Source: Dactylorhiza incarnata (lineage: Eukaryota > Streptophyta > Magnoliopsida > Asparagales > Orchidaceae). From it: DNA of 64,000 nt. Of the stretch, positions 1 through 64,000 are shown one piece after another; position 1 is the stretch's first letter, and each line of letters begins with the position of its first letter. The notes beneath the pieces are model-generated. The model made no database searches. It was not told the DNA's origin and worked only from the letters and a program-made list of their open reading frames with translations. The position numbers and the translations under genes are program-made. The stretch is taken from contig JAWHQI010000068.1 of assembly GCA_033032865.1 (NCBI GenBank), positions 9,486,001 to 9,550,000 on the forward strand, read 5' to 3'.

Positions 1-884
1 GCTATGTGCGTTAGTTTTCTACAGGGAAAGCAGATTACTTCCTGCTTTGGATTCTTATCAAACCTGGGCATCCTTGAGTTCCACTCCTTTGTTCTTGAGT
101 CTTCTATTTTGACCCGTTTTCTAAACTTTTTGGCAAAGAGACTGAACATCTCTTCTTTAGGAGTGGAAGACTCTCCTTCAGTTGCCTTCAGAGCAATACT
201 CCTTTGGTTGGGAGTAGAGACTGTCTCCTTGGCCTCTGTCTCAGCCCTTCTTTAGTAGTTGCTCATAAAATTTGAGCTTTCCAAGCAAAGCATCAGTGGT
301 GATCTCTCTATGGAATCTGAACTCTCTGATGGCCCAGATCCTTAAGTCTCATGAGCTTGGGAAGCATATGAGAAGCTTATCATTGATTTCTGTCAGATAA
401 ATCTCCTTATCCAGATTTTTTTAGCTCATTAATGATGAGGCTGAACCTATCATACATCTCAGCCACATTCTCTTCAGTTTTCTATTGAAAGTTCTCATAT
501 TGGGATATGAGAAGGGACTTTTTGTCCTTTCTTTCATCAGAACTTCCTTCTACCAGTCTGGTCCGAGATTCCCAAATCTCTTTTGCTGAGTTGCAGTAAG
601 GCACTTTTTGGAATATGTCATTAAACATTATTGATACCAGAATATTCATGGCTTTGGCATACATTTCATTGCCTTTTTTTAGCATCTATCCATTCAGCTC
701 TAGGGACAGCTTCTTATAAACCCACTGGCATCCTTTCTGACTGGTTCTGGGGGACTTGAAATAATGACATAAAAATTTATTCATCAATAGAGTTCATGTA
801 TAAATTTATTCTGGCCTTCTAGAGTGTAAACTTATTAAGATTACACACTGGTGGTCTTGTTGATACATAGACCTTAGAACTCAT
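1..884 (-). pseudogene. Copia-1 gag relic (5' part of gag)
   Basis: Gag of a Ty1/copia-type retrotransposon, read on the minus strand from an ATG at 882-884 towards the left edge. The clearest piece is 482-685, which contains KEIWESRTRLVEGSSDERKD and KKSLLISQYENFQ, matching the UBN2-type copia Gag core. The N-terminal piece (NLNKFTL and NSIDE) is the same as in Copia-3 at 39.8-40.07 kb. Several in-frame stops and frame changes break it, so it makes no full protein. The protease and pol region, if present, lies left of the window. The plus-strand ORF at 4-255 is a shadow of it. Confidence 0.8.
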
Positions 885-964
885 TTTTTTGAAAATTGTT
901 TTCAAATATTGAAATATGTGAGAGGAGATCTTTTGATCAAGGTGTTAGCCTTTTTTTAATCAAC

Positions 965-981
965 TTAGCTATGATACCAAT
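965..981 (-). other. Copia-1 primer binding site (initiator Met tRNA)
   Basis: On the minus strand the sequence reads TGGTATCATAGC directly after the LTR end. It matches the TGGTATCAGAGC complement of the plant initiator methionine tRNA 3' end with one change. It fixes the element orientation (minus) and the LTR boundary at 982. Confidence 0.75.
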
Positions 982-1110
982 TGAAAGTGCACAGTGTAAC
1001 CTCTGAGTATTCTCTAGAGGGGGTGAATAGAGATTTAAAAATTTTACCCTAAATATACAAACACAATATAACTTATAACAACTATGCGATCAGAAAAACT
1101 AGCACAAAAT
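982..1110 (-). repeat. Copia-1 5' LTR, inner (U5) piece
   Basis: The piece starts TGAAAGTGCACAGTGT on the plus strand and matches the LTR ends at 24540 and 40154. It breaks off at 1110, where Copia-2 is inserted, and resumes at 22568 after the duplicated AAAAT. The two pieces together are about 1.58 kb, close to the 1.62-kb intact LTR of Copia-3. Confidence 0.85.
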
Positions 1111-2265
1111 TGTTGGAACATGGTCTTCCGCATCTCCGAGATTTGAGAATAACAAATCCTATGTGTATTTAATCTTGTGTGTTTAAGTGTGCAGGAAACA
1201 AAGTTCATATGACTCAAGGATTACATAAGAAAGTTGCCCCCAAATTTGAGCCAACAAATCCAACGTGCCCACTAGCGCCGGAGGTAGCACCTAGCGCCCG
1301 ACGCTAGCAGTGATTAGCGCAATTCCGGAGCACATATAGAAGGAGCTAGTGCCTGGCGGTAGTGGATAACATAGGCTGTAGCGCGGAGCACAGAAGTCAA
1401 GAGAGAAATGTTTCCTCGGATTGAAGATTTCCCATCGCAGAATATGTCCTAATCCGGGATAGCACCGGCGGTAGCGCTAGCGGAGGCGCTAGCGCTGAGG
1501 ATATAAAATGGACCCCTTGGATCCTTCTTCTTCATCCTCTTGAGATCCTAAATTCCAGAGCTTCGTGCCACACCATAGAGAGGAAGGTTCAGAGAGATAC
1601 TCCCACAAATCCATGAAGGCTTAAGGAGATCTGTGGAGAAGATTTCAACATGCATCATCATCATGAAAGACCGCATCGACTACGATCATACTCTGCGGGT
1701 CTTGGTCTACTTCTCCAAGAGATCCATATAGGGAGTTTTTATATTGTTGTTGTTATTTTATTTATCCACCTCTTTTGAATCGTGTAGTAAATTTGCCTCG
1801 TGTTGGCGACTAGGTCTGGGTAGGACTTAGGGTAGAAATTCACCTCGTGTTGGCGACAAGGTCTAAGGTGTAGGTCTAAAGGGTGCTCGAGGCCATATCT
1901 GGGGAAGGGTTGGCTAGAGCGGCTTTAGGCCGTATCCGGGGAACGATTGGCTAAAGCCAACCGGTTTATGGGGATACGAGTCGGTATAGAAAACAAAAAG
2001 AGTCTTTCATATTTCGCTTTGATTTCTACCGTCATTGAAATTGAATTTTGTAATCAATTTTATTAATAATAATCATGTATACTTTGTGTACTAAAATTGA
2101 TTTGATATTCATTTCTCTAAATTGTTTACTATCCTCTCTTTCATTATAAAATAATTTAGATCTTTTTTCAAAATCACTATTTTGATCTTTTATCATAAGC
2201 AAGTATTTCAAAATATAATATAAGTTTGTAAAACCCTTATTCACCCCCCCCCCCTAAGGGATCCT
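1111..2265 (+). repeat. Copia-2 5' LTR, main piece (ends at 10745 after nested insertion)
   Basis: It aligns along its length with the 3' LTR at 21395-22567. A poly-C run (11 C at 2244-2254; 16 C in the 3' copy) marks its far end. Athila-1 splits it at 2265; the last 17 bp (10729-10745) end in TCCAACA. Confidence 0.85.
1265..1508 (+). promoter_or_regulatory. Copia-2 U3: GCGCTAGC-type palindromes and TATA box
   Basis: The U3 holds repeated GC-rich inverted words built on TAGCGCC and GGCGCTA (for example 1475-1494, GCGCTAGCGGAGGCGCTAGC). They end about 6-10 nt before ATATAAAATGG at 1501-1511, a convincing TATA box. The 3' LTR copy shows the same layout, with its TATA box near 21786. This is the expected start of the element transcript. 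The role of the palindromes is inferred, not known. Confidence 0.6.
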
Positions 2266-4004
2266 TGATGAGTCCTGATCATATACACATATTTGGACTC
2301 ATCTAGGCCGGTTTTCTAGTCGTTTCACTGCACTTTAGCCCTGTTTCAGCTCATATTTTTCTATCTATGCTAGGTGCACTTCTTGGCCTAATTTGGTGTG
2401 TTTTATGCTTATTCCCTTTTGATAGCCTTATCATTTTGTTGAGTGCCACTTTCAGTGTCCTTATTAGCATTTCTGTAGAAATAGGAGTCGTGCAGGTGTT
2501 CCTGGTAAAATTCTGTACAGGAACACTGCGCACGATCACTGGTTCAATTGCGCACGACCACTAGTCGTGCGCCGCTGATCGTGTGCACTTAACCCTTTTT
2601 TCTGAGTTCTGTCTCGGACAGTGCGCACGACCACCTGCGATAGTGCGCACGACCACCATTCGTGTGCACTTAACATCAATTTCATGAGTTCTGTTTCGAC
2701 CAGTGCGCACGACCACCTGCGATAGTGCGCACGACCACCGGTCGTGCGCCACTGTTCGTGCGCACTTAACATCAATTTCATGAGTTCTGTTTCGACCAGT
2801 GCGCACGACCACCTACGATAGTGCGCACAACCACCGGTCGTGCGCCTCTGGTCGTGCGAACATGGTATTTTATAAATTTCATACTTTGTAGGCTCGACCC
2901 AGGCAGGCGCACGATCACAGAACTCCAGCGCGCACGACCACTGGTCGTGCGCCAATGACCGTGCGCACTGTTTATTCCAGTGCCTATAAATTGTCCTGCT
3001 CGCGATTTAGGTCGGGGATCCCGCATTTTTTGCTATCCAGTCCGCCGTTTTTGCCCCTTCCGCCGGTTCTCCGCCCCCCTAGGCCTCCTCCATCATCCTT
3101 GAGCTCCAAGGAGAGGTTTCTAGCCCAAAGATCGCCAACGTCGAGCAAGGAGATCGTGTATCGGAGTAGATTTGATCGTGACACGAAGAAGATGAGCCAT
3201 TGGGAGGAAGTGACAGCCCTCCTCTACCTCGGACGCAGTTGAAGACCGAGCTTGGATGCGGATTGACAACCCAGCGATTCCAACCGTGAATCTTCGGCAT
3301 GGCTTCGGATGTGGTCGACTCCTTTACCCTCTTTTCCTTCTTTATGTTGATGATTCTTTAAGTTAGACTCTTCTATATTTTGATGATATACACAATGAAT
3401 CTTGTTATGTAATGTCTATTTCATTTATTTGAGATTATACTATTCATATGTGTTTATGAGGTGCGCCCCCATCTAATTTCCATTTCGCTTTCATGTTCGT
3501 GTGTCGCACTAGCAATTGCTAGTGGCGTGCTTATCGACGAGGTGCTTGCGACCCTCATCTGTATGCCTACTCGTCCATCTGCCTACCGAAGCGTGGCATC
3601 GCGGCTCGTATTCCATTCGCCTAACGAAGCAGCGCGCTCAAGGCCTGCATAGTTCAATTCCGCTAGCCTACTCGTCCATCCGCCCAACGAAGTAGTTCGC
3701 TCAAGGCCTACGTGGTCTTCCATCCTGCTGAGCGAAGCTTTGCATAGCGGCATTGCATAGGAGTAGTTGTAATATTTTATTTTATTATTCACAAACCAAA
3801 TCCCTTTTGTCCGCACTCCACATATCGCTGGACTTCGATCTCAAGTCCTTCCTCGAACATTAACTCCACCTTCCTGTGTTCCTTGAGAGATTCGATACTC
3901 GGGGATTACTCCTCATTTTATATTACTTGAACGATCGGTACACTGCCGTTTCGTGTCGCAGTCTTACTACCGCCTATAGCGGTGTGCTAAGATTTGCGCC
4001 ATCA
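2266..4004 (+). repeat. Athila-1 5' LTR
   Basis: This LTR is 1739 bp and the 3' LTR 1731 bp; they are near-identical by eye except for shuffled units in the palindrome array. TG...CA ends are present. The downstream half carries tandem words around TCAAGGCC and CTACTCGTCCATC at about 3565-3730. Minus-strand ORFs in 2536-3026 are translations of the palindrome array, not genes. Confidence 0.9.
2535..2990 (+). promoter_or_regulatory. Athila-1 U3 palindrome array and TATA box
   Basis: Many copies of GCGCACGACCAC, often followed by its reverse complement GGTCGTGCGC, form near-perfect palindromes inside a tandem unit of about 97 bp (for example 2700-2795). The last arm ends at 2968, 16 nt before TATAAATT at 2985. 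The 3' LTR has the same arrangement (TATA box near 9709) with fewer or rearranged units. It probably sets the start of transcription. Palindromes rich in CpG may also be targets for methylation or proteins; that is inference. Confidence 0.65.
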
Positions 4005-4010
4005 AGTTTT

Positions 4011-4028
4011 TGGCGCCGTTGCCGGGGA
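4011..4028 (+). other. Athila-1 primer binding site (tRNA-Asp)
   Basis: TGGCGCCGTTGCCGGGGA is the exact complement of the plant tRNA-Asp(GUC) 3' end, the usual primer of Athila elements. It lies 6 nt after the LTR end. Confidence 0.85.
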
Positions 4029-4222
4029 ACTACAGTCTTGTGAGTTTTCTGGAGAGGAAGAACCTGAGAGAGATGCCCTTCCATTTGTAAATTGCATTCC
4101 TTTGTTTTATTTCCTCGTATTTTGTTTCCTGTTTTATATTAGGTTGCTTTAGTAATTATTGTTCGGTGTGGTATTTCGCACAATAGTGCCTCTCTTTTTT
4201 TGAATCGTTTTATCTTCGCACT

Positions 4223-5458
4223 ATGTGGGCACATCTTAATATCCGTTGCCGTTGGTGTAGAGATACTTCCCACTCTAGTGATGAATGCCCTACGGAGAAT
4301 AGTAGGCATGATTCTTATAGCCCAACATATGGAGCACCGACTTCGTCTGGTACTCCATATGGTGCGCGTAAGTCTTATGGCTACTCTGCTGAGCCTTTAC
4401 CGTCATACTTCTTTTCAGCTTCAGCTCCAGCTGTACCAAAGAAGCCCGCAAGGCAGTGCCGGTTTTGTCGGAGCACTGATAATGTCTTGAAGGACTGTGC
4501 CAAGTATCTTCGCCAATTGGACGAGGATGACGAGCCGGATATCCGGATCATCCCAACTCCTAACTCTGGCGACACACCTTCAACATCCGGTTATGTGTCT
4601 TTGTCACCTTCACATCTTGAAGGGTATGGTATGGACACGGACACCGGATGTGTGGCTGATCTATGCACCGACATTGCTGAGCCTATTCTCCATGTACATC
4701 CACCACCTCTAGTGGATTCGATTCTTTGTGAGGAGTTGGTGCTCGACTTTTACCGAAGCACTATTCTTCCCCCTATTGTGCATACTACATTCGTCTCTGA
4801 CGACATTATCGATGATGTGTCACAAGAGGAGGCTGTTGATCTGAGTGTTGTTCCTACTCCTATGGAGGAGGACAACCTTCTATGTGAAGAGGAGTTTACC
4901 TCAACACCGGTGGAGGAAGTCCAAATCCTAAGCCTGGCCACCGTTGATCCCGCTGAACCTTGTAGCATTGATGACAATGCAAACATTATTTCACTTCCCC
5001 AACCTGATGGGAGTGAGACCGGGATCACTCCCCCGTTTGATTTTTATTTAAGTCATTCTTCTTCTTTATTTCTTGATCCCACTTCTTTATCTGAACCTGT
5101 GCAGGTCGAGTCTTTACAGGTACTTCAGGAGGGCTTGGAGCACGATGCTCAAGTCAATGATGCTAGCATCCTCTCATGTGAGGAGGCTGATTCCCCCTCC
5201 GTAGAGGAAGCTCCACTCATTGCCATTTCCACCTGCCACCTCCCTGTTGACGACACCTTGCTAGGCAAGGATGTGTTTGGTGAGTTGAGTGAGGATATCT
5301 CCTCCTCTTCTTACTTTCTGTTTCCTCTACCTGCGTTATGTAGAAATTATCATTTGGGTAGAGGAGTAACTGTTTTATCACTGTATCGGTACCTGTTACT
5401 GACACGCGTATTAGAACAGTTACCTGTTCATTTCCTTTTTCATACGCCCATTAGCTAG
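4223..5458 (+). CDS. Athila-1 ORF1: zinc-knuckle acidic protein, unknown function
   Basis: 411 codons, intact. Near the N terminus is a CX2CX4HX4C zinc knuckle (CRWCRDTSHSSDEC, residues about 9-22). A second knuckle-like CRFCRSTDNVLKDC follows near residue 80, with Asn in place of the His. The rest is acidic and rich in Ser, Pro, Glu and Asp without a recognisable enzyme domain. The segment GSETGITP also occurs in the ORF of Athila-2, so the two proteins are related. A nucleic-acid-binding, Gag-like role is plausible from the knuckles and its position after the primer site. No Athila Gag core is present. The ATG was chosen as the first in the open frame after the leader. Confidence 0.6.
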   Translation: MWAHLNIRCRWCRDTSHSSDECPTENSRHDSYSPTYGAPTSSGTPYGARKSYGYSAEPLPSYFFSASAPAVPKKPARQCRFCRSTDNVLKDCAKYLRQLDEDDEPDIRIIPTPNSGDTPSTSGYVSLSPSHLEGYGMDTDTGCVADLCTDIAEPILHVHPPPLVDSILCEELVLDFYRSTILPPIVHTTFVSDDIIDDVSQEEAVDLSVVPTPMEEDNLLCEEEFTSTPVEEVQILSLATVDPAEPCSIDDNANIISLPQPDGSETGITPPFDFYLSHSSSLFLDPTSLSEPVQVESLQVLQEGLEHDAQVNDASILSCEEADSPSVEEAPLIAISTCHLPVDDTLLGKDVFGELSEDISSSSYFLFPLPALCRNYHLGRGVTVLSLYRYLLLTRVLEQLPVHFLFHTPIS

Positions 5459-5668
5459 AACCTTTAGTTTTTGAATAAGTCGTGCTGGGATGACATTAAC
5501 CCCAGCAGTTATCTTTCTTTTTCCTGAATTTTTATTTTTCTTCAAGCTTAGTTAAGTTGTTCATAAGGTTGTGATTGTCTCGCTGCATGCGCTGAACCCT
5601 ATTTGTATGCATACTGCACGGTGGATTGGGTTTTCACTACAAATTTGGCTTCCTGAAAATTCCCTTTG

Positions 5669-5744
5669 CGCACGACCATTGATCGTGCGCATTACTTATC
5701 GCGCACGACCACTAGTCGTGCGATCGGCCCAGATTATTATAAAA
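5669..5744 (+). promoter_or_regulatory. Candidate internal promoter of Athila-1: palindromes plus TATA box
   Basis: Two GCGCACGACCAY...GTCGTGCG palindromes (5669-5690 and 5701-5722) of the LTR type sit between the two ORFs. TATAAAA follows at 5738-5744, 15 nt after the last arm. This repeats the U3 layout of the LTRs (16 nt in the 5' LTR). ORF2 starts about 165 nt downstream. A second transcript for ORF2 is inferred from this layout alone. Confidence 0.5.
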
Positions 5745-5909
5745 CCCGATTCGCCCGAGCTATCTGCGCACATTTTAGGTTTCTGCTTTCGGGGTTCGTT
5801 CGCTGCTGTTCGTGCGCCGCTCCACTTGGTATCCTGCTGATCGTGCGTGCCGCCTCTCCTCCGGTGAGTTCCGTGGCATCCTCCCCTTTCTTATCCGCCA
5901 ATTGCTACC

Positions 5910-7187
5910 ATGAATGCGGGAGATCATCACTCCACCAAGACCTACCGTCGCTCAGGTCGGGCCTCTGCATCGCCGGCCCAGATCTTTGCATGTATGGGTA
6001 AATTCTCAAAGGCTGTGCACACCCGGCGCTACAACTCGCTAAAGGATAAGCCGTTTCTCTCTCAGAGATTGGTAGATTGGAATGAGCTTAGCTCAATCGG
6101 AGACAATGGAGTTTTGAGGGAGGCCATCCTCCTCCGCTACTCGTTCGATCACTGGAGTAAGGTGTTTGAGTGCGATGATCTTGGCTACAAAGAGCTCACC
6201 TTAGAGTTCCTTTCGACGTTCGAGTGGGAGGTGATGCCCTCCGGTTGCCGGCCGCCAACATGCTCTTTCCGAATTATGGGGAGTGTCGTCATGTTGTCTT
6301 TGTCGGAGCTCGATGTACACGCAGGCTTCTACACTGAAGCGGAGGCTGCTGCGATTGATTTTCAGAATATGGATGTCTCCTTCCCTGACGGCGTCACCCC
6401 GCGTGCCGCGTGGTGTGCTCTCACGGGATGGGACGAAGAGTATGTGGCCAAGAAAAGTAAATCCACCTGGATCGTCGCGCCTGCTCTCCGATTCTTGCAA
6501 CATGTCCTTAGTCATTCTCTTGTCGCCCGAGCACTCAGTCAGAACCTCGTGGGGTGGCAAGATTTGATCTCCCTATATAGTATGGAATTCCGGCAGCCCA
6601 TGCATCTGGGCTACATGCTTGCTTTCTTCTTCCATCACGAGGCCACCTACGGTCTCACTGGTGCCATTGGTGGTGCCTATTTTATCACACGCATTGCAAA
6701 GGGATTGGGGGTTTGGAGTCAGCTGCCTCTGATGGTGCAGGTGACTGCGCCCTCCTTCATCACCAGGGCCACCATGGTGAGCTTTCATCTACTTCGGGTC
6801 GTGGGGAAGAAGAGTAGCAGGAGTTTTGTGGTCGTGATGTCGGGTGATGCGCCTAGGGAGAGGCGTGATGATGAGGAGCATGGAGAGCCGGCTGAGCCAC
6901 CGACTACTCACCGTGAGATAGCTCTCCCGCAGCCGCGGCGTCAGTCATTCAAGCAGGAGCGGAGACCCAAGGAGGAGGGCAGTTCTTCACGAGGACAGGA
7001 GATTCCAAACGTCAACCAGCGTCTCGCCGATTTGGAAGCAAATCAGTATTGGTTGACAGACTTTGTCTACCAACAAGCTTTGAGGGGAGGGCTGCATGTA
7101 CCTCCACCTCCTGCTCGTTTTGAGTCTTCATCCAGGCGTCCTCCATCTCCTGTTATTATTCATGACACTGATAGCAACGAGGAGTGA
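5910..7187 (+). CDS. Athila-1 ORF2: ATHILA ORF-1-like protein
   Basis: 425 codons, intact. The segments DWNELSS, LTLEFLSTFEW and FRIMGSVVMLSLSELDVHAG resemble the ATHILA ORF-1 family (PF03078, Arabidopsis retrotransposon ORF-1), a plant-specific protein of Athila and related elements with no proven biochemical role. The N-terminal two thirds form the conserved-looking part. The C-terminal 130 residues are charged and proline-rich with a possible short coiled coil (VNQRLADLEANQYWLTDFVY). No transmembrane helix is obvious. Intact reading frame in an element without pol suggests recent activity or selection. A start at the second Met (residue 29, MGKFSKAV) is also possible. Confidence 0.7.
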   Translation: MNAGDHHSTKTYRRSGRASASPAQIFACMGKFSKAVHTRRYNSLKDKPFLSQRLVDWNELSSIGDNGVLREAILLRYSFDHWSKVFECDDLGYKELTLEFLSTFEWEVMPSGCRPPTCSFRIMGSVVMLSLSELDVHAGFYTEAEAAAIDFQNMDVSFPDGVTPRAAWCALTGWDEEYVAKKSKSTWIVAPALRFLQHVLSHSLVARALSQNLVGWQDLISLYSMEFRQPMHLGYMLAFFFHHEATYGLTGAIGGAYFITRIAKGLGVWSQLPLMVQVTAPSFITRATMVSFHLLRVVGKKSSRSFVVVMSGDAPRERRDDEEHGEPAEPPTTHREIALPQPRRQSFKQERRPKEEGSSSRGQEIPNVNQRLADLEANQYWLTDFVYQQALRGGLHVPPPPARFESSSRRPPSPVIIHDTDSNEE

Positions 7188-8997
7188 TTTTTAGTCATGT
7201 GTGCGAGTCAATCACAGCCCTGTCGTGTTTTTCTTGTTTTTATTAACTATCTTGTTATTTGACTAAGCATCTCTTAGTATGTTTTGTATTATTATTAACA
7301 TTAGTTTTGTGAATGCTCTTCTGGGCATCATTTTGGAACTTCATCTATATTATGTTCTCTTGTCTTTTTGGTGTTGTGCTTACTTTACTCGCAGGAGCAG
7401 TGATTTTTCGGGCAGGGAACCTGGTGATTTTCAGAATTTCACGCCAATTCTTCCGGTATGCTCACTTCTGAGCATGTGGTACACTCTTCCTTTTCTCATT
7501 AGTTGAATGTTTATAGGATCATTTTTTAGATTATGCTTTCACGTAAGTCTGGGGGAGAGTGAGAACCATGCACGTGCACGCACGCACGCATTCCGATAGT
7601 ATTATTATTTTAGCTTTTAGTTTATTTCAGTTTATAAGTTTTTCATATGCACTGCACACCACTACACCCACTTGAGCGCGTGCTTAGCTGTGTGTGTGCC
7701 GCGAGTTAAACTCATTTATTGAGCAAGATTCGGGCAAATCATCGTGCTGACTTAGGATTGTGAAACGGAGTAAAATGTTGACTCCTGCAGTGTCCTAGTC
7801 GAGTGCTCTCATTTCATGTAGAAATTTGAGTAGATTTAATTTTTCTGTATGCTTATAGTTTTATATTTTTCTATTTGCGTCAATACTGTTTATTCTACTC
7901 AAAATGGTGAATTCGGTGTGAATCAAACGGTAGTTTAGGGATGTGTGTAGCCGGGCATTAGGTTTGCATTGCTCGAGTCGGGAGGACGGATAGTCTTTTT
8001 CGTTGGCTAAGAACTTGCCCCAAGCTATTCTCGAAGCATGGGTATAGGTTAGTTCAGTGCACGAACGTGATGTAGGCCTTCATTTTGGCCCGGTTGAGCT
8101 TTGTACCAATCCTAATGTCTTACCCTCGTTAGCCCCGTTGTGCCTACCCCTTCTTTTGATTCAGCTCCACCATTATTTCACCAAAGCCTCATAGTCGATC
8201 CTAGTCGCGCACCCAAGTCGAGCTTTAGTATTTTATATATTCATTCAGGGTGTTGATGTGGTGGATATTTTTGTGAAAATGTGGATGTGCTTCAATGTTT
8301 AATCTGCTGATTTTGTTGTGAAAAGAAAAAAAAATAGAAAAGAGAAAAAGAAAATTGAAAAAAAAAAGGATAAGGAAGGAAAAAGTTTAATTGAAAATAA
8401 TTGTTGATTTGTATTTGGGAGTGGGCAGTGCACACACCCATTATTAAAAAGTTAAGTCTGGGGGTGTGGTGTACTCGCATATATTTGGGTTAGCGGATAG
8501 ATTATTATTTTTGTTTATGCTAGCTCATTTGGGTTTGGTGCGTAGCCTCCATGTTTATCCGTGTTTACCTCACTGAAACCCAAGCCCCATATTCACCTAA
8601 AGTCCTACTGATTCGTGAGTGAGCCAAACCAGTGCCGTGGAGAGAGTGCGAACAGGCAAGCCTATGGTCACCGACATTGGTTGATTCCTTTGGAGGTTGT
8701 CCTGAGCCCCGATCTTTGGCAATGCTCACCTTTGCGATTAGTTTATTTTCTCCCTACGCGTGACCGGATGATTCGCCGTGATTCTATTTTTGAGTAGTAA
8801 TAAATTTTTGATACGCATTTGAGAAACGTACACACTATTATGCATACTTAGAAATTTCCTCTGTTATTTTTTTATGCGTACGAGCACGCGACTTCGCATG
8901 GTACTCGGTGTCGCAATTTCTCTGTTAGCTAGTTGTTTTTCCCCGCCTGCTTAGATTTTGTTTGCTCGGGACGTGCAAACAGGTAAGTCTGGGGGTG
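7188..8997 (+). other. Athila-1 3' non-coding region with repeated polypurine-like tracts
   Basis: No gene is visible. It is collinear with 16424-18218 of Athila-2: the hairpin at 7458-7475 (ATGCTCA, loop CTTC, TGAGCAT), GGGGGAGAGTGAGAACCATG near 7551, GATGTAGGCC near 8069, a purine-rich run at about 8320-8390, and GTGGAGAGAGTGCGAA near 8636 are all shared. AAGTCTGGGGG occurs at about 7545, 8453 and 8985; the last copy abuts the 3' LTR and is the polypurine tract. Confidence 0.7.
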
Positions 8998-10728
8998 TGA
9001 TGAGTCCTAATCATATACACATATTTGGACTCATCTAGGCCGGTTTTCTAGTCGTTTCACTGCACTTTAGCCCTGTTTCAGCTCATATTTTTCTTTCTAT
9101 GCTAGGTGCACTTCTTGGCCTAATTTGGTGTGTTTTATGCTTATTCCCTTTTGATAGCCTTATCATTTTGTTGAGTGCCACTTTCAGTGGCCTGATTAGC
9201 ATTTCTGTAGAAACAGGAGTCGTGCAGGTGTTCCTGGTAAAATTCTGTACAGGAACACTGCGCACGATCACTGGTTCAATTGCGCACGACCACTGGTCGT
9301 GCGCCGCTGATCATGTGCACTTAACCCTTTTTTCTGAGTTCTGTCTCGGACAGTGCGCACGACCATCGGTTGTGCGCCACTGTTCGTGCGCACTTAACAT
9401 CAATTTCATGAGTTCTGTTTCGACCAGTGCGCACGACCACCTGCGATAGTGCGCACGACTACCGGTCGTGCGCCACTGTTCTTGCGCACTTAACATCAAT
9501 TTCATGAGTTATGTTTCGACCAGTGCGCACAACCACCTACGATAGTGCGCACGACCACCGGTCGTGCGCCTCTGGTCGTGCGAACATGGTATTTTATAAA
9601 TTTCTTACTTTGCAGGCTCCACCCAGGCAGGCGCACGATCACAGAACTCCAGCGCGCACGACCACTGGTCGTGCGCCAATGACCGTGCGCACTGTTTATT
9701 CCAGCGCCTATAAATTGTCCTGCTCGCGATTTTGGTCGGGGATCCCGCATTTTTTGCTATCCAGTCCGCCGTTTTCACCCCTTCCGCCGGTTCTCCGCCC
9801 CCCTAGGCCTCCTCCATCATCCTTGAGCTCCAAGGAGAGGTTTCTAGCCCAAAGATCGCCAACGTCGAGCAAGGAGATCGTGTATCGGAGTAGATTTGAT
9901 CGTGACACGAAGAAGACGAGCCATTGGGAGGAAGTGACAGCCCTCCTCTACCTCGGACGCAGTTGAAGACCGAGCTTGGATGCGGATTGACAACCCAGCG
10001 ATTCCAACCGTGAATCTTCGGCAAGGCTTCGGATGTGGTCGACTCCTTTACCCTCTTTTCCTTCTTTATGTTGATGATTGTTTAAGTTAGACTCTTCTAT
10101 ATTTTGATGATATACACGATGAATCTTGTTATGTAATGTCTATTTCATTTATTTGAGATTATACTATTCCTATGTGTTTATGAGGTGCGCCCCCATCTAA
10201 TTTCCATTCCGCTTTCGTGCTCGTGTACCGCACTAGCAATTGCTAGTGGCGTGCTTGTCGATGAGGTGCTTGCGACCCTCATCCGTATGCCTACTCGTCC
10301 ATCCGCCTACCGAAGCGTGGCATCGCGGCCCGTATTCCATTCGCCTAACGAAGCAGTGCGCTCAAGGCCTGCATAGTTCAATTCCGCTAGCCTACTCGTC
10401 CATCCGCCCAACGAAGTAGTGCGCTCAAGGCCTACGTGGTCTTCCATCCCACCGAGCGAAGCTTTGCATAGCGGCATTGCATAGGAGTAGTTGTAATATT
10501 TTATTTTATTATTCACAAACCAAATCCCTTTCGTCCGCACTCCACCTATCGCTGGACTTCTATCTCAAGTCCTTCCTCGAACGTTAACTCCACCTTACTG
10601 TGTTCCTTGAGAGATTCGATACTCGGGGATTACTCCTCATTTTATATTACTTGAACGATCGGTACACTGCCGTTTCGTGCCGCAGTCTTACTACCGCCTA
10701 TAGCGGTGTGCTAAGATTTGCGCCATCA
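8998..10728 (+). repeat. Athila-1 3' LTR
   Basis: It starts TGATGAGTCC directly after the polypurine tract AAGTCTGGGGGTG and ends GCGCCATCA. It differs from the 5' LTR by scattered substitutions and by the make-up of the palindrome array (9260-9690). Confidence 0.9.
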
Positions 10729-10759
10729 ATCATACCAATCCAACAAGTGGTATTTGAGC
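10729..10759 (+). other. Copia-2 5' LTR terminus and primer binding site
   Basis: The last LTR bases end TCCAACA at 10745. TGGTATTTGAGC at 10748-10759 matches the iMet tRNA complement TGGTATCAGAGC at 10 of 12 positions. This shows that the gag ORF after Athila-1 belongs to the LTR begun at 1111. Confidence 0.75.
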
Positions 10760-10793
10760 GGTTTTATTCCAATCGGCTTAACAACTAGGAATA

Positions 10794-12297
10794 ATGGCGT
10801 CTCATGATCTCGCTTCTATTAGTGGGGTAAATTTTTATGAAGAAGAAAAATCTCTTAAACCACCATTATTCGAAGGGAGAAATTATAAAGTGTGGAAATT
10901 TTTAATGGAAAAGTTTATTAAAAATTTAGATATCAATGCATGGGATATATCAATGGTTAGACCAGCAGATGAATCAAATAAGCAGGAATGTCATCTAAAT
11001 GCAAATGCTTTAAATAGTATTTTCTGTGCTTTATCTCACGAAATTTCAAAATTAATATATTGTTTTTCTAGTGCATACAAAGTATGGAAATTTCTTGAAG
11101 AAATGTATGATTCTCCATCTACAGGTACAGAATAAATGCAAGAAGTGGAGAACATACAAGATTGCTCAAATGATCAAGAAAGCTCCTCTCATGATGGATC
11201 AATGGAGTGCACATCAAATGGAAAAGAAGAAATTCCATCTTTGGAAGAGGAATGCCAAATAGATGAAGATAACAAAGAAAATCTGTGCTCAAATCTCATA
11301 GCATCTAAAAGCACTATAAGGAAATCAAATCCTCTTATTGTTTGTAATTCTATTTCTACTTTACAATTGATACAAATTACAAAGCGCAAAATTAAGAAAT
11401 TGAAAAATGCAAATGGCAAATTGCGCTTAGAAAATAAAAGTTTAAAAGCAAAAGTTAAAGTGGAATCAAATGCTAATTCATCTAGTTTACCCATGTCTCT
11501 TTGAATGAAACTATTACACCTTGTTTAGAACTTAATAATTTAAAAGAAAAATACAAGGGACTTGAAAAGGAACTTCTTATTGTAAAAGAACACAATGAAA
11601 AATTGTCTTTAGAAAAATCAACTTTGAAAAATGATTGTGCATTTGTACAAGTTATAAAATTGAAATTAAAGAGATGGATGAAACATTTGAAGAATTTAGA
11701 AATAACTATCAAAATCATATTGACTCTATTATTTCCACTCTTAAAAATAGCACAATAGCTTATAATAAAGCTAGGCATAATCTAAAAATCAAGAATGATG
11801 AATTAAAATCAAAAATCAACTTGCTTATGAAAATTATAAATACAAATTCACAATATCAAACTACATCTAAAAACAAGTTGAATATGAATATGAATATCTT
11901 AAATAAGCCTAATAAAGGGAGTAAGAAACACAAAGTATTTGTAAATCAAAATAAAAATCACCATTATTTACAAAATCATGTTTCTCCTAACTTACAAATA
12001 AATTTACACAAATTTCCTATAAACAATACTTTCAATCATAATCTTCAAAATAAAAATAATCACAATGGAAATTTGATGCATAAGAATAACATTAAACCTA
12101 AGTATGAATGGAGACCCAAAATTAAAGATGAAATGTTAACTCCACTTGAAAGGGTTCTTTCATTCTCATCTCCCCAAAAGTCATCTCGTTATATTGGGTA
12201 CCCAATGGAACCAGCTCACTTGGTCCCCTTTGGATACCTAAATCTCTTATTCATTAGGTATCACCAAATGCATGAAGTAGAATATTTTCAAAAATGA
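10794..12297 (+). pseudogene. Copia-2 gag-like gene, broken by one stop and two frame changes
   Basis: It starts ATGGCGTCTCATG 35 nt after the primer site. The first part (10794-11135) contains PPLFEGRNYKVWKFLMEKFI and SSAYKVWKFLEEMYD, typical of the DUF4219/UBN2 N-terminal half of copia Gag. A TAA at 11133-11135 interrupts the frame, which stays open to 11504. It then shifts near 11500 and again near 11640. The middle is lysine- and glutamate-rich and looks coiled-coil. The end is Asn-rich with KYEWRPKI and closes at 12297. I see no CCHC zinc knuckle and no protease or pol after it. Gag would form the virus-like particle in the cytoplasm. Confidence 0.7.
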
Positions 12298-14122
12298 AAT
12301 ATACAAATTTTCTACTTCATGATATGCTTTAATGTCTTTTTTCTTATTCTTTTTGCTTTCTTATTTTTTAAGCTATCATGTTATGGTCATCTTATATATT
12401 ATTGGAAATATGATATTATCTCTTAAAACTTAATGAGTTTATAAATCAAATTGATCAAAATTCAAAATCATATTTTATTTTGATGACCTCTCTCTTTCTT
12501 ATATTCATTGCCTATATATATCATATAGTATTCATATAAATTGAACTATAAATTTGCTATAAGATATATTAATTAAATCAAGATTTGGCTATTAAGCTCT
12601 ATAACCCACATCAACCAAATTAGAGAAATAACATGATTTAAAAGAAAGATCAAGATCTAAAAGAAAGCTCAATTATCAATATGTTTTATTTGAATTATAT
12701 GATGACAATTGATATTATAATTACATATCATGGTTGGTGTATTATGTATGTATTGTGATTTATGTCAAGTTTAGACCTTAGAATCATCTTGATATCAATA
12801 AGATCAAATCAAATAGAATCTTCACTTCATTCTAGGTCTATAAGTTGAAACACTATCAAACTTTGGCATAACATTAATCTCAAATTTATCATACTAACAT
12901 TGTCACCTAAAGAATATTAATATCTATGTTAGGTTTTATATGTTATTATCTAGGGCATATCCATGTTACTCTTTGCAAAAACATCCTCTTGTACTTATCA
13001 AGAAAATCATGTATATCTATTTTGTTCAATCATATCTTCTTTGTTTGCATATCCTATAATATTAATCTTAAATGGATGTGCAAAACTCAAGAATTAAGGT
13101 TTAATGAATATGGAGCTTTAATGAATATGAAACCCATGTTCTAAAATTTTAACTTCCGCAACTCTTTGTGATTTCTTCTCGTCTCTTCACTTCATTAGAC
13201 AGACCTTACATTGCACAAACATAATTAAGCAAAATCGGAAGTGAAATCGAAGAAAATCTAGGCTATATGATTACAATAAGCACTCTCTGTGAGCTAACGC
13301 GGGCGCTAGGACCTAATGACGGCGCTAGCTCAAGTATCCGATTTTCTGTAATTTTAAAATTCTGAAACATCACTAAAAATATATTATTTTATAAGTACTA
13401 CTCATTTTTGCATCAATGCCGATAATTGATTTTTGAAAAATTAAAATACAAAATTACAAAAGCAAAATTACAAAAAATATTTTTTTCTTAATTCCTTTCT
13501 TTGGTTATTTGTTTGATTTCTATTTCTATATGCAAAAATCAAATACAAAAATACAAAACAAAAACAAGTATGAACAAGTATTTTTTGAACTTACATTTTC
13601 TATTTACATGTATCTTGCGAAAGGGAGATTCGGGCTATCATCCCATCACATCTCCTAGTACCGGGCGAACCCCTCACAGGGTAGTCCTTTGGAAGTCCAA
13701 AATAAATCTTATGAGTTCAAATCAAAATTATTCTTCAAAATATCAAAAATACTGTATGGACTTCATTGAAAATCAAGCATGATTTAACCCATCATTTAGA
13801 CCTTCTACAATGTTACAATTCTTTCCTTCAAACTACGTTAAACATTGTTTTTATCATGCTTTAATATATTTACTCATTTGTGCATAAAATTGTATTGTAA
13901 AAGTTGTGTAGAACTAAGCTAAGCATGCCTCTAAGTATGAGTAAATGTTTTATGGTTGATAATGATACTCATTCACTCACTTATTTTGGCAAAGTTTATA
14001 TATGCTTTTAATCTAAGAATGCTTGCTTATGTATTTTAAATGTACAATGAATTAAAATTTGCATTAGTATTTTATCTACACTACATTTACTTGCACTCTT
14101 AAAAATTAAGAAAAGTTGTTGT
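12298..14122 (+). other. Copia-2 interior non-coding DNA
   Basis: AT-rich, with no convincing gene; short ORFs at 12926-13144 and 13501-13782 have no recognisable domain. It holds a TAACGC/GGCGCTAG palindromic patch at 13292-13335 and the structured motif at 13612-13703. Confidence 0.6.
13612..13703 (+). other. Structured motif M1, copy in Copia-2
   Basis: About 90 nt. Predicted pairing: closing stem ATCTTG(C)GA with TCCAAAAT; stem GGAGAT with ATCTCC around a small GGG/CCC hairpin; stem ACCC with GGGT around the loop CTCACA. The conserved text ATCTCCTAGTACC and the CTCACAGGGT region match copies at 26806, 32695, 46667 (minus strand) and 56653. The other copies lie in Athila-type elements; this is the only one in a copia-type element. 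Confidence 0.55.
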
Positions 14123-15512
14123 TGATGAGTCCAGTTTATATAATGATTTTCGGGCTCATCTGGGTTGTTTTTCGTTCCTCTGCACTTCATTTACTGCTCA
14201 TTTAGGCTTATATTGATAGCAACTCATATTCTCAACTATAGTGCATTCCTTACCCTCTTCGTGGTGTGATTTCGTTATATTACTTTATGTCTATTCTGTG
14301 GATTATGTGGTGTGCACGGATCAGTGGTCTAGTTTGTTTTCATGCAGGTACAAGGGTCGTGTGAACGCTTGGAATGGATTGGGGGCGAATTTTGGCCTAA
14401 AAAGCCACTGATCGTGCGTTTTCCTTAGCACACGATCAGGCACATGGCCACTGGTCGTGCGTTAATTCCTCTTAACTGACCGAGCAGTTCGCACGATCAT
14501 AGGACCTCTTTGCGCACGACCACTGGTCGTGCGCCACTGACCTTGCGTTACTTCCCTGTCTTCTCTTCTGCTGCAGGTTGACTGCGCATGATCACAAGCA
14601 TTCCTTTGCGCACGACCACTGTTCGTGCGCCTCTGATCGTGCACAGTGTTTATTCTGCTCCGTATTTAAAGACTGGCTCCGCGATCTTAGGGCATTCCAG
14701 CAAGTGTTGGGGCGCGATTAGGCCGCCGTCTTGGGCGATTTTCATCCCATCTTAATCCCCCTCCATTCCAATCATCCGGGAGACTCCTCCGGCGATCAAG
14801 AGTTGTTTCTCTACCATCGGGGAGCCCTTCCGGCTGATAGAAAAGCTTTCCTAGCGAGTGTTCTTCAAGTTGTTGCAGAGAAAGTGGAGATAACCGGAGA
14901 AAGTGACAGATCTCTGGCACCGGAAGCACCCTTTGACCGAGATCGGAAGCGGATTGACAACCCGCTATTCCGGCCGTGACCGACGGTTCTCCTTTTTGAG
15001 TGGTTTTCTCTTAACTTATCTTGTTATAACTAGTTGAATATTTATGTAATGAACTTGAATGATTTGTTTGTCTATGAATGAATTATTTGGTGTTTACATA
15101 ATCTCCTTTGTATTGCTTTGTGTTGCGTTCGCTTACACTCACTCCACTCCATGCACTCCCATCCATTCACAGTTGCGTTGGGTTAGCCACGGCTACGGAG
15201 ATTTGTGAAGAGGTGTGTGCGACCCTCAATCGTCATAGTTACTTTCCGTCCACGCGCCTTTCGAAGCACGGCATCGCGGCCGTTGCATCCATCCCGCCTT
15301 GCAAAGCAGAGTTTTGACCCGCATCTCATTTCTGTGTAGTAATTTAGGAAACCAAAATCAAAGCCCTTACTTTTCTTTTAATTTACTCTTATAATTATTC
15401 GCTCAATCCGAAGAGTCAAACTAACCACGCGCATTCCTTGAGAGATGATATTCGGGGACGTACTCCCAACTTTATTACTTGTGCGACCGGTGCACTTGCC
15501 GAGCACGCATCA
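14123..15512 (+). repeat. Athila-2 5' LTR with palindrome array and TATA box
   Basis: The U3 carries GCGCACGACCACTGGTCGTG-type palindromes between 14409 and 14644 (best at 14512-14533). TATTTAAA follows at 14663-14670, 18 nt after the last arm. Overall sequence differs from the Athila-1 LTR apart from the ends and the palindrome words. Minus-strand ORFs at 14462-14644 and 14687-14929 are shadows. Confidence 0.85.
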
Positions 15513-15518
15513 AGTTTT

Positions 15519-15536
15519 TGGCGCCGTTGCCGGGGA
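15519..15536 (+). other. Athila-2 primer binding site (tRNA-Asp)
   Basis: TGGCGCCGTTGCCGGGGA, identical to that of Athila-1 and 6 nt after the LTR end. Confidence 0.85.
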
Positions 15537-15637
15537 ATGCATGCGTAGTTTGATTTTGGCGTTTGAGTTAATAGTTACAGGAGTTGTTGTTTTTTTGTTT
15601 ATTTCTATTATTTTCGGGTTGTGTGAATGCAGGAGCG

Positions 15638-16423
15638 ATGTCATATTCTTTATTGCCTCTGCAACAACATGATGAGGATACAACCTATTTGGAGGAGAAA
15701 TTCTTCAAATTTGCTCAAATTATAATTCAAGGCCTTGAAATGCAGCAAGAGTATATTCATAGATTGACTATGCAGGTTGAGACTTTGGTGTCTCTTGCCT
15801 CGGCCGTGTTGAAAGAACCTCCTCATGATGTGATAGTGGTACAATCAAAACCTGCAGGGAGTGAAACCGGGATCACTCCCTCGACTAATGATTTTTTATG
15901 TTCTGCATCTACTTTGTTTCCTGACCCTCTTTCTTTGGTTATAACTCAACAGGAAGAGTTAGCGTTGGTCATCCAGGTGGAATTTGATCATCTCTCACGG
16001 GAGGATGTCACTTGTGACACTTCTTCCTCCTGCTTTGCTCCTACGGATGTTGAGTCTACTCTCGCTTCATCTCTTCGTGTTATTTCTAACATCGTTTCAT
16101 TTATGCCCCCGCAGAATTTGGAAGTTGCTGACCCATTTTTGGGCAGTCGGATGATGCATTCCTGGCAGGATAAGCATGTCGCAGTGGCAGACGATATTGC
16201 TCTATCCACTCCAGTGTCACTTCATGTGCTTCCCCTAAAGGACTGGCTGCAAGGGGGAAAGCAATTTTTCATTGAAGAAATACTCTTGGAAGAGAGAAAG
16301 AAAGCAAGAAAGGAGGAGACTTGGGGATGGAGGCTAAACCTCTTACATCGTTGCCATCAGTTGTGGGTCTCCAGACCTTTTTCTTCTATCTGCAGTTACT
16401 ATTTTAAATCAACGTATAGTTGA
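15638..16423 (+). CDS. Athila-2 ORF: acidic protein related to Athila-1 ORF1
   Basis: Intact frame. The upstream ATG at 15584 would add a hydrophobic 18-residue leader (MLFFCLFLLFSGCVNAGA) that resembles a signal peptide, but it may be leader sequence; I prefer MSYSLLPLQQ at 15638. The segment GSETGITP followed by Ser-Thr-Leu-Phe-Pro-Asp-Pro corresponds to GSETGITPPFDFYLSHSSSL in Athila-1 ORF1. The N-terminal zinc knuckles of Athila-1 are missing. A helical stretch near residues 25-60 (EKFFKFAQIIIQGLEMQQEY) may be coiled-coil. The function is unknown. It is the only protein this element can make. Confidence 0.5.
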   Translation: MSYSLLPLQQHDEDTTYLEEKFFKFAQIIIQGLEMQQEYIHRLTMQVETLVSLASAVLKEPPHDVIVVQSKPAGSETGITPSTNDFLCSASTLFPDPLSLVITQQEELALVIQVEFDHLSREDVTCDTSSSCFAPTDVESTLASSLRVISNIVSFMPPQNLEVADPFLGSRMMHSWQDKHVAVADDIALSTPVSLHVLPLKDWLQGGKQFFIEEILLEERKKARKEETWGWRLNLLHRCHQLWVSRPFSSICSYYFKSTYS

Positions 16424-18218
16424 TTCCTCCATATGGTTGTGTAATAATAATTAGGATCTTTTGACTTTTGCAAGTTTGTGGACTTTATAAACTGCTTTAA
16501 TACAGGTATTTGGTCCACCTTTAAGGACGTTAAACAAAAGGGCTCTTTTGGAGACAACCCATTGGGACCGCTGGGTTCCGCTTTTTCGTTCTTCTTTATT
16601 TTCTTTATTATATTTTTGTTGTGCCTGGGGAATTCCTTAATCGCAGGTCCATACTTCTTGGAGCAAGGCGGAACAACCGCATTCAGGACAAAACGCCAAT
16701 TCTTCTGGTATGCTCACTTCTGAGCATGGGGTACACTCTCCCTTTTCTCCTTAGTTTAATGTTTAAAGAATCATATTTTTAGATCATGCTTTCATGTAAG
16801 TTTGGGGGAGAGTGAGAACCATGCATGTGCACGCACGCACGCATTCCGGTAGTGTTATTATTTTAGCTTTCAGTTTATTTCAGTTTATTTCAGTTTATCA
16901 AATTTTAAGTGGCACGCACACGCTACACCCACTATGCACGCACTTACTTGCGAGTGCTACCGTGCCAAGTTTCCTTTTGGAATGGAGTCAGGAAGTCAAT
17001 TGTTTTAGCTAGGAATTGTGGTTTGGAGTACGATGTTGACTCCAGTAGTGCTCTAATCGAATACTCATGTTTTGCATAGGATTTTGTGTAGAAGTTATTT
17101 CTATTTTCATGCGTTGTAGCTTTATTCTTATCTAATCTAGTAATTAGAGTTTTAGTTTACTCAAAGCATGAACCTGTGCCGATCTACCGGTAGTGTAGGT
17201 GAGTTGGTATCGAATGCTAGATTCGTATTTCTCGAGTCGGGAGAAAGAGTTATCTTTCTCGGTGGCTAAGAACTCGCCCCTAGCGATTCTCGAAACATAA
17301 GCACCGGGTAGTTCTAACGCATTAGCATGATGTAGGCCATTCTTTGGACCATTTGAGCTTTGAGCCAAAACCAGAAATTCACCCTTGCTAACCAATTTTG
17401 TGCCTATCCTGCCTTTTCTATTTAGCTCCACCGCTCTCGCTTAAGCCAAGTTTACCAAACCTGTATGCGCACGTGTTTCGAGCTTTAGAGTATAACTGAT
17501 TATTGTGCGGTGCTGTTATGTATGGGTACATATTTGGATTGCTTAAGTTGAAAAAAAAGGAGAGAAGAAAAGAAAAAAGTATTTGTGAGCTGAAAAGTGA
17601 AAAGATTAGGTGTTTCAAAAAGAAAAAAATCTGAGCTCTATATTCTAATTCAAAAATTCTGAATTGTTTGATAGGATTTACTTTATATTGGGTGTTGGCG
17701 ATGAACACATCAACTTTATTTGTTGGTGGGGTTTACAAATTGTATTGCTCAATTGTGTTAGGTGCGCTAGCCTCCGAGTTTATCATTGTATATCCTACCG
17801 CAACCTAAGCCACATATTTACCCGAAAGCCCTATTGACTTGTTTGTAGTTTTACCTAATGTTGTGGAGAGAGTGCGAAAGTGCGAGCTTATGGCTCCCGA
17901 CACCGATGGATTTCGGTGGAGTTAGTTCTGTATCCCGTATCTTTCGAAATACTCGTCTGAGCGCATCTCTACATTCTCCCTACACGTGACTGACAGATCA
18001 CACTTGGTTCAGCTTTTGAGTAAACTAATCTCTTATTTACTATTTTAGATATTTGTAAATTACTTTGCATAGTAGAAATATTTTTTACGAGAGTTTTATG
18101 AACATGATTATTTGATTTCGCATATTACTCCTAGCCACAATCACCTTTCTAACCCTTGTTTTTCCCGTCCGCCGAGAGTAGTTTGCTCGGGACGCGCAAA
18201 CAGGTAAGTCTGAGGGTG
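16424..18218 (+). other. Athila-2 3' non-coding region
   Basis: No gene is visible. It keeps the same ordered landmarks as Athila-1: the hairpin 16710-16727, GGGGGAGAGTGAGAACCATG near 16803, GATGTAGGCC near 17330, a purine-rich run near 17550-17580, and GTGGAGAGAGTGCGAAAG near 17862. It ends in the polypurine tract at about 18205-18218. Conservation without coding capacity suggests cis-acting function such as packaging or replication. Confidence 0.6.
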
Positions 18219-19608
18219 TGATGAGTCCAGTTTATATACTAATTTTTGGGCTTATCTGGGTTGTTTTTCGTTCCTTTGCACTTCATTTACTGCTCATTTA
18301 GGCTTATATTGATAGCAGCTCATATTCTCAACTATAGTGCATTCCTTACCCTCTTCGTGGCGTGATTTCGTTATATTACTTTATGTCTATTCTATGGATT
18401 ATGTGGTGTGCACGGATCAGTGGTCTAGTTTGTTTTCATGCAGGTACAAGGGTCGTGTGAACGCTCGGAATGGATTGGGCGTAAACTTTGGCCTAAATAG
18501 CCACAGATCGTGCATTTTCCTTAGCACACGATCAGGCACACGGCCACTGGTCGTGCGTTAATTCCCCTTAACTGACCAAGCAGTTCGCACGATCATAGGA
18601 CCTCTTTGCGCACGACCACTAGTCGTGCGCCACTGACCGTGCGTTAATTCCCTGTCTTCTCTTCTGCTGCAGGTTGACTGCGCACGATCACAAGCATTCC
18701 TTTGCGCACGACCACTGGTCGTGCGCCTCTGATCGTGCACAGTGTTTATTCTGCTCCGTATTTAAAGACCGGCTCCGCGATCTTAGGGCATTCCAGCTAA
18801 TGTTGGGGCGCGATTAGGCCGCCATCTTGGGCGATTTTCATCCCATCTTCATCCCCCTCCATTCCAATCATCCGGGAGACTCCTCCGGCGATCAAGTGTT
18901 GTTTCTCTACCATCGGGGAGCCCTTCCGGCTGACAGCAAAGCTTTCCTAGCGAGTGTTCTTCAAGTTGTTGCGGAGAAAGTGGAGATCACCGGAGAAAGT
19001 GACAGATCTCTGGCACCGGAAGCACCCTTCGACCGAGATCGGAAGCGGATTGACAACCCGCTATTCCGGCCGTGACCGACGGTTCTCCTTCTTGAGTGGT
19101 TTTCTCTTAACTTATCTTGTTATAACTAGTTGAATATTTAAGTAATGAACTTGAATGATTTGTTTGTCTATGAATGAATAATTTGGTGTTTACATAATCT
19201 CCTTTGTATTGCTTTGTGTTGCGTTCGCTTACACTCACTCCACTCCATGCATTCCCATCCATTTACAGTTGCGTTGGGTTAGCCACGGCTACGGAGATTT
19301 GCGAAGAGGTGTGTGCGACCCTCAATCATCACAGTTACTTTCCGTCCACGCGCCATTCGAAGCACGGCATCGCGGCCGTTGCATCCATCCCGCCTTGCGA
19401 AGCGGAGTTTTGACCCGCATCTCATTTCTCTGTAGTAATTTAGGAAACCAAAATCAAAGCCCTTACTTTTCTTTTAATTTACTCTTATAATTATTCGCTC
19501 AATCCGAAGAGTCAAACTAACCACGCGCATTCCTTGAGAGACGATATTCGGTGACGTACTCCCAACTTTATTACTTGTGCGACCGGTGCACTTGTCGAGC
19601 ACGCATCA
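18219..19608 (+). repeat. Athila-2 3' LTR
   Basis: Same length (1390 bp) as the 5' LTR with only scattered substitutions. The palindrome array lies at 18505-18740 and TATTTAAA near 18759. Confidence 0.9.
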
Positions 19609-19703
19609 GTTGTACTTTCATAATTCAATTGGTTTGCAAAGCAAGTGTAATCAGAGAACTTTGTACAAAAAAATCATGAAATAAATTGACAAAGATAACT
19701 CCA

Positions 19704-19935
19704 CCAAGCACTACTTGAACCTCCTGATAAGTCTTAATAACTGTTGTGAGGTTGAGCACCTTGGAAAGATTAGTAAAGTGTCTTGTGCAAACCCTCATTT
19801 TTACACCACTTATTCTTTAGTACACCGGATCACAAAAAATATATATTGAAAAAATAAAGTGTGTGATCCCCTAAGCACTACTTTGCACCCTAATAAATCT
19901 TAATGAGCATTGCGTGTGCAAAGCACCTTGGTAGT
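19704..19935 (+). other. Paired hairpin module of Copia-2
   Basis: Two units about 160 nt apart. Unit 1: outer CCAAG/CTTGG (19704-19708 and 19760-19764), inner AACCTC/GAGGTT. Unit 2: inner TTTGCAC/GTGCAAA (19882-19888 and 19916-19922) with outer TAAG/CTTG. Both share a loop like CTGATAAGTCTTAATGAGCA. The inner stems differ in sequence yet remain paired. Copia-4 has both units at 61837-61897 and 62006-62065 (minus strand). Confidence 0.55.
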
Positions 19936-20639
19936 TGTACATTTTCTTCGTGCATTAATATATGTGGAAGTAAAATTATTTGTGTTTTATTATGCACTTT
20001 ACTCTACATTTGTCTTGTATTTTTGATTAAATCATTTGTTTACTCTATTCAAAATACACTTATGTGCACATCATTATCTTCCATAATACTTCTTCTCATG
20101 AGTATTGGATCCTAATGATAAAATTCTATATTCTCATGAGTTTTGAATTTGTGAATTAATATAACATTGTAGTAATCTCTTTTTGAAAACATTATTTCAT
20201 GCTTATTTACTTTATTGTCAAACTTAAAGATTTTAAATGCAAATTGATTTACAAAAAACATCTTCATTTTTGGAATTTAACTCATATATCTTCTTATGAA
20301 TCATCATGTTTATAAATAGATGTTTTCTTGTATTTTTATAAGTCTTCCGCATCATAACCATATAATTGTTTTTACCTTGCACTTTCATGCTTATTTAAAT
20401 TCATTTCTTGTGTGTGCATCGTCACTTGAATCTTAAAATTTCTTTCTTTCAACAAGTGGCAGACTTGCTTGGTAAACTTTATATTGGTTGCAATAAACAT
20501 GAAAATATTGAAACTCTGATTTATTTCAAATTAGCTATGTGACCTTTTCTTTAAAAATTCCAATAAAAATATAAACCCATAGGCTACGAACTCATCATTA
20601 GATTTAAAATGCTTAAATGTTTCCAATTATTATTATCCC

Positions 20640-20880
20640 ATGATTACATATCTCACAATAGCGGGGGCGTAGGGTTGTAGACATTAGATTACCTAACCTC
20701 TAAGTCATGTCTTGCCCTTAACCGGGGAGGGTTCTAGTGGGGCCTTGCGAGGCACTGGGGGAAGAGTGATGTGTTGAGTTTTTCTAGTGTTTGCATATGA
20801 GACTAACACCCCAACCTATGGCATGTATGCAGCTCCTCATGCCCATCCGTCACTTAGTACGGGGCTAGGGTGTAGAAATA
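20640..20880 (+). other. Conserved non-coding block of Copia-2, shared with Copia-4
   Basis: It contains TAACCTCTAAGTCATGTC, GGGTTCTAGTGGGGCCTT, AGGCACTGGGGG, and CTCATGCCCATCCGTCACTT followed by AGTACGGGGCTAGGG. The same strings occur on the minus strand at 63270-63490. Small hairpins GCCT-tgcg-AGGC and GCATG...CATGC are possible. It is not coding. Confidence 0.6.
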
Positions 20881-21394
20881 TTGTTTGGGTTGATTGGTTA
20901 TTTGGAAATCATTACCTTTTTATGCTTAAAACTCTTATATAAAGGGCAGAACTAACATGATAATATTACTTGGCAAATGTTTTATTGTTCATCTTTAAGC
21001 TAAAAACTCTGATCTATTTCAATAAAAATTATTCTAAAGCTCCTTATCATTTCCTTCACTCTCAAAGCTCGATCATGCCTTTATCTTATTATCAAAAATT
21101 TATGTGTGTTGCTTCCTTACCCTCTTTTGCTAATAACAAAAGGGGAAGAAATAACATGATAAATATAATCTCCTATCAAAATGGAAAACTAACATGATTA
21201 ATTAAGATTATATCTTACATATTAGGGGAGCATTCACTTAGGGCGAGCATGTATTTAGGGGGAGCAATTCTAAATGCTAAAGTCAATAATTATCCTTAAT
21301 CATCACTCTCACACACACACAAGTTTCATCATGCTTATATAGTAATGCTCTGATTTATCATTAATGGATTTGTTATTATCAAAAGGGGGGAGTT

Positions 21395-22567
21395 TATTGT
21401 AACATGGTCTTCCGCATCTCCTAGGTTTGAGAATATCAAATCCAATGTGTATTTGATCTTGTGTGTTTAAGTGTGCAGGAAACAAAGTCTATATGACTCA
21501 AGGATTACAAAAGAAGGTTTCCCCCAAATTTGAGCCAACAAATCCAACATGCCCACTAGAGTTGGCGGTAGCACCTAGCGCCCGGCACTGGAAATGATTA
21601 GCGCAATTCCGGAGCACATATAGAAGGAGCTAGCACCTGGCGATAGCGGATTGCGCAGGCGGTAGTGCGGAGAACAGAAGGCAAGAGAGAAATGTTTCCT
21701 CAGATTGAAGATTTCCCCACGCAGAATATGTCCTAATCCAGGATAGCTTCGGTGGTAGCGCTTGCGCAGGCGCTAGCACTGAGGCTATAAAATGGACCCC
21801 TTGGATCCGTCTTCTTCATCCTCTTGAGATCCTAAATTCCAGAGCTTCTTGCCACACCATAAAGAGGAAGGTTCAGAGAGATACTCCCACAAATCCATAA
21901 AGGCTTAAGGAGATCTGTGGAGAAGATTTCAACATGCGTCATCATCATGAAAGACCGCATCGACTACAATCATACTCTGCGGGTCTTTGTCTACTTCTCC
22001 ATGAGATCCATATAGGGAGTTTTTATATTGTTGTTGTTATTTTATTTATCCACCTCTTTTGAATCGTGTAGTAAATTCTCCTCGTGTTGGCGACTAGGTC
22101 TGGGTAGGACTTAGGGCAGAAATTCGCCTCGTGTTGGCGACTAGGTCTAGGGTGTAGGTATAGGGGGTGCTTGAGGGCATATTCGGGGGAGGGTTGGCTA
22201 GAGCGGCTTGAGGCCGTATCCGGGGAAGGATCGTCTAAAGCCAAACGGTTCGTGGTGATACGAGTCGGTATATAAAACAAAAAGAGTCGTTCATATTTCG
22301 CTTTGATTTCTAGCGTCATTGAATTCGAATTTTGTAATCAATTTTATTAATAATAATCATGTCTATCTTTGTGTACTAAAATTGATTTGATCTTCATTTC
22401 TCTAATTGTTTACTATCCTCTCCTTCATTATAAAACAATTTAGATCTTTATTCGAAATCACTATTTTTATCTCTTATCATAAGCTAGTATTTCAAAATAT
22501 AATATAAGTTTTTAAAAGCCCGATTCACCCCCCCCCCCCCCCCTCTAAGGCGCCTACCGATCCAACA
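21395..22567 (+). repeat. Copia-2 3' LTR
   Basis: Full-length 1173-bp partner of the split 5' LTR. Its start is diverged (TATTGTAACATGG against TGTTGGAACATGG); its end is TCCAACA. Differences from the 5' copy are clearly more frequent than between the LTRs of Athila-2, so Copia-2 is older. Confidence 0.85.
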
Positions 22568-24022
22568 AAAATAAATTTAAACAAAGAGTGAAGGAATAAT
22601 GAAAGGAGACAGAACAGAAAATCACAGCACAAGACAAAAGCTATAGTAGTTTCCTAAACTTTGTGTATATTCACACTTCTACCACCATTGTAGGAATACA
22701 CTAAATAGTGCCTGAGTCTTTTGATTAGGAGACTCCTAGAACCACTGAGTCTTTCGCTAAGGAGACTCTTAGAACCAACTACTAAGTCTTTTGATAAGGA
22801 GACTTTTAGAATGAATCTAGATCTTTTGATAAGTACATCTTGAACCACTGAATCCTTTGGAGATGGATTCTCAAGACTCTTTACACAAGTTGTAGAAAGT
22901 GACAGGAGGAAAAGAAGAAAGAGAAAATGTTGTAGATTCTTCTGTTGATGTTCTTCAGGATCTATTTTGAATGAACTCTTGCTTACGGTAGAGAAGAATG
23001 CAAGGGTTGTGATATTATGATTCTGATTATCTCTCTGTACTCTTGATAGCTTCCTACTATAAATATAGAAGACGAAGAAGCAAAGCATTTGTATATTCCT
23101 GTACAGAGATGTTGTTCTTTGTTTTCTTTCTAAGAGAGAGAGAGAGAGCTTCAGCAAGCAGAAGACTAAATTATTCAATTGTTATTGTTCTCTTCATTCA
23201 TCTGTATCTTTATTCTTTGTCGAATAGTATTTGAATTTGTTTCCTCTTCTGTTATGTCCTTAGAAGGAATATCCATTGGACAATAAGTATTTCTTTCTAT
23301 TTCTATCTCCTGACCCGTCAATCTAATTTGAATAACTTCCAAGAATGACTTTGTTGTCTCTCTGGAGTACTCCATTCCATTCTTGTCCATAAATGAGCCG
23401 TTAGAAATCAGACTATAGCCTTGAATACTTTCTGGAAAAGCATCAGAAATGACAGTAGAAAACATTTTATTTCTTTCTGTATTTGACGTAGCATCGAATT
23501 CATCTTACTTCTAATCGACGCACCCCAGAGTTCTTATAGAAGCAGCTTCAAAATCCTTCTTTGCTCTAACTAAACTCAGATGTCAACGTTGCTTCCAATA
23601 CTTATCGACGTATCCATCTAGTTGAAGACTTGGACTTTTAACTCCATCTTCTGCATTGAAATAAAATTGAAGTTGCATCGATTTCTGTTATTTCTTGGAC
23701 AGTTGTTGTCTTCTCCGTCGAGTACATTTTGACATTGTGTCGACTTCACTTACACATTTACTTCAGTATGAGTTACTTCTACTTGTATTCAAAGTTGCTT
23801 TGACTTTCAGTCGAAGTTGCGTCAACTTTATTCGACACAAGCTTAACTCAACTGAATTTTGTGTTTGTTTAGGACAGGTCTTGACACTCTGGTGTGAGTG
23901 TGATATTCTAGGACATCTAATTACCAAATTACCCTCACTATACAACATGGGTAATACATCCTAGATTATGATAACACTGTAAAATAATTTGTAAGATAAA
24001 TCAAAGGGTGTTTTTTCTAATA
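22568..24022 (-). repeat. Copia-1 5' LTR, outer piece
   Basis: It continues the LTR interrupted at 1110. It carries degenerate GAGTCTTTTGATAAGGAGAC repeats (22707-22830), a TATA-like TATATTTATA on the minus strand near 23055, and a GTCGAC-rich stretch (23470-23850). It ends about 24022 by alignment with Copia-3. The minus-strand ORFs at 22654-23178 and 23175-23465 are LTR translations, not genes. Confidence 0.75.
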
Positions 24023-24539
24023 ATAAGGTTGTCTCTTCACTAATTAGTGAAATATAAGACTTCCTATATTTCTTCGGAACTCCGGATCGATTGTGTCCGT
24101 CACCAGAATTTATTGCATGTAGAAATTTGGTATTCGTACAGAGATAGGCATTTTGTGTGAAGCCTACCCGTGGATGTTAGCTTGGATCGGTGATGCTTGA
24201 TTTTGACGTGCATTTAGGTTAATCCTAGAATGCGTGTTGGAGAATGACTCCATAAAATGTGTCATCTTATTATGGGACTTGAGTTTTAGGTGTCTTTCAG
24301 AGAGCCTAACGGAAGCCCCATGCTTGTGTGTGGTTGAACGCAAACATTCACCACAAATTCTTATTGGAGAGGTCATGTACCACCTTCGTTGATTGTGATA
24401 GTGAAGCCTAAGTCCACTTGTATGGATTAGGTATGTAGCTTAAAGTTTTTATACTCTGTTGTAGTTCTTTTCGGTTTATCATCTTTTAACGTCGAGCTAG
24501 TGTTTTCAATATGGCATCCGGTTTCGGTCTGACCTATTA
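24023..24539 (-). repeat. Relic of an older gypsy-type LTR, left part
   Basis: Unique in this window. It resumes at 41772 after Copia-3. Across that junction the minus strand reads TATATGTAACACCCTTC (near 41856), a typical Ty3/gypsy LTR start, then GGTCAGACCGAAACCGGATG (near 24515-24534). No gene is visible. The assignment to the same element as the RNase H fragment at 41.9-42.2 kb is inference. Confidence 0.4.
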
Positions 24540-25450
24540 TGAAAGTGCACAGTGTGCCTCTGAGTATTCTCTAGAGGGCGATGAATAGAGTTTTAAAAAT
24601 TTTATACCCTAGTTATGTACACACAATAAAACTACTAAATACAATGCAATCACCAATACCAAGCAGAATATAGTAAGCACAGAAAATATGAAACAGAAAA
24701 ACAGTAAACTGGACAGCACAGAAAATCAATGCAGAAGATAGAATTTTTATAGTGGTTCCCCAAAATGTGGGTAGTCCACTCTTCTAACTCCCCGGTAGGA
24801 TTGCACTAACATCCCTGAGTCTTTTGATAAGGAGACTCTCAGAACCACCGAGTCTTTTGATAAGGAGACTCTTAGAACCACAGTGTCATTTGATAAGGAG
24901 ACTCTTAAAACCACTGAGTCTTTTGATAAGGAGACTCTTAGAACCACTGAATAATTTGGAAGAGGGATTCTTAAAACTCTTTTACAGTTGGAGATGGAGA
25001 ACATTAGAAGAAATAGAAGAAGAAGAAGAGAATAGGATTCTTCAGTTGAATCCTTCAGCAGCTATCTCAATGGTTATTGTTACTTCTATATATTTCAGGA
25101 TCTGAATATGATGATCCCTTGCTTAAGATAGTGATGATTGCAAATGATATAAGCTTTGATCCTGATCTTCTCTGCACTTTTGTTGACTTGCTGTTATATG
25201 ATGTAGAAGATGAAGCAGTAGTCTTGTTGTGATCTTTTCCTGTGCAGAGCAGTTGTTCTTTAGTTCTGTCTTAGGGTTGGAGGAGGAATAAGAAGAAGCA
25301 CTAGTCGACAGAATAATGAATCAGTTGCATATTCTTTCATCCTCAGCATACTTATTCTCTATGATTGGAGTTTGAATTTCTTTCTTCTTCTGGACTGTCC
25401 TTAGAAGGAATGTCCATTGGACAATAAAGGTTTACTTCTATTTTTGTTCC
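24540..25450 (-). repeat. Copia-3 3' LTR, piece 1
   Basis: Aligns with 40154-41060 of the 5' LTR, including the four 33-bp hairpin repeats at 24817-24950. It stops at 25450 where Athila-3 begins. Compared with the 5' LTR, about 32 bp (equivalent of 41061-41092) are missing at the junction. Confidence 0.85.
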
Positions 25451-26674
25451 CTCCCGCGCCACTTCCCGTTGAAAGCTTCCCGTCAGGCGCTGTTTAAAGA
25501 TTACACGCCCTAGGTCACGGGCATGGCCTAGGGCATGATGCACATGTAATGCCAGCATTGAAGCCAGAAGGCGTCTATCCCGCACCAGCTTTGATCATGC
25601 CAAGTACACGCCCTTGGTCACGGGTGTGACCGAGGGTGTGTAACCTCATTTTGCACTCTATTTAAAGCCAGCTCCACCAGAACTGAGGGGATGAATTTTG
25701 GAGGCTCAAGACTTTTTTTCTTACTTTGTTTTCATGTTTTAAGCATTTCTTGTATTTCTCTTTCTAGTGCAGTTGTAAGTTTAAATTCATGTACTTTTCT
25801 TTTGTAATTGTATCTTTCATTTCAATAGTTTGCAATTTAAATTCATTAGTTTATAATTCCTTTTGAAAAACTTAATAAAAATTAATTATTATTCTTCTTA
25901 ATCTCTTCTTCATTTCATCATGAATTCTTTCATTTTCGTCGATTCCTCCATCTCCATGAGTAACTAAATTTCTATTTGTACCCGGTCGAGATGATCCAAG
26001 GAATAATAAACCTCATGAAATAAATTTAGATTCCCTTTTTTCTCTTCTTAGAATACTTAAGATTTATCCTTGATTTTAACAATATGAGATCATATTATCG
26101 ATATATGATTCTCGTTCTTGTTTTAGTTCTTTAGTTAGCCAAACTAGCTCATAAGGCGAATCGATCATTCAAGGATAAAGAGAGTTGCATGCAACCCTCG
26201 AGAGAGGATGGCACAAATCTCCCAGATTGGAGTCAAATGCAATAGAGGGGTTCACCTCGGTAAAGCGAGTTTTAGGGGTTTTGATTCTAGAGCTAAAGAT
26301 TGATTGATCAATCTAAACTCAGCTGGGCTTATCCTCGACCCAAGGTGCACTTAGAATTTGGGAACCTCCACGGTCTAAGCATTTCTTTGAAAGAGAATTA
26401 GAGTCTTATTTTATTTTGGTTATTTTTGTTCTAAGTTGATTCAAGACCAAGTGTTAATCGTCCTTATTAATGTTTTAATCGCTATTCTAATTCTCCGTAT
26501 TTTCTTTAGAAACAAAACAACTCCAAGCTTTGTTTATAAAATAATAGAGATTTTCTTGAAGTAATAGTACTCTACCACCCCGAGTCTAATACGACCTTGG
26601 TTTTTCATAAACATATACAACCTTCAGTATTGTACACTTGCCTTTGTCATTTGCGGATATAGTTTTGCGCATCA
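25451..26674 (+). repeat. Athila-3 5' LTR, 5'-truncated
   Basis: Aligns with 34290-35493 of the 3' LTR and ends GCGCATCA at 26674. Palindromic ACACGCCC...GGTCACGGG words lie at 25502-25642, with TATTTAAA at 25659-25666. The minus-strand ORF at 25352-25585 is a shadow. Confidence 0.85.
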
Positions 26675-26680
26675 AGTTTT

Positions 26681-26698
26681 TGGCGCCGTTGACGGGGA
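26681..26698 (+). other. Athila-3 primer binding site (tRNA-Asp)
   Basis: TGGCGCCGTTGACGGGGA, one change from the canonical tRNA-Asp complement, 6 nt after the LTR. Confidence 0.8.
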
Positions 26699-26805
26699 AC
26701 ATGAGTTGATATTTCGAAAAAAGAAATATCTATTAATTTTATCGTTCTCTTTCTTCTCACCTTTCTCTTAAAAATTTTAAAAATCTTAAAAGGCGAAATT
26801 TAAAT

Positions 26806-26895
26806 TCCCGGAAAGGGAGATTTGGGATTGTCATCCCATCGCATCTCCTAGTACCGTGCGAACCATTCACAGGGTTGACCTCGGGAAGTCCGGGA
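26806..26895 (+). other. Structured motif M1, copy in the Athila-3 leader
   Basis: Closing stem TCCCGGA with TCCGGGA (7 of 7 pairs); stem GGAGAT with ATCTCC enclosing hairpin TGGGAT-tgtc-ATCCCA; hairpin AACC...GGTT around TTCACA. It lies about 110 nt downstream of the primer site, the same place as in Athila-4. The position would suit a packaging, dimerisation or translation signal; the function is unknown. Confidence 0.6.
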
Positions 26896-26912
26896 CTAAT
26901 TTAACCCGCTCT

Positions 26913-26916
<4 letters not shown>

Positions 26917-26971
<55 letters not shown>
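26917..26971. repeat. (AT)n microsatellite
   Basis: About 27 uninterrupted AT units in the Athila-3 leader, just after motif M1. The AT-rich stretch continues to about 27090 without coding capacity. Confidence 0.95.
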
Positions 26972-26976
<5 letters not shown>

Positions 26977-27138
26977 ACTTTTAATATTATAATAATTTTA
27001 ATATTATAATAATAAAAAAAGATTTTCGCCTTTTTATTATAATAATTTTCATTTTATATAAAAAAATTATAATAATTTTAATTTTTTTTCTTCGCCTTTT
27101 TATTCTTTTCGCCTTTTTTTCTCTTTTTCTTTTCTTTT

Positions 27139-28779
27139 AGTTTGACCCGAGGAAACTCTTCAATTAATCTTGAATTGTGTTTTGATCTGGAAATCAAGCA
27201 CACCTTGCGGCAATGTCTCTGATTTAGTGATCCATCAATAATTCGTGAAGAGTCAATCGGAGAACCTAACGAGGGTATAATATAAGATCCCCACCATAAC
27301 GAGGCCCCGTTACGCACCATGTCCTATTATGCGAGGTCAAATTGGGAGGGAACACAATCTAGTATTATTCGCCCGGCGGAGGTGAATAATAATTTTGAAA
27401 TTAAAATGAGTATCATTCAAATGGTACATCAAACCGTCATATTTGATGGCTTACCAGATGAAGATCCTAAGTTACATTTCTTAATTTTTTGGAAATTTGC
27501 GACGCTTTCAAAAAAAATGGCGTCACTGATGACGCCATTCATTTTCATTTATTTTCTTTCTCTTTGTGGACTAAGGCCAAGCAATGGATGAGGTCTCTTC
27601 CTATAGGTTCCATCACTACATGGGCCGAGATGACCGAGAAAATTTTAACGAAATATTTTCCTCTGGCGAAGTCCGCTAAATTACGTACGGTAATTCTCTC
27701 ATTTATGCAAATAGACTCAGAGTCTCTCTACGACACATGGGAGCGCTTCAAGTAACTCTTGTGGAGATGTCCTCATCATGCCCTTCATGTGTGGCAACAA
27801 CTTCAAACATTCTACAATGGTTTGAATCTCCAAACGAGGCAGATGATTGATGCGGCCGTGGGGGACCCTTAATAACAAAACCCCTGAGGCAACTTAAGAG
27901 ATTTTCGAGGAGATGGCCATGAATGCTTATCCATGGAATGCACCACAGTCTCCCCCTAACAAGCCGATCAGACACTTTGAAGTCGAGGTCACCCCGAATT
28001 TAGCACTTCAAGTAGAAATGCTCACAAAGCAAGTGACGGAGATGTCTGCTTCCTCTGCAACTTATTGGGCTAATAATAATAATAATTTTAATAATAATAA
28101 AAATTTTATTCAAGAGCATGTAGATTATATGGGGAACTCATATCGTCCTCCTTATAACCCGAATAATAATCTTCCGTTTAATAATAGTTATAATACGGAT
28201 TTAAGGAACCACCCAAATTTTTCATGGAGCAACCCCAATAATGCTCAGCGTCCACCACAAGTGAATCTTCCCGAATTCGCTCCACCACCACCACACAAGC
28301 TCCCTTCATTTGAAGAGGCCTTCACTAAATACGTTGCCTCTAATGATTCCAATATCTGGAACCTTAACGGATCTATTAGAAGCTTAGAAAATCAGATTGG
28401 ACAGCTCGCCAAGATGTTCTCCGAACGCCAGCAAGGATCTCTACCAGGCAATACTGAGCCCAATCCACGGGAGAGTGCCAATATTATAAACCTCCATAGC
28501 AGAAAGGAGGTAACTTCCCCAATTTTGTTCGAGCCCGAGGTAAACGTTTCATCCTCTCTTCCACAAGTTAATTCTACTTTAGCTCCATGCTTTAGTAAAA
28601 ATCCTTCTCTCCCTTATCCTTCAAAATTTAATGATAAGCGCAATGAGAAGCAATACAAAAGATTTATTGAAATTTTAAAACAAATCCAAATAAATGTGTC
28701 TTTCTGTAAAGCGGTCACCCAAATGCCCAAATACGCCAAATATCTAAAGGATTTACTTTCAAATAAAAAAAACTTGTAA
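27139..28779 (+). pseudogene. Athila-3 gag
   Basis: Athila-type Gag with the Retrotrans_gag domain (PF03732): DDAIHFHLFSFSLWTKAKQW, GSITTWAEMTEKILTKYFP and YDTWERFK at 27.52-27.76 kb, then QTRQMIDA and EEMAMNAYPW. The Asn-rich linker, SFEEAFTKYVASNDSNI and LENQIGQLAKMFSERQQGSL complete the C-terminal part (27913-28779). The start corresponds to ATGACCCGAGG of Athila-4 at 56871 but reads TTGACCCGAGG here, so the start codon is lost. Frames change near 27490 and 27860, with several stops. Gag would assemble particles for the element. No CCHC knuckle, as usual for Athila. Confidence 0.85.
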
Positions 28780-28784
28780 ATTTT

Positions 28785-29594
28785 TTGCGTGTATATCTAA
28801 ACGCAGAATGCTCGGCAGTTTTGTTTAATAAATTACCACAAAAATTAAACGACCCAAAACGGTTCTCCATCCCGTTCTTGTTCGGTAATTTATTAATAAA
28901 ACACGCTTTGGCAGATTTGGGCGTTAGTATTAATCCGATGTCGTTTTCTTTGTTTAAAAAGCTTGGTATAGGCAATCCAAGCCCAATAAAAATTAGCATC
29001 CAACTAGCAGATCGATTGATAAAATACCTGATCGGGGTTATTGAGGATGTGCTTATTAAGGTTGACAAATTTATCTTCCTGGTAGATTTTGTCATCCTAG
29101 ACATTAAGGAAGACGCCGAAGTACCTATTATACTTAGATGTCATTTTCTCGCCACCTCTCGGGAAGTTATTGATGTTAGTAACAGAAAACTACTCCTACG
29201 AGTTGGGGATGAAGAAGTTATTTTTAGTATAAACAACTCTATGAAAAAATCTTTTTCTAACGACGATTCCTGTTTTACATTAGAAACAAAATTTGAAGGG
29301 GAATCGTCGCCTTTGTCCGAATTAATCTCACCAATTTTTGAAGATCCAGAATTTGTTACTGAGGAAATAGCTCGGTCTTTAAAATTCAAACAGATAAATT
29401 TTATTAATGACAAATTTAAAACATCTTATGACGAACTACCGAGCCTTGAATTAAAGCAACTCTCGGATCATTTAAAATATATATTTTTGGAAAAAGTTTC
29501 AAAATTTCCCGATATCATATCCTCCGCGCTTAATGATTCGAAAATTTCCGATTTAATTAAAACTTTAAATAATCACCTCCATGCAATTGCATGA
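28785..29594 (+). pseudogene. Athila-3 aspartic protease region
   Basis: Open for 269 codons. The protease core reads ALADLGVSINPMSFSLFKKL (active-site Asp at residue 44, about 28914), in the DLGAS-type form of Athila elements. A flap and second half follow, with LRCHFLATSREVIDVSNRK and LLRVGDEEVIFSI. The rest is the linker before RT (LKQLSDHLKYIFL). In an intact element it would be part of a Gag-Pol polyprotein; here the upstream and downstream frames are broken. The minus-strand ORF at 28715-29104 is a shadow. Confidence 0.8.
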
Positions 29595-30996
29595 CAAATT
29601 TCAGATATCAAGGGAATAAATCCCTCATTTTGTACGCATAAAATAAATTTAGAAAATAATTCTCGCGACACTATTCAGCCTCAACGGCGCCTTAATCCCA
29701 ATTTGAAGGACATTGCAAGGCCGAAATTATTAAATTATTAGACGTGGGGATTATTTACCCAATTTCTGATAGCACATGGGTTAGTCCGGTGCAAGTCGTG
29801 CCTAAAAAGGGCGGAATAACGGTAGTCACTAATGAAAATAATGAGTTGATTCCAACCCGTACTGTTACTGGTTAGCGACAATGCATCGATTATATAAAAT
29901 TAAATTATGTTACCCGTAAGGATCACTTTATGTTGCCCTTCATTAACCAAATCTTAGAACGCTTATCCGGTCACTCACACTATTATTTTTTGATGGTCTT
30001 TCGGGATACTTTCAAATCCCAATTGCCCCCGAAGACCAATAGAAAACTACTTTCATCTGCCCTTTCGGCACCTACGCATATCGAAGAATTTTGTTTGGTC
30101 TTTGCAATGCGCGGGCTACATTTCAAAGATGTATGTTGGCAATTTTTAATGAATTAGTAGAGGACGTCATGGAAGTTTTCATGGATGATTTTTTAGTCTT
30201 TGGCGATTCCTATACTAATTGCCTAAACAATCTTGATCGTGTTCTACAATGCTGTGAAGAGATGAATTTTGTACTCAACTGGGAGAAGTGCCACTTTATG
30301 GTCCAAGAGGGATTAGTCCTCGGACATAAAGTCTCGAGTAAGGGGATCGAGGTCGATAGGGCCAAGATCAAAGTCATAGAAAAACTTCCTCCTCCAACCA
30401 ATATTAAATCTATTAGAAGTTTTCTAGGACACGCGGGCTTCTATAGGCAGTTCATTCGTGATCTTTCAAAAATAACAAAACCACTAACGCATTTACTAGA
30501 AAAAGAATCCGCGTTTATTTTTGATGAAAATTGTTTAAAGCCGTTTAATTAAATTTAAAATGAACTTATCAATTTGCCTATTCTACTTGTGCCAGATTGG
30601 TCTCTTCCGTTCGAAGTCATGTGCAATGCAAGTGATTTTGCTTTAGGTGCGGTTTTGCGACAACAGGTGAATAAATATTTTCACCCAATTTATTATGCAA
30701 GCAAAACGATTACATCCGCCAAAGCTAATTATACAACAATGGAAAAAGAACTTTTCGCAATTGTTTTTGCATTTAATAAATTTCGTTCATATATAATGCT
30801 ATCTAAATTATTGTTTTGCACACCACTCCGCCCTCTGGTACTTGCTAGATAATGGGGACGCCAAGCCCCGACTACTGAGATAGATTCTCCTCCTGCAAGA
30901 ATTCGATTTGGAGATCCGAGACAAGAAAGGAGCAGAGAATTTGGCGGCCATCCACCTCTCATGATTGGAGAACCCAATGGCAGCAGAACTACTAGA
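29595..30996 (+). pseudogene. Athila-3 reverse transcriptase and RNase H
   Basis: RT starts in a damaged stretch (29.6-29.9 kb) and continues with DHFMLPFINQILERLSGHSH (about 29.92 kb). The frame shifts near 30000 and again near 30080, then MFGLCNARATFQRC leads to the catalytic FMDD at 30178-30189. The connection NIKSIRSFLGHAGFYRQFIR follows. A stop at 30550-30552 precedes RNase H, where FEVMCNASDFALGAVLRQ (Asp of CDAS changed to Asn) and ASKTITSAKANYTTMEKELF are clear. The frame is lost again at about 30810. It would copy RNA to DNA, but is inactive. Confidence 0.85.
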
Positions 30997-31004
30997 GGCC
31001 AAAA

Positions 31005-32340
31005 TTGATGATAAATTCCCTGAAGAATGCCTCCTCGCATCGAAAAGGTAATGACTTCTTCGACCCCTTGGTACGCGGATCTTGCCAATTATTTAGTGGC
31101 ACGGGTCCTCCCAAAGAATTTTTCAAGTCAACAAAAGAAGAAATTCTTTTCGAACTTGAAAATTTACTTTTGGGAAGATCCCTTTTTATTTAATGTCTGC
31201 GCGGACCAAGTGGTAAGAAGGTGTATTTCAGGAGAGTAAGGCATCCAAATATTGCGGCACTGCCATGAAGGACCAACCGATGGTCATTATCAAGCAAACC
31301 AGATAGCAAGAAAGGTGCTAGGGGCGGGCTTTTATTGGCTCACCCTATTCAAAGATGCTCACAATTTTGTGAGTAATTGTGATCGGTGCCAACGGTCAGG
31401 TAACATTTCCAACCGGGATGAAATGCCCCAAAACATTATTGTAGAATGTGAAATTTTTGATTTATGGGGAATATATTTCATAGGTCAGCTACCTTCCTCC
31501 TTTAATAATAAATTCACTCTTATTATAGCCGATTATGTGTCGAGGTGGGCGGAAGCACAAGCCCTTCCCACCAACGACGCGAGAGTCGTCGTAAATTTAA
31601 AAAAAAAATATTTTCATGATTTGTCTTACCACATGCATTAATTAGTGATAGGGGCACGCACTTTTGTAACAACCAACTTGCTAAAATTTTAGCAAGGTAT
31701 GCCATTACACACAAGCTTTCAACCGCCTATCACCCACAAGCAAATGGCCAAGTGGAGGTAGTGAACCGAGAGCTAAAAAGAATTTTAGAAATAATAATGT
31801 CGGCTAATAGAAAGGGTTGGTAGCTAAAATTAGACGGCGCTTTATGGGCTTATCAGATGGCATTCAAAACTGCCATCGGATGTACGCCGTACAGATTAGT
31901 CTTTCGAAAAGCGTGCCATTTACCGGTAGAATTGGAACATCGCGCATTTTGGGCACTTAAAATTTTAAATTTAGATTTAAACTTAGCCTCTAAACAAAGA
32001 AAATTTCAATTGAACGAATTAGATGAATGGCGTGCAAACGACTACAAAAATAATAAATTTTATAAAGAGCATACTAAGTTTTATCATGACAAAAAAATTA
32101 AAAACCCAAATTCTTTTTCGTCGGGAGATCTAGTCCTCTTTAATTCTAGACTTAGGCTTTTTTTGGGCAAATTAAAATCCTGATGGTGCTGACCCTTTTT
32201 AGTAAAAGAGTTTTGGCCATATGGGACCATTCTAATAGAGCACCTAAAAAATGGCTCATTTAAGGTTAACGGACATAGGTTAAAATTGTACCACCTCGGC
32301 TACCCTACGTCCGGAAACATTAAAATGCTTAAAATTTATA
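31005..32340 (+). pseudogene. Athila-3 integrase
   Basis: [20 protein letters not shown], then the HHCC zinc domain (HCHEGPTDGHY ... NCDRCQ, 31.26-31.39 kb). The catalytic core's first Asp is replaced by Tyr (GIYFIG where GIDFMG is usual, about 31474). The second Asp is kept (SDRGTHFCN, about 31650) and the Glu too (GQVEVVNREL). Stops near 31640 and 31820 and a frame change before 31857 break it. The C-terminal part ([34 protein letters not shown]) and KVNGHRLKLYHL end near 32300. No chromodomain. Inactive by both frame damage and the lost catalytic residue. Confidence 0.85.
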
Positions 32341-32694
32341 ATCTTTAAAACAATCATCACTTAGGCAAGCTATGCAACGATAAACAAAGCGTTCTTGGGA
32401 GGCACCCCAAACGTTATCCTTTTTTCTTGCTTTTGCAGGGTTTTATTTTGCAGGGTTTTATTCCGGCAACCCAATCTACCAACCAGGGAAGCCCTCTTAT
32501 CCCCTCCTCTCATCGCTATTTTGACTTTCTAAATTCATTTGCAGCATTTTTTATTATCTTGAAGATACTTCATACTTAGTTTCAAACATTGGTGACAATG
32601 TTTAACTTTAAGTATGGGGGTGTAGTGTAACTTTCTAGACTTTCTTTTCCCAATTTTTTTTTAAATATATATATATAAATCTTAAAAATCTAAT

Positions 32695-32786
32695 TTCTTG
32701 GAAAGCGAGGTTTGGACTTGTCATCCCATCGCACCTCCTAGTGCCTTGTGAACCCTTCACCGGGTGGACCTTGGGAAGTCTAAGAA
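32695..32786 (+). other. Structured motif M1, second copy in Athila-3
   Basis: Closing stem TTCTTGGA with TCTAAGAA (8 pairs, one G-U). The inner stem is GAGGT with ACCTC where the leader copy has GAGAT with ATCTC, a compensating change. Third stem ACCC with GGGT around TTCACC. It lies about 70 nt after the first polypurine-like tract. Confidence 0.6.
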
Positions 32787-33195
32787 TAAAAAATTTATCT
32801 CCCCCTTACTTTGTGTTTTTATTATCCACTAGAAATCTAGTTTGAGAAGTAAATATAAGCATGTTACATTTTTAATCTAGCTAATATTTTGTTTTATCAA
32901 AATTTGTTAAACTTAAATTTGAAGTCATTTAGTTTTAAGAAACACCTTATGTTTTTAATTAAATTAGAGATCGTATTTAGCACTACTTCTCTTTTTAATT
33001 TTAAATGGCTCCACTTTGTAGTAAATTGGCAAAACAACCTTGGATTGTTATTATTTTCTCTACTAACTTTCAAGATCTTAGGAAACTTCTTTCCACTAAA
33101 AAGTTGCTCTCAAAATAGTTTAATTGAAAAACTAGAATTATCTCTTTACCCACCACCCCTTGTTGGCAAATAAAAAAAATATAGAAATAAAAGAT

Positions 33196-33456
33196 CATAT
33201 GTCATGGGAATAAGAGGAAAAAATTCATTATCCCCTAAACATATGCACCCAAAATCACTTAAAAGATTATATGTCACGAAGTAAGAGGATAAAATTCATT
33301 ACTTCTAAACATATACATTTTGGGTTTTTTGATTGAAGAGAACTTTTAAAAAGATTATATGGCATGGAAAATAAGAGGATAAAATTCATTATTTTCCTAA
33401 ACATATACAAATTCTTATTCAAATAAGGTGGAGGATAAAATTCATCACCTCTATTT
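33196..33456 (+). other. Four-unit hairpin array with invariant loop GAGGATAAAATTCA
   Basis: Units at 33196-33245, 33268-33315, 33356-33407 and 33421-33456. The loop is GAGGATAAAATTCA in three and GAGGAAAAAATTCA in the first. Inner stems: GGGAATAA/TTATCCC, GAAGTAA/TTACTTC, GGAAAATAA/TTATTTTCC and AGGTG/CACCT. Units 1-3 have an outer stem CATATG/CATATG or TATATG/CATATA, joined by TAAA on the 3' side. The stems change sequence but stay paired while the loop is constant, which points to selection on a folded RNA or single-stranded DNA. Confidence 0.7.
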
Positions 33457-33854
33457 TAGTATCTCTTCCTTTTGCCAGTTTGATTAAAACCCATCCTTAG
33501 CCAATTTCATTGGTTCTAGTTCTAAATTAGATTATTAAGAGAGCAATACTTTGGTAGGTATATTTTCCTTAAGCTTCATTTTGTTAGAGTTTCTATAATT
33601 TCAATCTAATTTGTATGAGAATTTCTCCAATTTTGTTTGCTAAATTGTTATCTTGAGAAGTCTTTTAGCTAAGCATGTCTCTGTTTTAAAAGTAACACCA
33701 TAATTTGAGACTTAATTATTTAATTACTAGAATTTATCTTTGACTTACTATTGATTTAACAAATTTTTAGTTAGTTAAATATAATATCAATGTCTTGTAG
33801 ATTATCTCTCATTATTTTGCTCTAGAATAGCAAAAGCTCAAGTATGGGGGTGTT

Positions 33855-35493
33855 TGATGAGTAGTTTATTTACTCATCTTTTAGTATAATTTTATTATTA
33901 TTTTAATATCAATTTATAGAATTTATATGAATTACCCTAGAAAAATCATTTCTTTTCATATTTATGTATTAACTTAAGTTTATTTTATATTTTCAGATTT
34001 CCTGAGCATTTTGAGCAATAATTGCAAGTACACGCCCAAGGTCACGGGCGTGACCAAGGGTGTGACAGCCTAAGATGTGTTCTAGACCTTCTGTCGCCAC
34101 CCCGGGCTCATTCAGTGAAGATTCGCCAAGTACACGCCCCAGGTCACGGGCGTGACCAAGGGTGTGACCTAGAGTCACGACCGCGACCTGCCTCATACAG
34201 CCAGATCAGCATGCCATGTCATTTAAAATTACATGCCCTAGTCATGAGCATGATCGGGGGCGTGACATCCAGTACACGGGCATGATCCCTCCCACGCCAC
34301 TTCCCGCCAAAAGCTTCCCGCCAGGCGCTGTTTAAAGATTACACTACCTAGGTCACGGGTGAGACCTAGGGCATGACGCACACGTAACGCACGCATTGAA
34401 GACAGAAGGTGTCTATCCCCCACCATCTTTGATCACGCCATGTATACGCCCTTGGTCACGTGCGGGACTGAGGGCGTGTAACCTCATTTTGCAGTCTATT
34501 TAAAGTCAGCGCCACCAGAACTGAGGGGATGAATTTTGGAGGCTCAAATCTTTTTTTCTTGCTTTGTTTTCATGTTTTAAGCATTTCTTATATTTCTCTT
34601 TCTAGTGCAATTGTAAGTTTCAATTTGTGTACTTTTCTTTTGTAATTGTAGCTTTCATTTCAATAGTTTGCAATTTAAATTCCTTTTGAAAAACATAATA
34701 AAAATTAGTTGTTATTCTTCTTAATCTCTTCTTCATTTCATCATGAATTCTTTCATTTTTGTACGTTCCTCCATCACCATGAGTAGCTAAATTTCTATTA
34801 GTACTCGGTCGAAATGATCCAAGGAATAATAAACCTCATGAATTAAATTTAGATTCTCTTTTTTCTCTTCTTAGAATAATTACGATTTATCATTGATTTT
34901 AACATAATGAGATCATATTATCAATATATGATTCTCGTTCTTGTTTTTGATCTTTGGTCAGCCGAACCAGCTCGTAAGGCGAATCGATCATTCAAGTATA
35001 AAGATAGTTGCATGCAACCCTCGAGAGAGGATGACATAAATCTCCCTGATTGGATTCAAATCTAATAGATGAGTTCACCTCAGTAAAGCGAGTTTTAGGG
35101 GTTTTGATTCTAGAGCGAATGTTTAATCAATCTAAACTCAGTTGGGCGTATCCTAGACCCAAGGTGCGCTCAGAATTTGGGAACCTCCATAGTCTAAGCA
35201 TTTCTTTGAAAGAGAATTAGAGTCTTATTTTATTCTTGTTATTTTTGTTCTAAGGTGATTCAAGACCGAGTGCTAATCGTCCTTATTATTGTTTTAATCA
35301 TTATTCTAATTCTCTGTATTTTCTTTAGAAACAAACCAACTCCAAGCTTTGTTGATAAAATAATATAGATTTTCTTGAAGTAAAAGTACTCAACCAGCCC
35401 GAGTGTAATGCGACCTTGGTTTTTCATAAACCTATACTACTTTTGATACGGTACACTTGCCGTTGTCATTTGCGGATATAGTTTTGCATATCA
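33855..35493 (+). repeat. Athila-3 3' LTR
   Basis: Complete, 1639 bp, starting TGATGAGTAG after the polypurine tract and ending GCATATCA. The U3 array of ACACGCCC, GGTCACGGGCGTGACC and GGGCGTGTA words (34028-34481) ends 15-16 nt before TATTTAAA (34497-34504). ORFs of 60-90 codons here are shadows. Confidence 0.9.
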
Positions 35494-36173
35494 AATGTAT
35501 TTGTTGTATTTCTGAAATACTCCATTCCATTCTTGGCAATAAATGAGTCATTAAAGATCATAATTTAGCCTTGCAGATCATCTGGAAAGGCACCAGAGAG
35601 GACAGCAGAAAACCTTCTACTTCTATCTATATTCGACGTTGCGTCGACTTCATCTTTCATCATATCGACCCACCTCTGAGTTCTTAAAGAAGTAGCTTCG
35701 AATTCCTTCTTATCTCTAGCTGAACAGAGATGTCAATGTTACGTCGAGTACTTATCGATGTATCCATCGAGTTGAAAACTTGGACTTGAACTTTATCTTC
35801 TGCGTCGAATTGAAGTTGATGTTGCATCGACTTCTAGGATTGCTTCGACAAGCTCTTCCTTCTGCGTCGAGTTCCTTTCGACATTGCGTCGACTTGACTT
35901 GATACTTCGATAGGAAGATTGAGTTACTTTGACTTTCAGTCAGAGTTACGTCGACATCTAGTCGAAGTTGTGTTGACTTCTATTCGACACAAGTTTTAAC
36001 TCAACTGAATTTGTGCTTCTCTTAGGCCTGGTCTTGACACACTAAGTGAATGTGATATCCTAGTACATCTAACGACCATTTTACCCTTTCTATACAATGT
36101 GGGTAATTCAACCTAATAGATGAAATCACTTTAAGATAATTTGTTAGATAAATTAAAAGGGTTTTTCCCAACA
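35494..36173 (-). repeat. Copia-3 3' LTR, piece 2
   Basis: Continues the LTR from the equivalent of 41093 and ends TTTTTCCCAACA at 36173. It contains GTCGAC-rich inverted words such as TCGAC-attgc-GTCGA near 35879. The minus-strand polypurine tract (ATGAGGAGAT) follows at 36174-36183. Confidence 0.85.
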
Positions 36174-36388
36174 ATCTCCTCATATTTATCTTAACAAATT
36201 TTACAATTTGATTAAGTGATTTCAAACATACTTTGACATAAAATTAAATACAAACACATATATACAGATCACTAATGACATTATAAGCACATAAACACTA
36301 TGATAAGCTTTAATTAAATCATATTGATCTTCATAATCATGATAATTGTATCCACCAGATGATATAACATAATTTTTTCACCTATACA

Positions 36389-38170
36389 GTACTATACTTC
36401 TTCTGGAGCTTTCCTCTTCCTTGAGAACACTTGTGGGATTAGACTTCTTGGTGCAAACTTCAGTGGCTCGTCATCTATTTTAGTAGCCTTTACAACATCT
36501 TGATGAGTATCATTTTCTTTGGGAGGCTCCCCTTGAGATTGTGTATCTTGTTCAACAGTCAGAGCAGTCTCCTTGGCAATCTTTGCAACCTCATTCAAGA
36601 GCAGATCATCTTCTAGGGGCTCCCCCTGAGTTGAAGCAATCATCTCCTCCTAGTTTACTGCAGAAGGCTCCCCTTGGACTTTTCCTGTTTGAAAGACAGT
36701 GAGTTTGTTTGGATCATGAACATCGGCAGCTTGGGTATTAACTGTAATCTCTTCTTGTGCACTCTTTTCCTTCTCTTGACCACTCACATTTCCTTGATTA
36801 AGCCTCTCCTCCTGCTGGATCTTCTCCCCCTTCTGAACCTTACTTATAAGGGAGGTCAAGAATTCTTTAGTTATCATGGAGGAGGATATAGTTGATTTTA
36901 GTGTCAGGAGGGACTCTTTTGATTTTTGCAACTCTGTCTCCATCTTGGAGTACTTCTTATTGAACTTTCTGGCTTGACTGGCCAACAAGTCAGCAAATAT
37001 GCTAGTAACCAGTCATACTGCTTTTGAAATTACTTGCTCAATATCAAAGGAAGGAGTAGGATGTGTGGTAGAGACAAGAGGTGTAGTAAGAGTAGGTGAG
37101 GATATGATACCTGGAGGAATTGTTGTGGAATCCTCATTGAAGTCTGGAAGTTCTTGATGGATAGAGGAGTGTGATTGATTGTCTTCTAAAGTGATGAGAT
37201 ATTGTGGTAGGGGAGTAAGCTGGTGTTCTGTAGTGTTTTCAGCAGTGATGATGGTGGATGGTTGTTGCTGTGGTTAGAGAGGAATCTGAGGTGTAGCTTC
37301 TGGGGATGGAGTGGATGGAATGGACTGGTTGAACTAAGATGGATCAGTATCTGGAGTAATGTTTTGTTGGGCTACTGGAGTGTCCTATGCTGGATTGTTA
37401 TCTTTTTGAGGATCTGGAAGAGTTATCTCTGTATCCTGTGGAGTTGGATAAGGAGGAGGTGAAGGTGCAGCTTGACCAGGCTTTAGGATCTGCCTGGTCC
37501 ACTTGGAGAAGATTCCAATATTTATTCTCTTCACAGGTGGAATTGACACTCCTTTTGATTTGCATACCATAAGTTACTGATGGAGCAGCACCTGATTCAT
37601 CATTCTCATGTATGCATTTCCTTTATGTGCATATTTATGATCTATTATTTTCAGGAGGCACCTCCCCCAATTAATGTTTTTGTTGAGGACAAGACATCCC
37701 ATTATCTGGAGCTGCTGCTTGGGAATGGTATCATGGGCTAAAATTTTGCATAGGAGCCCCTTCCCTACTATATCAGCCAGGAATTTGTATTCTTCATCTA
37801 GATTAATCTTCTTCTAATTGATGGCCTTCTCTTTCCAAAATTGCATGATTTCTAAAGCCTTCCTAGTCTCTTCCCCTGTCAGTTCATCTGGATCACTGTC
37901 AACTGTAAGATCAAACGTTTGACTAAACAATTCCTCTGTTATATTTATATCAGTCCTAGAGATTCTCCCATTGAGGGATCCATCATCTCCTATGTGAAGA
38001 TTGTCTTTGAACTCTGTCAGTTCAACATCAAGGATCTGGCAGCTTGTAGAAATCAGCTTTGTCAAGTTGGCAGAATGAAATAAGCCGAGAATGGCTTTGA
38101 AGTTATCAAAAGATGCATTAAAGGAGTCCGCATCAAAGTCGAAGCCAGAGTTGATCTTTAGAGGAGCCAT
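36389..38170 (-). pseudogene. Copia-3 accessory ORF, about 590 codons, unknown function
   Basis: One minus-strand frame from ATG at 38168-38170 to TAG at 36389-36391, interrupted by seven single in-frame stops (for example at 37811-37813 and 37574-37576) but no frameshift. It lies where pol should be. The N-terminal third is globular (MAPLKINSGFDFDADSFNAS; LTGEETRKALEIMQFWKEKA; KGLLCKILAHDTIPKQQLQI), the middle is Pro/Ser/Thr-rich, then a likely coiled coil (RKFNKKYSKMETELQKSKES), and a tail with the repeated word QGEP and basic RKRKAP. The N-terminal part reminds me of 'putative plant transposon protein' domains, without certainty. No catalytic motif is seen. Confidence 0.6.
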
Positions 38171-38840
38171 TGAATCATATATAAAGTACCTGAAAGAGAA
38201 GAGAGAGAGAAAGAGAGAGAAGAATACAAGAGAGATGGAGAAAAAGAAGGCACGAGAGCAAGAGAGAGAGAATTCGAAAGCGTAATGAATTTGATGCCTA
38301 TGTTGCTTAAAAGAAGACGATTTGTCGCAACTTAGGGTGTTATTCGAAGCACCGTCAAGAAAGATTAATAGTCAGCGCGCCAAAATGTGTAGATGAGCTT
38401 CTATAAGTGAAATTACGCACGCTTGTCATGTCGATGTTGTGTCGATTATGACTCGACGCACCTTCAAATTTGATGAGCAACTATTAAGTCAACGTATGCG
38501 TCGATATGAAATCGATGCTGCATCGAATGCTATTTAAATTATCTGATTCAGACGGCTCTCAATGCTGACGTCGAGTAGAATTAGTCGTTACGTCGAATTC
38601 TATTCGACGCAACTCTGAATACACAGTTCAATTTTCTTAGAAAGTTCTTGTTGTTTTTCCCAGCCATGTTTGTTATTGAAAATAGTATTTATACTATTAT
38701 TTTCATGAACTATAAACTAAACAAAGGATTTTAGAGTAGAGATTACTCCTTTTGCATGTAGTTCATTATTGACCATCTACTTCTTTCTTTTCCATTCACT
38801 TTCTCTAAAAAAAGAACTATAAGTTTCCTGCATATGTAGG
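38171..38840 (-). other. Copia-3 spacer between gag and the accessory ORF
   Basis: No gene seen. It includes a GA-rich run (about 38190-38270, GAGAGAGAGAAAGAGAGAG) just upstream of the accessory ORF on its sense strand as CT-rich DNA, and a GTCGAC-type patch at 38430-38610 like that in the LTR. Confidence 0.5.
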
Positions 38841-40068
38841 TCAAACATTAGAGGGTACCCAGGTTACCTTGGGCCCTTTGCTTCTACCATTATAAGGTTC
38901 TATGAAAAAATAGAAGGGTCTTTTATGATATCCTTTTGGATGGTAGAGAATGAGTTTATCAAATCTAGGTTTATTATATTTGTACTTGTAATGTGTATAG
39001 AATGTATCAAAATATAATAAATCTGTAGAGTCCCTAACAATTTTCTCTTTTATAACACCCATTTTTTAGATTCATTGGATTTTATGATTGATTTCCCTTA
39101 GAGATCTTTTCTCACTATTAGAGTTTGCTTTATTAAATACAATGATTTTATCAAGATTATTATTATCCTGATCCTCAAATGTTGCACTCCTCTCACTTGT
39201 TTGATAGTCACTAGGTCTAATAAATCTAACTAGATTTTTCTAGGTTGGTCTACTAGAGTCTTCTGTGCTAGTGGATGGCTCTGTTCCTAAACCTAGGTGT
39301 CTAAATCTCATAGAGAGATTTTGTGTAATAGCTTTGAGCTTTTGACTCCTCCCATTGAGTGAATCATCAAAGTCCTTTGCCTTTGTTAACACTTCCTTTA
39401 ATTTTAAATTTTCATTTCTTTTGTCAATTTGTTCTGATTCCTTATTATGAATCTCATCTATTAAATCCTGATTTCTCAGATATAAATCATCTTTCTTAAG
39501 GTTCTCTAGTTCTACCCTAAATATTTTTATTTCTTTTTGTACATCTAGATGATCATTACAGAATTCTTTAAAGCACGTTTTAAATTCATCAGAACCAAAA
39601 TCAAAATTATCAAATAGTGATAAATGTTCTTCTTTATCATCTAAGGATATCCCTAACGCCATCAGGTAGGCAGCTTTAACAGCTTCTTCATCACTTTCTG
39701 ATGAAGAGGAGCTTAACTCTTCTTCAGAGTCACTCAAGCTTTCAGCAATGAAACCTTTACCTTTTTTCTTATCTTTCTTCTTGAAAGACTTCTTTTTCCA
39801 CTCCTCTTTATTGCTTCCCAGCACCTGTCCAATCAGCACCTGTCCAATCATTACTTAGAACAGCTTCTGATGTGGCAGATCCACTGTCATCTTGTCTGAC
39901 TGGAGCTGGGGGGCCTGAAATGATAACATCAAAGATGTATTCATCAATGGAGTTCGTATAGAGCTTTATTCTGGCCTTCCAGAGTGTAAACTTATTCAAG
40001 TTACACACTAGTAGTCTTGTTGATGCATAGTCCTTAGAACTATTTTTTTCTTTATAAAATAGTTTTAG
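38841..40068 (-). pseudogene. Copia-3 gag, internally deleted
   Basis: N-terminal piece (about 40068-39850) with VCNLNKFTLWKARIKLYTNS, homologous to Copia-1. The UBN2 core is deleted and the frame jumps near 39840 into KKKGKGFIAESLSDSEEELS and SDEEAVKAAYLMALGISLDD, the acidic part of copia Gag that normally flanks the zinc knuckle. The same frame runs with three stops to SKGPKVTWVPSNV at 38841, the typical Gag terminus. No CCHC knuckle is seen. The ATG is lost (ATAGTTCTAAGG against ATGAGTTCTAAGG in Copia-1). Two copies of GATTGGACAGGTGCT lie at the deletion junction. Confidence 0.75.
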
Positions 40069-40137
40069 TTAATTTTAAATAAAGAAATAAGAGTGAGGAG
40101 ATTTTTTATCAAGGTGTTAACCTTTTAATGATCAACC

Positions 40138-40153
40138 TAGCTCTGATACCAAT
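40138..40153 (-). other. Copia-3 primer binding site (initiator Met tRNA)
   Basis: On the minus strand TGGTATCAGAGC follows the LTR end after a few bases, a perfect 12-nt match to the iMet tRNA complement. Confidence 0.85.
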
Positions 40154-41771
40154 TAAAAGTGCACAGTTTGCCTCTGAGTATTCTCTAGAGGGGTGAATAG
40201 AGATTTAAAACTTTTATACCCTAGTTATGCACACACACTAAAACCACTAAGTACTATGCAATCACCAATACCAAAACTGAATAAAGTAAGCACAGAAAAT
40301 ATGAACCAGAAAAATAATAAACTGGACAACATAGAAAATCCATGCAGAAGACACATCATTTGTATAGTGGTTCCCCTAAATATGGGTAGTCCACTCTTCT
40401 ACCTCCCTGGTAGGATTGCACTAACATTGTCTGAGTCTTTTGATAAGGAGACTCTCAGAACCACTGAGTCTTTTGATAAGGAGACTCTTAGAACCACTGA
40501 GTCTTTTGATAAGGAGACTCTTAGAACCACTGAGTCTTTTGATAAGGAGACTCTTAGAACCACGGAATCCTTTGAAAGAGGGATTCTTATAACTCTTTCA
40601 TTGTTGGAGATGGAGAACAGTAGAAGAAAAAGAAGAAGAAGAGAATATGATTCTTCAGTTGAATACTTTAGCAGCTATCTCTATGGATGTTGTTGCTTCT
40701 ATATATTTCAGGATCTGAATATGATAATCCCTTGCTTAAGATAGTGATGATTGCAAGGGATATAAGCTTTGATCCTGATCCTCTCTGCACTTTTGTTGAC
40801 TTGCTGCTATATGATATAGAAGATGAAGCAGCAGTCTTATTGTGATCTTTTCCTGTGCAGAGCAGTTGTTCTTCAGTTCTGTCTTAGGGTTGGAGGAAGA
40901 AGAAGAAACACTGGTCGACAGAATAATGAATCAGTTGTGTATTCTTTCTTCCTCAGCATACTTATTCTCTATGATTGGAGTTTGAATTTCTTTCTTCTTT
41001 TGGACTGTCCTTAGAAGGAATGTCCATTGGACAATAAAGGCTTCCTTCTATTTTTGTTCCTGACCCATCCATCTGATTTGAATAACTTCCAAGATTGTCT
41101 TTGTTGTATCTCTGAAATACTCCATTCCATTCTTGGCAATAAATGAGCTATTAAAGAACATATTTCAGCCTTCCAGATCATCTGGAAAAGCACCTGAAAG
41201 GTCACAGAAAACCTTCTACTTCTGTGTATATTTGACGTCGAGTTGACTTCATATTTCGTCATATCGATGCACCTCTGAGTTCTTATAGAAGTAGCTTCAA
41301 AATCCTTCTTAGCTCTGGCTAAACTCAGATGTCGACATTGTGTCGAGTACTTATCGACGTATCTGTCGAGTTGAAGACTTGGACTTAAACTTTATCTTCT
41401 GCGTCGAATTGCAGCCAAAGTTGCGTCGATTTCTAAGATGGCTTCGACAGGCTCTTCCTTCTGCGTCAAGTTCCTTTTGACGTTGCGTCGACTTGACTTG
41501 ATACTTCGACAGGCAGATTGAGTTACTTTGACTTTCAGTCAGAGTTATGTCGACATCTAGTCGAAGTTGCATTTACTTCTATTCGATGCAAGTTTTAACT
41601 CAATTGAATTTGTGTTTCTCTTAGGCCTGGTCTTGACAAACTAAGTGAATGTGACATCCTAGGACATCTAATGACCATTTTGCCCTTTCTATACAATATG
41701 GTAATTCAACCTAACTGATGAAATCACTTTAAAATAATTTGTTAGATAAATCAAAAGGGTTTTTCCCAACA
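40154..41771 (-). repeat. Copia-3 5' LTR
   Basis: Complete, 1618 bp; on the minus strand it starts TGTTGGGAAAAACCC. A GTCGAC/TCGACG-rich stretch (41230-41590) lies upstream of a TATA-like TATATCATATAG (about 40808-40819, minus strand), and the 33-bp repeats lie downstream of it. The plus-strand ORF at 40193-40744 is a translation of the LTR. Confidence 0.9.
40433..40565. repeat. 33-bp tandem repeat, four copies, each with a hairpin
   Basis: Each 33-bp unit contains GAGTCT, a 10-nt spacer TTTGATAAGG and AGACTC, a perfect 6-bp stem. Four units here and four at 24817-24950; three degenerate units in Copia-1 (22707-22830). They lie downstream of the likely TATA box on the element strand, so they should be in the transcribed leader. 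Confidence 0.85.
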
Positions 41772-42180
41772 TATTGTAATATTGTTTGTACTGGAAGGGT
41801 GTTACATATAGAAACGACCTCTGAAGTGTACAAGATCACCCCTCATTGAAGGGTGTTACATATAGATACTCCTCGTAGATTTTGGTATCAGATATGGACA
41901 CCAGTGTGATCTGCATGTCCTCCATCATCCGAACCAACTCCATGGACATCAACTAGGGCTCTGAATCAGACGTACTAGCTCTCTTACTGAGTGCATCCAC
42001 CAATGTATTCGCTTTCTCGGGGTGATAGTGCACAATGTATTGATAATCACAAAGGAACTCTACCCACTGTCACTGCCTGAGATTCAGGTCCTTTTGCGTA
42101 TCCACGTACTTCAAATTTTTATGATCCGAGGAAATCTCGTAAAGCACGCCATATAGGTAGTGCATTCATACTTCCACCCA
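41772..42180 (-). pseudogene. Gypsy RNase H fragment and LTR start of an older relic
   Basis: Minus strand from 42180 to about 41890 encodes SSDHKNLKYVDTQKDLNLRQ, one stop, then WVEFLCDYQYIVHYHPEKAN and DALSKRAS, the RNase H to integrase junction of Ty3/gypsy chromovirus-like elements. Integrase is absent; instead TATGTAACACCC-type LTR-start words appear twice, about 41805 and 41859. Copia-3 inserted here later. Confidence 0.7.
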
Positions 42181-42966
42181 TTCCCCATTTCTAACCTAGT
42201 CGGTACATCATCAAGTCTACGAGTATAATAGTTATTTCACTCAATCTCGATTATTCCTTGAATTTAAAATCTCACCTGATTAACAATCAGTATATATATA
42301 TATAAGGTTGACACTCTTATTTGTAAGTATCTAACAAATAAAAATATAGACTCATCTTTAGAGATCATAATATGTTTATGGAACATTAATTCCTCTAATT
42401 TCATGACATCGTCGTCCACATATCGTTTGTGGCAAAGTTTTAATCATGATTCTAGGATCCACAAAATGACCACCAATTGAAATTGAGGCTAATTCAATGA
42501 TATTCAATCATAATTTTGTGTTCTGGGTTATATGGGTCATCCTTTCCAAGGTTCTTAAGAATTTTTATTCATGAATCCTCCAATCATAACGTTATTATAT
42601 TTATAGTTGACATCAATAAATCATTTACCAGTTAATCATTTAATAATGGACTTGATTTATAAGGTAAAAATTATTCTAGAACCCAACTGATTTGTCACAA
42701 GCCCAACCTTTATTAGGATTTGACTTTTGTTCCAAACATTTATCCCATTTCAAAATGTGTACATTGGCAATCGTTGTCAATTCCCAAAAAAATTACGAAT
42801 CCTTATGATGACAATTTTAATGGTCATATGATTCAATTTCGAGATTATCTGTGTAATGTTCAAGTACTCATACATAGAATTCGAATTTCTTACACTTAGA
42901 ATATTAACCACTTAATTCTATGTCTTCTGTGGTTCATTATATTTCCAAGGTCATTAAATAACTAAA
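42181..42966. other. No gene seen
   Basis: AT-rich, with only a short (TA)n at 42291-42303. Likely decayed retrotransposon DNA. Confidence 0.5.
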
Positions 42967-43736
42967 AGAGCGATGTTAAACGCAGGTCAGTTTTGGCTAT
43001 ATGCAGACCACCTTTTTTTTTTTAAAGACCGATGTTAAACGCAGACTGATTTTAGCTATGTGCAAGCCACAATTTTTTAAAAAAAGATATCATTTTTACT
43101 TTTAAAACTTCAGGAAAAATGATTCAAGTAATTTAATACTTCATGTATTATGAGTTTTTTCCTTCCTTGCAACCATGTCGCCAAGGAGTTTACTCGTTTC
43201 TCCTAGTCTGAGGTGTTTTTAAATTACAATTGGCCTAAAGCTATTCATGGGTATTTGCTACGGCGATGGCGACGGCGGCGATGGTGACGATCGCGATGTC
43301 GTCGGCGATGGAGGCGATGGCGGCAATGGAGGCGATGGTGGCTATGGCGGTGATGGCAGCCATGGAGGCCATTGCGGCGATGGCAGCTATGGAGGCGATG
43401 GTTATACTTCGGGTAGTTACGTCGCTAGTGGGGGTTCTTAGGATAATCACACCCCCCATGGATGGGGTGCAGTTAGCACCTTTAGGGATACTCCATCAAT
43501 AGCTCTCCCAAATTTACTGACGAAACAGTGACATTCAACGTAACCTCGCACGCATGATATTTTACTTACTTATTTTATGAATGCAATTTTGCTTGGTGAT
43601 TTATTAAGGAAAATATTAATTTGATTTTTGATTATGGTATGTAAATATGAATTTTGGCATGCATGAATAATTTTTTGGCCTGCATATATCTGCGGCCTGC
43701 ATATAGCCAAAACTGGCCTGCATTTAACATCACTCT
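42967..43736. mobile_element. Small non-autonomous TIR element with doubled ends
   Basis: Terminal inverted repeats of about 43 bp (42967-43009 and 43694-43736) with four differences, all transitions. They share GTTTTGGCTATATGCAG near the inner end. A second, diverged direct copy of the left end lies at 43026-43069, and part of a second right end at about 43675-43690. No transposase. Flanks AACTAAA and AACAAAA are a possible imperfect target duplication, not convincing. Superfamily unclear (Mutator-like or CACTA-like are options). Confidence 0.65.
43247..43441 (+). repeat. GGC/GAT-rich trinucleotide minisatellite with glycine-rich ORF
   Basis: 64 codons reading GDGGDGGNGGDGGYGGDG from repeated GGCGAT-like units inside the TIR element. 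All three frames on the plus strand and one on the minus are low complexity, so coding is doubtful. It may be a captured exon fragment of a glycine-rich protein or a locally expanded repeat. Confidence 0.45.
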
Positions 43737-44532
43737 AACAAAAATTATCATTGATCCATGTTTCCCGAGTCTTCGCCTCCTAACTTCTAACTCAATTCGA
43801 AATCAAATTCTGCAATCACACCCTCTTATTTGTCATCACACTATCCCGGTCTAATTCACTAATTCGTGTCATTTACTCTCTCATGATTTTTGTCAATCCA
43901 ATTACCTTATGATGTTTCTTGTTACTCATTAGGGAAAACAAGACAGCTTGTTACGCGACGTGTTATCTTTTTTGTTTACACAAAATATCGAGAGTCTCTC
44001 AATAGCTTATGTCAACCTCCTAATTTTCAAAAGTAGGATGGATAAAGCTCGGCCAACATTCAAGTTTATATCAAAATATTAGTTCATGATTCTTGTTATT
44101 TACCCTCGATGTATTCCAGAAGCAATATGTGTAATGATCATTGAGTTGATCTTTCCTTTTAGGTATGTTTTAAGACTCATAATGATGTTCTAATGGTGAA
44201 AAGATGTGAGGGCATTAAGTTTTTAAGACCTCCATGTTAATGTATGGTTTTCCCAATACATAAAGAAATAATGCATGCCCTAATAATCTTGGGATGAGTT
44301 TCTTTCACCCAAGGATATAGATATTCTATGTATGTGCACAGTCCTTAGGGGCATAGGTCCTCGACTTAGAATTCTACTAACTAAGTTCTTGCATCAGTGT
44401 TTTCAAGATAGCCTCTGGACCTCTTGATTTAATATGAGTTGAACGTGGGGTTTATTAGAGGCTAGTAATTGTTAACAATTGATTTATAACTAAACAATTG
44501 AAATTACTGAGATACCTGCAATATCCTCCTCT
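43737..44532. other. No gene seen
   Basis: AT-rich, degenerate DNA. The ORF at 43654-43854 overlaps the end of the TIR element and has no support. Confidence 0.5.
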
Positions 44533-44930
44533 GGGTTCCTCGGTTGAGCTGGGTCCAAAGAGAAGACCTGATTGTGAGCAGGCCTGTGATTTATACAATG
44601 AAATCTTTGGTCACGACCTTGTATTTGACCAAGACCTCAGGCTGGCTGTACAGGTGGAGGTGGATGGAGTTTTCTCCATCTCTGGAGGCAATAAGCCCAT
44701 ATGTGTCTTGGCTGCCAACATCGATAGTAGACCTCTTGAGGGTGTGATCTCTCTTCCTGCCTAATGTTTGGATGATAATGTCTTTTGCCTCTTTGATTCC
44801 CTATCGCTCTGCCACTCTTGCGGTGGTCTCTTCTCCTACTCCCTTCACCATGGGGTGGTCTGGCTCTAGCTTTTTCATAATCTCGATGATGTTGTCGAGA
44901 TTACAGTTGGCTGTGAGGATTAAGTTGGGT
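44533..44930 (-). pseudogene. Unassigned minus-strand reading frame with one stop
   Basis: About 120 codons from ILTANCNLDNIIEIMKKLEP to VLVKYKVVTKDFIV, broken once (AER-stop-GIKEAKD). Its composition looks coding-like compared with its surroundings. It lies downstream of a possible iMet primer site, where Gag of the minus-strand relic would be, but I do not recognise a Gag motif. The plus-strand ORF at 44498-44764 covers the same DNA; which strand was coding cannot be decided by eye. Confidence 0.3.
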
Positions 44931-45156
44931 TATGAAGGCATCTATTATAGTTGTCCATGTCTGAGGGACAAAATTCATCGGGGGCTACACAAGGGAAGAT
45001 AAGGTTTTATTGATAGGTTGGCCTAATCTCATCATTAGTGGACAATTTCGTGAGATTTCCTATATGGGCACACCATTGCTTTCGCCGCTTGTTTGTTCGC
45101 AATGTAAGCTGGAGCAAGGTTGCCCAAGGTTAGTGGACTTCTTCTACATGGATCGA

Positions 45157-45221
45157 AAGTCAGCTTAGTTGATACCAGTTTGTAAGACCCCCTTTTTTGC
45201 TTTTGTTTTTCGGGTCTTACA
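45157..45221 (-). repeat. Possible primer site and LTR terminus of the older gypsy relic
   Basis: On the minus strand the LTR end GGGTCTTACA is followed by AACTGGTATCAACTAAGC, resembling an iMet-type primer site (TGGTATCA exact). The LTR terminus contains a perfect 10-bp inverted repeat TGTAAGACCC (45181-45190) and GGGTCTTACA (45212-45221). Confidence 0.45.
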
Positions 45222-46666
45222 CTAAGAACCACCGTCTTGCGGCGACACCAACTCACGGGCTGGTCGCCACTACAAGACGCTGATGCTGTCGATTCAAACA
45301 TCCAGGCCAACCATGATTCACAGAGTAATTAAAGGAATTAATGACAAAGTCTACAAAATTACCACATTACATATAAATAATCAAAAGAAAGAGTCAACAA
45401 ATGAGATGAATATAGTACAAATAAATGATATGGCTTAATCCCGATACATCAACTCCTCACTGCAAGTCACTCGCAGAAGTAAAACTAAAACTCAACACTC
45501 ACTACGATGGTTGTTACTGTAAGTACTAGCCAGGGATGGATCACCTCATCATACGTGTCCCTCCTGGTTTGTTGGTCCTGCTACTCCTATTTGTTATGCC
45601 ACATCCGTCCATTAGTCAAAAAGACTAAGCGGATTCCTCATCCCCTACCTCAGTGACACCCAGGCACCGGACAGGAGGATAGATAAAGAAAGGACATCAA
45701 AGCAGTATGTAATCAAGCAGGTGACGGTGGTCCTAGGTAGAAGGTAGAAGGTACAAGTATGTAAAGTAAAGATACAAGGGCCTACTTTAACCGTTCTACT
45801 ATAATATACATGTATGTAAATAAAGGCAACAGTAAGTAATGAGAGAAAGCAACTAACTACTAGCACAAAAATAACTTAACTTATATAAATGCCCATACAA
45901 ATATATAAGTTAAGAGTCATTCTAACATAAGAAACTCATCGTATAAAATAGTCCATACTTGTTTAAAAGATGAGGGTCTTGTTGTATGCAATGATGTGTA
46001 TGTTATGCGGTGCAATGACTATGAAATGACATCATACTCATGCAACTCACACACTCGGCTATGTACGTAGATACCTTTCAGTTCCAACTTTTTGAAGGTA
46101 GCTAACCTCTCGGGCATCCCCGTCGTGGTCAAACAGTGGCAGAGGAGTGGACGTCTCCTCACCTCAGTGAGTATAACACACTACCAGACCTAGGCCCTAA
46201 TGTACGGCACCAATCCTTGGTACTCATGAGCTCCTGAGTACTCCTACTGGATCCATTGAAATCAGGCCTTTTACAAGGCTAAGGGTGGGGTTATTAAGGA
46301 ATGTGTCCCATCGGATGCGCAGTAAAACAACATGGCCCTCTAAACACCTACCATTTATCGAGTCATCATACTTCCATCGGTGTGTCGACTGGGTTAGTTC
46401 CAACAACATTCTATGCACGTACACAAATGTATCATCTCTATCATCTGAGCCTCCAGCTCATGGGGCTAACCAGCCACTACTACATATTCACCGAGTCTAT
46501 TACTCGCAGGATCAACCCATCCTTCATGAACACCAAGTTTATAGCTCCAATTACTGACTTGTCTTTATCTCTATGTGTTACCATTCACCATAAATTTGTG
46601 TGTGCAAATCCCATATTTAATCAAATCTTTTTCTAGGTTTTAGTTATACTCAGCAGTTTATGGTAA
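45222..46666 (-). repeat. LTR-like sequence of the older relic
   Basis: No gene. GC content is higher than around it (46080-46500), with an inverted repeat GTACTCA...TGAGTAC at about 46220-46240. Probably LTR of the minus-strand gypsy relic; its far end is not located. Confidence 0.35.
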
Positions 46667-46759
46667 ATCTTGGACTTCCCGAGGTCTTCCCTGTGAAGGG
46701 CTCGCAGTGGTACTAGGAGGTATGTTCGGCTAACACCCCAAACCTCCCTTTCTCAAGAT
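46667..46759 (-). other. Structured motif M1, minus-strand copy in a relic
   Basis: Minus strand: closing stem ATCTTG(A)GA with TCCAAGAT (8 pairs with an A bulge), stem GGAGGT with ACCTCC, and CCC/GGG around TTCACA. The G-C pair replaces the A-T pair of the Athila-3 leader copy. A polypurine-like AAGTATGATTTGGGGTG lies 5' of it on the same strand (about 47013-47032), as for the Athila-3 3' copy, so it is probably a relic of an Athila-like 3' region. Confidence 0.5.
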
Positions 46760-48037
46760 ATTTACATTTATTGGTGGCTACCCATTTTAAAGGACCCGCT
46801 TCCTCTCTAGTTGCTTTGTAATCTTAGGTGGATTAAAAGTGCGTTGATTTTCTTGAATTCCAACACAACCCTTTCTTAGTGACTGAATACATCTCTACCC
46901 GTCATCACTTATCACTCACTAAGGTTCCCAATCAAATATTCATTACACTTCATCTTTGCTGGTAATCATATAACTTCATAATTCCCTTAATAGGTGCTTT
47001 ACTAAACACACCCCAAATCATACTTAAGTATTGACCACAGGGTAAGATGCTCCACATTTCAATCCCTTATTTTCCATAGTTGATCCAAGGGTATTGGGTC
47101 CTTGTACGTTGTCTAATGGTGTCTAAATCACTAAAGACACTTTTGGCTATTCGCAGACCAACTTAGATTCTAAGTATAATATAAGACCCTCATGAAGCAT
47201 CTATGTAATCCTTATGTACAAATGACCTATAATTAATTCCATAGGTTCTATATGAGATATGATGTCATTTCATTCTGATTTGACCATTTCTGATTATAAG
47301 ACCTAATTATTTACAATTACATAATTTATAGGTGATTTCTAAATTACACATGAAATATAATTTTTCTGATGTCTAAATAATCCACAAAACTTTCTAAAGA
47401 TTTGCTAAGGTCTAAAATGTACTTGTACAGAGATTGACAATTTTCCATTTTCATTTAGTCACAATAAATAATATTACATTAATTAGGACTTTTTCAACAT
47501 TTACAAAGGATCTATGTGATTTCATCATCTAAAAATTAAAGCAAAATTTCCAAAGTATATATTTGATCAAAAATGTGTTGTAATTGATTTTCATAATTTT
47601 CTAGATAGATTTATTCATGTAAATTAAATTTGATAAAAATATCAATAAACCACAAATGTACTAAAACAAAATAATTTCATCATCAATAAATTCTCAAAAA
47701 TTCTCCAGAGGTTCTATATGTTCGAACATGTGCTCTAACAAAGATTTGTATTTTTCTAACGCTAATTTCTACCAATAATAAACAATTCTCCAAAATAACA
47801 AATTTCAACATTAGAAGAACTAGTGAATATCATCAACCAATAATTATGATAATTTTTTCAAAGGTTCATATTGGTCTAAAATGTATGATGACTTATTTTA
47901 ACATTTTAAAAAAAATCATTTTGTCACATAAATATCACTTATTTCAAAAAGGTGACAAATCAAATAAACGATATTCAGAGGGGAATAACAACTTCCAAAC
48001 TTCTAATAAAATTTCCTAAGGTGTACTTTGGCCTATG
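46760..48037. other. No gene seen; AT-rich relic DNA
   Basis: Continues after the hAT element at 53368. Contains TTTTGGCTATTCGCAGACCA at 47141-47160, resembling the inner end of the TIR at 42967. Confidence 0.5.
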
Positions 48038-48387
48038 TAGGCCTGCAAGTTGAGTTGAGCCAGCTTGAGAGCTCGATGAGCCAGCTCGAAAAAAACTTAA
48101 CTCGAGTTCGAGCATGTGGAGCTCGAGCCTGCTTTCAAGCCAAGCTCGAGAATAATTAACCTTGTTCACGAGCTGACGAGCTTTTTTCATTTAATAATAT
48201 ATTATATTATTATTAGTAACTAATATTTTAAAACAATCTAATATTATAACATATTAAAAATGTATTATATTTGTTTGTGAGGCCGTGAGACCGTGACTCC
48301 AGCATCCGTGTTTATTGGATTTCATTTTATTTCTTGTGTTCTCACCAGTCACCTCCCTCGACTGCTCAAGTCTCCATCGGCGCTAAT

Positions 48388-49500
48388 TTAGGGTCCATTC
48401 GGATCGCGGGTTTTGGTTTTGAATAATTAGAATTCAGTAAAAATCAAAACCAGCAGGTTTTGGTTTTCTTGAATTCCAATTATGTTGTTTGGCTGCAGGA
48501 AGGTTTTGAGCTGCAGGAATTGGAATTGGACAATTTTGTTGTTCGGATGTAGGATAGAATTCATCCGCAGGAATTGAATGAATCTTAAAAAACTATTCAT
48601 CCACATGAATTGAAACAAATTTCCCATGATTATCTGTAGTACAACCCATACATTACTTTTGAGATAATTTTTGTATGCAACTGAAAATAGAATTGATAAA
48701 TATTTTTTATTATTGATACAGATGATTATTGATACACCTGGTTATGTATACAACTGAAAATGGCATGGTATTTTTACTTAACAGGAAAATTCTATGACTA
48801 TTGAAACTGAAGAAGAATGAATCATGCAGGGATGTGTATACATTGCATGTAAGAACAGTAAAAAAAATTAAAAAAAATCACCTCTGGCTTTTAATACAGA
48901 GTATTTGATCATCATCCATCTGTGAATATAAAAAGTGTTAAAATAACTATTCATATGAAGCTTTGAAGAAGAACAAAAACTTTATTCAGAAAACAGATAC
49001 TGATGAAATCATAGAAAAGAGAAAAAATTGCAACAATAGGAAAAGTAGCGGATCTGAATCTCTCGGAAGACATAAAGTGGGGAAGAAGGGGATTAGTTTA
49101 AGAACCTCTTTACAGGGGAAGACCTCAGAGAATCCTTGCTTGGTTTTCGCTGGGAGAAGTAGGAGGAGGAGGAGGAGGTGCAAGATTAGCAGCGAGGAGG
49201 AAGATGGAGAGGAACATGGAGAGGAACATGGAGAGTAAGATGTAGAGGAAGAAGAGAACACAAGGAACTTATAACTGGTAGGAAGCTCAAACGAGATTGG
49301 CGCGGCGAGAGGAAGGAGGCGATCTCGCCACAGTCGTTGCAGCGGCTTGCGGTCCAAAACCTATAGATTTAGGTAAGAAATGGGGAAAGCTTAAAATGAA
49401 AACATAGGTTTTAACCAATTCCAATTCCGCCCTCAAAACCCTCCAACCGAACAAGGGTTTTGTTTAGTTTAAACCCAAAACCAAAACCTGTGGTCCAATT
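48388..49500. mobile_element. Possible nested long-TIR element (PIF/Harbinger-like or MITE)
   Basis: The left flank GGGTCCATTCGGATCG and the words CAGGTTTTGGTTTT, GGTTTTGAG and GGAATTGGAATTGG (48450-48530) recur in inverted order at 49400-49490, giving imperfect arms of about 90 bp. The left end follows TTTA, but the outer ends do not match well and no clear target duplication was found. ORFs at 48963-49238 and 48986-49357 lack recognisable domains. Confidence 0.4.
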
Positions 49501-49720
49501 CCGTCTCTCTATGCCTCCTCGCTGGTCCTCGCCTCCTCGCAACCTCGCTGCTCCTTGCCTCCTCGCTTTGTGCCTCCTCTTAGCTCTGTGCCTCCTCGTA
49601 ACTCTGTACCTCCTCGCAACTCTGTGCCTCCTCGCTGCTCCTTGCCTCCGTCGCTCATCCTTACCGCCATCTTTCTCCTCTGGTGGTCGTCTTTCTCCTT
49701 TGTCGGTCGTCCTCAAATTT
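49500..49720 (+). repeat. Minisatellite of CTCCTCGCAACTCTGTGC-like units, possible 5' exon
   Basis: Degenerate tandem units of about 18-24 bp with GCCTCCTCGC. It ends at 49720 before GTAAGC, a fair splice donor. The next ATG-containing ORF is preceded by a splice acceptor (TTTTTTATTTTAG, ending 51060), so this could be the 5' untranslated exon of the hAT transposase. A run of about 10 T and 18 G follows at 49768-49795. Confidence 0.4.
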
Positions 49721-51060
49721 GTAAGCTTTCTTTTTGTATTATTTTTTCTTCCTCATCTTTTCGATCCTTTTTTTTTTGGGGGGGGGGGGGGGGGGTTGAT
49801 CTGCAGATGTCGGAACTATATTCATAGAATTGAAGTCAAGAAGAATAAACACTTATTTTTTAATTTATCAGGTGATAAAATGAGAGATATACTTTATATT
49901 TAGGTGAGAAAAGTGTTGAAATGTAATCAAGACATCAGCATTAATAACCTTGATCATCTGCAAAGCAATCCAGAAGAATATTAAGCCACCGAAAGCTACT
50001 TCCCAGGAAATACCTGACTCCATCCCAAACTCTCTTGAAGAAAGCTATTTAGTGATCCTCTGTCATTGTTAATTTGCAAGTTGTATTTTATCCTTTCTGT
50101 CCTTTTCTCATCGTGTAGCTTTATAAATAGAGCTACAGTTGTAAGGGTCTGTAAGGGTTTTTGCTTTTTATTTTCATTTAGTTCAGCAAGCTCCAAGGTT
50201 GATGTAGTGTTGAAATTTTCCTTTTCAGTGATCTATATATGCTCAGTAGTACCGCCTACTTTTTCCATTTATTTTGTACTCTATTTTTCTACAAAAAGGG
50301 TGTCAGCCTATTTCATTCTGCTGGCACATAATTTAGATTTTGATTTTTCCTTCATTTATTATGCAATATATCATCATCATAAGGCTAAAGTGTTAGCAGA
50401 CTGAGGGAGTTCAGTACATGCAATATATTTTAGATTAATGAAGAGTATTTTAGCTCTTAACCATATTTTAGTTTTTAACTATATTGACTTCCTAAACCAG
50501 GAAGATGAAGAGTATTTTAATTTTTAACAATTAGCTACACATGAAATTTGAATGTACAACTTGACAAATGAAATCCATGGAAGCTCTTTCAATCGTCTGA
50601 GTACTCCAAAAAAACACATGCAACCCAGGAAGATGTCGGTTGGGCTCCACTCTATCTTCCAAATTATTCCATGCTCAAAACAATAAAAATTCATAATATT
50701 TTAAGCCTCTAATAGCTTATTTTGTAATAGTTGGGCTCCACTCTATCTTCAGTTCTATTACTTTACTATTCCGTGCCCAATTATTTTGGAAAATTTTCTT
50801 TTTTCTTCTCCTAAAGGAAGAAATTTCCCAAGTCATTTCATGAATTATTTTTACAGTTTATCTAGCCTCCATTTCCAAGACATATGTGATGTTTTGTGCT
50901 CAGTTGCTCGCTGCTTGTGTTCAATTCTAAATTAATTTTGTGCTTCTGAATTGTAAGGTAGACCTTAATGAACTTCTGTGCTGAGGGAAATTTAATGTTT
51001 CATTCATTAACTATACTTGCTTGTAGATATAATAGCTAATTGTTGATTTTTTTATTTTAG
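49721..51060 (+). other. Possible 5' intron of the hAT transposase gene
   Basis: AT-rich DNA with no supported gene, between the GTAAGC at 49721 and the AG at 51059-51060. ORFs at 50066-50404 and 49996-50196 have no recognisable domain. Confidence 0.35.
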
Positions 51061-51062
51061 AT

Positions 51063-51608
51063 ATGGACTCTGTAGGAGATTCTACTAGTTCGATTATGCA
51101 GAGTCACGAGGAAGTTGTTCAAAGAGTAATTGGTGATATGGATTCACTTGCAGATGAAGTGGGAAACAAAAGTAGTGCGGATACTCTTGCAACAAGTTCA
51201 AAAATAAAGGAGGGCAGTGAAGATGTACTACAAAAGGCTAAAAGACAAAAGAAATCATCCATTTGGTCTGAATTTACAGAAGATAAGGATAAATATGGCT
51301 TAATAAGGATTTCTTGTAATCACTGCAACAAAAACTTTGCCAAATCAATAACCACTCCAACAACTCAGTTTCATAGACATCTTCAAAATTGTGCTGCACA
51401 TCATACATCAAAGGCCGATAAGGAGAGATCAACTCAAACTCAAACACAATTAGGCTTTGTATCATCTATAGTGGATCCATCTTCTTTTCCTGCGTTATAT
51501 GGTGGAAAAGTTGATATGGAAATCATGAACGAGATGGTTGCTAACTGGATAATGATGCATGAGCACCCATTCTCTATTGTAGAGGAAGAGGGATTCAATT
51601 TGATGTAA
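51063..51608 (+). pseudogene. hAT transposase, N-terminal BED zinc finger part
   Basis: 181 codons from ATGGACTCTGTAGG. A BED-type finger is visible: SSIWSEFTE, then CNHCNKNFAKSITTPTTQFH and RHLQNC (residues about 66-108). After it come MNEMVANWIMMHEHPFSIVE and EEGFNL, the usual start of plant hAT catalytic regions. A TAA ends the frame where homologous sequence continues (RHEIPEWKSIS), so it is a stop mutation, not the natural end. The full protein would bind the TIR ends and cut out the element. Confidence 0.8.
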
Positions 51609-52240
51609 AGGCATGAAATACCAGAGTGGAAAAGCATTTCAAGGGCAACAACGACAAATTATTGTGTGAACTTATATGAGATGGAGAAAAAGAAGTTGAA
51701 AGTGTTATTGAAAATGTGACTAAAATAAGCCTCACTACGGATTGTTGGAAATCAAAAAATCAAAGGATCAAGTATATGGTAATCATTGGATTGATCAAAA
51801 CTGGCAGTTACAAAAACGTGTGCTCAACTATGCTCACATTCCACCCCCTCATCAAGGTCTTGAGATTGCAGATGTTATATGGCGGTGCTTAAAAGATTGG
51901 GTAATAGAGAGTACGATTCAAACAATTTCATTAGATAAAGCATCAGCTAATGATGCAGCTATAGAGACGAAAATTATTATATGATTGAGAAGGATCAAAT
52001 TAGAGGTGAAAGAAATATTGATGTTTTGGAATGGTGGAGGGTCCATGCTCTAAAGTAGAATATTTTATCGACATTGGCCAGGGATATTTTAGCAATTCCC
52101 ATTACATCAGTTGCTTTTGAGGCTACCTTTAGTGTTGCTAGTAGAGTTATTGATAAATATCGTGCTTCATTAAAGATGGGCACAGTTCAAGTTCTGATGT
52201 TTGGAGGGGATTGGTAGAGAAAATGTTTTGGGATTAAAAA
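51609..52240 (+). pseudogene. hAT transposase, broken core and C-terminal dimerisation domain
   Basis: Continues with frame changes: TDCWKSK-like region, then QLQKRVLNYAHIPPPHQGLE and IQTISLDKASANDAAI (51.75-51.96 kb). Most of the catalytic core is then missing. At 52010-52200 the hAT dimerisation domain (PF05699) appears: [32 protein letters not shown] and [11 protein letters not shown] deletion of several hundred residues lies near 51985. Not functional. Confidence 0.8.
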
Positions 52241-53164
52241 GAAGACTAAGGTAAACTAATCAACTATAATATTTTGTCTGTAAAAAAATATCTCTAATTA
52301 TGATTTTTAAAACTTATGTCTTGTATTGCAAAGCGAGAAGAAAGCAGTGCAAGTATTACTTCCAGTTGACAATGCCTCTTTGAAAGGATAATTAAACTAC
52401 GATTCTATGAATGGTCCTTCCATTCTTATCTACTCTGTTGCGAATTGTGATCGTATTTTTATACTGTTTTGAAACTTTTGTTAGCATCATGAAGATCAAC
52501 TTATTTATGCACTATTTTGCTTAGATTAGCTTTTGTTCTATAAGGGTAAATTGAACTTATTTATGCACTGTGTGGAGGGAATTGGCTTTATCAAGGTAAT
52601 TATTTAAGTATGTATGATGTGTACCTTGCCTGTACTTAAAATTTACATGTCCACTGTAAATGGGTGAAACTGTATGCCAAATTGCCAATAATGAGGAAAA
52701 ATTACCAGTATTCTTTACTGGGAATAGCTATCTATACCTTAAGCTACCATTTTTTGTTTGTGCATGAATTTAAAATAAAAAATTCTTTACTGGAATAACT
52801 TGCTAATGATGTCAACTTATACGTATTTTGTATTAAACTATATAGTCCGATGATTATTTTCTATTTCTAAATTCATATAATTTGTTTATGGTTTGTATAG
52901 TCCATATAATTTGGATTCATGACTATATCATTTGGATGATTGGATCTGTTTCAGTTTTGATAAACCTCATATTACTGTGTTTTCTAATCGAGCTTCTGGT
53001 TGCTGAATAATTTGTTAAAAAGTTTATACTGGTATGGGGTGGGGATTGCTGTATGGGACATGCATTATGCATATTTATAATAATATAATGTATTTGATCT
53101 CGTATTATTTATGAAAATTGAAAAAGTTGAAACATTCCATATGAATGATTTTTTTGCAAAAACT
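52241..53164 (+). other. hAT 3' region, no gene seen
   Basis: AT-rich DNA with no supported coding, between the transposase remnant and the right subterminal repeats. Confidence 0.5.
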
Positions 53165-53367
53165 TGAACTTGAGTCGAACTCGTCGAGCTCGAGTTGAGC
53201 TCGAGTCGAGCTCGTCTAGCTTGGCAAGCTCACTGAGCTCGAGTCGAGCTAGGACCTCGTTAGACGAGCTCGAGCCATTTAAAATAAGCTCGTCGAGCTC
53301 GAGCTTGAGCCAGCTCTTTTTGATGAGATCGACTCGAGCTTGACTCATTTGCAGGCCTAAGCCTATG

Positions 53368-54497
53368 TAACCATATTCCAGAGTTTGAGATTTTTCCTAA
53401 GAAATTTGGTCACAAAATTCCACCAATTTAAATATGTAGCCTATTTAAATTACATATAAAACTGTAGGAAAATTTCACCCAAAATTTTCCAAATTCTCAG
53501 AGATGATACATAATCGTATTACTTGCATGCCCCAAATTGCATGGCATTCATCAATGGAATATTGAAAAATTCATAAAAACATGAAATTGTGGTACATGCA
53601 CACCATGCCCTAACATTTACCAAACTTGCATGTGAGATATCTCATCATGCACAATTCCAAGTGGTCCAAAATTTTATCCAGGTACCTTTCTTGACCAATA
53701 CCATCCATAAAATATTTGAGTGGGTTTGAGGTCTCTTGATAGATCTATCACATGCATGCACTATTAAATTATTTTTAAAACTATAGAAATATTTTCTCCA
53801 AAAATCCAATTTTTGGACAGCATGTGAATCCCATAATATTACATGGATGGTAAACATTTCAGCTCATTTGGATGAGTCAAACGATGGGGGCAAACAGATT
53901 TATGTCTAAGGCTCAAATTGTACACCCTACACTAAAACAGGTGTTCAGTGAGTTACAGTGCACCAAATGTCATGGATCCAATTTTCATGTGTAGCTAAGA
54001 CATAGATCTACATTTTTCATTTATAATGTGTAGCAAAGACATAGACTTTTCTTAGTTTAGGCTCTAAGTTACTTAAATAATTATTTGAATCTACTACATA
54101 AATGTGTAACATAAATATTAAATCATTTCATTTATAATCTAAGGTCTGTAGATATCATACAGGCCCAGATCCAACGGCCAAAACTTCAGACCAAATTATT
54201 GGCTAACTTCCAGACCAAATTATATGCCACCTGGGCACCTTCAAAGTCGGACACAACCAGCTCCACCTCCGTCGAGGTGGGGCCTATTGAATGGTGCTGA
54301 ATTGCCGACCGGAGGTGGCCGGAGGAAGGATTGGTACATGGGAAAAGTCGGCGAGAAGACAAGCCAATTTCAAGCTTTATTTGAGCTCGTTTTGGCTCGA
54401 ATCAAATCCCTAATTATCTAGATTTATACACTAAGGAGGGGGGAAGGAAACCTGCCTGAGATTAAGCCCTTTGCCTGAGATTTACTCGGATCACCTT
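53368..54497. other. No gene seen; relic retrotransposon DNA
   Basis: Continuation of the DNA interrupted by the hAT element. Mostly AT-rich, with a GC-richer stretch at 54170-54360 that could be an old LTR promoter region. The ORF at 54224-54421 has no recognisable domain. Confidence 0.45.
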
Positions 54498-54730
54498 TGT
54501 AGCGCCCTTGCTTTTGATAATTATTTTAAATGTCTTTAATTTTGGCGTGAGGGATTTACTATTTTGGGTGTGTCGTCATTCGGAGTTCACGTAAATAAAT
54601 CTCAGGCAATATGGATATAAAATGATTAGTGCATATACTTTTATCTTGGTCCTATAAGTGAGTATATAAAATATATAAAATTATTTGGTGCTTGGGAAAA
54701 TGGCTATAAAATGTTGTATGTATGTACAGA
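54498..54730 (+). repeat. Start of a gypsy-type LTR, truncated by Athila-4
   Basis: It starts TGTAGCGCCC and continues GGCGTGAGGGATTTACTATT, of the TGTAACGCCC-type LTR starts common in plant chromoviruses. It breaks at 54730 where Athila-4 begins; the rest is not in the window. Confidence 0.5.
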
Positions 54731-56493
54731 TGATAAGTAGTTTTATATAACTTTTTAGTCAAAATTTTAGTAATTATTTAATATGAATTTTTCTCTTTCA
54801 TGTCAATTTTAGGTTATAAATAGCTCTTTTATAAAATTTGATTCTAATTTAGCTTATGTTTATTTTTGCAGAATTTTGGGACAAAATTGGGAAAATTTGT
54901 ATTACACGCCCCCAGTCACGCCCGTGACCAGGGGCTTGTAACCTGAATACCAGTCCAGAATTGATGCCGCGCAGTTTGAGCTTGCCACAGCAAGTCATGC
55001 CCCTAGTCATGCTCGTGACCTAATGGTCACGCCCGTGACTTGGGGCGTGTAAACATTGGATCCTGCCAGCGGAGCTGCCGTAGAGAAGTGGAGATGCCGT
55101 CAAGAAATCAACACAAGTCACGCTCGTGACCCAAATGTTATGGCCGTGACTTTCCCGCGTGATCCCTGCTCGTCGCCGCATCGCAATCATGCCCACACTG
55201 CATTTAATGAAGCCGCTAGATTACATGCCCGTGATCCACATTACCTGGGCATGTAAAGTCCTTTTTCGACGCGTCGTCACGCAAGACCCACGCCAATGTC
55301 GGAGCAGAGATGAACAGTGCTTACACACACCCCCAGTCACGCCCGTGACTGGGGACGTGTAACTTGGAATTTTTTTCTTATAAATTCCAGAGCTCTCCTT
55401 AAGTCCATGGTTTAGAAATTTGGAGAGGGGAGGTGGTTCTAGAGCTGTTATTGACCTTTTTCATGCTTTTGTTCATGTCTTTTCATTTCATGTTTTCTCT
55501 CTTTTCATGTCAAGTAATGTTATTATTTTTTTCCTTGCAATAGCCTAGATTAAGCTTGTAATCTTTTCATTTCTAATATTGTAACCCTCTTTAAGGCTTA
55601 TAATATTTTTTATTTCAATAAATTTTAGTTTGCTCTCTTTCATTCTCTCTTTCTAATTTAGTTAATTTCTCCTTAATGCACTTTAATTTTTCTCTCTTTT
55701 TCCCCTCCACCATGATTTACTAATTCTCATTAGTGCTTGATTGAAATGATCTGAGGATGAGATAATTAAGATATGATTTTCTAGCTCTCTTTTTCTGTTT
55801 TTGTAATTACTTGATTTATCCTTTATTTTTAATTAGTGAAACCATATTGTCGATATATGGTTTTTGCTTATGTTTTCATACATAGCTAGCAGAGAGGCTC
55901 AAAGCATGAATCGATCACTCAAGGGTAAAGAGAGTTGCATGCAACCCTCGAGAGAGGATGACGTAAATCTCCTGGATTGGAGTTAAATCCATTAGAGGGG
56001 TTCATAACGTAAAGAAAGTTTTAGGTAATCGATTATAGAACGAGAGTTCGGTTGATTTTTCCTAAACTTAGTTAGGCATTTCCCTCGAGAGAGGCATGTT
56101 CGAGCTTCGGGAACCTCCACGGTCAAGTAGTTTACTTAAATGGAATTAGAATTATTTTCTGCCTTCTCTTAATTATTCTCACTCCAAGGTGACTTTAGAT
56201 TTAGCACTAATCCTTTTTACCATCATTTAAACCTTCTTTAGTTTGCAATTTATCTCTTTTAGCAAAATAAAACAAATCCCTAAAAAAGATTAGATAAGAT
56301 AATAGTGACCTCCTCGAAGTAGAAGTAATCAACGCGCCCCGAGGAATACAACCTTGGTATTTTCAAAATATCCTATACTATAGACGATAAGGTACACTTG
56401 CCTTTATCTAATATAGTTTTGGACAACATCATCAATCTCTTCGCTTTTTCATTTCTAAATCTCTAAGCGGCTAAGCGATCAATTTTCATGTCA
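54731..56493 (+). repeat. Athila-4 5' LTR
   Basis: About 1763 bp; starts TGATAAGTAGTTTTAT, matching the Athila-3 LTR start, and ends TCATGTCA. The U3 array of TTACACGCCC, GTCACGCCCGTGAC and GGGGCGTGTAA palindromes (54893-55362) ends 16 nt before TATAAATT at 55379-55386. The small ORFs at 55056-55362 are array translations. Confidence 0.85.
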
Positions 56494-56499
56494 AGTTTT

Positions 56500-56539
56500 T
56501 GGCGCCGTTGCCGAGGATTTTTGGCGCCGTTACTAGGGA
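56500..56539 (+). other. Athila-4 tandemly doubled primer binding site
   Basis: TGGCGCCGTTGCCGAGGA (56500-56517) and TGGCGCCGTTACTAGGGA (56522-56539), each a diverged tRNA-Asp complement sharing TGGCGCCGTT. The other Athila elements here have one site. The first is at the normal distance from the LTR. Confidence 0.7.
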
Positions 56540-56652
56540 CTTTGCGTAGATATTTATAAAAGAGGGTAGCTATTAATTTTATCATGTTTCTTTTTATATT
56601 ATTTTACTTTTTCTAAATTCAGGAAAAAAAAAATCTTAAAGGTGTAATCTAA

Positions 56653-56746
56653 AATCTTGGAAAGGGACATTTGGGTTATCATCCCATCTTATCTCCTAGT
56701 AACGTTGAGAAGCCTTCACGGGGTATACCTCAGGAAGTCCAAGACA
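56653..56746 (+). other. Structured motif M1, copy in the Athila-4 leader
   Basis: Closing stem TCTTGGA with TCCAAGA (7 pairs), differing from TCCCGGA/TCCGGGA of Athila-3 by paired changes. GGACAT/ATCTCC is weaker here (one mismatch). Conserved ATCTCCTAGTA and TTCACGGGGT. It lies about 115 nt after the second primer site. Confidence 0.55.
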
Positions 56747-56870
56747 AACTTAATCCGCCTAAAAGAAAAAAAATATAATAATCAAGTTTTCCTCTTTCTT
56801 TCTTCTTATTTTTATTATTCTCTCTTTTCACTTTTTCTCTTTCTTTTTTCTCTTTCTTCCTTTATAGTGT

Positions 56871-58660
56871 ATGACCCGAGGTAGTGCTTCGAATATTCCT
56901 TTTGATCCAGAGATCGAGCAAACCCTTTTGCGGCGCCATCGTTCTCGTGATCAGGATATACATTTAGAATTCAAAGAGTCAATCGCGGACACTAACACAA
57001 CAAATATGAATCTAAATCTTAATCTTCCTAATCCTAAGCTCCAAATCCTAACGAGGCTCAGCAAAGGACCATGTCTTATTATGTGCGGCGGAATATGGAA
57101 GGCACACGGTCAAGTATTGTTCGGCCTGCGGTGGCGAACAATAACTTTGAGATCATGTCCAACATCATACAAATGGTGCTGCAATCAGTGACCTTCGATG
57201 GTCAGCCGGACGAAGATCAAAACTGTCATATTTCTAATTTTCTCAAAATCTGCGACATGATTAAAATCAATGGCATCACCTCTGATGACGCCATTCAATT
57301 ATGTCTTTTCCCTTTTTCTTTGCGATCTAAGGACAAGCAGTGGTTGGGCTCACTTCCTAGGGAGTCCATCACTACATGGGCCGATATGGCAGAAAAATTT
57401 CTCACTAAATATTTCCCGCCTGCAAAGAACGCCAAAATGTGAAGGGATATTGCATCATTTATGCAAATCGACTCGGAGACTCTCTATGATACATGGGAGC
57501 GCTTCAAGGATCTTTTGCGTAGATTCCCTCACCACGCACTTCCCACTTGGCAACAAGTGCAAATCTTTTATAATGGCTTGAATTTCCAAACTAGGCAAAT
57601 GAATGATGCGGTCGCCGAGGATATATTAAATAGAAAGACCCTGGAGCCTGCTTAAGAGCTTTTTGAAGAAATGGCCATGAATGCTTATCAATGGAATTTG
57701 CCCCGAGCACAGCCTAATAAGCGAGCCGGTATTTTTGAAATATACGCTACTTCTAATTTAGCTTTACAGGTTGAGCGCTTAACAAAGCAAGTGGCAGAGA
57801 TGTCTGCTTCCTCCGCCACTCCTCGTTGAGCTAATAATGTTTTAATCGAAGAGCAGGTTGGCTACATGGGAAATCCTCCTCGGCCTTCCTATAACCCAAA
57901 CTCCGCTCCGTACAACAACACCTACAATGTGGGTTATCGAAACCATCCAAATTTCTCATGGAGCAACCAAGGAAATGCTCAGCGTTCTGTGAATCTCAAT
58001 CAACCCCCCCCCCCCCAATCAACTTCTTAACTTAACTCCCCCTCCAAACTTTAATCCAGTCGGTTTTCCACCGCAACAGCAAAAGCCCTCTCCATTTGAA
58101 GAGGTCTTTGCAAAATATGTTGCTACAAATGAATCGAACATCCGGAACCTTACCGGATTGATCAAAAATTTAGAAAATAAAGTGGGGTAGATAGCAAAAA
58201 TGTTCTCCAAGTGTCAGCAAGGAGATCTACCAGGAAATACAGAGCAAAATCCAAGGGAAAGCGTGAATGTGATAACTCACTGCAGTGGAAAGGAGGTGGC
58301 TTAAAACAGAACGAACCCAAGGTAACTACTTCTCCTCCTCCTACTCATATTTTATCTTCAAATTTTCCCGCTACGCTAGCTCCACACGCTTCTAGTTCAA
58401 ATATTATGTATCCATCTAAGCTTAGGAGCGAGTGCACCGAGAAAAATTACAAAAAGTTTTTAGAAATTTTAAAACAAATTCATATTAATGTACCCTTCTG
58501 CGAGGCTATCTCTCAAATGCCGAAGTATGCAAAATATCTTAAGGATTTGCTCTCCAATAAGAAGATATTTCGCATATTTCCATAAACGCAGAATGCTCCG
58601 CAGTTATACTTAACAAATTTCCCCAAAAAGCAAATGACCCGGGACGGTTCTCCATCCCAT
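56871..58660 (+). pseudogene. Athila-4 gag
   Basis: Starts MTRGSASNIPFDPEIEQTLL at 56871, then a frameshift near 57030. From 57071 one frame runs to 58585 with several stops (for example 57440-57442 and 57653-57655): SYYVRRNMEGTRSSIVRPAV, ITTWADMAEKFLTKYFPPAK, YDTWERFKDLLRRFPHHALP, QTRQMNDAV and EEMAMNAYQW. C-terminal SECTEKNYKKFLEILKQIHI and AISQMPKYAKYLKDLLSNKK match Athila-3 closely. A run of 13 C at 58002-58014 lies inside. Same role as Athila-3 gag; inactive. Confidence 0.85.
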
Positions 58661-58872
58661 AGCTGATCTTAAAGCAAGTATAAATATCATGCCTTTTTCA
58701 TTATTCAAAAAGTTAGGTCTAGGAAATCCTAGGCCCACCTGAATGAGTATTCAACTCGCAGATCGTTCATAAAAGTATCTGGTAGGGATAATGGAGGATG
58801 TGCCCGTTAAGGTTGACAAGTTCAACTTCCCGGTGGACTTTGTCATTCTTGATATCGAAGAGGATGCCGAAG
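58661..58872 (+). pseudogene. Athila-4 protease start, cut by Copia-4
   Basis: Compared with Athila-3, the stretch from the PFLFGN part to the active-site Asp is deleted or damaged near 58665. PFSLFKKLGLGNPRP-like sequence and VDKFNFPVDFVILDIEEDAE follow, up to the insertion point. Confidence 0.7.
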
Positions 58873-60659
58873 TGTTGGATCTTACGGTTCCCTTAGAGGG
58901 GGGTGAAGAAGGGTTTTATGGAATTTAGATCTTAATTAAATTTATCAAAATTTGGGACTGAAGTTTCAGAATTTTTTATAGAAAAAATATATTTTAATAT
59001 CTCAGATAAGGGAAACAGGACTTTTTCCTTAATGTTGCTAACGCATGGCGTTAGGTGTTAACGCTGGGCGTTAGCTCTTCAGAAAATTAATTTGCTAGAA
59101 TTATGTCAATGAGATTTTACTAATGAAAACATTAATGAAAAACAATTCCAGAAAATCAGAGATAATTAAAACATGATTATTGTATTTCAAAGATAATTAA
59201 ACAAATGTTAATTTTAATACATTAATGGAATAGAAATTAAAACATTCTTGAAGAGGAAATAAAATCAATTGAATAGAACATTAAAGGACATGATTTTATT
59301 TCATAATAAATTGAATACACAAATGTTTAATTTCTATAACGCTAGAAATCAGAGGCGTACAAAGTAAAACAATTTTTCCTTTTCTATACCGACTTGTATC
59401 CCCACAAACTGGTTGGCTTTAGCTTATCCTTCCCCGGATATGGCCTCAAGCCACTCTAGCCAATCCTTCCCCAGATATGGCCTCAAGCACCCCTAGATCT
59501 AATCACCTAGACCTAGTCGCCAACATAAGGCGAATTCCTCCCTAAGTCCTACCCAGACCTAGTTGCCAACACAAGGTGAATTCACCCACAGAATCCTTCC
59601 CGGAATCCGACGTTCTTCCCGAATGATTTCTCCACACAAATTACAAAGAGAATAAAAAAAAGATTACAAGATAAGCAAAGAGAAACTCCCCAAGAAATTC
59701 TGAAGGTGAAGATGAAGTCGATGTAGATGTTGGCATTCTTGAAACGATCATCCTTTGTATAGGATATGCGTTGTAGACCATCTCCTTCAAAATTCTCTTT
59801 AGATCTTCATGTTAGCCCAAGGGAGATCTCTTAATTGCTGTACACGAACCTCTCTCCAAAGAATCAGAATTCTGGAATAATCACCATATAGAATGAGAGG
59901 GGCTGTACTTTAAAAAGCCATGGGAGCTAACACGTGGCGTTAAGGATTAACGCCGACGTTAGTGAACATGCAAACCGTCGGGATCGTGTAAATCGCCGGG
60001 ATCATGGCAAAACCAAATTTTGTTGAACGAAACTAATTTCGTGAAACGCGCCTTTGTCGAACGCTCCAATTTGTTGAGCGCAAGTAAGTTCATCGAGCGC
60101 AATGAGTCGAGCGCAATTTCATCGAGCGCAGGCAATTTCATCGAACGAAACTCCAAATTTGTCGAATGCAGGTTGTCGGGCATAATTTCATCGAGCGCAA
60201 GCTAATTTCGTCGAACGGAACTCCAAGTTCGTCGAACGCAGCTTGTCGAGCACAATTTCGTTGAGCACAGGGAATTTCGTCGAACGAACTCCAAGTTCGT
60301 CGAACGCAGATTCGTCAACATCAACTCGACGACATTCCTCCTCTTGTTAACGTTGGGCGTTAACTACTAACGCGGGTGTTAGCTCTCTTTTGTCGACCGC
60401 AGATCGACGGATTTGTTCTCGACGGAATTCCTTCTCAGCGGATTACTTCTCAACGGAAGTTAACGCGGGGCGTTAACAACTAACGTGGGGCGTTAGCTCT
60501 CTTTCGAGAGAGTCATCTCCATTCAGTATACTATTCATAGGGATGTGTAGCTATAGTTCCTGTACAACCTACATACTATAAACACACAAAATACAAGATC
60601 AAATACAACACGGTATTTGTTATTCTCAAACCAAGAGATGCAGAATATAGGCTCCAACA
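58873..60659 (-). repeat. Copia-4 3' LTR
   Basis: 1787 bp. The stretch 59390-59590 (GATATGGCCTCAAG, CACCTAGACCTAGTCGCCAA) is the complement of the Copia-2 LTR stretch 1780-1960. The U3 palindromes and repeats at 59930-60500 lie upstream of a TATA-like TTTTTAAAGT (about 59909-59918) on the minus strand. Confidence 0.8.
60020..60500. repeat. TCGTCGAACG/TCATCGAGCG array and TTAACGC palindromes in the Copia-4 LTR
   Basis: At least ten diverged copies of TTTCATCGAGCGCA or TTCGTCGAACG between 60020 and 60325, then TAACGC...GGCGTTA inverted pairs at 60346-60383 and 60459-60500. The same pairs occur at 59038-59078 and 59930-59963. Confidence 0.7.
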
Positions 60660-63600
60660 ATCTCCCCCTTTTGATAATAACAAATACCTGTATGAGAAAT
60701 TAGTGAGATAAAGACCATTTGTGTTTATAGATAAGTGAGGTAATAATATATACATGAATAACAGGTTAAAAGCATGATAGAATTGAAAGCTATAATGCAT
60801 ACTCTTTCTATATGAAGTCCTCACCGTACATTAGTCTTCACTTAAAATTTACTCCCCCTAAATATCTATTTTAATAGATTTCTCAATTTCCTCTCCACCT
60901 TTGTTATTAACAAAAGTGGGTAGGGATGAGTGTATATCATTTAAGATAGATAAGGAACCACTTATTGAAGGATTGTCATGATCGAGCAAATGATAGTGTA
61001 TGCACCTCCTATATGATTACTCCCCCTACAAATATACTCCTTTTTTATAGTTTAATATTATTATAAAGCACTCCCCCTAAAAATTAGATTTATGCAATTT
61101 AATCTCCCCTTTTGGTAGTATCAAAAGCGGGTTTAGGAGTGAGTATGTAATAAGAATTAATATGTTCTATGTCAAGATGAAAATAGGATGCAATCAAAAG
61201 CTTGTTAAATACTACTTGTTGAGAAAAATATAAGCAAGATGTAACATATAGTAGTAAGCAACTTAGCAAACATGATAAAGTAAGCATTCTATTTTAAGAT
61301 ACCACTTGTTGAAACCACGGTGTTAAAAATAATAGACATGAATGAGCATAAGTGGTAAACTTAGTGGAAGAATATAATAAGCACTCTTAAACATAAACAC
61401 CATTTTTAGAAGATAAAATTATATAAAGGATAATGTGTTTTAAATTTGAAAAGTTGATAGTTGAGTTAAAAATTGATGTTATTCCATTAAGAAAATATTG
61501 CAAGCATGATTTCATAATATCAAGAAAAGATACACAAACTACAATGTAATAAAATTTTCATTTCAAGTAAACATAAACATTGTAGCGATCATGCTTGTTA
61601 TCTAGTGCATTTACTTAAGTTTGTAGAGATTTTAGTAGATGAGCATTAGGATCCAATTCTCATGAGTAGAAGTTTTATGAAAGATAATGATGTGTACAAA
61701 CTAGTGTTTTGATAAAGTATACAAGTGTATCAATCAAAAAACACATGACATATATAATGAAATAACACAACATTAAAATACACAAATACTATTACTTCCA
61801 CAATATTTCAATGCACATAAATAAAGAGTACAACTACCAAGGTGCTCTGCACACACAATGCTTATTAAAACTTATCAGGGTGCAATGTAGTGCTTGGGGG
61901 ATCACTTTTTTACTTTTTAGCTTTATTTTCATTTTTTTTGTTATCCGGTGTACTAAGAGAAGAGATGTATAAATGTTTGCTACAAGACACTTTACAATTC
62001 TTTAGCCAAGGTTCTCAACCTCACAGTGCTCATTAAGACTTATCAGGAGGGTGAGTAGTGCTTGGTGGAGTTTTCCTTGTCATTGATTATTTGTTTTTTA
62101 GTTTAGTGACTAAGGACTCTGAATTCACTTGTTTTGCAAACATAGGATTTCTTAAACCACATTTCTCTAAAGAATAAGTGCATGAAAGACAATGAATTGT
62201 AATAACCAATTCAATGTTGTGTAGATAATCTATTTATGCATTTTAATCATTTATGTTATTACACTACACAATCATGCAAGTATAAGATTGTAAACATATG
62301 TAGATTATCAAAAATAAGTGAGTGATTAAATCATTATCAAACATAATACATTACTCATACTTAGAGGCATGCTAAGCATTTCTACACATGTATATCTACA
62401 ATCAATTTCATTGCACATAACAAGATAATTTTCAAGGCATGGCAAATACAAAACAATGTTTTTTAAGAAACTTGAAAGTTAAATTAAACATTGTATTTAA
62501 TCTTTAATTGATATAATTAATCATCCTTGACAATGGCAATGAATAACAATCAGTTTTTCTTATAAATTTTTAATAATTTTTTATAAAAGCACAAGACAAT
62601 AAACACACATAATTAAAGAAAAAATTATTTTTGTTCTTTGCAATTGTTTTGTAATTTTGTATTTGATTTTTTTTATATATTCTCTAGAAAACATAGAAGT
62701 CTTTAACAGCCCTTTCAGTAAATGATATTCTATGCCAGAGAAATAAACCCAAAATAATGCATGAGAAAATACATATTTTTTGAAAAGAAATTAAATTTTG
62801 TTTTAAAGGAAATAAAAAGATAGAAATCTTTTTACAAACAGAGAAATAAAAACACAGACAAAATATTAAAATAATACCAGAAATTATTCAACACAAAAAA
62901 AATATTTTGGAGCAAAGGATCTAACGCCAGGCATTAACTTCTTAACGCCAAAACAGAACTGCATTTCTTGATTTTTTTGAAAAATATTTTTCAAAATTCA
63001 TTTGTATTATAAAGAGGCCTTCATTCAGTTGAAATTTTAGAGTATATTGATTAGACTTGAAGGCTCTTTTAGCATGTTTTTGATGATTTTTAAAGTACTT
63101 GTGTTTTATAAAATCATTAAAGCTCAAAATAATAAAATATGCAAACACAAGATGCAATGTTAGAACAAAAACAAATATGCATGATTTTAGTATAAAGAGT
63201 AAGATAATATTCATGCAATGAATATAATATGAGTATATCTAAGATCAAGATACCTTAACAAAATGACTACACTCTAGCCCCGTACTAAGTGACGGATGGG
63301 CATGAGGAGTTGCACACATGCTGTAGGTTAGGGTGTTAATCCCTATGCACACACTAGAGAACGCTCAACCTAGCACTCTTTCCCCCCAGTGCCTCGTAAG
63401 GCCCCACTAGAACCCTCCCCGCTTAAGGACGACATGACTTAGAGGTTAGGTCTCTAATGCACACAATCCTACGCCCTCGCTATTATGAGAAACATGTCAT
63501 AGGTTTAATCATTATGGACATACTAAGCGTGTAAGCTTTAAATATATTAACTATGGTATAATTGCATGATTAGTTTTGGATTTACACTTATATCGAAGAT

Positions 63601-64000
63601 TGTTGATTTTAAATCCATTTAGAAAATTTTTATTCATGTAAATAACTACAAAGGAAATTATGATTTTCATATTCTAGTAATATAATTTACTTTAGCATTG
63701 CAAGATATATAACTAGCATGGACATTGAATTCTACCAATGGTAAGTGATGATGCTACTATGATGAATTACGACAACAAGGTGCAAAGCTAAGTAAAATTG
63801 GACAAATATATAATTGAGTTGCATGTATTCAAACATAGAGTTTTGAATTTTCATAGACCTAGAATGAAGTGACAATTCTATTTGATTTCATCATGTATAT
63901 ATCAAGTTAATTCATAGGTCTAAACATAATGAGATACATGCAAATAATAGAGATGCACATCACACACACAAAACAAGATATGAAACTATAATACCAATTG
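60660..64000 (-). other. Copia-4 interior non-coding DNA
   Basis: No gene. Landmarks shared with Copia-2: hairpins at 61837-61897 and 62006-62065, and the conserved block at 63270-63490. Short ORFs at 60576-60824, 61099-61287 and 62942-63214 have no recognisable domain. Confidence 0.65.

Follow-up and report, generated by a model that had tools for sequence, protein, structure and literature searches.

The window analysed here is a 64,000-nt stretch of the Dactylorhiza incarnata genome, and it contains an LTR retrotransposon that is Athila-like in its sequence features. The 5′ LTR of this element (25445..26675, + strand) is shortened on its 5′ side and shows 89% identity to 34283-35494, within the 3′ LTR (33855..35494, +). 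The start of the 3′ LTR, TGATGAG, was set by comparison with the LTR starts of two other loci (L109 and L118), and the 5′ LTR of the same copy lacks anything corresponding to the first ~430 nt of this 3′ LTR. The 5′ LTR is adjoined by a primer binding site, TGGCGCCGTTGACGGGGAA (26681..26699, +), which we take to be of the tRNA-Asp type. Downstream lie TATTAATTTTATCG (26731..26744, +), one base from a 5′ motif, TATTAMTTTTATCA, that is common to array-bearing elements, and a broken gag-pol region (27286..32180, +) with gag-like, protease-like, RT, RNase H and integrase pieces in several frames. The hairpin array at 33196-33456 occupies the non-coding stretch between the integrase pieces, which end near 32180, and the 3′ LTR. 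A polypurine-tract-like sequence, AAGTATGGGGGTG (33840..33852, +), stands directly before the 3′ LTR, and its G run begins 415 nt past the start of the last loop.

The LTR pair, the primer binding site adjoining the 5′ LTR and the PR-RT-RH-IN order are features of Ty3/gypsy Athila elements. RVT_1, RNase H and Integrase_H2C2 pieces were matched in that order, and RVP_2 stayed below the cut-off. Athila Gag usually carries a zinc knuckle; the gag-like pieces of the window (27898-28776), and also L121, are Asn-rich where it would be. A weak match to the plant snoR71 (27713-27784, − strand; 34.3 bits versus a gathering score of 40) lies inside the gag region. The names among the best 120 of 7,991 RT relatives indicated no clade. 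An additional RNase H is given as a mark of the Tat clade in the accessible part of PMC6317226; no further RNase H match was found among the six window pieces scanned, in which the reading frames are broken and little room is left between the RNase H and integrase pieces (30849 to 31024/31240). Athila ORF-1 is present in 16% of Athila elements according to the same partial text (PMC6317226), and neither this nor the optional env-like ORF was represented by a + strand open frame of more than 104 codons between 32200 and 33850.

The sequence-only reading had described four hairpin units in the array, and their coordinates and sequences were correct. Unit 1 (33196..33245, +) has the outer stem CATATG/CATATG, an imperfect inner stem GGGAATAA/TTATCCC, which sets 8 nt against 7 with one bulge or mismatch, and the loop GAGGAAAAAATTCA (33214-33227), which carries one change. 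Unit 2 (33268..33315, +) has the outer stem TATATG/CATATA, the inner stem GAAGTAA/TTACTTC (33278-33284 / 33299-33305) and the loop at 33285-33298, and it is flanked by an extra pair formed by CCCAAAAT (33248-33255) with ATTTTGGG (33317-33324). Unit 3 (33356..33407, +) has the same outer stem, the inner stem GGAAAATAA/TTATTTTCC (33366-33374 / 33389-33397) and the loop at 33375-33388. Unit 4 (33426..33450, +) consists of an inner stem only, AGGTG/CACCT, around the loop motif (33431-33444). Units 1-3 share one architecture, with a 6-bp outer stem, an internal loop, a 7-9 bp inner stem and the 14-nt loop motif, and their outer stems fold as had been claimed, with 6 bp each. The common 14-nt loop, GAGGATAAAATTCA, was confirmed as exact in units 2 and 3, around which the inner stems are perfect (7 bp and 9 bp), and with one change in unit 1. 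The claim that the inner stems are all different and all paired holds fully for units 2 and 3; the stem of unit 1 is imperfect, and 15 nt separate the arms of unit 4. Relatives of unit 4 have AGGTGA/TCACCT with the exact 14-nt loop, so unit 4 of the window has lost one A.

Folding of 33150-33500 gave z = -3.95. RNAfold puts three further pairs inside the 14 nt of units 1-3, so the open loop may be smaller than the motif. Loop-like matches with at most 2 mismatches numbered 8 in the 64-kb window versus 1.47 expected. Tandem Repeats Finder reported no array at 33196-33456; only the loop and the stem framework are common to the units, so they do not have the whole-unit similarity of a head-to-tail, satellite-like repeat. 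At E values of up to 1, none of the Rfam 15 covariance models matched the array.

The exact loop occurs 20,355 times in the 3.27-Gb genome (10,161 and 10,194 on the two strands), and the reversed-loop control occurs 13 times (4 and 9). Around the exact loop, stem pair 2 is G-C in 8,403 copies (TGA/TCA) and A-T in 10,152 (TAA/TTA), and the mismatched forms G.T (TGA/TTA) and A.C (TAA/TCA) are found in 149 and 198. Pair 2 is thus Watson-Crick in 18,555 copies and not in 347 (98.2% matched, odds ratio about 2,900); the four forms make up 92.9% of all exact loops, and the table is a description rather than a p-value, because the copies are related by descent. G.T is no commoner than A.C, either genome-wide (149 v 198) or among distinct stems at positions 1-8 (14 v 18), so these mismatches do not point to the sense strand. 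Viral contigs contained no relatives of the array. Seventy-two stretches of prokaryote contigs each had one match to a 17-mer, and these matches were judged to be chance.

To examine whether the stems change in pairs, 101 loop matches (at most 3 mismatches) were collected from 42 arrays, namely the window, L097, 20 stretches of about 10 kb and 20 of about 500 bases. The 94 matches with at most 1 mismatch (77 distinct) were tested, and the seven with 2-3 mismatches were left out. The loci were chosen by the exact loop from the first contigs listed and are not a random sample. An APC-corrected G was calculated for 1,596 column pairs and compared with a null in which the parsimony substitutions of each column were scattered randomly on the branches of a FastTree tree (400 sets; 60 in a first run).

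After removal of the bulged base from 12 rows, stem pairs 2, 6 and 5 ranked first to third of the 1,596 pairs. In these 94 bulge-edited hairpins, pairs 2 and 6 lay above all 400 tree-based null sets (family-wise p <0.0025 for each), pair 5 reached 0.0475, and pair 4 ranked fifth and was not significant. When the 12 bulged hairpins were dropped, pairs 2 and 6 were significant and pair 5 was not; when the bulged rows were left unedited, pair 2 alone was significant. In the ten elements without a pol match taken alone (26 hairpins, 23 distinct), pairs 2, 4, 5 and 6 were all significant. Pairs 1 and 3 hardly vary and are uninformative on covariation. The claim of compensating stems is thus borne out for pair 2 in every version and for pair 6 unless the bulged rows stay unedited, less strongly for pairs 4 and 5, while pairs 1 and 3 are silent.

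Simple pairing counts were also made. Stem cells were paired in 88.5% of cases in register versus 38-68% when one arm was slid by 1-3 bases, and 81% of the distinct stems had at least 7 pairs with their own arms versus 46% with arms swapped between stems. The 5′ arms are purine-rich, except at position 3. A pattern search could read the outer stem in 59 of the 94 hairpins, some of them out of register; this stem is mostly invariant, and paired changes occur in it, as in L106 (CATACG/CGTATG). The sequence-only reading had also held that the folded form is selected, and the covariation check across many copies of this genome came out significant. Together with the retention of the array in pol-less elements described below, these results indicate that selection maintains a folded single strand that works in cis.

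The loop is better conserved than the neighbouring DNA, so neither of the two outcomes that the sequence-only reading had named as refuting it was observed. Substitutions per column were 0.93 in the loop, 5.75 in the stems and 10.5 in the flanks, the loop figure being flattered by the loop-based choice of loci. Two less biased counts were obtained. When units were found through another anchor, TAAACATATGCACCC, the exact loop stood at the expected place in 13 of 21 first units, these 21 being those of the 100 anchor places listed that lay within a stretch with a full set of loop positions. Among the other loops of the same arrays, 39 of 59 were exact. In a plain alignment of the 3′ region, the best columns were the hairpin framework and the polypurine tract; some hairpins fall out of register there because the number of units differs, so the loop and other means (0.75 vs 0.68) are not a fair measure. 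The counts include one locus, L115, where the exact loop has neither a paired stem nor an LTR context.

The array keeps a nearly constant place. In 9 loci the junction of polypurine tract and LTR follows the start of the last loop by 413-464 nt; the end point taken was the G run in five loci and TTTGATGA in the other four. The comparison covered 21 long loci, the window and 20 fetched ones. Eight of them (the window, L103, L104, L110, L112, L113, L119 and L121) have pieces of RT, RNase H or integrase upstream of the array, and three are unclear (L105, L115 and L122). The other ten (L106-L109, L111, L114, L116-L118 and L120) are bounded by LTRs of 90-100% identity, have no pol match inside and carry the first loop 562-640 nt ahead of the 3′ LTR. 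LTR identity is 97-100% in six of these ten, which indicates that elements without a pol match were recently copied while carrying the array. An array consists of one to four hairpins with one common loop.

Some of the elements without a pol match contain open frames on the + strand, of 394 aa in L106 (5456-6640), 325 aa in L111 (5491-6468) and 209 aa in L120 (5092-5721). The L106 and L111 frames end alike, and a zinc-knuckle-like motif is present in the L111 and L120 frames; Pfam gave no match for any of the three. L118 has a 118-aa sense frame, and L107, L108, L109, L114, L116 and L117 have no sense frame of more than 102 codons. One strand of contig C42 shows the loops, the 5′ motif and the anchor at a spacing of ~4.3 kb, a pattern that resembles short array-bearing elements arranged in tandem.

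The 5′ motif TATTAMTTTTATCA stands ~50 nt past the start of the primer site in array-bearing elements. It was exact in 10 of the 13 elements with a known 5′ end, and present in 12 when one mismatch was allowed; genome-wide it occurs 7,231 times versus 239 for the control. Written as TATTA[A/C]TTTTATCA, the motif is seen in the window (26731-26744, one base off), L106, L107, L110, L111, L114 and L116-L120. Among 45 motif places, taken from 100 listed, the exact loop followed downstream on the same strand within 12 kb in 26 (26 of 43 without two places on contig C20 that have no loop), lay upstream in 6 and was on the opposite strand in 1. The 26 distances were 1.1-2.3 kb in 13 cases, 6.4-6.6 kb in 11, and 3.7 and 7.9 kb in the last two. 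These two sharp classes suggest that short and long classes of elements carry both signals. Conversely, 26 of 50 arrays had the exact 5′ motif upstream and 24 had none within 12 kb upstream.

Paired changes around a constant loop suggest that something reads the loop, and that the stem would only present it or hold it in shape. The folded molecule would be the sense RNA, or possibly the minus-strand cDNA. The reader of the loop would probably be a protein, and several hairpin copies may provide avidity. Because elements without pol need signals in cis for transcription, export, packaging, reverse transcription and integration, the array would most likely be a docking signal on the RNA, and the fact that elements with no pol match have kept it argues for a signal in cis. 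Our preferred reading, held tentatively and at somewhat less than even chances, is that the hairpins are protein-docking sites that mark the element RNA for packaging into particles. It is preferred because the sharing of the array by long and pol-less elements fits a signal for common particles, and the retention without a pol match is compatible with a putative packaging signal needed in cis. Elements without pol would then be carried through this signal by the proteins of their pol-bearing relatives. Packaging is the least certain step of the proposal. In its widest form, which may well be right but which we would not quite back at even chances, a modular docking array that shows one loop one to four times on exchangeable stems would be a common entry ticket, letting thousands of pol-less retrotransposons use the machinery of pol-bearing relatives, and would be the first structured replication signal for plant Ty3/gypsy elements.

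Several observations weigh against packaging. The Gag pieces of L110, L119 and L121 are only 50-55% identical to those of the window, yet the loop is unchanged across these families, which a host factor would explain no less readily than a co-evolving Gag. The sequence upstream of the array gave no zinc knuckle in the window, L110, L119 or L121, whereas the unclear locus L122, with a 34% gag match, has one. The array lies near the 3′ LTR, whereas retroviral packaging signals are usually near the 5′ end. Much of the 3′ end is common to short and long elements, so part of the retention could be hitchhiking. The 24 arrays without the exact 5′ motif also count against the proposal.

A close rival, possible though on the unlikely side, is that the array would serve RNA export or localisation and be read by a host protein, much as transport elements serve simple retroviruses and the mouse IAP and MusD elements, since pol-less elements also need their RNA in the cytoplasm. 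The position between pol and the 3′ LTR, the invariant loop across elements with diverged Gag, the several hairpin copies and the presence in elements with no pol match are all consistent with such a role, whereas no Rfam family matched the array, and plant elements are generally without introns, so that the need for export is less clear (PMC12786077, in the part available). RNA export of LTR retrotransposons has not been directly studied in plants, as stated in the accessible text of this December 2025 review, which also treats RTE and MTE as cis RNA elements (PMC12786077).

The CTE of M-PMV, the RTE of IAP and the MTE of MusD are likewise structured cis RNAs between the coding region and the 3′ LTR, and they are used by RNA that leaves the nucleus whole; the CTE has repeated recognition loops. 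Elements of this kind help unspliced RNA out of the nucleus through NXF1 or cofactors. The array differs from them in having no Rfam match, in consisting of one to four separate small hairpins with one loop and in its plant host. Several short hairpins with a common recognition element are also found in retroviral psi and in the 3′ coat-protein sites of alfalfa mosaic virus and ilarviruses, whose 3′ ends form multi-hairpin coat-protein sites. Unlike psi, the array is near the 3′ LTR rather than in the 5′ leader, and no zinc knuckle was detected upstream in the four loci named above. Sireviruses likewise have conserved non-coding motifs upstream of the 3′ LTR near the polypurine tract, but they are Ty1/copia elements with several copies of the PPT and a single inverted repeat around the PPT/LTR junction, and the accessible portion of the source describes no common loop on exchanging stems (PMC2829016). 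Retand repeats occupy the same region between pol and 3′ LTR of related Ty3/gypsy elements in several copies, but they are family-specific tandem repeats in the part of the article available, whereas the array copies keep the fold and the loop and not the whole sequence (PMC11963269).

A third explanation, which we regard as improbable, is pairing within one RNA molecule: the loops would bind a partner on it, such as the motif after the primer site, and so close the molecule into a circle for reverse transcription. The abundance of TATTAMTTTTATCA and its travelling with the array are consistent with this, and the TTTTATC of the motif is complementary to the GATAAAA of the loop. In 12 of 13 elements the longest exact loop complement inside the element was longer than the average for 30 shuffled probes, and in two (L111 and L118) no more than 1 of the 30 shuffles matched its length, single-base shuffles being lenient for an AT-rich loop. 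In contrast, when duplexes were predicted between the loop and the first 160 nt past the 5′ LTR, 0 of 16 regions reached p<0.05 against dinucleotide shuffles, and the A/C change beside the motif core has no compensation in the loop. A kissing partner near the primer site was therefore rejected, since the predicted pairing is no better than that of shuffles, though the complement lengths lean slightly its way.

Still more improbable is that the pairing is kept by mutation alone. Template switching at imperfect palindromes, in which one arm is re-copied from the other, would produce changes on both sides without function, and several elements were recently copied as judged by LTR identity. However, this process leaves unexplained the non-palindromic loop that is exact in 13 of the 21 anchor-found units, as well as the near-constant place and the retention without a pol match. 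Least probable, and very doubtful indeed, are ordinary tandem duplicates or small-RNA precursors whose fold has no role: tandem repeats are common between pol and 3′ LTR in related Retand elements (PMC11963269, available part) and the region 3′ of gag/pol in Athila6 yields siRNAs in Arabidopsis (PMC3276544, likewise in part), but duplicates are contradicted by stems that change in pairs while the loop stays, and small-RNA precursors would preserve the stem sequence, whereas here the stems are short and vary.

The kind to which the array would belong, the cis-acting structured RNA of an LTR element, is known, and the form of the array is found in none of the families tested. In the full-text literature searched, with subscription journals mostly outside it, the loop string was in no paper, and searches for Athila hairpins or conserved RNA structure returned nothing on this array. 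The signals by which plant LTR retrotransposons have their RNA exported, packaged and copied are little known, although such elements account for a large share of many plant genomes. With about 20,000 natural copies, spread over long and pol-less elements, the question can be tested directly, the loop being a defined bait for a binding protein and the natural stem variants ready-made controls.

Other repeats are also present in the window. Two further elements, with primer sites at 4011 and 15519, have no loop, and no 5′ motif in the 150 nt scanned. An LTR-bounded element with the same primer site type has LTRs at 2266-4005 and 8998-10729 (97% identity) and lacks the hairpin loop; its ORF at 4223-5458 is a 411-aa frame with CRWCRDTSHSSDEC. 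A 33-bp tandem repeat, CTGAGTCTTTTGATAAGGAGACTCTTAGAACCA, is found at three places, 22712-22849, 24815-24977 and 40431-40616.
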